A DNA stretch of 64,000 nt, taken from the NCBI GenBank assembly GCA_963402885.1, contig OY727096.1, positions 12,133,820-12,197,819 on the forward strand, read 5' to 3'. Position numbers and translations under genes: made by a program. The notes under the pieces are model-generated. The model saw only the letters and a program-made list of their open reading frames with translations. It was not told the DNA's origin and did not search any database. Position 1 is the stretch's first letter. The number at the start of each line of letters is the position of its first letter. Shown one piece after another: positions 1 through 64,000 of the stretch. Source of the DNA: Antedon bifida. Taxonomy: Eukaryota; Echinodermata; Crinoidea; Comatulida; Antedonidae.

Positions 1-2106
1 TTTTCGAAAAAACTTTTCACACAAAAACATCAAAGAGCACAAAATAGCTTAATATCGTATTTAAAAACGTTTTAGACCATTTTGAGCATTTCGACAAAAA
101 TTTTTCACACAAAACATCAAAGTGTACAGAATAGCTTCAAATCGCATTTTGAGACGTTTTAGACCATTTTGTGATTTTCGAAAAAACTTGTTAACATAAA
201 AACACCAAAGTGCTTAGAATAGCTTCAAATCGCATTTGGAGACGTTTTAGACCATTTTGTGATTTTCGAAAAAACATGTTAACATAAAAACATCAAAGTG
301 TTCAGAATAGCTTCAAATCGCATTTGGAGACGTTTTAGACCATTTTGTGATTTTCGAAAAAACTTAGTTACACAAAAACACCAAAGTGCTTAGAATAGCT
401 TCAAATCGCATTTGGAGACGTTTTAGACCATTTTGTGATTTTCGAAAAAAGTTGTTAACATAAAAACATCAAAGTGTACAGAATAGCTTCATATCGCATT
501 TGGAGACGTTTTAGACCATTTTGTGATTTTCGAAAAAACTTGTTAACACAAAAACACCAAAGTGTACAGAATAGTTTCAAATCGCATTTGGAGACGTTTT
601 AGACCATTTTGTGATTTTCGAAAAAACTTTTCACACAAAAACATCAAAGTGTACAGAATAGCTTCAAATCGCATTTGGAGACGTTTTAGACCATTTTGTG
701 ATTTTCGAAAAAACTTGTTAACATAAAAACATCAAAGTGTACAGAATAGCTTCAAATCGCATTTGGAGACGTTTTAGACCATTTTGTGATTTTCGAAAAA
801 ACTTTTTAACACAAAAACACCAAAGTGCTTAGAATAGCTTCAAATCGCATTTGGAGACGTTTTAGACCATTTGGTGATTTTCGAAAAAACTTGTTAATAT
901 AAAAACATCAAAGTGTACAGAATAGCTTCAAATCGCAGTTGGAGACGTTTTAGACCATTTTGTGATTTTCGAAAAAACTTGTTAACATAAAAACATCAAA
1001 GTGTACAGAATAGCTTCAAATCGCATTTGGAGACGTTTTAGACCATTTTGTGATTTTCGAAAAAACTTTTCACACAAAAACATCAAAGAGCACAAAATAG
1101 CTTAATATCGTATTTAAAAACGTTTTAGACCATTTTGAGCATTTCGACAAAAATTTTTCACACAAAACATCAAAGTGTACAGAATAGCTTCAAATCGCAT
1201 TTTGAGACGTTTTAGACCATTTTGTGATTTTCGAAAAAACTTGTTAACATAAAAACACCAAAGTGCTTAGAATAGCTTCAAATCGCATTTGGAGACGTTT
1301 TAGACCATTTTGTGATTTTCGAAAAAACTTGTTAACATAAAAACATCAAAGTGTTCAGAATAGCTTCAAATCGCATTTGGAGACGTTTTAGACCATTTTG
1401 TTATTTTCGAAAAAACTTAGTTACACAAAAACACCAAAGTGCTTAGAATAGCTTCAAATCGCATTTGGAGACGTTTTAGACCATTTTGTGATTTTCGAAA
1501 AAAGTTGTTAACATAAAAACATCAAAGTGTACAGAATAGCTTCATATCGCATTTGGAGACGTTTTAGACCATTTTGTGATTTTCGAAAAAACTTGTTAAC
1601 ACAAAAACACCAAAGTGTACAGAATAGTTTCAAATCGCATTTGGAGACGTTTTAGACCATTTTGTGATTTTCGAAAAAACTTTTCACACAAAAACATCAA
1701 AGTGTACAGAATAGCTTCAAATCGCATTTGGAGACGTTTTAGACCATTTTGTGATTTTCGAAAAAACTTGTTAACATAAAAACATCAACGTGTACAGAAT
1801 AGCTTCAAATCGCATTTGGAGACGTTTTAGACCATTTTGTGATTTTCGAAAAAACTTTTCACACAAAAACATCAAAGAGCACAAAATAGCTTAGAATAGC
1901 TTCAAATCGCATTTGGAGACGTTTTAGACCATTTTGTTATTTTCGAAAAAACTTAGTTACACAAAAACACCAAAGTGCTTAGAATAGCTTCAAATCGCAT
2001 TTGGAGACGTTTTAGACCATTTTGTGATTTTCGAAAAAAGTTGTTAACATAAAAACATCAAAGTGTACAGAATAGCTTCATATCGCATTTGGAGACGTTT
2101 TAGACC
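1..2106. repeat. Higher-order repeat, ~1,053-bp unit (12 monomers)
   Basis: The ordered set of variant monomers starting at position 1 recurs from 1054. The AGAGCAC marker of the variant subtype lies at 34 and 1087, a lag of 1,053 bp, which is about 12 monomers. Near 1876 a chimeric monomer joins the AGAGCACAAAATAGC subtype directly to TTAGAATAGC, and a further rearranged unit follows from about 2119 (marker at 2137). Unequal exchange between units is the likely cause. Confidence 0.75.
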
Positions 2107-2750
2107 ATTTTGTGATTTTTCACACAAAACCATCAAAGAGCACAAAATAGCTTAATATCGTATTTAAAAACGTTTTAGACCATTTTGAGCATTTCGACAA
2201 AAATTTTTCACACAAAACATCAAAGTGTACAGAATAGCTTCAAATCGCATTTGGAGACGTTTTAGGCCATTTTGTGATTTTCGAAAAAACTTGTTAACAT
2301 AAAAACACCAAAGTGCTTAGAATAGCTTCAAATCGCATTTGGAGACGTTTTAGACCATTTTGTGATTTTCGAAAAAACTTGTTAACATAAAAACATCAAA
2401 GTGTTCAGAATAGCTTCAAATCACATTTGGAGACGTTTTAGACCATTTTGTGATTTTCGAAAAAACTTAGTTACACAAAAACACCAAAGTGCTTAGAATA
2501 GCTTCAAATCGCATTTGGAGACGTTTTAGACCATTTTGTGATTTTCGAAAAAAGTTGTTAACATAGAAACATCAAAGTGTACAGAATAGCTTCATATCGC
2601 ATTTGGAGACGTTTTAGACCATTTTGGGATTTTCGAAAAAACTTGTTAACATAAAAACACCAAAATGTACAGAATAGCTTCAAATCGCATTTGGAGACGT
2701 TTTAGACCATTTTGTGATTTTCGAAATAACTTGTTAACATAAAAACATCA

Positions 2751-2754
2751 AAGT
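2751..2754. repeat. Left target-site duplication (AAGT)
   Basis: AAGT directly precedes the first terminal base of the element and is repeated directly after its last base (10694-10697). The intact satellite reads CATCAAAGTGTACAG, so exactly 4 bp were duplicated on insertion. Confidence 0.9.
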
Positions 2755-2767
2755 CACAGCTGTTCCA
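2755..2767 (+). repeat. Left terminal inverted repeat
   Basis: CACAGCTGTTCCA, matching the reverse complement of 10681-10693 at all 13 positions. The first five bases, CACAG, equal the start of the V(D)J signal heptamer CACAGTG and resemble Transib ends. The similarity ends sharply at base 14. Confidence 0.95.
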
Positions 2768-2788
2768 TCATGTAATAAATATTAATAA

Positions 2789-2821
2789 AAGTCAAGCGCC
2801 CTCAATATTAGCAGACGACGC
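2789..2821 (+). promoter_or_regulatory. Left subterminal conserved block (probable transposase-binding site)
   Basis: AAGTCAAGCGCCCTCAA at 2789-2805 matches the right-end block (reverse complement of 10652-10668) at 13 of 17 bases, as AAGTCnnGCGCCnnCAA. A second word, ACGACGC at 2815-2821, matches the complement of 10638-10644. GC-rich words in AT-rich DNA, shared by both ends in the same order, suggest binding sites. From the 13-bp terminal repeat to the first block there are 21 bp here and 12 bp at the other end. The binding role is inferred. Confidence 0.65.
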
Positions 2822-2849
2822 TCGAGCAACGGCGCAAATTATGATTTTC

Positions 2850-2881
2850 GCTATCGATCGTATTTTCGCGAGATCGATAGC
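2850..2881. repeat. Subterminal hairpin (10-bp stem)
   Basis: GCTATCGATC at 2850-2859 pairs perfectly with GATCGATAGC at 2872-2881 around a 12-nt loop. It lies about 95 bp inside the left end with no counterpart seen at the right end. It could be a transposase or host-factor site, or part of the promoter region. Confidence 0.6.
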
Positions 2882-3011
2882 TATTTTTTTCACCTTGTAG
2901 TACTTATTAGTTTAATAATTCTTAACATACTGTTTTTGTTCAATATTAAATTCATTTGGTTAAAACATAAACATGTTATTGTTTGACCACGCTTAAAATA
3001 TAAAAAAATCT

Positions 3012-3018
3012 TATAAAG
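3012..3018 (+). promoter_or_regulatory. Possible TATA box of the transposase gene
   Basis: TATAAAG lies 35 bp before the first possible ATG (3047) and 53 bp before the better-context ATG (3065). The surrounding 2882-3046 stretch is AT-rich and non-coding. In DNA this AT-rich the match is weak evidence, and a non-coding first exon further upstream is possible. Confidence 0.35.
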
Positions 3019-3046
3019 CAGATTTTAATCACATTTAGTACAGTAC

Positions 3047-3093
3047 ATGAAACCAGGAAATACTATGGCTAGCGCTACAAATAGTAAACAAAC
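3047..3093 (+). CDS. Exon 1: short N-terminal leader
   Basis: Codes residues 1-15 plus two bases of codon 16, then donor GTAAGT. It joins in frame to exon 2, giving a Thr codon followed by EEQFHERAIDS. That run resembles the segment before the first N-terminal Cys pair of RAG1. The peptide itself has no recognisable motif. Confidence 0.6.
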
Positions 3094-6000
3094 GTAAGTG
3101 AACAAAAATGATCGTATTATTTTACTGTTTTTGTTTAAATGTAATTTTTTGTAGATAAACAGCAAATATTATGTAAAACAAAATTTGTATATGATTCAAT
3201 TGAGCAAAGGTTTAAATAGAGTTGCTGGTTAGAAACCTGGTAAAATCCCGTAATGTGCAACCCTTTTTTATACGATCAGCGTATCGGCGATTTCAGCGGA
3301 GCGCTCAGGCCTAGGTGATGACCGCGACAAGAGCGGTATAGGTGGGGGCCTAGGATGACGCTAGGCCCAACGCTAGAAAATTTGATATTTACTATTATTA
3401 AAACATAGTTATTTGTTTTTTTTCTAGGCCTACAGTTTGGCATTATTTATTGTTGACAAAATAAAATTATTATTTAGATTTTAGAATATTATAAATATAA
3501 TTAAATATTAATAATACTACTAGCCTATATGCCTAGACCAGTCTGACAGTGTAGGCATGATAGTATATTATAGGCATAGCATATAACTAATTAGTTATAA
3601 CTAATAATACGAAACCCAACATTGCACTGTTGCGCCCAATTGTTTTTTTTTTAAATTCATAGATTGATGATATAATTTTTTTACAGGGAGGAGCAGTTTC
3701 ATGAGAGGGCTATAGACTCCATCTGTCATTGCTGTGGTAAAAAAATTAAAGAAAATGAAAAAAAGTATAAAAGTGAGAATATGAAAATTCAACTACAAAT
3801 AAATGACATACATTTTGAATGGATCTGTTCAACATGTCACTCAAAAGTTATTAAAGGACAGACCATATCACCATTTTTTCAATTAGCTAAATTACATACA
3901 TCGAAATGCCTTGCTTGCTACTTATTGAGGCAGCAATTGAGACCAGGAAGACGGTTGAAACAATACAAGTTTCCTGATTCCCGTAACATTAGGGGAAATT
4001 TTGTATCGGCACAAAGCGAACTCGCTTTAAATCGCCAATATCGTATTTTTGATGATGCTGATAATATATACGAATGCAATGTTTGTGGCAATCTACTTTC
4101 TGTTGACAGTATACAGACACCGTGTCAACATTTCTATTGCAATTTCTGCATACAGAAAGTCTTTAAGGCAGTTGGAAGAGGAGAAATTGAATGCTTCAGT
4201 TGTGACAACGTATTGACCCCTCACAACATTCAGTCAATTCCACCAATTGTGGAACAGTCCATTTTAAAGGTGCCTCTAAAATGCACTAACTGCAATCTGA
4301 AGCTGGTGCTAGCTGAAACAGAAAGCCACTTTTGTAAATCTATAAAGGAACAAGCATTTGCAACGATTGTGAATGCTGTTAAAGAAATAAGTGCGACAAC
4401 AAATCAAGTACATGTGTATCCAGCAGAACTAAAGAACATGGCACATGGCCTTGTGAGAAAAGAAATAGTTGATGGGAAAATGTCCCTCACAACTCAAGGA
4501 CGAGTAAGTTTTACAGCCAACTTGATATAAATAAACACAAAGATGTACATTAAAAAACATTAATAAATTGTAATTCATAAATTTATTTTAATCAATGTAC
4601 ATATAAAAATATAACATGTATACAGTACTGTAGTAAATGAAAAAAAAACTCTTTATATACAGTAATAAAGTCTATACAAATATACAGGCTGGCAAATACA
4701 GTATATATTATATCATTTTATATTATAATTAATAGTAATGATGAATATATTTATGTTTTTCAAATTCAGCCACTAAAACTTGTCACCGAGACAATAGCCT
4801 CACCACCACCAGCCATTCCAATCAATTTCGCTTATCCCCAAATGGATGCCAAAAAATGCCTAGCAGTGATGAACAAATGCAGAATAAACTGGAGTCAACA
4901 ACGGGCGCTGCGGAGGTATGTAAATTATAATAGTTATAATAATTGTTATCCAAACTAATGATAACCCAGTCAGTAAGTAAATGCAGTATTTTCTTTTTCA
5001 GATTCTGTCCAGGTTTATTTGCATCAGAGCGCAAAATGCGAATATGTCAAGAAGAGATTGTAGGCGATTACCTAAGAAAATCCTTAGAATACATGTTTCT
5101 AAAGAGAGACTGTGCTACCTCTATCGGAGGGCTGGTGCTAGAAGAGGTAGCAGTCGTACGACTAACAAAGATTAAAGAACTTGTATACGACTACTTGAAT
5201 AAATATGACATGTAGGTTTTTCATAGGATTAATTTTTCAATTGTATTTATTTAAATCCATAAAATAAAAAACACATTTAGTTTTGAAAGGATAAAATACA
5301 TAAATTACAAAAATGTCTTGCTTTCTACACTACATTTTTATAATTATATGCTATTTTAGGTCAGATGAACTCACCTTCAATAGGCCTAATGACGAGATCT
5401 TTATCAAATTTGGTGGTGATAAGGGTGGTGACACCACCAAATTCGAATTGCAAATTTGTGGTTTGGAAAAGCCGAACGCCCTGCAGAACATCATCGTGAT
5501 TCTGATATTTCAAGCCCCAGACCTTACCATCAACATAGAAAAGGGACTAAACTTAGTGATCGATGAGGTCATGGAATTAGATGGAAGTCAGTGGGTCTCA
5601 CCCAAAACAAAGAGGTAATGTACTGTATAGCAGAACAATTAATCCAAAATATATAGGTGATGGTATAATTGTTATAAAACCTAGTGTATGTTATGGTTAT
5701 AATTTACTCATATTGCAGAACTCATAACATCAGGCTCTTTTGTTTTGGGGACTACGACTTTTTATCCCGAATATATGGACTGGTTGGCCCCAATGGTGAG
5801 TAAATAATTGCGAGTTAATAAATATTTAATTGTATTGTTGAAACTTCCTTGGACAATTTTTTGTTATGGGATTTTCATGTGCTGTATAATTTAGAATTTT
5901 AAAAAACTATACTTTAAATCCCTGCTAAAAATATTAAGTATTGCCTTTTTATTTTTTTATTAAAATGCATCTTTAACTAAGATGTTTTAGCTGTGTTTTT

Positions 6001-8051
6001 CCTATAGGCAAATACAGTTGCATCTACTGCTATTGCAACCAGGATGATATAAAGCAAAACAGGGCACCTCAGAGCAGCAGATGCCTGAAATCGTATAATC
6101 GCGATTTTAAGTCATTTGTAGACCATGGCCAAGACATAAAGAAAAGCAAGCTGGTGTCAAATAGTGTAATTAGACCTTACATGGTCAACATTGAGTTAAA
6201 CAGGGTAAGCGAATTAGTCGTTAGTTGAACAGTTAAATAGAATTTTAGTTATGACATTTTGCAACAGTGAGTTTTGATTTGCATGTCCTCTAATCGACAC
6301 AACATGTACAGTATAATAAATCCATTTTTTAGCTGGTTGAAGCATCAACCTATTTGATGCATGTGCAAAGTGTTGACATGGTGGACATGCAAATTGTTTA
6401 AAAATTAAAACAAAAAAATAACAATCATAATATAGCATGCATACCTTTGTTTGTCAGTGTAATTAATTCCAAGTAATAAAATTATATTTTCCAGGTATCC
6501 ATTCCAGCTTTGCACATATCGCTTGGTCTATTTAAAAAAATGTATGACATGCTGGAAAAGGACATACATAACCTGGACCTCATCATTTTTAATATGAGAC
6601 AGGATGCATCCAATCAAATATATGAGGGTGAATTGCTTTTTTTTAAACCAGAAATTTAAATCTGTTGCCATCTTCCTTTGTAAATGCTTGACTAAATAAA
6701 TTTAAAATCTATTATTCCAGGTGAATTTTTACCAGACTTTGACAAAAAAGTAGCTGAAGCCACATCCAATCGAAACTCTTGTGCAGAAAAAATTAAGTCT
6801 TTGGATGCAGAAATTGATGAGTTGCGCAACCAACTCTCATTGTCACTTGTTCAACGTGAATATAATGCGGATACCATTTCACAGCTTGGACACCAGATCA
6901 ATCTAAAAGATCAAGAAGTTAAAGACTTGGTAAATATAAATACAATGTAGTTAATTAAAATGGATTCAATTAAACGCTTTTAATACACATTTTATATTTC
7001 CTAATAGCGTACTTCATTAAACAGCGACCTAAAATTTGGAACTGGACCTCTTGCGACGCAAATGGATGAAATTCTACGGAAAAACAAAATTCCTCGCCAA
7101 CAATACCATGGAAAGAGTTTTGTTGGAAATCATGTATATAGAGCCTGTAAAGTAAGTGTTTACATTGTCATAGAAGATTGATTAATAATAATAATTTCGA
7201 AATACAATGCTCCTTCAATCATTATTTGGAATTAGTCAAGTTCAATTTTTATATAACTGATATTGAAAGAATGTGAATATGCCAGTGATTTTTATCTTTC
7301 CTGATGTGCTTGTGTTTCTAAGTTTCACTTACCTTGGTAAAAGGCTTCCTACTTTCTAGGAGTTTTATCAGATAATCAATATTGTTTTGAAAACACTTGC
7401 TGATGTTGCCATTTTGTTGTTGTTTCAGTTTAATATAATAGACAAACTTATGGATGGAGTTGAAGTTACACTCAAGCAACAACTAAATCACTGCCCTGAA
7501 CACTGCAAGAATCTGTTGAAGATCAAGATACAGAAGATACGTCAATCATTTACACCTGTGTTTAACACATTCAGTAAAGTACATGCCTGCATAAACCATA
7601 CTAGATGTATTGATGATGCAGAAATTGATGGATATGGTAAGCTAACAAAAATGCTTTATTATTGGCAATTTATATTACAAAATTGTACACAAATTTATCG
7701 TAACAAATTTTCATTTATAACTAATTAAACTTCAATACAGAAAATGCAATAAACAAGTTCTCAAAAGAGTACAGACGAATAGCACCAGGGGTCATACAAC
7801 CCAAGCTCCACATGCTGGAACATCATGCCATTCCATTCATGAGGGAGTGGGGAGTCGGAATAGGTCTTTTATCAGAACAAGGAGGAGAGCTCATACACGC
7901 GGAATTCAATCGACGTAAAAGGGCTGTTTATGGGATCCGCAGCAATTTGGACCAATTGATGTCGATGATGACATCACATTTAGTGTTCACTTCACCTGAA
8001 ATTCAGCATGAAGTTACCCAACCTAAGAAATGCAGGAAAGATGAAGAATGA
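3047..8051 (+). CDS. RAG1L: RAG1-like transposase, 12 exons, 917 aa predicted
   Basis: Predicted join: 3047-3093, 3687-4503, 4770-4915, 5002-5211, 5360-5614, 5719-5795, 6008-6204, 6495-6627, 6721-6929, 7008-7151, 7429-7636, 7741-8051. Exons total 2,754 nt; every intron is GT-AG and every junction keeps frame. The protein would cut and paste the surrounding element. Domains in order: Cys pairs at 29/32, 63/66 and 90/93; RING finger 146-188; Cys/His finger 215-232; helical linker; RNase H-type core with D427, D505 and E864 as likely acidic residues. A CxxC (522/525), SIxALH (585-590), a coiled coil (about 650-697), a GN motif (737-738) and HxxxHH (838-843) accompany them. Order and spacing follow RAG1 (about 1,040 aa); for example CxxC to ALH is about 65 residues in both. 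An in-frame TAA precedes 3047, which is the first ATG, but ATG 3065 has the better context (A at -3, G at +4). No disabling mutation is seen. Exon borders are predicted, not proven. Confidence 0.85.
3094..3686 (+). other. Intron 1 (593 bp), no gene
   Basis: Bounded by GTAAGT and a T-rich tract ending TTACAG. It contains a locally GC-rich patch at about 3270-3375, with AGGCCTAGG, GGGGGCCTAGG and GCTAGGCCC words like those at 9930-10076. The remainder is AT-rich. No coding region or RNA gene can be supported here. Confidence 0.65.
3687..4503 (+). CDS. Exon 2: RAG1-type N-terminal zinc clusters, RING and following finger
   Basis: Residues 16-288. Cys pairs at C29/C32 and C63/C66, then H86 with C90/C93 (HTSKCLAC), echo the Cys/His clusters of the vertebrate RAG1 N-terminal domain. 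A RING finger follows with C146, C149, C162, H164, C167, C170, C185 and C188; its spacing C-x2-C-x12-C-x-H-x2-C-x2-C is one residue longer than in RAG1. C215, C218, H230 and C232 make a further finger where RAG1 has its ZFA finger. In RAG1 the RING acts as a ubiquitin ligase and dimerisation region; the same role here is inferred. The frame stays open past the donor to a stop at 4528-4530. Confidence 0.9.
4770..4915 (+). CDS. Exon 3: linker before the catalytic core
   Basis: Residues 289-336 plus two bases, between TTCAG and GTATGT. It begins with a Pro-rich stretch (SPPPAIP) and ends with a basic helix-like segment (SQQRALRR) that continues into exon 4. It sits where RAG1 carries its DNA-end-binding region, but I see no GGRPR nonamer-binding motif. 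Confidence 0.75.
5002..5211 (+). CDS. Exon 4: helical region before the first catalytic Asp
   Basis: Residues 337-406 plus two bases of 407. Predicted mainly helical and charged, with KIKELVYDYLNKYD near its end. Donor GTAGGT lies directly before an in-frame TAG, so splicing is needed to continue. The position matches the pre-RNase H helices of RAG1, although side-by-side similarity is weak. Confidence 0.8.
5360..5614 (+). CDS. Exon 5: first catalytic Asp region
   Basis: Residues 407-491. FGGDKGGDTTKFELQ places D427 at the end of a beta strand, in the position of RAG1 D600. KPN at 444-446 lies where RAG1 has KPN just before E649, and a hydrophobic strand (IIVILIF) follows as in RAG1. The residue aligned with E649 itself is not Glu. 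Confidence 0.85.
5719..5795 (+). CDS. Exon 6: second catalytic Asp
   Basis: Residues 492-517. FGDYDFLSRIYGL aligns with the GYD region of RAG1 around D708, making D505 the best match; D503 is the alternative. The exon ends one base into the Gly codon that starts the zinc-binding stretch. Confidence 0.85.
6008..6204 (+). CDS. Exon 7: CxxC zinc motif of the core
   Basis: Residues 519-583. GKYSCIYCYC has C522 and C525, 17 residues after D505; RAG1 has its CxxC at 727/730, about 19 residues after D708. A third Cys (C527) is extra. A basic, polar segment follows, with a cluster of Lys at 567-570. Confidence 0.85.
6205..6494 (+). other. Intron 7 (290 bp)
   Basis: GTAAGC to TTCCAG. AT-rich, no motif recognised. 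A 74-codon open frame on the opposite strand here has no family signature and ignores the gene structure. Confidence 0.7.
6495..6627 (+). CDS. Exon 8: SIxALH motif region
   Basis: Residues 584-627. VSIPALHISLG matches the SIDALHCDIG stretch of RAG1, giving H590 where RAG1 has an active-site His. The distance from C525 to H590 (65 residues) equals the RAG1 spacing closely. An amphipathic helix (LFKKMYDMLEKD) follows, as in RAG1. Confidence 0.82.
6721..6929 (+). CDS. Exon 9: coiled-coil insert in the core
   Basis: Residues 628-697. Heptad hydrophobics I652, L655, I659, L662 and L666, then I680, L683, I687, V694 and L697, indicate a coiled coil with one break. I know of no matching coiled coil at this point in vertebrate RAG1. 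It may serve dimerisation. Confidence 0.78.
7008..7151 (+). CDS. Exon 10: GN motif region
   Basis: Residues 698-745, in phase 0 at both ends. YHGKSFVGNHVYRACK corresponds to the MNGNFARKL stretch of RAG1, with G737-N738 as the shared pair. Confidence 0.82.
7429..7636 (+). CDS. Exon 11: helical region between GN motif and catalytic Glu
   Basis: Residues 746-814. Acceptor TTTCAG, donor GTAAGC. Contains Cys/His residues in CPEHC and HACINHTRC that could add metal ligands; the RAG1 helical insertion domain also has a Cys-rich stretch here. An open frame beginning at 7387 in the preceding intron is incidental. Confidence 0.8.
7741..8051 (+). CDS. Exon 12: zinc His pair, catalytic Glu and C-terminus
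   Basis: Residues 815-917 and TGA. KLHMLEHHAIPF gives H838 and H842/H843, the counterpart of RAG1 H937/H942. LLSEQGGELIHAEFNRR then matches the SEGNESGNKLFRR stretch of RAG1, making E864 the likely third acidic residue; E860 is the conserved first Glu. The protein ends in a short basic-acidic tail without the longer C-terminus of vertebrate RAG1. Confidence 0.88.
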
Positions 8052-8060
8052 TGTGTGTAT

Positions 8061-9826
8061 GACAATGAATTAGAAGTTGAATGTAAAAAAATGTAATACC
8101 TGTCATAATAATAGAATATTAGAATATACAGTATATATTATTACTGTAACACCCTAAATAATATGGTTAATATTATCTTGGATAGTTACAGTATTATTAT
8201 ATATTTGTACAAACATTCATGACAAGAATCAAATAGTAGTTTGTTTTTTAATTGCACTTTATAATTAATATACATACTAACCATTCAGTGATAATACGAT
8301 TAATACTGTTATGTTAATGTTGCAGTTGACCATTTTCTTTCATCTCTGACATGGGCTGTCCTTGATGAGATGTCGGTTAATGCAGTGCTTTTTTAATCGC
8401 TAATGTTCACGTTAGCTGTTAACATTTAATTTGTTATTACATGATCATCATAGCGAATTGATACTGTAGAAAATAATAATAACAAAAATGTTAATTATCA
8501 TTAATGATAAATTGTACTGTATCAACAGCATGCACTTCTAGAAAATTGAACATGACAATGAATTAGAAGTTGATGTAAAAAAATGTAATACCTGTCATAA
8601 TAATAAAAAAATATATATAATATTATTATTAACATCCTAAATAATATGGTTAATATTATCTTGGATAGTTACAGTATTATTATATATTTGTACAAATATT
8701 CATGACAAGAATCAAATAGTAGTTTGTTTTTTAATTGCACTTTATAATTAATATACATACTAACCATTCAGTGATAATACGATTAATACTGTTATGTTAA
8801 TGTTGCAGTTGACCATTTTCTTTCATCTCTGACATGGGCTGTCCTTGATGAGATGTCGGTTAATGCAGTGCATTTTTAATCGCTAATGTTCACGTTAGCT
8901 GTTAACATTTAATTTGTTATTACATGATCATCATAGCGAATTGATACTGTAGAAAATAATAATAACAAAAATGTTAATTATCATTAATGATAAATTGTAC
9001 TGTATCAACAGCATGCACTTCTAGAAAATTGAACATGACAATGAATTAGAAGTTGATGTAAAAAAATGTAATACCTGTCATAATAATAAAAAAATATATA
9101 TAATATTATTATTAACATCCTAAATAATATGGTTAATATTATCTTGGATAGTTACAGTATTATTATATATTTGTACAAATATTCATGACAAGAATCAAAT
9201 AGTTGTTTGTTTTATTAATTGCACTTTATAATTAATATACATACTAACCATTCAGTGATAATACGATTAATACTGTTATGTTAACGTTGCAGTTGACCAT
9301 TTTCTTTCATCTCTGACATGGGCTGTCCTTGATGAGATGTCGGTTAATGCAGTGTTTTTTGATGAGTAAAGAAAATAAACAATAAATTAATATGAATGCA
9401 AAAAAAAATGTTGTAATTGGAAAATTTAAAATGTAATTTTCATGTTACATTACAATACAGTACTTAATAATTAATCGCTAATGTTCATTTTTCTGTTATC
9501 CGTTATGTTAGCTGTTAACTTTTAACTTGTTATTACATAATGGCTGCGAATTGATACTGTGGAAAATAATAATAACAAAAATGTTAATTATCATTAATAA
9601 TGATAAATTGTACTGTATCAACAGCATGCACTTCTAGAAAATTGAACATGACAATGATAATGTCAGAAGTTGATGTAAAAAAATGTAATACCTGTCATAA
9701 TGAATAAAATATATATAATATTATTATTAACATCCTAAATAATATGGTTAATATTATCTTGGATAGTTACAGTATCAAACAAGAATCAAATAGTTGTTTG
9801 TTTTTTTAATTGCACTTTGTATCTTA
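8061..9826. repeat. Tandem repeat, ~485-bp unit, about 3.5 copies
   Basis: Unit starts (GACAATGA) at 8061, 8554, 9037 and 9650, giving lengths of 493, 483 and 613 bp plus a partial copy. Units 1 and 2 are nearly identical. Unit 3 carries about 130 extra bases from about 9357, between GTTAATGCAGTG and TAATCGCTAATG. The last copy has an internal deletion and fades after AATTGCACTTT near 9819. The first unit begins 9 bp after the stop codon, so it forms the 3' untranslated region. Confidence 0.9.
8602..8607 (+). terminator. Possible polyadenylation signal
   Basis: First AATAAA after the stop codon, about 550 bp downstream, in the second tandem unit. The first unit has AATAGA at the matching place. 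The signal recurs in the third unit (about 9085), so alternative ends are possible. Weak evidence in AT-rich DNA. Confidence 0.3.
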
Positions 9827-9929
9827 TATTATTCTTATTCTATTAGTATTAAATTAGGTACACCAGTCATTAGGCCTATTTAAGTATTATTTGTGTATTA
9901 TGTTAACATTGCATGGAAGAAATGTATTT

Positions 9930-10076
9930 AGGTAGCTAGCTAGGCTATAATACCGAACCAAATAAATAGGCCTACTACTAAGACTAGGCCTAGCTAGGCT
10001 AGGCCCTAGCTAGGCCTATGTAAAATAAAATGATAGGCTAGGCCTAGCCTAGGCCTGAGCTTATTAGGCTAGGTAA
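9930..10076. repeat. TAGGCCTA/CTAGC palindrome-rich patch
   Basis: Dense overlapping words of AGGCCT, CTAGG and TAGCTAGG, including the perfect 18-bp palindrome TAGGCTAGGCCTAGCCTA at 10034-10051. Similar words occur in intron 1. Function unknown; it may be simple-sequence expansion. Confidence 0.7.
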
Positions 10077-10637
10077 AACATCATTATGTTCCGGTGATTT
10101 TAAACTTGCTTGGGTGATGATACAGAGTACTTTGCGCTTGAAATACACTGCAACTGGATTATCTAGGCCCACTATAATGGCTAGCCTCAGACCGAAAATA
10201 TTCATATTGGCAAACGGCCATAATACAAATCTCAGCCAGCAACTCTCCTTATCTACCCTTTTAAAACACTCACAAGATAACTAACTATCAAACCATATCA
10301 ATGACTACTACTTAAAAAATCAGTTTTAATATATACGGGCAAACAAAGTTACACCTACTTTATAATCTCTTCAAGATTGTTTGTAATGTTGTAGACTTGG
10401 CATTTTTGGCTTGACTTTTCGTTGAACTTTTTGTCCTCAATCACACGTGAGAAGACAATATCAACACATTTCCAGCTTCGTCGAGAGTTGTTGTAATGAA
10501 TATTCATATTTTTTAAACCAGCTTGATCTTTACTTTATTTTTATTGGCTGTTTAATTACAGCCATTCTATGCCTGACCGGGTTTATTCTTTACACGTGGT
10601 TTGTATACAACTGTTAACGCATTCTTAACTCCACAGT
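10077..10637. other. Right internal region, no gene recognised
   Basis: AT-rich, single-copy within the window. Two short minus-strand open frames (10355-10507, and one of about 55 codons starting near 10207) have no recognised domain. No kelch repeat, zinc finger or RNA gene is seen. Confidence 0.5.
10355..10507 (-). CDS. Possible small minus-strand ORF or exon, 50 aa
   Basis: An ATG-to-TAG frame reading inward from the right end, with W12, C14 and C36 and mixed-charge composition rather than AT-driven Lys/Asn runs only. A GTAGGT just before its stop could be a splice donor. No homologue recognised, and an unspliced frame of 50 codons is not unusual by chance. Confidence 0.2.
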   Translation of the reverse strand: MNIHYNNSRRSWKCVDIVFSRVIEDKKFNEKSSQKCQVYNITNNLEEIIK

Positions 10638-10668
10638 GCGTCGTTTAAACGTTGGTGGCGCCAGACTT
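10638..10668 (-). promoter_or_regulatory. Right subterminal conserved block (probable transposase-binding site)
   Basis: The complement of 10652-10668 reads AAGTCTGGCGCCACCAA, sharing AAGTCnnGCGCCnnCAA with the left end. ACGACGC (complement of 10638-10644) follows in the same order. Here the spacer from the 13-bp terminal repeat is 12 bp against 21 bp at the left end; the ACGACGC words are offset by 11 bp between ends. Confidence 0.65.
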
Positions 10669-10680
10669 AATTTGTATAGG

Positions 10681-10693
10681 TGGAACAGCTGTG
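10681..10693 (-). repeat. Right terminal inverted repeat
   Basis: TGGAACAGCTGTG, the exact reverse complement of 2755-2767. The satellite resumes at the next base. Confidence 0.95.
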
Positions 10694-10697
10694 AAGT
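10694..10697. repeat. Right target-site duplication (AAGT)
   Basis: AAGT repeats 2751-2754; the satellite then continues GTACAGAATAG in the phase left off at 2754. Confidence 0.9.
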
Positions 10698-11561
10698 GTA
10701 CAGAATAGCTTCAAATCGCATTTGGAGACGTTTTTAGACCAATTTGTGATTTTCGAAAAAACTTGTTAACATAAAAACACCAAAGTGCTTAGAATAGCTT
10801 CAAATCGCATTTTGAGACATTTTAGACAATTTGTGATTTTCGAAAGAACTTGGTTACACAAAAACATAAAAGTGCTTAAAATCGCATTAGAAACCGTTTT
10901 AGACCATTTTGAGCATTTCGATAAAACTTTTCACACAAAAACATCAAAGAGCACAAAATAGCTTAATATCGTATTTAAAAACGTTTTAGACAATTTTGAG
11001 CATTTCGACAAAAAATTTTTCACACAAAACATCAAAGTGTACAGAATAGCTTCAAATCGTATTTAAAAACGTTTTAGACCATTTTGAGCATTTCGACAAA
11101 AATTTTTCACACAAAACATCAAAGTGTACAGAATAGCTTCAAATCGCATTTGGAGACGTTTTAGACCATTTTGTGATTTTCGAAAAAACTTGTTAACATA
11201 AAAACACCAAAGTGCTTAGAATAGCTTCAAATCGCATTTGGAGACGTTTTAGACCATTTTGTGATTTTCGAAAAAACTTGTTAACATAAAAACATCAAAG
11301 TGTTCAGAATAGCTTCAAATCGCATTTGGAGACGTTTTAGACCATTTTGTGATTTTCGAAAAAAGTTGTTAACATAAAAACATCAAAGTGTACAGAATAG
11401 CTTCATATCGCATTTGGAGACGTTTTAGACCATTTTGGGATTTTCGAAAAAACTTGTTAACATAAAAACACCAAAATGTACAGAATAGCTTCAAATCGCA
11501 TTTGGAGACGTTTTAGACCATTTTGTGATTTTCGAAATAACTTGTTAACATAAAAACATCA

Positions 11562-11565
11562 AAGT
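11562..11565. other. Empty-site equivalent of the transposon target
   Basis: The satellite at about 11430-11650 carries the same private variants as the two flanks of the element: GGGATTTTCG, CCAAAATGTAC and CGAAATAAC on the left, GACGTTTTTAGACCAATTTG on the right. Between them is a single AAGT and no insert. Confidence 0.8.
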
Positions 11566-14500
11566 GTACAGAATAGCTTCAAATCGCATTTGGAGACGTT
11601 TTTAGACCAATTTGTGATTTTCGAAAAAACTTGTTAACATAAAAACACCAAAGTGCTTAGAATAGCTTCAAATCGCATTTTGAGACATTTTAGACAATTT
11701 GTGATTTTCGAAAGAACTTGGTTACACAAAAACATAAAAGTGCTTAAAATCGCATTAGAAACCGTTTTAGACCATTTTGAGCATTTCGATAAAACTTTTT
11801 ACACAAAAACATCAAAGAGCACAAAATAGCTTAATATCGTATTTAAAAACGTTTTAGACAATTTTGAGCATTTCGACAAAAAATTTTTCACACAAAACAT
11901 CAAAGTGTACAGAATAGCTTCAAATCGCATTTGGAGACGTTTTAGACCATTTTGTGATTTTCAAAAAAACTTGTTAACAGAAAAAACACCAAAGTGCTAA
12001 GAATAGCCTCAAATCGCATTTGGAGACATTTTAGACCATTTTGTGATTTTCGAAAAAACTTGTTAACATAAAAACACCAAAGTGCTTAGAATAGCTTTAA
12101 ATCGCATTTGGAGACGTTTTAGACCATTTTGTGATTTTCGAAAAAACTTGTTAACATAAAAACATCAAAGTTTACAGAATAGCTTCAAATCGCATTTGGA
12201 GACGTTTTAGACAATTTTGTGATTTTCTAAAAAACTTGTTAACATAAAAACATCAAAGTGTACAGAATAGCTTCAAATCGCATTTGGAGACGTTTTAGAC
12301 CATTTTGTGATTTTCGAAAAAACTTGTTAACATAAAAACATCAAAGTGTACAGAATAGCTTCAAATCGCATTTGGAGACGTTTTAGACAATTTTGTGATT
12401 TTCGAAAAAACGTGTTAACATAAAAACACCAAAGTGCTTAGAATAGCTTCAAATCGCATTTGGAGACGTTTTAGACCTTTTGTGATTTTCGAAATAACTT
12501 GTTAACATAAAAACATCAAAGTGTACAGAATAGCTTCAAATCGCATTTGGAGACGTTTTAGACCAATTTGTGATTTTCGAAAAAACTTGTTAACATAAAA
12601 TCACCAAAGTGCTTAGAATAGCTTCAAATCGCATTTTGAGACATTTTAGACAATTTGTGATTTTCGAAAGAACTTGGTTACACAAAAACATAAAAGTGCT
12701 TAAAATCGCATTAGAAACCGTTTTAGACCATTTTGAGCATTTCGATAAAACTTTTCACACAAAAACATCAAAGAGCACAAAATAGCTTAATATCGTATTT
12801 AAAAACGTTTTAGACAATTTTGAGCATTTCGACAAAAAATTTTTCACACAAAACATCAAAGTGTACAGAATAGCTTCAAATCGCATTTGGAGACGTTTTA
12901 GACCATTTTGTGATTTTCAAAAAAACTTGTTAACAAAAAAAACACCAAAGTGCTAAGAATAGCTTCAAATCGCATTTGGAGACATTTTAGACCATTTTGT
13001 GATTTTCGAAAAAACTTGTTAACATAAAAACACCAAAGTGCTTAGAATAGCTTTAAATCGCATTTGGAGACGTTTTAGACCATTTTGTTATTTTCGAAAA
13101 AAATTGTTAACATAAAAACACCAAAGTGCTTAGAATAACTTCAAATGCCATTTGGAGACGTTTTAGACCATTTTGTGATTTTCGAATAAACTTGTTATCA
13201 TAAAAACACCAAAGTGTACAGAATAGCTTCAAATTGCATTTGGAGACGTTTTAGACCATTTTGTGATTTTCGAAAAAACTTGTTAACATAAAAACACCAA
13301 AGTGCTTAGAATAGCTTCAAATCGCATTTTGAGACATTTTAGAATATTTTGTGATTTTCGAAAAAACTTGATTACACAAAAACACCAAAGTGCTTAGAAT
13401 AGCTTCAAATCGCATTTCGAGACGTTTTAGACCATTTTGAGCATTTCGACAAAAATTTTTCACACAAAACATCAAAGTGTACAGAATAGCTTCAAATCGC
13501 ATATGAAGACGTTTTAGACCATTTTGTGATTTTCGAAAAAACTTGTTAACATAAAAACATCAAAGTGTACAGAATAGCTTCAAATCGCATTTGGAGACGT
13601 TTTAGACCATTTTGAGCATTTCGACAAACATTTTTCACACAAAACATCAAAGTGTACAGAATAGCTTCAAATCGCATTTGGAGACGTTTTAGACCATTTT
13701 GTGATTTTCGAAAAAACTTGTTAACATAAAAACATCAAAGTGTACAGAATAGCTTCAAATCGCATTTGGAGACGTTTTAGACCATTTTTGTGATTTTCGA
13801 AAAAACTTGTTAACATAAAAACACCAAAGTGCTTAGAATAGCTTCAAATCGCATTTTGAGACATTTTAGACCATTTTGTGATTTTCGAAAAAACTTGTTA
13901 ACATAAAAACACCAAAGTGCTTAGAATAGCTTTAAATCCCATTTTGAGACATTTTAGACCCTTTTCCGATTTTCGAAAAAACTTAGTTACACAAAAACAC
14001 CAAAGTGCTTAGAATAGCTTCAAATCGCATTTGGAGACGTTTTAGACCATTTTGTGATTTTCGAAAAAAGTTGTTAACATAAAAACATCAAAGTGTACAG
14101 AATAGCTTCATATCGCATTTGGAGACGTTTTAGACCATTTTGGGATTTTCGAAAAAACTTGTTAACATAAAAACACCAAAATGTACAGAATAGCTTCAAA
14201 TCGCATTTGGAGACGTTTTAGACCAATTTGTGATTTTCGAAAAAACTTGTTAACATAAAATCACCAAAGTGCTTAGAATAGCTTCAAATCGCATTTTGAG
14301 ACATTTTAGACAATTTGTGATTTTCGAAAGAACTTGGTTACACAAAAACATAAAAGTGCTTAAAATCGCATTAGAAACCGTTTTAGACCATTTTGAGCAT
14401 TTCGATAAAACTTTTCACACAAAAACATCAAAGAGCACAAAATAGCTTAATATCGTATTTAAAAACGTTTTAGACAATTTTGAGCATTTCGAAAAAAAAT

Positions 14501-17500
14501 TTTTCACACAAAACATCAAAGTGTACAGAATAGCTTCAAATCGCATTTGGAGACGTTTTAGACCATTTTGTGATTTTCAAAAAAACTTGTTAACAAAAAA
14601 AACACCAACGTGCTAAGAATAGCTTCAAATCGCATTTGGAGACATTTTAGACCATTTTGTGATTTTCGAAAAAACTTGTTAACATAAAAACACCAAAGTG
14701 CTTAGAATAACTTCAAATGCCATTTGGAGACGTTTTAGACCATTTTGTGATTTTCGAATAAACTTGTTAACATAAAAACACCAAAGTGTACAGAATAGCT
14801 TCAAATCGCATTTTGAGACGTTTTAGACCATTTTGTGATTTTCGAAAAAACTTGATTACACAAAAACACCAAAGTGCTTAGAATAGCTTCAAATCGCATT
14901 TCGAGACGTTTTAGACCATTTTGAGCATTTCGACAAAAATTTTTCACACAAAACATCAAAGTGTACAGAATAGCTTCAAATCGCATATGAAGACGTTTTA
15001 GACCATTTTGTGATTTTCGAAAAAACTTGTTAACATAAAAACATCAAAGTGTACAGAATAGCTTCAAATCGCATTTGGAGACGTTTTAGACCATTTTGTG
15101 ATTTTCGAAAAAACTTTTCACACAAAAACATCAAAGAGCACAAAATAGCTTAATATCGTATTTAAAAACGTTTTAGACCATTTTGTGATTTTCGAAAAAA
15201 CTTGTTAACATAATAACACCAAAGTGCTTAGAATAGCTTCAAATCGCATTTGAAGACGTTTTAGACCATTTTGTGATTTTCGAATAAAGTTGTTAACATA
15301 AAAACATCAAAGTGTACAGAATAACTTCATATCGCATATGGAGACGTTTTAGACCATTTGGTGATTTTCGAAAAAACTTGTTAACAAAAAAAACACCAAA
15401 GTGCTAAGAATAGCTTCAAATCGCATTTGGAGACAATTTTGTGATTTTCGAAAAAAATTGTTAACATAAAAACACCAAAGTGCTTAGAATAGCTTCAAAT
15501 GCCATTTGCCTTTTCACACAAAAACATCAAAGAGCACAAAATAGCTTAATATCGTATTTAAAAACGTTTTAGACCATTTTGTGATTTTCGAAAAAACTTG
15601 TTAACATAAAAACATCAAAGTGTACAGAATAGCTTCAAATCGCATTTGGAGACGTTTTAGACCATTTGGTGATTTTCGAAAAAACTTGTTAACATAAAAA
15701 CATCAAAGTGTACAGAATAGCTTCAAATCGCATTTGGAGACGTTTTAGACCATTTTGTGATTTTCGAAAAAACTTGTCAACATAAAAACATCAAAGTGTT
15801 CAGAGTAGCTTGAAATCGCATTTGGAGACGTTTTAGACCATTTTGTGATTTTCGAAAAAACTTTTCACAAAAAAACATCAAAGAGCACAAAATAGCTTAA
15901 TATCGTATTTAAAAACGTTTTAGACAATTTTGAGGATTTCGACAAAAATTATTCACACCAAACATCAAAGTGTACAGAAAAGCTTCAAATCGCATTTGGA
16001 CATGTTTTAGACCATTTTGTGATTTTCGAAAAAACTTGTTAACATAAAACCATCAAAGTGTACAGAATAGCTTCAAATCGCATTTGGAGACGTTTTAGAC
16101 CATTTTGTGATTTTCGAAAAAACTTGTTAACATAAAAACATCAAAGTGTACAGAATAGCTTCAAATCGCATTTGGAGATGTTTTAGACCATTTTGTGATT
16201 TTCGAAAAAAGTTGTTAACATAAAAACATCAAAGTGTACAGAATAGCTTCAAATCGCATTTGGAGACGTTTTAGACCATTTTGTGATTTTCGAAAAAACT
16301 TGTTAACATAAAAACATCAAAGTTTACAGAATAGCTTCAAATCGCATTTGGAGACCTTTTAGACCAATTTGTGATTTTCGAAAAAACTTGTTAACATAAA
16401 ATCACCAAAGTGCTTAGAATAGCTTCAAATCGCATTTTGAGACATTTTAGACAATTTGTGATTTTCGAAAGAACTTGGTTACACAAAAACATAAAAGTGC
16501 TTAAAATCGCATTAGAAACCGTTTTAGACCATTTTGAGCATTTTGATAAAACTTTTCACACAAAAACATCAAAGAGCACAAAATAGCTTAATATCGTATT
16601 TAAAAACGTTTTAGACAATTTTGAGCATTTCGACAAAACATTTTTCACACAAAACATCAAAGTGTACAGAATAGCTTCAAATCGCATTTGGAGACGTTAT
16701 AGACCATTTTGTGATTTTCGAAAAAAGTTGTTAACATAAAAACATCAAAGTGTACAGAATAGCTTCAAATCGCATTTGGAGACGTTTTAGACCATTTTGT
16801 GATTTTCGAAAAAACTTTTCACACAAAAACATCAAAGAGCACAAAATAGCTTAATATCGTATTTAAAAACGTTTTAGACCATTTTGAGCATTTCGACAAA
16901 AATTTTTTACACAAAACATCAAAGTGTACAGAATAGCTTCAAATCGCATTTGGAGACGTTTTAGACCATTTTGTGATTTTCGAAAAAACTTGTTAACATA
17001 AAAACACCAAAGTGTTTAGAATAGCTTCAAATCGCATTTGGAGACGTTTTAGACCATTTTGTGATTTTCGAAAAAACTTGTTCACATAAAAACATCAAAG
17101 TGTACAGAATAGCTTCAAATCGCATTTGGAGACGTTTTAGACCATTTTGTGATTTTCGAAAAAACTTTTCACACATCAAACTTTTCACACATCAAAGAGC
17201 ACAAAATAGCTTAATATCGTATTTAAAAACGTTTTAGACCATTTTATGATTTTCAAAAAAACTTGTTAACAAAAAAAACACCAAAGTGCTAAGAATAGCT
17301 TCAAATCGCATTTGGAGACAATTTAGACCATTTTGTGATTTTCGAAAAAACTTGTTAACATAAAAACACCAAAGTGCTTAGAATAGCTTTAAATCGCATT
17401 TGGAGACGTTTTAGACCATTTTGTGATTTTCGAAAAAAATTGTTAACATAAAAACACCAAAGTGCTTAGAATAGCTTCAAATGCCATTTGGAGACGTTTT

Positions 17501-18256
17501 AGACCATTTTGTGATTTTCGAAAAAACTTGTTAACATAAAAACACCAAAGTTTACAGAATAGCTTCAAATTGCATTTGGAGACGTTTTAGACCATTTTGC
17601 GATTTTCGAAAAAACTTGTTAACATAAAAACACAAAAGTGCTTAGAATAGCTTCAAATCGCATTTTGAGACATTTTAGACCATTTTGTGATTTTCGAAAG
17701 AACTTGGTTACACAAAAACATAAAAGTGCTTAAAATTGCATTAGAAACCGTTTTAGACAATTTTGAGCATTTCGATAAAACTTTTCACACAAAAACATCA
17801 AAGAGCACAAAATAGCTTAATATCGTATTTAAAAACGTTTTAGACCATTTTGAGCAATTCGACAAAAATGTTTCACACAAAACTTCAAAGTGTACAGAAT
17901 AGCTTCAAATCGCATTTAGAGACGTTTTAGACCATTTTGTGATTTTCGAAAAAAGTTGTTAACAGAAGAACACCAAAGTGTACAGAATAGCTTCAAATCG
18001 CATTTTGAGACGTTTTAGACCATTTTGTAATTGTCGAAAAAACTTGTTAACATAAAAACATCAAAGTGTACAGAATAGCTTCAATTCGCATTTTGAGACG
18101 TTTTAGACCATTTTGTGATTTTCGAAAAAACTTGTTAACATAAAAACACCAAAGTGTACAGAATAGCTTCAAATTGCATTTGGAGACGTTTTAGACCATT
18201 TTGTGGTTTTCGAAAAAACTTGCTAACATAAAAACACCAAAGTGCTTAGAATAGCT

Positions 18257-21200
18257 TCAAATCGCATATTGAGACATTTTAGAATATTTTGTGATTTTCA
18301 AAAAAATTTGGTTACACAAAAACACCAAAGTGCTTAGAATAGCTTCAAATCGCATTTCGAGACGTTTTAGACCATTTTGAGCATTTCGACAAAAATTTTT
18401 AACACAAAACATCAAAGTGTACAGAATAGCTTCAAATCGCATATGAAGACATATTAGACGATTTTGTGATTTTCGAAAAAAGTTGTTAACATAAAAACAT
18501 CAAAGTGTACAGAATAGCTTCAAATCGCATTTGGAAACGTTTTAGACCATTTTCTGATTTTCGAAAAAAAATTGTTAACATAAAAACATCAAAGTGCTTA
18601 GAATAGCTTCAAATCGCATTTGGAGACGTTTTAGACCATTTTGTGATTTTCGAAAAAACTTGTTAACATAAAAACATCAAAGTGTACAGAATAGCTTCAA
18701 ATCGCATTTGGAGACGTTTTAGAATATTTTCTGATTTTCGAAAAAAATTGTTAACATAAAAACATCAAAGTGCTTAGAATAGCTTCAAATCGCATTTGGA
18801 GACGTTTTAGACCATTTTGTGATTTTCGAAAAAACTTGTTAACATAAAATCATCAAAGTGTACAGAATAGCTTCAAATCGCATTTGGAGACGTTTTAGAC
18901 CATTTTGTGATTTTCAAAAAAACTTGTTAACATAAAAACATCAAAGTGTACAGAATAGCTTCAAATCGCATTTGGAGACGTTTTAGACCATTTTGTGATT
19001 TTCGAAAAAACTTTTCACACAAAAACATCAAAGAGCACAAAATAGCTTAATATCGTATTTAAAAACGTTTTAGACCATTTTGTGATTTTCGAAAAAACTT
19101 GTTAACATAAAAACATCAAAGTGTACAGAATAGCTTCAAATCGCATTTGGAGACGTTTTAGACCATTTGGTGATTTTCGAAAAAACTTGTTAACATAAAA
19201 ACATCAAAGTGTACAGAATAGCTTCAAATCGCATTTGGAGACGTTTTAGACCATTTTGTGATTTTCGAAAAAACTTGTTAACATAAAAACATCAAAGTGT
19301 TCAGAATAGCTTGAAATCGCATTTGGAGACGTTTTAGACCATTTTGTGATTTTCGAAAAAACTTTTCACAAAAAAACATCAAAGAGCACAAAATAGCTTA
19401 ATATCGTATTTAAAAACGTTTTAGACAATTTTGAGGATTTCGACAAAAATTATTCACACCAAACATCAAAGTGTACAGAATAGCTTCAAATCGCATTTGG
19501 ACATGTTTTAGACCATTTTGTGATTTTCGAAAAAACTTGTTAACATAAAACCATCAAAGTGTACAGAATAGCTTCAAATCGCATTTGGAGACGTTTTAGA
19601 CCATTTTGTGATTTTCGAAAAAACTTGTTAACATAAAAACATCAAAGTGTACAGAATAGCTTCAAATCGCATTTGGAGATGTTTTAGACCATTTTGTGAT
19701 TTTCGAAAAAAGTTGTTAACATAAAAACATCAAAGTGTACAGAATAGCTTCAAATCGCATTTGGAGACGTTTTAGACCATTTTGTGATTTTCGAAAAAAC
19801 TTGTTAACATAAAATCACCAAAGTGCTTAGAATAGCTTCAAATCGCATTTGGAGATGTTTTAGACCATTTTGTGATTTTCGAAAAAAGTTGTTAACATAA
19901 AAACATCAAAGTTTACAGAATAGCTTCAAATCGCATTTGGAGACCTTTTAGACCAATTTGTGATTTTCGAAAAAACTTGTTAACATAAAATCACCAAAGT
20001 GCTTAGAATAGCTTCAAATCGCATTTTGAGACATTTTAGACAATTTGTGATTTTCGAAAGAACTTGGTTACACAAAAACATAAAAGTGCTTAAAATCGCA
20101 TTAGAAACCGTTTTAGACCATTTTGAGCATTTTGATAAAACTTTTCACACAAAAACATCAAAGAGACCATTTTGTGATTTTCGAAAAAACTTGTTAACAT
20201 AAAAACACCAAAGTGTTTAGAATAGCTTCAAATCGCATTTGGAGACGTTTTAGACCATTTTGTGATTTTCGAAAAAACTTGTTCACATAAAAACATCAAA
20301 GTGTACAGAATAGCTTCAAATCGCATTTGGAGACGTTTTAGACCATTTTGTGATTTTCGAAAAAACTTTTCACACAAAACATCAAAGTGTACAAAATAGC
20401 TTAATATCGTATTTAAAAACGTTTTAGACCATTTTGAGCATTTCGACAAAAATTTTTCACACAAAACATCAAAGTGTACAGAATAGCTTCAAATCGCATT
20501 TGGAGACGTTTTAGACCATTTTGTGATTTTCGAAAAAACTTGTTAACAGAAAAACACCAAAGTGCTTAGAATAGCTTCAAATCGCATTTTGAGACATTTT
20601 AGAATATTTTGTGATTTTCGAAAAAACTTGGTTACACAAAAACACCAAAGTGCTTAGAATAGCTTCAAATCGCATTTGGAGACGTTTTAGACCATTTTGA
20701 GCATTTTGACAAAACATTTTAACACAAAACATCAAAGTGTACAGAATAGCTTAAAATCGTATTTGGAGACGTTTTAAACCATTTTGTGATTTTCGAAAAA
20801 ATTTGTTAACATAAAAACACCAAAGTGCTAGGAATAGCTTCAAATCGCAATTGGAGACATTTTAGACCATTTTGTGATTTTCGAAAAAAGTTGTTAACAT
20901 AAAAACATCAAAGTGTACAGAATAGCTTCAAATCGCATTTGGAGACGTTTTAGACCATTTGGTGATTTTCGAAAAAAATTGTTAACATAAAAACATCAAA
21001 GTGTACAGAATAGCTTCAAATCGCATTTGGAGACGTTTTAGACCATTTTGTGATTTTCGAAAAAACTTGTTAACATAAAAACATCAAAGTGTTCAGAATA
21101 GCTTGAAATCGCATTTGGAGACGTTTTAGACCATTTTGTGATTTTCGAAAAAACTGTTCACACAAAAACATCAAAGAGCACAAAATAGCTTAATATCGTA

Positions 21201-24200
21201 TTTAAAAACGTTTTAGACCATTTTGAGCATTTCGACAAAAAATTTTCACACAAAACATCAAAGTGTACAGAATAGCTTCAAATCGCATTTTGAGACGTTT
21301 TAGACCATTTTGTGATTTTCGAAAAAACTTGTTAACATAAAAACACCAAAGTGCTTAGAATAGCTTCAAATCGCATTTGGAGACGTTTTAGACCATTTTG
21401 TGATTTTCGAAAAAACTTGTTAACATAAAAACATCAAAGTGTTCAGAATAGCTTCAAATCGCATTTGGAGACGTTTTAGACCATTTTGTTATTTTCGAAA
21501 AAACTTAGTTACACAAAAACACCAAAGTGCTTAGAATAGCTTCAAATCGCATTTGGAGACGTTTTAGACCATTTTGTGATTTTCGAAAAAAGTTGTTAAC
21601 ATAAAAACATCAAAGTGTACAGAATAGCTTCATATCGCATTTGGAGACGTTTTAGACCATTTTGTGATTTTCGAAAAAACTTGTTAACACAAAAACACCA
21701 AAGTGTACAGAATAGTTTCAAATCGCATTTGGAGACGTTTTAGACCATTTTGTGATTTTCGAAAAAACTTTTCACACAAAAACATCAAAGTGTACAGAAT
21801 AGCTTCAAATCGCATTTGGAGACGTTTTAGACCATTTGGTGATTTTCGAAAAAAATTGTTAACATAAAAACATCAAAGTGTACAGAATAGCTTCAAATCG
21901 CATTTGGAGACGTTTTAGACAATTTTGTGATTTTCGAAAAAACTTGTTAACATAAAAACATCAAAGTGTTCAGAATAGCTTGAAATCGCATTTGGAGACG
22001 TTTTAGACCATTTTGTGATTTTCGAAAAAACTTTTCACACAAAAACATCGAAGAGCACAAAATAGCTTAATATCGTATTTAAAAACGTTTTAGACCATTT
22101 TGAGCATTTCGACAAAAATGTTTCACACAAAACATCAAAGTGTACAGAATAGCTTCAAATCGCATTTTGAGACGTTTTAGACCATTTTGTGATTTTCGAA
22201 AAAACTTGTTAACATAAAAACACCAAAGTGCTTAGAATAGCTTCAAATCGCATTTGGAGACGTTTTAGACCATTTTGTGATTTTCGAAAAAACTTGTTAA
22301 CATAAAAACATCAAAGTGTTCAGAAGAGCTTCAAATCGCATTTGGAGCCGTTTTAGACCATTTTGTTATTTTCGAAAAAAGTTGTTCACATAAAAACATC
22401 AAAGTGTACAGAATAGCTTCATATCGCATTTGGAGACGTTTTAGACCATTTTGTGATTTTCGAAAAAACTTGTTAACACAAAAACACCAAAGTGTACAGA
22501 ATAGTTTCAAATCGCATTTGGAGACGTTTTAGACCATTTTGTGATTTTCGAAAAAACTTTTCACACAAAAACATCAAAGTGTACAGAATAGCTTCAAATC
22601 GCATTTGGAGACGTTATAGACCATTTTGTGATTTTCGAAAAAAGTTGTTAACATAAAAACATCAAAGTGTACAGAATAGCTTCAAATCGCATTTGGAGAC
22701 GTTTTAGACCATTTTGTGATTTTCGAAAAAACTTTTCACACAAAAACATCAAAGAGCACAAAATAGCTTAATATCGTATTTAAAAACGTTTTAGACCATT
22801 TTGAGCATTTCGACAAAAATTTTTTACACAAAACATCAAAGTGTACAGAATAGCTTCAAATCGCATTTGGAGACGTTTTAGACCATTTTGTGATTTTCAA
22901 AAAAACTTGTTAACATAAAAACACCAAAGTGTTTAGAATAGCTTCAAATCGCATTTGGAGACGTTTTAGACCATTTTGTGATTTTCGAAAAAACTTGTTC
23001 ACATAAAAACATCAAAGTGTACAGAATAGCTTCAAATCGCATTTGGAGACGTTTTAGACCATTTTGTGATTTTCGAAAAAACTTTTCACACATCAAACTT
23101 TTCACACATCAAAGAGCACAAAATAGCTTAATATCGTATTTAAAAACGTTTTAGACCATTTTGAGCATTTCGACAAAAAATTTTCACACAAAACATCAAT
23201 GTGTACAGAATAGCTTCAAATCGCATTTGGAGACGTTTTAGACCATTTTGTGATTTTCGAAAAAACTTTTTAACACAAAAACACCAAAGTGCTTAGAATA
23301 GCTCCAAATCGCATTTGGAGACGTTTTAGACCATTTGGTGATTTTCGAAAAAAATTGTTAACATAAAAACATCAAAGTGTACAGAATAGCTTCAAATCGC
23401 ATTTGGAGACGTTTTAGACCATTTTGTGATTTTCGAAAAAACTTGTTAACATAAAAATATCAAAGTGTTCAGAATAGCTTGAAATCGAATTTGGAGACGT
23501 TTTAGACCATTTTGTGATTTTCGAAAAAACTGTTCACACAAAAACATCAAAGAGCACAAAATAGCTTAATATCGTATTTAAAAACGTTTTAGACCATTTT
23601 GAGCATTTCGACAAAAATTTTTCACACAAAACATCAAAGTGTACAGAATAGCTTCAAATCGCATTTTGAGACGTTTTAGACCATTTTGTGATTTTCGAAA
23701 AAACTTGTTAACATAAAAACACCAAAGTGCTTAGAATAGCTTCAAATCGCATTTGGAGACGTTTTAGACCATTTTGTGATTTTCGAAAAAACTTGTTAAC
23801 ATAAAAACATCAAAGTGTTCAGAATAGCTTCAAATCGCATTTGGAGACGTTTTAGACCATTTTGTTATTTTCGAAAAAAGTTGTTAACATAAAAACATCA
23901 AAGTGTACAGAATAGCTTCATATCGCATTTGGAGACGTTTTAGACCATTTTGTGATTTTCGAAAAAACTTGTTAACACAAAAACACCAAAGTGTACAGAA
24001 TAGTTTCAAATCGCATTTGGAGACGTTTTAGACCATTTTGTGATTTTCGAAAAAACTTTTCACACAAAAACATCAAAGTGTACAGAATAGCTTCAAATCG
24101 CATTTGGAGACGTTTTAGACCATTTTGTGATTTTCGAAAAAACTTGTTAACATAAAAACATCAAAGTGTACAGAATAGCTTCAAATCGCATTTGGAGACG

Positions 24201-27200
24201 TTTTAGACCATTTTGTGATTTTCGAAAAAACTTTTTAACACAAAAACACCAAAGTGCTTAGAATAGCTTCAAATCGCATTTGGAGACGTTTTAGACCATT
24301 TGGTGATTTTCGAAAAAACTTGTTAACATAAAAACATCAAAGTGTACAGAATAGCTTCAAATCGCATTTGGAGACGTTTTAGACCATTTTGTGATTTTCG
24401 AAAAAACTTGTTAACATAAAAACATCAAAGTGTTCAGAATAGCTTGAAATCGCATTTGGAGACGTTTTAGACCATTTTGTGATTTTCGAAAAAACTTTTC
24501 ACACAAAAACATCAAAGAGCACAAAATAGCTTAATATCGTATTTAAAAACGTTTTAGACCATTTTGAGCATTTCGACAAAAATTTTTCACACAAAACATC
24601 AAAGTGTACAGAATAGCTTCAAATCGCATTTTGAGACGTTTTAGACCATTTTGTGATTTTCGAAAAAACTTGTTAACATAAAAACACCAAAGTGCTTAGA
24701 ATAGCTTCAAATCGCATTTGGAGACGTTTTAGACCATTTTGTGATTTTCGAAAAAACTTGTTAACATAAAAACACCAAAGTGCTTAGAATAGCTTCAAAT
24801 CGCATTTGGAGACATTTTAGACCATTTTGTGATTTTCGAAAAAACTTGTTAACATAAAAACATCAAAGTGTTCAGAATAGCTTCAAATCGCATTTGGAGA
24901 CGTTTTAGACCATTTTATTATTTTCGAAAAAACTTAGTTACACAAAAACACCAAAGTGCTTAGAATAGCTTCAAATCGCATTTGGAGACGTTTTAGACCA
25001 TTTTGTGATTTTCGAAAAAAGTTGTTAACATAAAAACATCAAAGTGTACAGAATAGCTTCATATCGCATTTGGAGACGTTTTAGACCATTTTGAGATTTT
25101 CGAAAAAACTTTTTAACACAAAAACACCAAAGTGCTTAGAATAGCTTCAAATCGCATTTGGAGACGTTTTAGACCATTTTGAGATTTTCGAAAAAACTTT
25201 TTAACACAAAAACACAAAAGTGCTTAGAATAGCTTCAAATCGCATTTGGAGACGTTTTAGACCATTTTGTGATTTTCGAAAAAACTTGTTAACATAAAAA
25301 CATCAAAGTGTACAGAATAGCTTCAAATCGCATTTGGAGATGTTTTAGACCATTTTGTGATTTTCGAAAAAAGTTGTTAACATAAAAACATCAAAGTGTA
25401 CAGAATAGCTTCAAATCGCATTTGGAGACGTTTTAGACCATTTTGTGATTTTCGAAAAAACTTGTTTACATAAAAACACTAAAGTGCTTCGAATAGCTTC
25501 AAATCGCATATGGAGACGTTTTAGACCATTTTGTGATTTTCGAAAAAACTTGTTAACATAAAAACATCAAAGTGTACAGAATAGCTTCAAATCGCATTTG
25601 GAGACGTTTTAGACCATTTTGTGATTTTCGAAAAAACTTTTCACACAAAAACATCATAGTGTACCGAATAGCTTCAAATCGTATTTGGAGACGTTTTAGA
25701 CCATTTTGTGATTTTCGAAATAACTTGTTAACATAAAAACATCAAAGTGTACAGAATAGCTTCAAATCGCATTTAGAGACGTTTTAGACCAATTTGTGAT
25801 TTTGGAAAAAAACTTGTTAACATAAAAACACCAAAGTGCTTAGAATAGCTTCAAATCGCATTTTGAGACATTTTAGACAATTTGTGATTTTCGAAAGAAC
25901 TTGGTTACACAAAAACATAAAAGTGCTTAAAATCGCATTAGAAACCGTTTTAGACCATTTTGAGCATTTCGATAAAACTTTTCACACAAAAACATCAAAG
26001 AGCACAAAATAGCTTAATATCGTATTTAAAAACGTTTTAGACAATTTTGAGTATTTCGACAAAAATTTTTCACACAAAACATCAAAGTGTACAGAATAGC
26101 TTCAAATCGCATTTGGAGACGTTTTAGACCATTTTGTGATTTTCAAAAAAACTTGTTAACAAAAAAAACACCAAAGTGCTAAGAATAGCTTCAAATCGCA
26201 TTTGGAGACAATTTAGACCATTTTGTGATTTTCGAAAAAACTTGTTAACATAAAAACACCAAAGTGCTTAGAATAGCTTTAAATCGCATTTGCAGACGTT
26301 TTAGACCATTTTGTGATTTTCGAAAAAAATTGTTAACATAAAAACACCAAAGTGCTTAGAATAGCTTCAAATGCCATTTGGAGACGTTTTAGACCATTTT
26401 GTGATTTTCGAAAAAACTTTTTAACACAAAAACACCAAAGTGCTTAGAATAGCTTCAAATCGCATTTGGAGACGTTTTAGACCATTTGGTGATTTTCGAA
26501 AAAACTTGTTAACATAAAAACATCAAAGTGTTCAGAATAGCTTCAAATCGCATTTGGAGACGTTTTAGACCATTTTGTGATTTTCGAAAAAACTTGTTAA
26601 CATAAAAACACCAAAGTGTACAGAATAGCTTCAAATTGCATTTGGAGACGTTTTAGACCATTTTGTGGTTTTCGAAAAAACTTGCTAACATAAAAACACC
26701 AAAGTGCTTAGAATAGCTTCAAATCGCATATTGAGACATTTTAGAATATTTTGTGATTTTCAAAAAAATTTGGTTACACAAAAACACCAAAGTGCTTAGA
26801 ATAGCTTCAAATCGCATTTCGAGACGTTTTAGACCATTTTGAGCATTTCGACAAAAATTTTTAACACAAAACATCAAAGTGTACAGAATAGCTTCAAATC
26901 GCATATGAAGACATTTTAGACGATTTTGTGATTTTCGAAAAAAGTTGTTAACATAAAAACATCAAAGTGTACAGAATAGCTTCAAATCGCATTTGGAAAC
27001 GTTTTAGACCATTTTCTGATTTTCGAAAAAAATTGTTAACATAAAAACATCAAAGTGCTTAGAATAGCTTCAAATCGCATTTGGAGACGTTTTAGACCAT
27101 TTTGTGATTTTCGAAAAAACTTGTTAACATAAAAACATCAAAGTGTACAGAATAGCTTCAAATCGCATTTGGAGACGTTTTAGAATATTTTCTGACTTTC

Positions 27201-28290
27201 GAAAAAAATTGTTAACATAAAAACATCAAAGTGTACAGAATAGCTTCAAATCGCATTTGGAGACGTTTTAGACCATTTTGTGATTTTCAAAAAAACTTGT
27301 TAACATAAAAACATCAAAGTGTACAGAATAGCTTCAAATCGCATTTAGAGACGTTTTAGACCAATTTGTGATTTTGGAAAAAAACTTGTTAACATAAAAA
27401 CACCAAAGTGCTTAGAATAGCTTCAAATCGCATTTTGAGACATTTTAGACAATTTGTGATTTTCGAAAGAACTTGGTTACACAAAAACATAAAAGTGCTT
27501 AAAATCGCATTAGAAACCGTTTTAGACCATTTTGAGCATTTCGATAAAACTTTTCACACAAAAACATCAAAGAGCACAAAATAGCTTAATATCGTATTTA
27601 AAAACGTTTTAGACAATTTTGAGTATTTCGACAAAAATTTTTAACACAAAACATCAAAGTGTACAGAATAGCTTCAAATCGCATTTGGAGACGTTTTAGA
27701 CCATTTTGTGATTTTCAAAAAAACTTGTTAACAAAAAAAACACCAAAGTGCTAAGAATAGCTTCAAATCGCATTTGGAGACAATTTAGACCATTTTGTGA
27801 TTTTCGAAAAAACTTGTTAACATAAAAACACCAAAGTGCTTAGAATAGCTTTAAATCGCATTTGGAGACGTTTTAGACCATTTTGTGATTTTCGAAAAAA
27901 ATTGTTAACATAAAAACACCAAAGTGCTTAGAATAGCTTCAAATGCCATTTGGAGACGTTTTAGACCATTTTGTGATTTTCGAAAAAACTTTTTAACACA
28001 AAAACACCAAAGTGCTTAGAATAGCTTCAAATCGCATTTGGAGACGTTTTAGACCATTTGGTGATTTTCGAAAAAACTTGTTAACATAAAAACATCAAAG
28101 TGTTCAGAATAGCTTCAAATCGCATTTGGAGACGTTTTAGACCATTTTGTGATTTTCGAAAAAACTTGTTAACATAAAAACACCAAAGTGTACAGAATAG
28201 CTTCAAATTGCATTTGGAGACGTTTTAGACCATTTTGTGGTTTTCGAAAAAACTTGCTAACATAAAAACACCAAAGTGCTTAGAGTAGCT
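18257..28290. repeat. ~10-kb higher-order repeat, copy A
   Basis: Marked by the GCATATTGAGACATTTTAG monomer at 18257, which starts the next copies at 28291 and 38676. Internal markers shared with copy B include the deletion junction AAAGAGACCATTTT (20160), the CATCAAACTT duplication (23091) and CATTTTATTATTTTCG (24911). Copies differ by whole-monomer gains and losses. Confidence 0.75.
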
Positions 28291-29862
28291 TCAAATCGCA
28301 TATTGAGACATTTTAGAATATTTTGTGATTTTCAAAAAAATTTGGTTACACAAAAACACCAAAGTGCTTAGAATAGCTTCAAATCGCATTTCGAGACGTT
28401 TTAGACCATTTTGAGCATTTCGACAAAAATTTTTAACACAAAACATCAAAGTGTACAGAATAGCTTCAAATCGCATATGAAGACATTTTAGACGATTTTG
28501 TGATTTTCGAAAAAAGTTGTTAACATAAAAACATCAAAGTGTACAGAATAGCTTCAAATCGCATTTGGAAACGTTTTAGACCATTTTCTGATTTTCGAAA
28601 AAAATTGTTAACATAAAAACATCAAAGTGCTTAGAATAGCTTCAAATCGCATTTGGAGACGTTTTAGACCATTTTGTGATTTTCGAAAAAACTTGTTAAC
28701 ATAAAAACATCAAAGTGTACAGAATAGCTTCAAATCGCATTTGGAGACGTTTTAGAATATTTTCTGATTTTCGAAAAAAATTGTTAACATAAAAACATCA
28801 AAGTGTACAGAATAGCTTCAAATCGCATTTGGAGACGTTTTAGACCATTTTGTGATTTTCAAAAAAACTTGTTAACATAAAAACATCAAAGTGTACAGAA
28901 TAGCTTCAAATCGCATTTGGAGACGTTTTAGACCATTTTGTGATTTTCGAAAAAACTTTTCACACAAAAACATCAAAGAGCACAAAATAGCTTAATATCG
29001 TATTTAAAAACGTTTTAGACCATTTTGTGATTTTCGAAAAAACTTGTTAACATAAAAACATCAAAGTGTACAGAATAGCTTCAAATCGCATTTGGAGACG
29101 TTTTAGACCATTTGGTGATTTTCGAAAAAACTTGTTAACATAAAAACATCAAAGTGTACAGAATAGCTTCAAATCGCATTTGGAGACGTTTTAGACCATT
29201 TTGTGATTTTCGAAAAAACTTGTTAACATAAAAACATCAAAGTGTTCAGAATAGCTTGAAATCGCATTTGGAGACGTTTTAGACCATTTTGTGATTTTCG
29301 AAAAAACTTTTCACAAAAAAACATCAAAGAGCACAAAATAGCTTAATATCGTATTTAAAAACGTTTTAGACAATTTTGAGGATTTCGACAAAAATTATTC
29401 ACACCAAACATCAAAGTGTACAGAATAGCTTCAAATCGCATTTGGACATGTTTTAGACCATTTTGTGATTTTCGAAAAAACTTGTTAACATAAAACCATC
29501 AAAGTGTACAGAATAGCTTCAAATCGCATTTGGAGACGTTTTAGACCATTTTGTGATTTTCGAAAAAACTTGTTAACATAAAAACATCAAAGTGTACAGA
29601 ATAGCTTCAAATCGCATTTGGAGATGTTTTAGACCATTTTGTGATTTTCGAAAAAAGTTGTTAACATAAAAACATCAAAGTGTACAGAATAGCTTCAAAT
29701 CGCATTTGGAGACGTTTTAGACCATTTTGTGATTTTCGAAAAAACTTGTTAACATAAAAACATCAAAGTTTACAGAATAGCTTCAAATCGCATTTGGAGA
29801 CCTTTTAGACCAATTTGTGATTTTCGAAAAAACTTGTTAACATAAAATCACCAAAGTGCTTA
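26719..29862. repeat. 1,572-bp tandem duplication (18 monomers)
   Basis: The block from 26719 repeats from 28291, preceded in both cases by the same run of variants (GGAGACAATTTAGACC, AAATGCCATTTGG). The same pair recurs at 37104 and 38676 with the identical 1,572-bp lag, so the duplication predates copying of the 10-kb unit. The end coordinate is approximate. Confidence 0.75.
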
Positions 29863-32800
29863 GAATAGCTTCAAATCGCATTTTGAGACATTTTAGACAA
29901 TTTGTGATTTTCGAAAGAACTTGGTTACACAAAAACATAAAAGTGCTTAAAATCGCATTAGAAACCGTTTTAGACCATTTTGAGCATTTCGATAAAACTT
30001 TTCACACAAAAACATCAAAGAGACCATTTTGTGATTTTCGAAAAAACTTGTTAACATAAAAACACCAAACTGTTTAGAATAGCTTCAAATCGCATTTGGA
30101 GACGTTTTAGACCATTTTGTGATTTTCGAAAAAACTTGTTCACATAAAAACATCAAAGTGTACAGAATAGCTTCAAATCGCATTTGGAGACGTTTTAGAC
30201 CATTTTGTGATTTTCGAAAAAACTTTTCACACAAAACATCAAAGTGTACAAAATAGCTTAATATCGTATTTAAAAACGTTTTAGACCATTTTGAGCATTT
30301 CGACAAAAATTTTTCACACAAAACATCAAAGTGTACAGAATAGCTTCAAATCGCATTTGGAGACGTTTTAGACCATTTTGTGATTTTCGAAAAAACTTTT
30401 TAACACAAAAACACCAAAGTGCTTAGAATAGCTCCAAATCGCATTTGGAGACGTTTTAGACCATTTGGTGATTTTCGAAAAAAATTGTTAACATAAAAAC
30501 ATCAAAGTGTACAGAATAGCTTCAAATCGCATTTGGAGACGTTTTAGACCATTTTGTGATTTTCGAAAAAACTTGTTAACATAAAAACATCAAAGTGTTC
30601 AGAATAGCTTGAAATCGCATTTGGAGACGTTTTAGACCATTTTGTGATTTTCGAAAAAACTGTTCACACAAAAACATCAAAGAGCACAAAATAGCTTAAT
30701 ATCGTATTTAAAAACGTTTTAGACCATTTTGAGCATTTCGACAAAAATTTTTCACACAAAACATCAAAGTGTACAGAATAGCTTCAAATCGCATTTTGAG
30801 ACGTTTTAGACCATTTTGTGATTTTCGAAAAAACTTGTTAACATAAAAACACCAAAGTGCTTAGAATAGCTTCAAATCGCATTTGGAGACGTTTTAGACC
30901 ATTTTGTGATTTTCGAAAAAACTTGTTAACATAAAAACATCAAAGTGTTCAGAATAGCTTCAAATCGCATTTGGAGACGTTTTAGACCATTTTGTTATTT
31001 TCGAAAAAACTTAGTTACACAAAAACACCAAAGTGCTTAGAATAGCTTCAAATCGCATTTGGAGACGTTTTAGACCATTTTGTGATTTTCGAAAAAAGTT
31101 GTTAACATAAAAACATCAAAGTGTACAGAATAGCTTCATATCGCATTTGGAGACGTTTTAGACCATTTTGTGATTTTCGAAAAAACTTGTTAACACAAAA
31201 ACACCAAAGTGTACAGAATAGTTTCAAATCGCATTTGGAGACGTTTTAGACCATTTTGTGATTTTCGAAAAAACTTTTCACACAAAAACATCAAAGTGTA
31301 CAGAATAGCTTCAAATCGCATTTGGAGACGTTTTAGACCATTTGGTGATTTTCGAAAAAAATTGTTAACATAAAAACATCAAAGTGTACAGAATAGCTTC
31401 AAATCGCATTTGGAGACGTTTTAGACCATTTTGTGATTTTCGAAAAAACTTGTTAACATAAAAACATCAAAGTGTTCAGAATAGCTTGAAATCGCATTTG
31501 GAGACGTTTTAGACCATTTTGTGATTTTCGAAAAAACTTTTCACACAAAAACATCGAAGAGCACAAAATAGCTTAATATCGTATTTAAAAACGTTTTAGA
31601 CCATTTTGAGCATTTCGACAAAAATGTTTCACACAAAACATCAAAGTGTACAGAATAGCTTCAAATCGCATTTTGAGACGTTTTAGACCATTTTGTGATT
31701 TTCGAAAAAACTTGTTAACATAAAAACACCAAAGTGCTTAGAATAGCTTCAAATCGCATTTGGAGACGTTTTAGACCATTTTGTGATTTTCGAAAAAACT
31801 TGTTAACATAAAAACATCAAAGTGTTCAGAAGAGCTTCAAATCGCATTTGGAGCCGTTTTAGACCATTTTGTTATTTTCGAAAAAAGTTGTTCACATAAA
31901 AACATCAAAGTGTACAGAATAGCTTCATATCGCATTTGGAGACGTTTTAGACCATTTTGTGATTTTCGAAAAAACTTGTTAACACAAAAACACCAAAGTG
32001 TACAGAATAGTTTCAAATCGCATTTGGAGACGTTTTAGACCATTTTGTGATTTTCGAAAAAACTTTTCACACAAAAACATCAAAGTGTACAGAATAGCTT
32101 CAAATCGCATTTGGAGACGTTATAGACCATTTTGTGATTTTCGAAAAAAGTTGTTAACATAAAAACATCAAAGTGTACAGAATAGCTTCAAATCGCATTT
32201 GGAGACGTTTTAGACCATTTTGTGATTTTCGAAAAAACTTTTCACACAAAAACATCAAAGAGCACAAAATAGCTTAATATCGTATTTAAAAACGTTTTAG
32301 ACCATTTTGAGCATTTCGACAAAAATTTTTTACACAAAACATCAAAGTGTACAGAATAGCTTCAAATCGCATTTGGAGACGTTTTAGACCATTTTGTGAT
32401 TTTCAAAAAAACTTGTTAACATAAAAACACCAAAGTGTTTAGAATAGCTTCAAATCGCATTTGGAGACGTTTTAGACCATTTTGTGATTTTCGAAAAAAC
32501 TTGTTCACATAAAAACATCAAAGTGTACAGAATAGCTTCAAATCGCATTTGGAGACGTTTTAGACCATTTTGTGATTTTCGAAAAAACTTTTCACACATC
32601 AAACTTTTCACACATCAAAGAGCACAAAATAGCTTAATATCGTATTTAAAAACGTTTTAGACCATTTTGAGCATTTCGACAAAAAATTTTCACACAAAAC
32701 ATCAAAGTGTACAGAATAGCTTCAAATCGCATTTGGAGACGTTTTAGACCATTTTGTGATTTTCGAAAAAACTTTTTAACACAAAAACACCAAAGTGCTT

Positions 32801-35800
32801 AGAATAGCTCCAAATCGCATTTGGAGACGTTTTAGACCATTTGGTGATTTTCGAAAAAAATTGTTAACATAAAAACATCAAAGTGTACAGAATAGCTTCA
32901 AATCGCATTTGGAGACGTTTTAGACCATTTTGTGATTTTCGAAAAAACTTGTTAACATAAAAATATCAAAGTGTTCAGAATAGCTTGAAATCGAATTTGG
33001 AGACGTTTTAGACCATTTTGTGATTTTCGAAAAAACTGTTCACACAAAAACATCAAAGAGCACAAAATAGCTTAATATCGTATTTAAAAACGTTTTAGAC
33101 CATTTTGAGCATTTCGACAAAAATTTTTCACACAAAACATCAAAGTGTACAGAATAGCTTCAAATCGCATTTTGAGACGTTTTAGACCATTTTGTGATTT
33201 TCGAAAAAACTTGTTAACATAAAAACACCAAAGTGCTTAGAATAGCTTCAAATCGCATTTGGAGACGTTTTAGACCATTTTGTGATTTTCGAAAAAACTT
33301 GTTAACATAAAAACATCAAAGTGTTCAGAATAGCTTCAAATCGCATTTGGAGACGTTTTAGACCATTTTGTTATTTTCGAAAAAAGTTGTTAACATAAAA
33401 ACATCAAAGTGTACAGAATAGCTTCATATCGCATTTGGAGACGTTTTAGACCATTTTGTGATTTTCGAAAAAACTTGTTAACACAAAAACACCAAAGTGT
33501 ACAGAATAGTTTCAAATCGCATTTGGAGACGTTTTAGACCATTTTGTGATTTTCGAAAAAACTTTTCACACAAAAACATCAAAGTGTACAGAATAGCTTC
33601 AAATCGCATTTGGAGACGTTTTAGACCATTTTGTGATTTTCGAAAAAACTTGTTAACATAAAAACATCAAAGTGTACAGAATAGCTTCAAATCGCATTTG
33701 GAGACGTTTTAGACCATTTTGTGATTTTCGAAAAAACTTTTTAACACAAAAACACCAAAGTGCTTAGAATAGCTTCAAATCGCATTTGGAGACGTTTTAG
33801 ACCATTTGGTGATTTTCGAAAAAACTTGTTAACATAAAAACATCAAAGTGTACAGAATAGCTTCAAATCGCATTTGGAGACGTTTTAGACCATTTTGTGA
33901 TTTTCGAAAAAACTTGTTAACATAAAAACATCAAAGTGTTCAGAATAGCTTGAAATCGCATTTGGAGACGTTTTAGACCATTTTGTGATTTTCGAAAAAA
34001 CTTTTCACACAAAAACATCAAAGAGCACAAAATAGCTTAATATCGTATTTAAAAACGTTTTAGACCATTTTGAGCATTTCGACAAAAATTTTTCACACAA
34101 AACATCAAAGTGTACAGAATAGCTTCAAATCGCATTTTGAGACGTTTTAGACCATTTTGTGATTTTCGAAAAAACTTGTTAACATAAAAACACCAAAGTG
34201 CTTAGAATAGCTTCAAATCGCATTTGGAGACGTTTTAGACCATTTTGTGATTTTCGAAAAAACTTGTTAACATAAAAACACCAAAGTGCTTAGAATAGCT
34301 TCAAATCGCATTTGGAGACGTTTTAGACCATTTTGTGATTTTCGAAAAAACTTGTTAACATAAAAACATCAAAGTGTTCAGAATAGCTTCAAATCGCATT
34401 TGGAGACGTTTTAGACCATTTTATTATTTTCGAAAAAACTTAGTTACACAAAAACACCAAAGTGCTTAGAATAGCTTCAAATCGCATTTGGAGACGTTTT
34501 AGACCATTTTGTGATTTTCGAAAAAAGTTGTTAACATAAAAACATCAAAGTGTACAGAATAGCTTCATATCGCATTTGGAGACGTTTTAGACCATTTTGA
34601 GATTTTCGAAAAAACTTTTTAACACAAAAACACCAAAGTGCTTAGAATAGCTTCAAATCGCATTTGGAGACGTTTTAGACCATTTTGAGATTTTCGAAAA
34701 AACTTTTTAACACAAAAACACAAAAGTGCTTAGAATAGCTTCAAATCGCATTTGGAGACGTTTTAGACCATTTTGTGATTTTCGAAAAAACTTGTTAACA
34801 TAAAAACATCAAAGTGTACAGAATAGCTTCAAATCGCATTTGGAGATGTTTTAGACCATTTTGTGATTTTCGAAAAAAGTTGTTAACATAAAAACATCAA
34901 AGTGTACAGAATAGCTTCAAATCGCATTTGGAGACGTTTTAGACCATTTTGTGATTTTCGAAAAAACTTGTTTACATAAAAACACTAAAGTGCTTCGAAT
35001 AGCTTCAAATCGCATATGGAGACGTTTTAGACCATTTTGTGATTTTCGAAAAAACTTGTTAACATAAAAACATCAAAGTGTACAGAATAGCTTCAAATCG
35101 CATTTGGAGACGTTTTAGACCATTTTGTGATTTTCGAAAAAACTTTTCACACAAAAACATCATAGTGTACCGAATAGCTTCAAATCGTATTTGGAGACGT
35201 TTTAGACCATTTTGTGATTTTCGAAATAACTTGTTAACATAAAAACATCAAAGTGTACAGAATAGCTTCAAATCGCATTTAGAGACGTTTTAGACCATTT
35301 TGTGATTTTCGAAAAAACTTGTTAACATAAAAACATCAAAGTGTTCAGAATAGCTTCAAATCGCATTTGGAGACGTTTTAGACCATTTTATTATTTTCGA
35401 AAAAACTTAGTTACACAAAAACACCAAAGTGCTTAGAATAGCTTCAAATCGCATTTGGAGACGTTTTAGACCATTTTGTGATTTTCGAAAAAAGTTGTTA
35501 ACATAAAAACATCAAAGTGTACAGAATAGCTTCATATCGCATTTGGAGACGTTTTAGACCATTTTGAGATTTTCGAAAAAACTTTTTAACACAAAAACAC
35601 CAAAGTGCTTAGAATAGCTTCAAATCGCATTTGGAGACGTTTTAGACCATTTTGAGATTTTCGAAAAAACTTTTTAACACAAAAACACAAAAGTGCTTAG
35701 AATAGCTTCAAATCGCATTTGGAGACGTTTTAGACCATTTTGTGATTTTCGAAAAAACTTGTTAACATAAAAACATCAAAGTGTACAGAATAGCTTCAAA

Positions 35801-38675
35801 TCGCATTTGGAGATGTTTTAGACCATTTTGTGATTTTCGAAAAAAGTTGTTAACATAAAAACATCAAAGTGTACAGAATAGCTTCAAATCGCATTTGGAG
35901 ACGTTTTAGACCATTTTGTGATTTTCGAAAAAACTTGTTTACATAAAAACACTAAAGTGCTTCGAATAGCTTCAAATCGCATATGGAGACGTTTTAGACC
36001 ATTTTGTGATTTTCGAAAAAACTTGTTAACATAAAAACATCAAAGTGTACAGAATAGCTTCAAATCGCATTTGGAGACGTTTTAGACCATTTTGTGATTT
36101 TCGAAAAAACTTTTCACACAAAAACATCATAGTGTACCGAATAGCTTCAAATCGTATTTGGAGACGTTTTAGACCATTTTGTGATTTTCGAAATAACTTG
36201 TTAACATAAAAACATCAAAGTGTACAGAATAGCTTCAAATCGCATTTAGAGACGTTTTAGACCAATTTGTGATTTTGGAAAAAAACTTGTTAACATAAAA
36301 ACACCAAAGTGCTTAGAATAGCTTCAAATCGCATTTTGAGACATTTTAGACAATTTGTGATTTTCGAAAGAACTTGGTTACACAAAAACATAAAAGTGCT
36401 TAAAATCGCATTAGAAACCGTTTTAGACCATTTTGAGCATTTCGATAAAACTTTTCACACAAAAACATCAAAGAGCACAAAATAGCTTAATATCGTATTT
36501 AAAAACGTTTTAGACAATTTTGAGTATTTCGACAAAAATTTTTCACACAAAACATCAAAGTGTACAGAATAGCTTCAAATCGCATTTGGAGACGTTTTAG
36601 ACCATTTTGTGATTTTCAAAAAAACTTGTTAACAAAAAAAACACCAAAGTGCTAAGAATAGCTTCAAATCGCATTTGGAGACAATTTAGACCATTTTGTG
36701 ATTTTCGAAAAAACTTGTTAACATAAAAACACCAAAGTGCTTAGAATAGCTTTAAATCGCATTTGGAGACGTTTTAGACCATTTTGTGATTTTCGAAAAA
36801 AATTGTTAACATAAAAACACCAAAGTGCTTAGAATAGCTTCAAATGCCATTTGGAGACGTTTTAGACCATTTTGTGATTTTCGAAAAAACTTTTTAACAC
36901 AAAAACACCAAAGTGCTTAGAATAGCTTCAAATCGCATTTGGAGACGTTTTAGACCATTTGGTGATTTTCGAAAAAACTTGTTAACATAAAAACATCAAA
37001 GTGTTCAGAATAGCTTCAAATTGCATTTGGAGACGTTTTAGACCATTTTGTGGTTTTCGAAAAAACTTGCTAACATAAAAACACCAAAGTGCTTAGAATA
37101 GCTTCAAATCGCATATTGAGACATTTTAGAATATTTTGTGATTTTCAAAAAAATTTGGTTACACAAAAACACCAAAGTGCTTAGAATAGCTTCAAATCGC
37201 ATTTCGAGACGTTTTAGACCATTTTGAGCATTTCGACAAAAATTTTTAACACAAAACATCAAAGTGTACAGAATAGCTTCAAATCGCATATGAAGACATT
37301 TTAGACGATTTTGTGATTTTCGAAAAAAGTTGTTAACATAAAAACATCAAAGTGTACAGAATAGCTTCAAATCGCATTTGGAAACGTTTTAGACCATTTT
37401 CTGATTTTCGAAAAAAATTGTTAACATAAAAACATCAAAGTGCTTAGAATAGCTTCAAATCGAATTTGGAGACGTTTTAGACCATTTTGTGATTTTCGAA
37501 AAAACTTGTTAACATAAAAACATCAAAGTGTACAGAATAGCTTCAAATCGCATTTGGAGACGTTTTAGAATATTTTCTGATTTTCGAAAAAAATTGTTAA
37601 CATAAAAACATCAAAGTGTACAGAATAGCTTCAAATCGCATTTGGAGACGTTTTAGACCATTTTGTGATTTTCAAAAAAACTTGTTAACATAAAAACATC
37701 AAAGTGTACAGAATAGCTTCAAATCGCATTTAGAGACGTTTTAGACCAATTTGTGATTTTGGAAAAAAACTTGTTAACATAAAAACACCAAAGTGCTTAG
37801 AATAGCTTCAAATCGCATTTTGAGACATTTTAGACAATTTGTGATTTTCGAAAGAACTTGGTTACACAAAAACATAAAAGTGCTTAAAATCGCATTAGAA
37901 ACCGTTTTAGACCATTTTGAGCATTTCGATAAAACTTTTCACACAAAAACATCAAAGAGCACAAAATAGCTTAATATCGTATTTAAAAACGTTTTAGACA
38001 ATTTTGAGTATTTCGACAAAAATTTTTAACACAAAACATCAAAGTGTACAGAATAGCTTCAAATCGAATTTGGAGACGTTTTAGACCATTTTGTGATTTT
38101 CAAAAAAACTTGTTAACAAAAAAAACACCAAAGTGCTAAGAATAGCTTCAAATCGCATTTGGAGACAATTTAGACCATTTTGTGATTTTCGAAAAAACTT
38201 GTTAACATAAAAACACCAAAGTGCTTAGAATAGCTTTAAATCGCATTTGGAGACGTTTTAGACCATTTTGTGATTTTCGAAAAAAATTGTTAACATAAAA
38301 ACACCAAAGTGCTTAGAATAGCTTCAAATGCCATTTGGAGACGTTTTAGACCATTTTGTGATTTTCGAAAAAACTTTTTAACACAAAAACACCAAAGTGC
38401 TTAGAATAGCTTCAAATCGCATTTGGAGACGTTTTAGACCATTTGGTGATTTTCGAAAAAACTTGTTAACATAAAAACATCAAAGTGTTCAGAATAGCTT
38501 CAAATCGCATTTGGAGACGTTTTAGACCATTTTGTGATTTTCGAAAAAACTTGTTAACATAAAAACACCAAAGTGTACAGAATAGCTTCAAATTGCATTT
38601 GGAGACGTTTTAGACCATTTTGTGGTTTTCGAAAAAACTTGCTAACATAAAAACACCAAAGTGCTTAGAATAGCT
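28291..38675. repeat. ~10-kb higher-order repeat, copy B (10,385 bp)
   Basis: Lags to copy A: 9,857 bp for the frames at 19999 and 20228, and 9,506 bp for the markers at 23091 and 24915. The changes in lag are near-multiples of 88 bp, so whole monomers were gained or lost. The 967-bp duplication at 34.4-36.3 kb is private to this copy. Confidence 0.75.
34421..36354. repeat. 967-bp tandem duplication (11 monomers), copy B only
   Basis: The rare TTATTATTTTCG variant at 34421 recurs at 35388, followed by the same order of variants, including TTTACATAAAAACACTAAAG and CATCATAGTGTACCG. Copy A has a single version near 24915. Recent unequal exchange is likely. The end is approximate. Confidence 0.75.
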
Positions 38676-41600
38676 TCAAATCGCATATTGAGACATTTTA
38701 GAATATTTTGTGATTTTCAAAAAAATTTGGTTACACAAAAACACCAAAGTGCTTAGAATAGCTTCAAATCGCATTTCGAGACGTTTTAGACCATTTTGAG
38801 CATTTCGACAAAAATTTTTAACACAAAACATCAAAGTGTACAGAATAGCTTCAAATCGCATATGAAGACATTTTAGACGATTTTGTGATTTTCGAAAAAA
38901 GTTGTTAACATAAAAACATCAAAGTGTACAGAATAGCTTCAAATCGCATTTGGAAACGTTTTAGACCATTTTCTGATTTTCGAAAAAAATTGTTAACATA
39001 AAAACATCAAAGTGCTTAGAATAGCTTCAAATCGGATTTGGAGACGTTTTAGACCATTTTGTGATTTTCGAAAAAACTTGCTAACATAAAAACATCAAAG
39101 TGCTTAGAATAGCTTCAAATCGCATTTGGAGACGTTTTAGAATATTTTGTGATTTTCGAAAAAACTTGTTAACATAAAAACATCAAAGTGTACAGAATAG
39201 CTTCAAATCGCATTTGGAGACGTTTTAGAATATTTTCTGATTTTCGAAAAAAATTGTTAACATAAAAACATCAAAGTGTACAGAATAGCTTCAAATCGCA
39301 TTTGGAGACGTTTTAGACCATTTTGTGATTTTCAAAAAAACTTGTTAACATAAAAACATCAAAGTGTACAGAATAGCTTCAAATCGCATTTGGAGACGTT
39401 TTAGACCATTTTGTGATTTTCGAAAAAACTTTTCACACAAAAACATCAAAGAGCACAAAATAGCTTAATATCGTATTTAAAAACGTTTTAGACCATTTTG
39501 TGATTTTCGAAAAAACTTGTTAACATAAAAACATCAAAGTGTACAGAATAGCTTCAAATCGCATTTGGAGACGTTTTAGACCATTTGGTGATTTTCGAAA
39601 AAACTTGTTAACATAAAAACATCAAAGTGTACAGAATAGCTTCAAATCGCATTTGGAGACGTTTTAGACCATTTTGTGATTTTCGAAAAAACTTGTTAAC
39701 ATAAAAACATCAAAGTGTTCAGAATAGCTTGAAATCGCATTTGGAGACGTTTTAGACCATTTTGTGATTTTCGAAAAAACTTTTCACAAAAAAACATCAA
39801 AGAGCACAAAATAGCTTAATATCGTATTTAAAAACGTTTTAGACAATTTTGAGGATTTCGACAAAAATTATTCACACCAAACATCAAAGTGTACAGAATA
39901 GCTTCAAATCGCATTTGGACATGTTTTAGACCATTTTGTGATTTTCGAAAAAACTTGTTAACATAAAACCATCAAAGTGTACAGAATAGCTTCAAATCGC
40001 ATTTGGAGACGTTTTAGACCATTTTGTGATTTTCGAAAAAACTTGTTAACATAAAAACATCAAAGTGTACAGAATAGCTTCAAATCGCATTTGGAGATGT
40101 TTTAGACCATTTTGTGATTTTCGAAAAAAGTTGTTAACATAAAAACATCAAAGTGTACAGAATAGCTTCAAATCGCATTTGGAGACGTTTTAGACCATTT
40201 TGTGATTTTCGAAAAAACTTGTTAACATAAAAACATCAAAGTTTACAGAATAGCTTCAAATCGCATTTGGAGACCTTTTAGACCAATTTGTGATTTTCGA
40301 AAAAACTTGTTAACATAAAATCACCAAAGTGCTTAGAATAGCTTCAAATCGCATTTTGAGACATTTTAGACAATTTGTGATTTTCGAAAGAACTTGGTTA
40401 CACAAAAACATAAAAGTGCTTAAAATCGCATTAGAAACCGTTTTAGACCATTTTGAGCATTTCGATAAAACTTTTCACACAAAAACATCAAAGAGCACAA
40501 AATAGCTTAATATCGTATTTAAAAACGTTTTAGACAATTTTGAGCATTTCGACAAAAAATTTTTCACACAAAACATCAAAGTGTACAGAATAGCTTCAAA
40601 TCGCATTTGGAGACGTTATAGACCATTTTGTGATTTTCGAAAAAAGTTGTTAACATAAAAACATCAAAGTGTACAGAATAGCTTCAAATCGCATTTGGAG
40701 ACGTTTTAGACCATTTTGTGATTTTCGAAAAAACTTTTCACACAAAAACATCAAAGAGCACAAAATAGCTTAATATCGTATTTAAAAACGTTTTAGACCA
40801 TTTTGAGCATTTCGACAAAAATTTTTTACACAAAACATCAAAGTGTACAGAATAGCTTCAAATCGCATTTGGAGACGTTTTAGACCATTTTGTGATTTTC
40901 GAAAAAACTTGTTAACATAAAAACACCAAAGTGTTTAGAATAGCTTCAAATCGCATTTGGAGACGTTTTAGACCATTTTGTGATTTTCGAAAAAACTTGT
41001 TCACATAAAAACATCAAAGTGTACAGAATAGCTTCAAATCGCATTTGGAGACGTTTTAGACCATTTTGTGATTTTCGAAAAAACTTTTCACACATCAAAC
41101 TTTTCACACATCAAAGAGCACAAAATAGCTTAATATCGTATTTAAAAACGTTTTAGACCATTTTGAGCATTTCGACAAAAATTTTTCACACAAAACATCA
41201 AAGTGTACAGAATAGCTTCAAATCGCATTTGGAGACGTTTTAGACCATTTTGTGATTTTCGAAAAAACTTTTTAACACAAAAACACCAAAGTGCTTAGAA
41301 TAGCTCCAAATCGCATTTGGAGACGTTTTAGACCATTTGGTGATTTTCGAAAAAAATTGTTAACATAAAAACATCAAAGTGTACAGAATAGCTTCAAATC
41401 GCATTTGGAGACGTTTTAGACCATTTTGTGATTTTCGAAAAAACTTGTTAACATAAAAACATCAAAGTGTTCAGAATAGCTTGAAATCGCATTTGGAGAC
41501 GTTTTAGACCATTTTGTGATTTTCGAAAAAACTGTTCACACAAAAACATCAAAGAGCACAAAATAGCTTAATATCGTATTTAAAAACGTTTTAGACCATT

Positions 41601-42050
41601 TTGAGCATTTCGACAAAAATTTTTCACACAAAACATCAAAGTGTACAGAATAGCTTCAAATCGCATTTTGAGACGTTTTAGACCATTTTGTGATTTTCGA
41701 AAAAACTTGTTAACATAAAAACACCAAAGTGCTTAGAATAGCTTCAAATCGCATTTGGAGACGTTTTAGACCATTTTGTGATTTTCGAAAAAACTTGTTA
41801 ACATAAAAACATCAAAGTGTTCAGAATAGCTTCAAATCGCATTTGGAGACGTTTTAGACCATTTTGTTATTTTCGAAAAAACTTAGTTACACAAAAACAC
41901 CAAAGTGCTTAGAATAGCTTCAAATCGCATTTGGAGACGTTTTAGACCATTTTGTGATTTTCGAAAAAAGTTGTTAACATAAAAACATCAAAGTGTACAG
42001 AATAGCTTCATATCGCATTTGGAGACGTTTTAGACCATTTTGTGATTTTC
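38676..42050. repeat. ~10-kb higher-order repeat, partial copy C
   Basis: Starts with the same marker monomer as A and B. It retains the full AAAGAGCACAAAATAGC stretch at about 40490 that A and B have lost, and the CATCAAACTT duplication at 41097. Order diverges from A and B at about 42 kb; the end is approximate. Confidence 0.65.
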
Positions 42051-44720
42051 GAAAAAACTTTTTAACACAAAAACACCAAAGTGCTTAGAATAGCTTCAAA
42101 TCGCATTTGGAGACGTTTTAGACCATTTGGTGATTTTCGAAAAAAATTGTTAACATAAAAACATCAAAGTGTACAGAATAGCTTCAAATCGCATTTGGAG
42201 ACGTTTTAGACCATTTTGTGATTTTCGAAAAAACTTTTCACACAAAAACATCGAAGAGCACAAAATAGCTTAATATCGTATTTAAAAACGTTTTAGACCA
42301 TTTTGAGCATTTCGACAAAAATGTTTCACACAAAACATCAAAATGTACAGAATAGCTTCAAATCGCATTTTGAGACGTTTTAGACCATTTTGTGATTTTC
42401 GAAAAAACTTGTTAACATAAAAACACCAAAGTGCTTAGAATAGCTTCAAATCGCATTTGGAGACGTTTTAGACCATTTTGTGATTTTCGAAAAAACTTGT
42501 TAACATAAAAACATCAAAGTGTTCAGAATAGCTTCAAATCGCATTTGGAGCCGTTTTAGACCATTTTGTTATTTTCGAAAAAACTTAGTTACACAAAAAC
42601 ACCAAAGTGCTTAGAATAGCTTCAAATCGCATTTGGAGACGTTTTAGACCATTTTGTGATTTTCGAAAAAAGTTGTTAACATAAAAACATCAAAGTGTAC
42701 AGAATAGCTTCATATCGCATTTGGAGACGTTTTAGACCATTTTGTGATTTTCGAAAAAACTTGTTAACACAAAAACACCAAAGTGTACAGAATAGTTTCA
42801 AATCGCATTTGGAGACGTTTTAGACCATTTTGTGATTTTCGAAAAAACTTTTCACACAAAAACATCAAAGTGTACAGAATAGCTTCAAATCGCATTTGGA
42901 GACGTTTTAGACCATTTTGTGATTTTCGAAAAAACTTGTTAACATAAAAACATCAAAGTGTACAGAATAGCTTCAAATCGCATTTGGAGACGTTTTAGAC
43001 CATTTTGTGATTTTCGAAAAAACTTTTCACACAAAAACATCAAAGAGCACAAAATAGCTTAGAATAGCTTCAAATCGCATTTGGAGAAGTTTTAGACCAT
43101 TTTGTTATTTTCGAAAAAACTTAGTTACACAAAAACACCAAAGTGCTTAGAATAGCTTCAAATCCCATTTGGAGACGTTTTAGACCATTTTGTGATTTTC
43201 GAAAAAAGTTGTTAACATAAAAACATAAAAGTGTACAGAATAGCTTCATATCGCATTTGGAGACGTTTTAGACCATTTTGTGATTTTCGAAAAAACTTGT
43301 TAACACAAAAACACCAAAGTGTACAGAATAGCTTCAAATCGCATTTGGAGACGTTTTAGACCATTTTGTGATTTTCGAAAAAACTTTTCACAAAGAAACA
43401 TCAAAGAGCACAAAATAGCTTAATATCGTATTTAAAAACGTTTTAGACCATTTTGAGGATTTCGACAAAAATTATTCACACCAAACATCAAAGTGTACAG
43501 AATAGCTTCAAATCGCATTTGGAGACGTTTTAGACCATTTTGTGATTTTCGAAAAAACCTTTTAACACAAAAACACCAAAGTGCTTAGAATAGCTTCAAA
43601 TCGCATTTGGAGACGTTTTAGACCATTTGGTGATTTTCGAAAAAACTTGTTAACATAAAAACATCAAAGTGTTCAGAATAGCTTGAAATCGCATTTGGAG
43701 ACGTTTTAGACCATTTTGTGATTTTCGAAAAAACTTTTCACAAAAAAACATCAAAGAGCACAAAATAGCTTAATATCGTATTTAAAAACGTTTTAGACCA
43801 TTTTGAGGATTTCGACAAAAAATTATTCACACCAAACATCAAAGTGAACAGAATAGCTTCTAATCGCATTTGGACATGTTTTAGACCATTTTGTGATTTT
43901 CGAAAAAACTTGTTAACATAAAACCATCAAAGTGTACAGAATAGCTTCAAATCGCATTTTGAGACATTTTAGAATATTTTGTGATTTTCGAAAAAACTTG
44001 GTTACACAAAAAAACCAAAGTGCTTAGAATAGCTTCAAATCGCATTTGGAGACGTTTTAGACCATTTTGAGCATTTCGACAAAAAATGTTTACACAAAAC
44101 ATCAAAGTGTACAGAATAGCTTAAAATCGTATTTGGAGACGTTTTAGACCATTTTGTGATTTTGGAAAAAAGTTGTTAACATAAAAACATCAAAGTGTAC
44201 AGAATAGCTTCAAATCGCATTTGGAGACGTTATAGACCATTTTGTGATTTTCGAAAAAAGTTGTTAACATAAAAACATCAAAGTGTACAGAATAGCTTCA
44301 TATCGCATTTGGAGACGTTTTAGACCATTTTGGGATTTTCGAAAAAACTTGTTAACATAAAAACATCAAAGTGTTCAGAATAGCTTCAAATCACATTTGG
44401 AGACGTTTTAGACCATTTTGTGATTTTCGAAAAAACTTAGTTACACAAAAACACCAAAGTGCTTAGAATAGCTTCAAATCGCATTTGGAGACGTTTTAGA
44501 CCATTTTGTGATTTTCGAAAAAAGTTGTTAACATAAAAACATCAAAGTGTACAGAATAGCTTCATATCGCATTTGGAGACGTTTTAGACCATTTTGGGAT
44601 TTTCGAAAAAACTTGTTAACATAAAAACACCAAAATGTACAGAATAGCTTCAAATCGCATTTGGAGACGTTTTAGACCATTTTGTGATTTTCGAAATAAC
44701 TTGTTAACATAAAAACATCA

Positions 44721-44724
44721 AAGT
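44721..44724. other. Second empty-site equivalent of the transposon target
   Basis: The satellite at about 44330-44950 matches both flanks of the element, including GGGATTTTCG, CCAAAATGTAC and CGAAATAAC before, and GACGTTTTTAGACC after, with a single AAGT at the insertion point. Confidence 0.8.
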
Positions 44725-47700
44725 GTACAGAATAGCTTCAAATCGCATTTGGAGACGTTTTTAGACCAATTTGTGATTTTCGAAAAAACTTGTTAACATA
44801 AAAACACCAAAGTGCTTAGAATAGCTTCAAATCGCATTTTGAGACATTTTAGACAATTTGTGATTTTCGAAAGAACTTGGTTACACAAAAACATAAAAGT
44901 GCTTAAAATCGCATTAGAAACCGTTTTAGACCATTTTGAGCATTTCGATAAAACTTTTCACACAAAAACATCAAAGAGCACAAAATAGCTTAATATCGTA
45001 TTTAAAAACGTTTTAGACCATTTTGAGCATTTCGACAAAAATTTTTCACACAAAACATCAAAGTGTACAGAATAGCTTCAAATCGCATTTGGAGACGTTT
45101 TAGACCATTTTGTGATTTTCAAAAAAACTTGTTAACAAAAAAAACACCAAAGTGCTAAGAATAGCTTCAAATCGCATTTGGAGACAATTTAGACCATTTT
45201 GTGATTTTCGAAAAAACTTGTTAACATAAAAACACCAAAGTGCTTAGAATAGCTTTAAATCGCATTTGGAGACGTTTTAGACCATTTTGTGATTTTCGAA
45301 AAAAATTGTTAACATAAAAACACCAAAGTGCTTAGAATAGCTTCAAATGCCATTTGGAGACGTTTTAGACCATTTTGTGATTTTCGAAAAAACTTGTTAA
45401 CATAAAAACACCAAAGTGTACAGAATAGCTTCAAATTGCATTTGGAGACGTTTTAGACCATTTTGCGATTTTCGAAAAAACTTGTTAACATAAAAACACA
45501 AGAGTGCTTAGAATAGCTTCAAATCGCATTTTGAGACATTTTAGACCATTTTGTGATTTTCGAAAGAACTTGGTTACACAAAAACATAAAAGTGCTTAAA
45601 ATCGCATTAGAAACCGTTTTAGACAATTTTGAGCATTTCGGTAAAACTTTTCACACAAAAACATCAAAGAGCACAAAATAGCTTAATATCGTATTGAAAA
45701 ACGTTTTAGACCATTTTGAGCAATTCGACAAAAATTTTTCACACAAAACTTCAAAGTGTACAGAATAGCTTCAAATCGCATTTAGAGACGTTTTAGACCA
45801 TTTTGTGATTTTCGAAAAAAGTTGTTAACAGAAGAACACCAAAGTGTACAGAATAGCTTCAAATCGCATTTTGAGACGTTTTAGACCATTTTGTAATTGT
45901 CGAAAAAACTTGTTAACATAAAAACATCAAAGTGTACAGAATAGCTTCAATTCGCATTTTGAGACGTTTTAGACCATTTTGTGATTTTCGAAAAAACTTG
46001 TTAACATAAAAACACCAAAGTGTACAGAATAGCTTCAAATTGCATTTGGAGACGTTTTAGACCATTTTGTGCTTTTCGAAAAAACTTGCTAACATAAAAA
46101 CACCAAAGTGCTTAGAATAGCTTCAAATCGCATATTGAGACATTTTAGAATATTTTGTGATTTTCAAAAAAATTTGGTTACACAAAAACACCAAAGTGCT
46201 TAGAATAGCTTCAAATCGCATTTGGAGACGTTTTAGACCATTTTGAGCATTTCGACAAAAATTTTTAACACAAAACATCAAAGTGTACAGAATAGCTTCA
46301 AATCGCATATGAAGACATTTTAGACGATTTTGTGATTTTCGAAAAAAGTTGTTAACATAAAAACATCAAAGAGTACAGAATAGCTTCAAATCGCATTTGG
46401 AAACGTTTTAGACCATTTTCTGATTTTCGAAAAAAATTGTTAACATAAAAACATCAAAGTGCTTAGAATAGCTTCAAATCGCATTTGGAGACGTTTTAGA
46501 CCATTTTGTGATTTTCGAAAAAACTTGTTAACATAAAAACATCAAAGTGTACAGAATAGCTTCAAATCGCATTTGGAGACGTTTTAGACCATTTTGTGAT
46601 TTTCGAAAAAACTTGTTAACATAAAAACATCAAAGTGTACAGAATAGCTTCAAATTGCATTTGGAGACGTTTTAGACCATTTTGTGATTTTCGAAAAAAC
46701 TTGCTAACATAAAAACACCAAAGTGCTTAGAATAGCTTCAAATCGCATATTGAGACATTTTAGAATATTTTGTGATTTTCGAAAAAACTTGCTAACATAA
46801 AAACACCAAAGTGCTTAGAATAGCTTCAAATCGCATATTGAGACATTTTAGAATATTTTGTGATTTTCAAAAAAAATTGGTTACACAAAAACACCAAAGT
46901 GCTTAGAATAGCTTCAAATCGCATTTCGAGACGTTTTAGACCATTTTGAGCATTTCGACAAAAATTTTTAACACAAAACATCAAAGTGTACAGAATAGCT
47001 TCAAATCGCATATGAAGACATTTTAGACGATTTTGTGATTTTCGAAAAAAGTTGTTAACATAAAAACATCAAAGTGTACAGAATAGCTTCAAATCGCATT
47101 TGGAAACGTTTTAGACCATTTTCTGATTTTCGAAAAAAATTGTTAACATAAAAACATCAACGTGCTTAGAATAGCTTCAAATCGCATTTGGAGACGTTTT
47201 AGACCATTTTGTGATTTTCGAAAAAACTTGTTAACATAAAAACATCAAAGTGTACAGAATAGCTTCAAATCGCATTTGGAGACGTTTTAGACCATTTTGT
47301 GATTTTCGAAAAAACTTTTCACACAAAAACATCAAAGAGCACAAAATAGCTTAATATCGTATTTAAAAACGTTTTAGACCATTTTGCGATTTTCGAAAAA
47401 ACTTGTTAACATAAAAACACAAAAGTGCTTAGAATAGCTTCAAATCGCATTTTGAGACATTTTAGACCATTTTGTGATTTTCGAAAGAACTTGGTTACAC
47501 AAAAACATAAAAGTGCTTAAAATCGCATTAGAAACCGTTTTAGACAATTTTGAGCATTTCGATAAAACTTTTCACACAAAAACATCAAAGAGCACAAAAT
47601 AGCTTAATATCGTATTTAAAAACGTTTTAGACCATTTTGAGCAATTCGACAAAAATTTTTCACACAAAACTTCAAAGTGTACAGAATAGCTTCAAATCGC

Positions 47701-50700
47701 ATTTAGAGACGTTTTAGACCATTTTGTTATTTTCGAAAAAACTTAGTTACACAAAAACACCAAAGTGTACAGAATAGCTTCAAATCGCATTTTGAGACGT
47801 TTTAGACCATTTTGTGATTTTCGAAAAAACTTGTTAACACAAAAACACCAAAGTGTACAGAATAGCTTCAAATCGCATTTGGAGACGTTTTAGACCATTT
47901 TGTGATTTTCGAAAAAACTTTTCACATAAAAACATCAAAGTGTACAGAATAGCTTCAAATCGCATTTGGAGACGTTTTAGACCATTTTGTGATTTTCGAA
48001 AAAACTTTTCACACAAAAACATCAAAGAGCACAAAATAGCTTAATATCGTATTTAAAAACGTTTTAGACCATTTTGAGCATTTCGACAAAAATTTTTCAC
48101 ACAAAACATAAAAGTGTACAGAATAGCTTCAATTCGCATTTGGAGACGTTTTAGACCATTTTGAGATTTTCGAAAAAACTTTTTAACACAAAAACACCAA
48201 AGTGCTTAGAATAGCTTCAAATCGCATTTGGAGACGTTTTAGACCATTTTGAGATTTTCGAAAAAAATTGTTAACATAAAAACATCAAAGTGCTTAGAAT
48301 AGCTTCAAATCGCATTTGGAGACGTTTTAGACCATTTTGTGATTTTCGAAAAAACTTGTTAACATAAAAACATCAAAGTGTACAGAATAGCTTCAAATCG
48401 CATTTGGAGATGTTTTAGACCATTTTGTGATTTTCGAAAAAAGTTGTTAACATAAAAACATCAAAGTGTACAGAATAGCTTCAAATCGCATTTGGAGACG
48501 TTTTAGACCATTTTGTGATTTTCGAAAAAACTTGTTAACATAAAAACATCAAAGTGTACAGAATAGCTTCAAATCGCATTTGGAGACGTTTTAGACCATT
48601 TTGTGATTTTCGAAAAAACTTTTCACACAAAAACATCATAGTGTACCGAATAGCTTCAAATCGAATTTGGAGACGTTTTAGACCATTTTGTGATTTTCGA
48701 AAAAACTTGTTGACATAAAAACACCAAAGTGCTTAGAATAGCTTCAAATCGCATTTGGAGACGTTTTAGACCATTTTGTGATTTTCGAAATAACTTGTTA
48801 ACATAAAAACATCAAAGTGTACAGAATAGCTTCAAATCGCATTTAGAGACGTTTTAGACCAATTTGTGATTTTGGAAAAAAACTTGTTAACATAAAAACA
48901 CCAAAGTGCTTAGAATAGCTTCAAATCGCATTTTGAGACATTTTAGACAATTTGTGATTTTCGAAAGAACTTGGTTACACAAAAACATAAAAGTGCTTAA
49001 AATCGCATTAGAAACCGTTTTAGACCATTTTGAGCATTTCGATAAAACTTTTCACACAAAAACATCAAAGAGCACAAAATAGCTTAATATCGTATTTAAA
49101 AACGTTTTAGACAATTTTGAGCATTTCGACAAAAATTGTTCACACAAAACATCAAAGTGTACAGAATAGCTTCAAATCGCATTTGGAGACGTTTTAGACC
49201 ATTTTGTGATTTTCAAAAAAACTTGTTAACAAAAAAAACACCAAAGTGCTAAGAATAGCTTCAAATCGCATTTGGAGACAATTTAGACCATTTTGTGATT
49301 TTCGAAAAAACTTGTTAACATAAAAACACCAAAGTGCTTAGAATAGCTTTAAATCGCATTTGGAGACGTTTTAGACCATTTTGTGATTTTCGAAAAAAAT
49401 TGTTAACATAAAAACACCAAAGTGCTTAGAATAGCTTCAAATGCCATTTGGAGACGTTTTAGACCATTTTGTGATTTTCGAAAAAACTTGTTAACATAAA
49501 AACACCAAAGTGTACAGAATAGCTTCAAATTGCATTTGGAGACGTTTTAGACCATTTTGCGATTTTCGAAAAAACTTGTTAACATAAAAACACAAAAGTG
49601 CTTAGAATAGCTTCAAATCGCATTTTGAGACATTTTAGACCATTTTGTGATTTTCGAAAGAACTTGGTTACACAAAAACATAAAAGTGCTTAAAATCGCA
49701 TTAGAAACCGTTTTAGACAATTTTGAGCATTTCGATAAAACTTTTCACACAAAAACATCAAAGAGCACAAAATAGCTTAATATCGTATTTAAAAACTTTT
49801 TAGACCATTTTGAGCAATTCGACAAAAATTTTTCACACAAAACTTCAAAGTGTACAGAATAGCTTCAAATCGCATTTAGAGACGTTTTAGACCATTTTGT
49901 GATTTTCGAAAAAAGTTGTTAACAGAAGAACACCAAAGTGTACAGAATAGCTTCAAATCGCATTTTGAGACGTTTTAGACCATTTTGTAATTGTCGAAAA
50001 AACTTGTTAACATAAAAACATCAAAGTGTACAGAATAGCTTCAAATCGCATTTGGAAACGTTTTAGACCATTTTCTGATTTTCGAAAAAACTTGTTAACA
50101 TAAAAACATCAAAGTGTACAGAATAGCTTCAAATCGCATTTGGAGACGTTTTAGACCATTTTGTGATTTTCGAAAAAACTTTTCACACAAAAACATCAAA
50201 GAGCACAAAATAGCTTAATATCGTATTTAAAAACGTTTTAGACCATTTTGTGATTTTCGAAAAAACTTGTTAACATAAAAACACCAAAGTGCTTAGAAAA
50301 GCTTCAAATCGCATTTTGAGACATTTTAGACCATTTTGTGATTTTCGAAAGAACTTGGTTACACAAAAACATAAAAGTGCTTAAAATCGCATTAGAAACC
50401 GTTTTAGACCATTTTGAGCATTTCGATAAAACTTTTCACACAAAAACATCAAAGAGCACAAAATAGCTTAATATCGTATTTAAAAACGTTTTAGACCATC
50501 TTGAGCATTTCGACAAAAATTTTTCACACAAAACTTCAAAGTGTACAGAATAGCTTCAAATCGCATTTAGAGACGTTTTAGACCATTTTGTGATTTTCGA
50601 AAAAACTTGTTAGCATAAAAACATCAAAGTGTACAGAATAGCTTCAAATCGCATTTGGAGACATTTTAGACCATTTTGTGATTGTCGAAAAAACTTGTTA

Positions 50701-52581
50701 ACATAAAAACATCAAAGTGTACAGAATAGCTTCAATTCGCATTTTGAGACGTTTTAGACCATTTTGTGATTTTCGAAAAAACTTGTTAACATAAAAACAC
50801 CAAAGTGTACAGAATAGCTTCAAATTGCATTTGGAGACGTTTTAGACCATTTTGTGATTTTCGAAAAAACTTGCTAACATAAAAACACCAAAGTGCTTAG
50901 AATAGCTTCAAATCGCATATTGAGACATTTTAGAATATTTTGTGATTTTCAAAAAAATTTGGTTACACAAAAACACCAAAGTGCTTAGAATAGCTTCAAA
51001 TCGCATTTCGAGACGTTTTAGACCATTTTGAGCATTTCGACAAAAATTTTTAACACAAAACATCAAAGTGTACAGAATAGCTTCAAATCGCATATGAAGA
51101 CATTTTAGACGATTTTGTGATTTTTGAAAAAAGTTGTTAACATAAAAACATCAAAGTGTACAGAATAGCTTCAAATCGCATTTGGAAACGTTTTAGACCA
51201 TTTTCTGATTTTCGAAAAAAATTGTTAACATAAAAACATCAAAGTGCTTAGAATAGCTTCAAATCGCATTTGGAGACGTTTTAGACCATTTTGTGATTTT
51301 CGAAAAAACTTGTTAACATAAAAACATCAAAGTGTACAGAATAGCTTCAAATCGCATTTGGAGACGTTTTAGACCATTTTGTGATTTTCGAAAAAACTTG
51401 TTAACATAAAAACATCAAAGTGTACAGAATAGCTTCAAATCGCATTTGGAGACGTTTTAGACCATTTTGTGATTTTCGAAAAAACTTTTCACACAAAAAC
51501 ATCAAAGAGCACAAAATAGCTTAATATCGTATTTAAAAACGTTTTAGACCATTTTGTGATTGTCGAAAAAACTTGTTAACATAAAAACATCAAAGTGTAC
51601 AGAATAGCTTCAATTCGCATTTTGAGACGTTTTAGACCATTTTGTGATTTTCGAAAAAAACTTGTTAACATAAAAACACCAAAGTGTACAGAATAGCTTC
51701 AAATTGCATTTGGAGACGTTTTAGACCATTTTGTGACTTTCGAAAAAACTGTTCACACAAAAACATCAAAGAGCACAAAATAGCTTCAAATCGTATTTAA
51801 AAACGTTTTAGACCATTTTGTTATTTTCGAAAAAACTTAGTTACACAAAAACACCAAAGTGCTTAGAATAGCTTCAAATCGCATTTGGAGACGTTTTAGA
51901 CCATTTTGTGATTTTCGAAAAAAGTTGTTAACATAAAAACATCAAAGTGTACAGAATAGCTTCATATCGCATTTGGAGACGTTTTAGACCATTTTGTGAT
52001 TTTCGAAAAAACTTGTTAACACAAAAACACCAAAGTGTACAGAATAGTTTCAAATCGCATTTGGAGACGTTTTAGACCATTTTGTGATTTTCGAAAAAAC
52101 TTTTCACACAAAAACATCAAAGTGTACAGAATAGCTTCAAATCGCATTTGGAGACGTTTTAGACCATTTTGTGATTTTCGAAAAAACTTGTTAACATAAA
52201 AACATCAAAGTGTACAGAATAGCTTCAAATCGCATTTGGAGACGTTTTATACCATTTTGTGATTTTCGAAAAAACTTTTTAACACAAAAACACCAAAGTG
52301 CTTAGAATAGCTTCAAATCGCATTTGGAGACGTTTTAGACCATTTTGAGCATTTCGATAAAACTTTTCACACAAAAACATCAAAGAGCACAAAATAGCTT
52401 AATATCGTATTTAAAAACGTTTTAGACAATTTTGAGCATTTCGACAAAAATTTTTTCACACAAAACATCAAAGTGTACAGAATAGCTTCAAATCGCATTT
52501 GGAGACGTTTTAGACCATTTTGTGATTTTCAAAAAAACTTGTTAACAGAAAAAACACCAAAGTGCTAAGAATAGCCTCAAA

Positions 52582-52659
52582 TCGCATTTGGAGACATTTT
52601 AGACCATTTTGTGGTTTTTTCGAAAATCACAAAATGGTCTAAAATGTCTCCAAATGCGA
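52582..52659. repeat. Inverted satellite fragment forming a 32-bp palindrome
   Basis: 52582-52613 pairs perfectly with 52628-52659 around a 14-nt loop that itself contains TTTTTTCGAAAA. The right arm is satellite in reverse orientation; forward satellite resumes with CTTGTTAAC at 52660. It is the only inverted monomer piece I noticed in about 56 kb of array. Confidence 0.9.
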
Positions 52660-52747
52660 CTTGTTAACATAAAAACATCAAAGTGTACAGAATAGCTTCA
52701 AATCGCATTTGGAGACGTTTTAGACCATTTTGTGATTTTCGAAAAAA

Positions 52748-54300
52748 CGTGTTAACATAAAAACACCAAAGTGCTTAGAATAGCTTCAAATCGCATTTGG
52801 AGACGTTTTAGACCTTTTGTGATTTTCGAAATAACTTGTTAACATAAAAACATCAAAGTGTACAGAATAGCTTCAAATCGCATTTGGAGACGTTTTAGAC
52901 CAATTTGTGATTTTCGAAAAAACTTGTTAACATAAAATCACCAAAGTGCTTAGAATAGCTTCAAATCGCATTTTGAGACATTTTAGACAATTTGTGATTT
53001 TCGAAAGAACTTGGTTACACAAAAACATAAAAGTGCTTAAAATCGCATTAGAAACCGTTTTAGACCATTTTGAGCATTTCGATAAAACTTTTCACACAAA
53101 AACATCAAAGAGCACAAAATAGCTTAATATCGTATTTAAAAACGTTTTAGACAATTTTGAGCATTTCGACAAAAAATTTTTCACACAAAACATCAAAGTG
53201 TACAGAATAGCTTCAAATCGCATTTGGAGACGTTTTAGACCATTTTGTGATTTTCAAAAAAACTTGTTAACAAAAAAAACACCAAAGTGCTAAGAATAGC
53301 TTCAAATCGCATTTGGAGACATTTTAGACCATTTTGTGATTTTCGAAAAAACTTGTTAACATAAAAACACCAAAGTGCTTAGAATAGCTTTAAATCGCAT
53401 TTGGAGACGTTTTAGACCATTTTGTGATTTTCGAAAAAAATTGTTAACATAAAAACACCAAAGTGCTTAGAATAACTTCAAATGCCATTTGGAGACGTTT
53501 TAGACCATTTTGTGATTTTCGAATAAACTTGTTAACATAAAAACACCAAAGTGTACAGAATAGCTTCAAATTGCATTTGGAGACGTTTTAGACCATTTTG
53601 TGATTTTCGAAAAAACTTGTTAACATAAAAACACCAAAGTGCTTAGAATAGCTTCAAATCGCATTTTGAGACATTTTAGAATATTTTGTGATTTTCGAAA
53701 AAACTTGATTACACAAAAACACCAAAGTGCTTAGAATAGCTTCAAATCGCATTTCGAGACGTTTTAGACCATTTTGAGCATTTCGACAAAAATTTTTCAC
53801 ACAAAACATCAAAGTGTACAGAATAGCTTCAAATCGCATATGAAGACGTTTTAGACCATTTTGTGATTTTCGAAAAAACTTGTTAACATAAAAACATCAA
53901 AGTGTACAGAATAGCTTCAAATCGCATTTGGAGACGTTTTAGACCATTTTGTGATTTTCGAAAAAACTTTTCACACAAAAACATCAAAGAGCACAAAATA
54001 GCTTAATATCGTATTTAAAAACGTTTTAGACCATTTTGAGCATTTCGACAAACATTTTTCACACAAAACATCAAAGTGTACAGAATAGCTTCAAATCGCA
54101 TTTGGAGACGTTTTAGACCATTTTGTGATTTTCGAAAAAACTTGTTAACATAAAAACATCAAAGTGTACAGAATAGCTTCAAATCGCATTTGGAGACGTT
54201 TTAGACCATTTTTGTGATTTTCGAAAAAACTTGTTAACATAAAAACACCAAAGTGCTTAGAATAGCTTCAAATCGCATTTTGAGACATTTTAGACCATTT
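52748..54300. repeat. Satellite block repeated 40,337 bp away
   Basis: ACGTGTTAACATAAAAACACC, the CCTTTTGTGATTTTCGAAATAAC variant and the frame at 53654 match 12411 onward and 13317 with the same 40,337-bp lag. The order of variants is also the same. Block ends are approximate. Confidence 0.7.
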
Positions 54301-57300
54301 TGTGATTTTCGACAAAACTTGTTAACATAAAAACACCAAAGTGCTTAGAATAGCTTTAAATCCCATTTTGAGACATTTTAGACCCTTTTCCGATTTTCGA
54401 AAAAACTTGGTTACACAAAAACACTAAAATGCTTAGAATAGCTTCAAATCGCATTTGGAGACGTTTTAGACCATTTTGTGATTTTCGAAAAAAGTTGTTA
54501 ACATAAAAACATCAAAGTGTACAGAATAGCTTCAAATCGCATTTGGAGACGTTTTAGACCATTTTCTGATTTTCGAAAAAAATTGTTAACATAAAAACAT
54601 CAAAGTGCTTAGAATAGCTTCAAATCGCATTTGGAGACGTTTTAGACCATTTTGTGATTTTCGAAAAAACTTGTTAACATAAAAACATCAAAGTGTACAG
54701 AATAGCTTCAAATCGCATTTGGAGACGTTTTAGACCATTTTGTGGTTTTTGAAAAAACTTGTTAACATTAAAACATCAAAGTGTACAGAATAGCTTCAAA
54801 TCGCATTTGGAGACGTTTTAGACCATTTTGAGCATTTCGACAAAAATTTTTCACACAAAACATCAAAGTGTACAGAATAGCTTCAAATCGCATATGAAGA
54901 CGTTTTAGACCATTTTGTGATTTTCGAAAAAACTTGTTAACATAAAAACATCAAAGTGTACAGAATAGCTTCAAATCGCATTTGGAGACGTTTTAGACCA
55001 TTTTGTGATTTTCGAAAAAACTTTTCACACAAAAACATCAAAGAGCACAAAATAGCTTAATATCGTATTTAAAAACGTTTTAGACCATTTTGAGCATTTC
55101 GACAAACATTTTTCACACAAAACATCAAAGTGTACAGAATAGCTTCAAATCGCATTTGGAGACGTTTTAGACCATTTTGTGATTTTCGAAAAAACTTGTT
55201 AACATAAAAACATCAAAGTGTACAGAATAGCTTCAAATCGCATTTGGAGACGTTTTAGACCATTTTTGTGATTTTCGAAAAAACTTGTTAACATAAAAAC
55301 ACCAAAGTGCTTAGAATAGCTTCAAATTGCATTTTGAGACATTTTAGACCATTTTGTGATTTTCGAAAAAACTTGTTAACATAAAAACACCAAAGTGCTT
55401 AGAATAGCTTTAAATCGCATTTGGAGACGTTTTAGACCATTTTGTGATTTTCGAAAAAAATTGTTAACATAAAAACACCAAAGTGCTTAGAATAACTTCA
55501 AATGCCATTTGGAGACGTTTTAGACCATTTTGTGATTTTCGAATAAACTTGTTAACATAAAAACACCAAAGTGTACAGAATAGCTTCAAATTGCATTTGG
55601 AGACGTTTTAGACCATTTTGTGATTTTCGAAAAAACTTGTTAACATAAAAACACCAAAGTGCTTAGAATAGCTTCAAATCGCATTTTGAGACATTTTAGA
55701 ATATTTTGTGATTTTCGAAAAAACTTGATTACACAAAAACACCAAAGTGCTTAGAATAGCTTCAAATCGCATTTCGAGACGTTTTAGACCATTTTGAGCA
55801 TTTCGACAAAAATTTTTCACACAAAACATCAAAGTGTACAGAATAGCTTCAAATCGCATATGAAGACGTTTTAGACCATTTTGTGATTTTCGAAAAAACT
55901 TGTTAACATAAAAACATCAAAGTGTACAGAATAGCTTCAAATCGCATTTGGAGACGTTTTAGACCATTTTGTGATTTTCGAAAAAACTTTTCACACAAAA
56001 ACATCAAAGAGCACAAAATAGCTTAATATCGTATTTAAAAACGTTTTAGACCATTTTGAGCATTTCGACAAACATTTTTCACACAAAACATCAAAGTGTA
56101 CAGAATAGCTTCAAATCGCATTTGGAGACGTTTTAGACCATTTTGTGATTTTCGAAAAAACTTGTTAACATAAAAACATCAAAGTGTACAGAATAGCTTC
56201 AAATCGCATTTGGAGACGTTTTAGACCATTTTTGTGATTTTCGAAAAAACTTGTTAACATAAAAACACCAAAGTGCTTAGAATAGCTTCAAATCGCATTT
56301 TGAGACATTTTAGACCATTTTGTGATTTTCGAAAAAACTTGTTAACATAAAAACACCAAAGTGCTTAGAATAGCTTTAAATCCCATTTTGAGAAATTTTA
56401 GACCCTTTTCCGATTTTCGAAAAAACTTGGTTACACAAAAACACTAAAATGCTTAGAATAGCTTCAAATCGCATTTGGAGACGTTTTAGACCATTTTGTG
56501 ATTTTCGAAAAAAGTTGTTAACATAAAAACATCAAAGTGTACAGAATAGCTTCAAATCGCATTTGGAGACGTTTTAGACCATTTTCTGATTTTCGAAAAA
56601 AATTGTTAACATAAAAACATCAAAGTGCTTAGAATAGCTTCAAATCGCATTTGGAGACGTTTTAGACCATTTTGTGATTTTCGAAAAAACTTGTTAACAT
56701 AAAAACATCAAAGTGTACAGAATAGCTTCAAATCGCATTTGGAGACGTTTTAGACCATTTTGTGGTTTTTGAAAAAACTTGTTAACATTAAAACATCAAA
56801 GTGTACAGAATAGCTTCAAATCGCATTTGGAGACGTTTTAGACCATTTTGAGCATTTCGACAAAAATTTTTCACACAAAACATCAAAGTGTACAGAATAG
56901 CTTCAAATCGCATATGAAGACGTTTTAGACCATTTTGTGATTTTCGAAAAAACTTGTTAACATAAAAACATCAAAGTGTACAGAATAGCTTCAAATCGCA
57001 TTTGGAGACGTTTTAGACCATTTTGTGATTTTCGAAAAAACTTTTCACACAAAAACATCAAAGAGCACAAAATAGCTTAATATCGTATTTAAAAACGTTT
57101 TAGACCATTTTGAGCATTTCGACAAACATTTTTCACACAAAACATCAAAGTGTACAGAATAGCTTCAAATCGCATTTGGAGACGTTTTAGACCATTTTGT
57201 GATTTTCGAAAAAACTTGTTAACATAAAAACATCAAAGTGTACAGAATAGCTTCAAATCGCATTTGGAGACGTTTTAGACCATTTTTGTGATTTTCGAAA

Positions 57301-57500
57301 AAACTTGTTAACATAAAAACACCAAAGTGCTTAGAATAGCTTCAAATCGCATTTTGAGACATTTTAGACCATTTTGTGATTTTCGAAAAAACTTGTTAAC
57401 ATAAAAACACCAAAGTGCTTAGAATAGCTTTAAATCCCATTTTGAGACATTTTAGACCATTTTGTGATTTTCGAAAAAACTTGTTAACATAAAAACACCA
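53654..57500. repeat. 2,020-bp tandem duplication (23 monomers)
   Basis: The block from 53654 recurs from 55674 with a 2,020-bp lag, carrying the same order of GCATATGAAGACG, GACAAACATTTTTC, CCATTTTTGTG and CCCTTTTCCG variants. A single-base difference (GAGACATTTTAG against GAGAAATTTTAG near 56390) shows the copies are recent but not identical. The end is approximate. Confidence 0.7.
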
Positions 57501-60500
57501 AAGTGCTTAGAATAGCTTTAAATCGCATTTGGAGACGTTTTAGACCATTTTGTGATTTTCGAAAAAAATTGTTAACATAAAAACACCAAAGTGCTTAGAA
57601 TAACTTCAAATGCCATTTGGAGACGTTTTAGACCATTTTGTGATTTTCGAATAAACTTGTTAACATAAAAACACCAAAGTGTTTAGAATAGCTTCAAATC
57701 GCATTTTGGAGACGTTTTAGACCATTTTGTGATTTTCGAAAAAACTTGTTAACATAAAAACATCAAAGTGTACAGAATAGCTTCAAATCGCATTTGGAGA
57801 CGTTTTAGACCATTTTGTGGTTTTTGAAAAAACTTGTTAACATAAAAACATCAAAGTGTACAGAATAGCTTCAAATCGCATTTGGAGACGTTTTAGACCA
57901 TTTTGTGATTTTCGAAAAAACTTTTCACACAAAAACATCAAAGAGCACAAAATAGCTTAATATCGTATTTAAAAACGTTTTAGACCATTTTGTGATTTTC
58001 GAAAAAACTTGTTAACATAATAACGCCAAAGTGCTTAGAATAGCTTCAAATCGCATTTGAAGACGTTTTAGACCATTTTGTGATTTTCGAATAAAGTTGT
58101 TAACATAAAAACATCAAAGTGTACAGAATAACTTCATATCGCATTTGGAGACGTTTTAGACCATTTTGTGATTTTCGAAAAAACTTGTTAACATAAAAAC
58201 ATCAAAGTGTACAGAATAGCTTCAAATCGCATTTGGAGACGTTTTAGACCATTTTGTGATTTTCGAAAAAACTTAGTTACACAAAAACACCAAAGTGCTT
58301 AGAATAGCTTCAAATCGCATTTGGAGACGTTTTAGACCATTTTGTGATTTTCGAAAAAAGTTGTTAACATAAAAACATCAAAGTGTACAGAATAGCTTCA
58401 TATCGCATTTGGAGACGTTTTAGACCATTTTGGGATTTTCGAAAAAACTTGTTAACATAAAAACACCAAAATGTACAGAATAGCTTCAAATCGCATTTGG
58501 AGACGTTTTAGACCATTTTGTGATTTTCGAAATAACTTGTTAACATAAAAACATCAAAGTGTACAGAATAGCTTCAAATCGCATTTGGAGATGTTTTAGA
58601 CCATTTTGTGATTTTCGAAAAAAGTTGTTAACATAAAAACACTAAAGTGCTTAGAATAGCTTCAAATCGCATTTGGAGATGTTTTAGACCATTTTGTGAT
58701 TTTCGAAAAAAGTTGTTAACATAAAAACATCAAAGTGTACAGAATAGCTTCAAATCGCATTTGGAGACGTTTTAGACCATTTTGTGATTTTCGAAAAAAC
58801 TTGTTAACATAAAAACATCAAAGTGTACAGAATAGCTTCAAATCGCATTTGGAGACGTTTTAGACCATTTTGTGATTTTCGAAAGAACTTTTCACAGAAA
58901 AACATCATAGTGTACCGAATAGCTTCAAATCGTATTTGGAGACGTTATAGACCATTTTGTGATTTTCGAAAAAACTTGTTAACATAAAAACACCAAAGTG
59001 CTTAGAATAGCTTCAAATCGCATTTGGAGACGTTTTAGACCATTTTGTGATTTTCGAAATAACTTGTTAACATAAAAACATCAAAGTGTACAGAATAGCT
59101 TCAAATCGCATTTGGAGACGTTTTAGACCATTTTGTGATTTTCGAAAAAACTTTTCACACAAAAACATCAAAGAGCACAAAATAGCTTAATATCGTATTT
59201 AAAAACGTTTTAGACCATTTTGTGATTTTCGAAAAAACGTGTTAACATAATAACACCAAAGTGCTTAGAATAGCTTTAAATCGCATTTGAAGACGTTTTA
59301 GACCATTTTGTTATTTTCGAATAAAGTTGTTAACATAAAAACATCAAAGTGTACAGAATAACTTCATATCGCATTTGGAGACGTTTTAGACCATTTTGTG
59401 ATTTTCGAAAAAACTTGTTAACATAAAAACATCAAAGTGTACAGAATAGCTTCAAATCGCATTTGGAGACGTTTTAGACCATTTTGTGATTTTCGAAAAA
59501 ACTTTTCACACAAAAACATCAAAGAGCACAAAATAGCTTAATATCGTATTTAAAAACGTTTTAGACCATTTTGAGCATTTCGACAACAATTTTTCACACA
59601 AAACATCAAAGTGTACAGACTAGCTTCAAATCGCATTTGGAGACGTTTTAGACCATTTTGTGATTTTCGAAAAAACTTTTTAACACAAAAACACCAAAGT
59701 CCTTAGAATAGCTTCAAATCGCATTTGGAGACGTTTTAGACCATTTTGTGATTTTCGAAAAAAGTTGTTAACATAAAAACATCAAAGTGTACAGAATAGC
59801 TTCATATCGCATTTGGAGACGTTTTAGACCATTTTGGGATTTTCGAAAAAACTTGTTAACATAAAAACATCAAAGTGTACAGAATAGCTTCAAATCGCAT
59901 TTGGAGACGTTTTTAGACCAATTTGTGATTTTCGAAAAAACTTGTTAACATAAAAACACCAAAGTGCTTAGAATAGCTTCAAATCGCATTTTGAGACATT
60001 TTAGACAATTTGTGATTTTCGAAAGAACTTGGTTACACAAAAACATAAAAGTGCTTAAAATCTCATTAGAAACCGTTTTAGACCATTTTGAGCATTTCGA
60101 TAAAACTTTTCACACAAAAACATCAAAGAGCACAAAATAGCTTAATATCGTATTTAAAAACGTTTTAGACAATTTTGAGCATTTCGACAAAAAATTTTTC
60201 ACACAAAACATCAAAGTGTACAGAATAGCTTCAAATCGCATTTGGAGACGTTTTAGACCATTTTGTGATTTTCGAATAAAGTTGTTAACATAAAAACATC
60301 AAAGTGTACAGAATAACTACATATCGCATTTGGAGACATTTTAGACCATTTTGTGATTTTCGAAAAAACTTGTTAACATAAAAACACCAAAGTGCTTAGA
60401 ATAGCTTTAAATCGCATTTGGAGACGTTTTAGACCATTTTGTGATTTTCGAAAAAACTTGTTAACATAAAAACATCAAAGTGTACAGAATAGCTTCAAAT

Positions 60501-63500
60501 CGCATTTGGAGACGTTTTAGACAATTTTGTGATTTTCGAAAAAATTTGTTAACATAAAAACATCAAAGTGTACAGAATAGCTTCAAATCGCATTTGGAGA
60601 CGTTTTAGACCATTTTGTGATTTTCGAAAAAACTTGTTAACATAAAAACATCAAAGTGTACAGAATAGCTTCAAATCGCATTTGGAGACGTTTTAGACAA
60701 TTTTGTGATTTTCGAAAAAACGTGTTAACATAAAAACACCAAAGTGCTTAGAATAGCTTCAAATCGCATTTGGAGACGTTTTAGACCTTTTGTGATTTTC
60801 GAAATAACTTGTTAACATAAAAACATCAAAGTGTACAAAATAGCTTCAAATCGCATTTGGAGACGTTTTAGGCCAATTTGTGATTTTCGAAAAAACTTGT
60901 TAACATAAAAACATCAAAGTGTACAGAATAGCTTCAAATCGCATTTGGAGACGTTTTAGACCATTTTGTGATTTTCGAAAAAAACTTGTTAACATAAAAA
61001 CATCAAAGTGTACCGAATAGCTTCAAATCGCATTTGGAGACGTTTTAGACCATTTTGTGATTTTCGAAAGAACTTTTCACAGAAAAACATCATAGTGTAC
61101 CGAATAGCTTCAAATCGTATTTGGAGACGTTATAGACCATTTTGTGATTTTCGAAAAAACTTGTTAACATAAAAACACCAAAGTGCTTAGAATAGCTTCA
61201 AATCGCATTTAGAGACGTTTTAGACCATTTTGTGATTTTCGAAATAACTTGTTAACATAAAAACATCAAAGTGTACAGAATAGCTTCAAATCGCATTTGG
61301 AGACGTTTTAGACCATTTTGTGATTTTCGAAAAAACTTGTTAACATAAAAACACCAAAGTGCTTAGAATAGCTTCAAATAGCATTTGGAGACGTTTTAGA
61401 CCATTTTGTGATTTTCGAAAAAACTTGTTTACACAAAAACACCAAAGTGCTTAGAATAGCTTCAAATCGCATTTTGAGACGTTTTAGACCATTTTGTGAT
61501 TTTCGAAAAAAGTTGTTAACATAAAAACATCAAAGTGTACAGAATAGCTTCATATCGCATTTGGAGACGTTTTAGACCATTTTGTGATTTTCGAAAAAAC
61601 TTGTTAACACAAAAACACCAAAGTGTACAGAATAGTTTCAAATCGCATTTGGAGACGTTTTAGACCATTTTGTGATTTTCGAAAAAACTTTTCACACAAA
61701 AACATCAAAGTGTACAGAATAGCTTCAAATCGCATTTGGAGACGTTTTAGACCATTTTGTGATTTTCGAAAAAACTTGTTAACATAAAAACATCAAAGTG
61801 TACAGAATAGCTTCAAATCGCATTTGGAGACGTTTTAGACCATTTTGTGATTTTCGAAAATACTTTTCACACAAAAACATCAAAGAGCACAAAATAGCTT
61901 AGAATAGCTTCAAATCGCATTTGGAGACGTTTTAGACCATTTTGTTATTTTCGAAAAAACTTAGTTACACAAAAACACCAAAGTGCTTAGAATAGCTTCA
62001 AATCGCATTTGGAGACGTTTTAGACCATTTTGTGATTTTCGAAAAAAGTTGTTAACATAAAAACATCGAAGTGTACAGAATAGCTTCATATCGCATTTGG
62101 AGACGTTTTAGACCATTTTGTGATTTTCGAAAAAACTTGTTAACACAAAAACACCAAAGTGTACAGAATAGTTTCAAATCGCATTTGGAGACGTTTTAGA
62201 CCATTTTGTGATTTTCGAAAAAACTTTTCACACAAAAACATCAAAGTGTACAGAATAGCTTCAAATCGCATTTGGAGACGTTTTAGACCATTTTGCGATT
62301 TTCGAAAAAACTTGTTAACATAAAAACATCAAAGTGTACAGAATAGCTTCAAATCGCATTTGGAGACGTTTTAGACCATTTTGTGATTTTCGAAAAAACT
62401 TTTTAACACAAAAACACCAAAGTGCTTAGAATAGCTTCAAATCGCATTTGGAGACGTTTTAGACCATTTGGTGATTTTCGAAAAAACTTGTTAACATAAA
62501 AACATCAAAGTGTACAGAATAGCTTCAAATCGCATTTGGAGACGTTTTAGACCATTTTGTGATTTTCGAAAAAACTTGTTAACATAAAAACATCAAAGTG
62601 TTCAGAATAGCTTGAAATCGCATTTGGAGACGTTTTAGACCATTTTGTGATTTTCGAAAAAACTTTTCACACAAAAACATCAAAGAGCACAAAATAGCTT
62701 AATATCGTATTTAAAAACGTTTTAGACCATTTTGAGCATTTCGACAAACATTTTTCACACAAAACATCAAAGTGTACAGAATAGCTTCAAATCGCATTTT
62801 GAGACGTTTTAGACCATTTTGTGATTTTCGAAAAAACTTGTTAACATAAAAACACCAAAGTGCTTAGAATAGCTTCAAATCGCATTTGGAGACGTTTTAG
62901 ACCATTTTGTGATTTTCGAAAAAACTTGTTAACATAAAAACATCAAAGTGTTCAGAATAGCTTCAAATCGCATTTGGAGACGTTTTAGACCATTTTGTTA
63001 TTTTCGAAAAAACTTAGTTACACAAAAACACCAAAGTGCTTAGAATAGCTTCAAATCGCATTTGGAGACGTTTTAGACCATTTTGTGATTTTCGAAAAAA
63101 GTTGTTAACATAAAAACATCAAAGTGTACAGAATAGCTTCATATCGCATTTGGAGACGTTTTAGACCATTTTGTGATTTTCGAAAAAACTTGTTAACACA
63201 AAAACACCAAAGTGTACAGAATAGTTTCAAATCGCATTTGGAGACGTTTTAGACCATTTTGTGATTTTCGAAAAAACTTTTCACACAAAAACATCAAAGT
63301 GTACAGAATAGCTTCAAATCGCATTTTGAGACGTTTTAGACCATTATGTGATTTTCGAAAAAACTTGTTAACATAAAAACATCAAAGTGTTCAGAATAGC
63401 TTCAAATCGCATTTGGAGACGTTTTAGACCATTTTGTTATTTTCGAAAAAACTTAGTTACACAAAAACACCAAAGTGCTTAGAATAGCTTCAAATCGCAT

Positions 63501-64000
63501 TTGGAGACGTTTTAGACCATTTTGTGATTTTCGAAAAAAGTTGTTAACATAAAAACATCAAAGTGTACAGAATAGCTTCATATCGCATTTGGAGACGTTT
63601 TAGACCATTTTGTGATTTTCGAAAAAACTTGTTAACACAAAAACACCAAAGTGTACAGAATAGTTTCAAATCGCATTTGGAGACGTTTTAGACCATTTTG
63701 TGATTTTCGAAAAAACTTTTCACACAAAAACATCAAAGTGTACAGAATAGCTTCAAATCGCATTTGGAGACGTTTTAGACCATTTTGTGATTTTCGAAAA
63801 AACTTGTTAACATAAAAACATCAAAGTGTACAGAATAGCTTCAAATCGCATTTGGAGACGTTTTAGACCATTTTGTGATTTTCGAAAAAACTTTTCACAC
63901 AAAAACATCAAAGAGCACAAAATAGCTTAGAATAGCTTCAAATCGCATTTGGAGACGTTTTAGACCATTTTGTTATTTTCGAAAAAACTTAGTTACACAA

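Follow-up and report, generated by a model that had tools for sequence, protein, structure and literature searches.

In humans, antibody genes are cut by the enzyme RAG1, and the question raised by this locus is to which family a RAG1-like transposon in a feather star belongs and what it can say about the origin of RAG1. The locus lies in a 64,000-nucleotide stretch of the Antedon bifida genome (hereafter the window), in which a first-pass annotation had recognised a complete RAG1-like transposon with an apparently intact gene set in satellite DNA, and had left open whether it belongs to N-RAG-TP, to ProtoRAG or to a new branch. We conclude with high confidence that it is an autonomous cut-and-paste transposon of the Chapaev family (CMC/CMCT clade), of the RING-bearing subtype and inserted within an 88-bp satellite unit, a family assignment that we reached through Pfam and published descriptions.

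The element covers 7939 bp (2755..10693, forward strand) and is complete by its ends, its target site duplication (TSD), its DUF1280 match and its intact gene. It opens with a 13-bp terminal inverted repeat (TIR), CACAGCTGTTCCA (2755..2767, forward strand), and closes with the exact inverse, TGGAACAGCTGTG (10681..10693, reverse strand), flanked on the left and right by the TSD copies AAGT (2751..2754 and 10694..10697). These perfect inverted repeats are the sole two matches to the TIR with up to two mismatches in the 64-kb window; as 22 of 100 shuffles likewise give two matches at that threshold, the end calls rest on the exactness of the repeats, their inversion and the TSD, not on the match count. 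A search against Rfam gave no match at gathering score.

Apart from the element, the window consists of an 88-bp satellite, and BLAST with the 88-bp unit leaves only two further stretches longer than 25 bp uncovered, each of 38 bp (20126-20163 and 29983-30020), which bears out the satellite setting proposed in the first-pass annotation. The insertion history can be read directly from this flanking satellite. When the flanks are joined with one 4-bp copy removed, the window holds 121 exact empty sites at 20+20 nt, 84 at 25+25, 7 at 30+30 and 2 at 40+40 (the last starting at 11526 and 44685), and none is found with 0, 2, 3 or 5 bp removed at any flank length tried (20+20 to 40+40), which fixes the length of the target duplication at 4 bp. 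Joined flanks of 1 kb + 1 kb also match other stretches of the array at up to 93%, in alignments that run over the junction. The claim of a complete element with exact ends thus stands, resting on the TIRs, the AAGT duplication and empty sites in the same array, and a recent insertion is plausible.

The predicted gene, all on the forward strand, also reads as had been claimed: 12 exons give a spliced sequence of 2754 bp including the stop, encoding 917 aa with no internal stop (compared with 65 and 79 stops in the other two frames), and all 11 introns are GT..AG. Exon 1 (3047..3093) carries the start codon and aa 1-16; exon 2 (3687..4503, aa 16-288) carries a Chapa-type cysteine pattern, a RING at aa 146-188 and a zinc finger; and exon 3 (4770..4915, aa 289-337) is aligned by the profile to where the RAG1 core begins, with a GRP triplet (aa 287-289) straddling the exon 2/3 junction. 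The DUF1280 match begins in exon 4 (5002..5211, aa 337-407), and the proposed first and second catalytic aspartates follow in exon 5 (5360..5614, aa 407-492; D427, within GGDKGG) and exon 6 (5719..5795, aa 492-518; D503). Exon 7 (6008..6204, aa 518-583) holds the C(2)C motif C522/C525, exon 8 (6495..6627, aa 584-628) the LH motif L589/H590, exon 9 (6721..6929, aa 628-697) a variable stretch and exon 10 (7008..7151, aa 698-745) an invariant SFVGN. After exon 11 (7429..7636, aa 746-815), exon 12 (7741..8051, aa 815-917 and the stop) contains the H(4)H motif H838/H843 and the proposed catalytic glutamate E864, placed by alignment to RAG1 E962. Just past the stop codon begins a 483-bp tandem repeat (8059..9354, 2.7 copies) in the 3' non-coding part of the element, with more partial copies up to about 9829.

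Comparison with relatives supports several of the splice junctions. Relatives that cover the junctions at aa 337, 407, 518, 583/584, 745/746 and 815 align through them, with small gaps near some, and protein P0013 of Antedon mediterranea spans exons 2-5 with 278 of 478 columns identical (58%). At aa 492 the window protein is about 6 residues longer than most relatives, and the extra residues are common to the Antedon protein. Homology lends little or no support to exon 1 or to the junctions at aa 628 and 697, which fall in variable stretches. The long intact multi-exon frame would also fit the domestication of such a transposon as a host gene, as would the 77-84% identity of three stretches (aa 321-492) to the Antedon relative, against 38-68% in the five preceding ones; however, exact ends and a TSD in satellite, and empty sites elsewhere in that array, make the element look like a mobile copy, and we regard domestication as extremely unlikely.

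Chapaev transposons were reportedly first described by Kapitonov and Jurka in 2007. In Pfam, the window protein matches DUF1280 (PF06918) at aa 379-480 with an E value of 5.8e-16 (59.2 bits against a cut-off of 25) and RING PF00097 with 21.9 bits against a cut-off of 21, and no RAG1 family appears in its listing up to E 10. Passages of PMC3985635 treat DUF1280 as putative Chapaev transposases, in one RNase H fold clade with RAG1, and those on CMCT in PMC12730594 place Chapaev there with Transib, CACTA/EnSpm and others, C(2)C and H(3-4)H being common with RAG1. Hallmarks of Chapaev, as listed in a part of PMC4079192, are a 3- to 4-bp TSD, CAC..GTG ends and the motifs C(2)C, LH and H(4)H; in two Chapaev subgroups a RING comes after a Chapa zinc domain, and the passage of PMC4411706 that describes them states that no other known transposable elements encode RING and Chapa. 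Compared by published description, the element is like these subgroups in its 4-bp TSD, its CAC..GTG ends, DUF1280, all three motifs and a RING that follows a Chapa-type cysteine pattern.

C522/C525, L589/H590, H838/H843, D427, D503 and E864 are invariant in all ten sequences of alignment A1 (10 rows, with P0008, P0011, P0012 and P0013 left out), and the last three would be the catalytic residues. The Chapa-type cysteines C29, C32, C63, C66, C90 and C93 are kept in all of the A1 rows that cover the region, four out of ten (window, P0004, P0005 and P0007), and H86 is not kept among the A1 rows covering that part. Neither a Pfam family above cut-off (listing to E 10) nor a PDB match at E ≤ 10 covers the Chapa part of the window protein; as it has no profile match of its own, it is recognised through the cysteine pattern and one relative's match to RAG1_imp_bd. 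This family is above cut-off in one of 13 relatives (P0004, 2.6e-7) and below it in P0005 (0.0014), and is not listed for the remaining 11 or for the window protein. P0004, from Antedon mediterranea, is predicted to combine RAG1_imp_bd (2.6e-7) and DUF1280 (7.5e-23) on one protein, which, as far as this gene prediction goes, ties Chapaev to the RAG1 N-terminus within a single protein.

The core region of the element has relatives in several invertebrates. A search with it returned 12 proteins, 11 with DUF1280 by precomputed annotation, from sea stars, a sea cucumber, a feather star and sea slugs, among others, and our own Pfam scans found DUF1280 in 12 of 13 relatives. Six are Chapaev-like echinoderm proteins with a DUF1280 core like that of the element, all recorded as uncharacterized or hypothetical: P0013 and P0004 of Antedon mediterranea, P0001 of Asterias rubens, P0002 and P0006 of Patiria miniata and P0003 of Holothuria leucospilota. 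In a midpoint-rooted tree of 13 rows (P0012 and P0014 left out, P0008 cut to 700 residues), the window protein pairs with P0013 (100/100), which fills 47% of the columns, Asterias comes next (99/98), and the window protein and six echinoderm proteins form one set (100/99). Taken by itself, this placement points to a crinoid or another echinoderm as the probable host. The element is a well-preserved new member of an already known Chapaev group, and the idea of a new branch falls away, as a passage of PMC4411706 already presents RING-bearing Chapaev (DUF1280) as distantly related to Transib and RAG1. Among the sea-slug proteins, P0008 of Elysia marginata (1507 aa) bears the label immune-associated nucleotide-binding protein 5; in this gene model an AIG1 GTPase and a Hint module accompany a Chapaev core, a fusion that may be an artefact of the model.

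How far, then, is the element RAG1-like? RAG1 is the best match of the N-terminal profile, and the core of a relative, in a structure model, overlays RAG1 and BbRAGL, which points to a RAG1-type core fold as judged by that relative. Core-only searches, with a single sequence or a 6-sequence profile, brought up neither RAG1 nor RAGL among the chains at E ≤ 10. The term therefore holds in a broad sense, for a RING/zinc region of RAG1 type by sequence profile and for the modelled core fold, but not for the catalytic core sequence, which has no significant RAG1 match. In the open literature searched we found no overlay of a Chapaev model on RAG1, and the AlphaFold passages of PMC12730594 concern TET/JBP dioxygenases.

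Both the N-terminal profile and the overlay would also suit a RAGL/ProtoRAG-type transposon, with a RAG1L gene and a RAG2L that was lost or went unseen, as would the ends of the element, which start CACAG like the recombination signal heptamer. Scored against the nonamer consensus of the recombination signal, the left end reaches 6/9 at best with a spacer of 23 and the right end 5/9 at best, uncontrolled scores on which nothing is built. The TSD of RAGL elements is almost always 5 bp, and they carry a convergent RAG2L, according to passages of PMC7204232, whereas the element has a 4-bp TSD, and the 2.6 kb past its gene contain three ORFs of at least 60 aa (stop to stop, the longest 78 aa) with no Kelch or PHD match, in a search that covered ORFs of that size and could have passed over a gene of very short exons. 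With the core searches empty of RAG1 and RAGL chains, and with Pfam giving DUF1280 at 5.8e-16 but nothing from a RAG1 family to E 10, we set the ProtoRAG/RAGL assignment aside as very unlikely.

An equally RAG1-centred reading, that the element is a Transib that retained RAG1-like N-terminal domains, has exceedingly little to recommend it. The TSDs of Transib (HzTransib) are 5 bp in the parts of PMC8355894 and PMC7204232 that treat them, Transib has no RING and no identified domain beyond the core in those of PMC4411706, and the core-alone sequence search returned no Transib chain at E ≤ 10. By description, N-RAG-TP of Aplysia californica may resemble the element: part of PMC8355894 presents it as a transposon composed of RAG1 N-terminal-like sequence. 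Sea-slug relatives of the element's core do exist (P0008 and P0009).

For the Chapaev element, a cut-and-paste mode of transposition is most likely, and it is presumably expressed and active. By analogy with RAG1 and Transib, the transposase made from its one spliced gene would, as a dimer, bind and pair the 13-bp CAC..GTG ends, and would cut with an RNase H-fold D427-D503-E864 centre beside a C2/H2 zinc site, probably forming hairpins in the process. The ends would then be joined to the target DNA with a 4-bp stagger, giving the AAGT duplication seen at the insertion. As in RAG1, the zinc and RING domains at the N-terminus, which are RAG1-like, may serve in dimerisation or in ubiquitination.

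Two views of the origin of the RAG1 N-terminus bear on the meaning of this copy: a Transib fused with an N-RAG element, as set out in a passage of PMC8355894, and an ancestor that already had the zinc and RING domains, as set out in one of PMC4411706. RING-bearing Chapaev could represent the complete RAG1 architecture without RAG2, with importin-binding/Chapa zinc, RING dimerisation, a nonamer-binding-like segment and the full core fold, in which case every domain of RAG1 would go back to a single ancestral transposase and not to a fusion of Transib and N-RAG. We advance this tentatively, as a serious possibility that falls somewhat short of being the probable one. It is weakest where the zinc finger leads over to the catalytic core, as the segment there, searched alone, gave no RAG1 match and the GRP triplet is kept only in the window protein and P0013, of seven rows. 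If true, it would make the intact copy a usable enzyme for testing a single-ancestor origin of RAG1; an intact Chapaev with exact ends, from a family with RAG1-like domains and a core overlay, offers a practical enzyme with which to test the ancestral-domain view. The structural overlap quantifies a kinship drawn by other means in passages of PMC4411706, PMC3985635 and PMC12730594, and the interest of the locus lies in the intactness of the copy and in these numbers on RAG1 kinship.

The surrounding satellite has a feature of its own. The 16-mer AAACTTTTCACACATC is doubled in it (2.2 copies, 100% matching) at 17162, 23079, 32585 and 41081, and is perhaps the mark of a longer, higher-order satellite unit.
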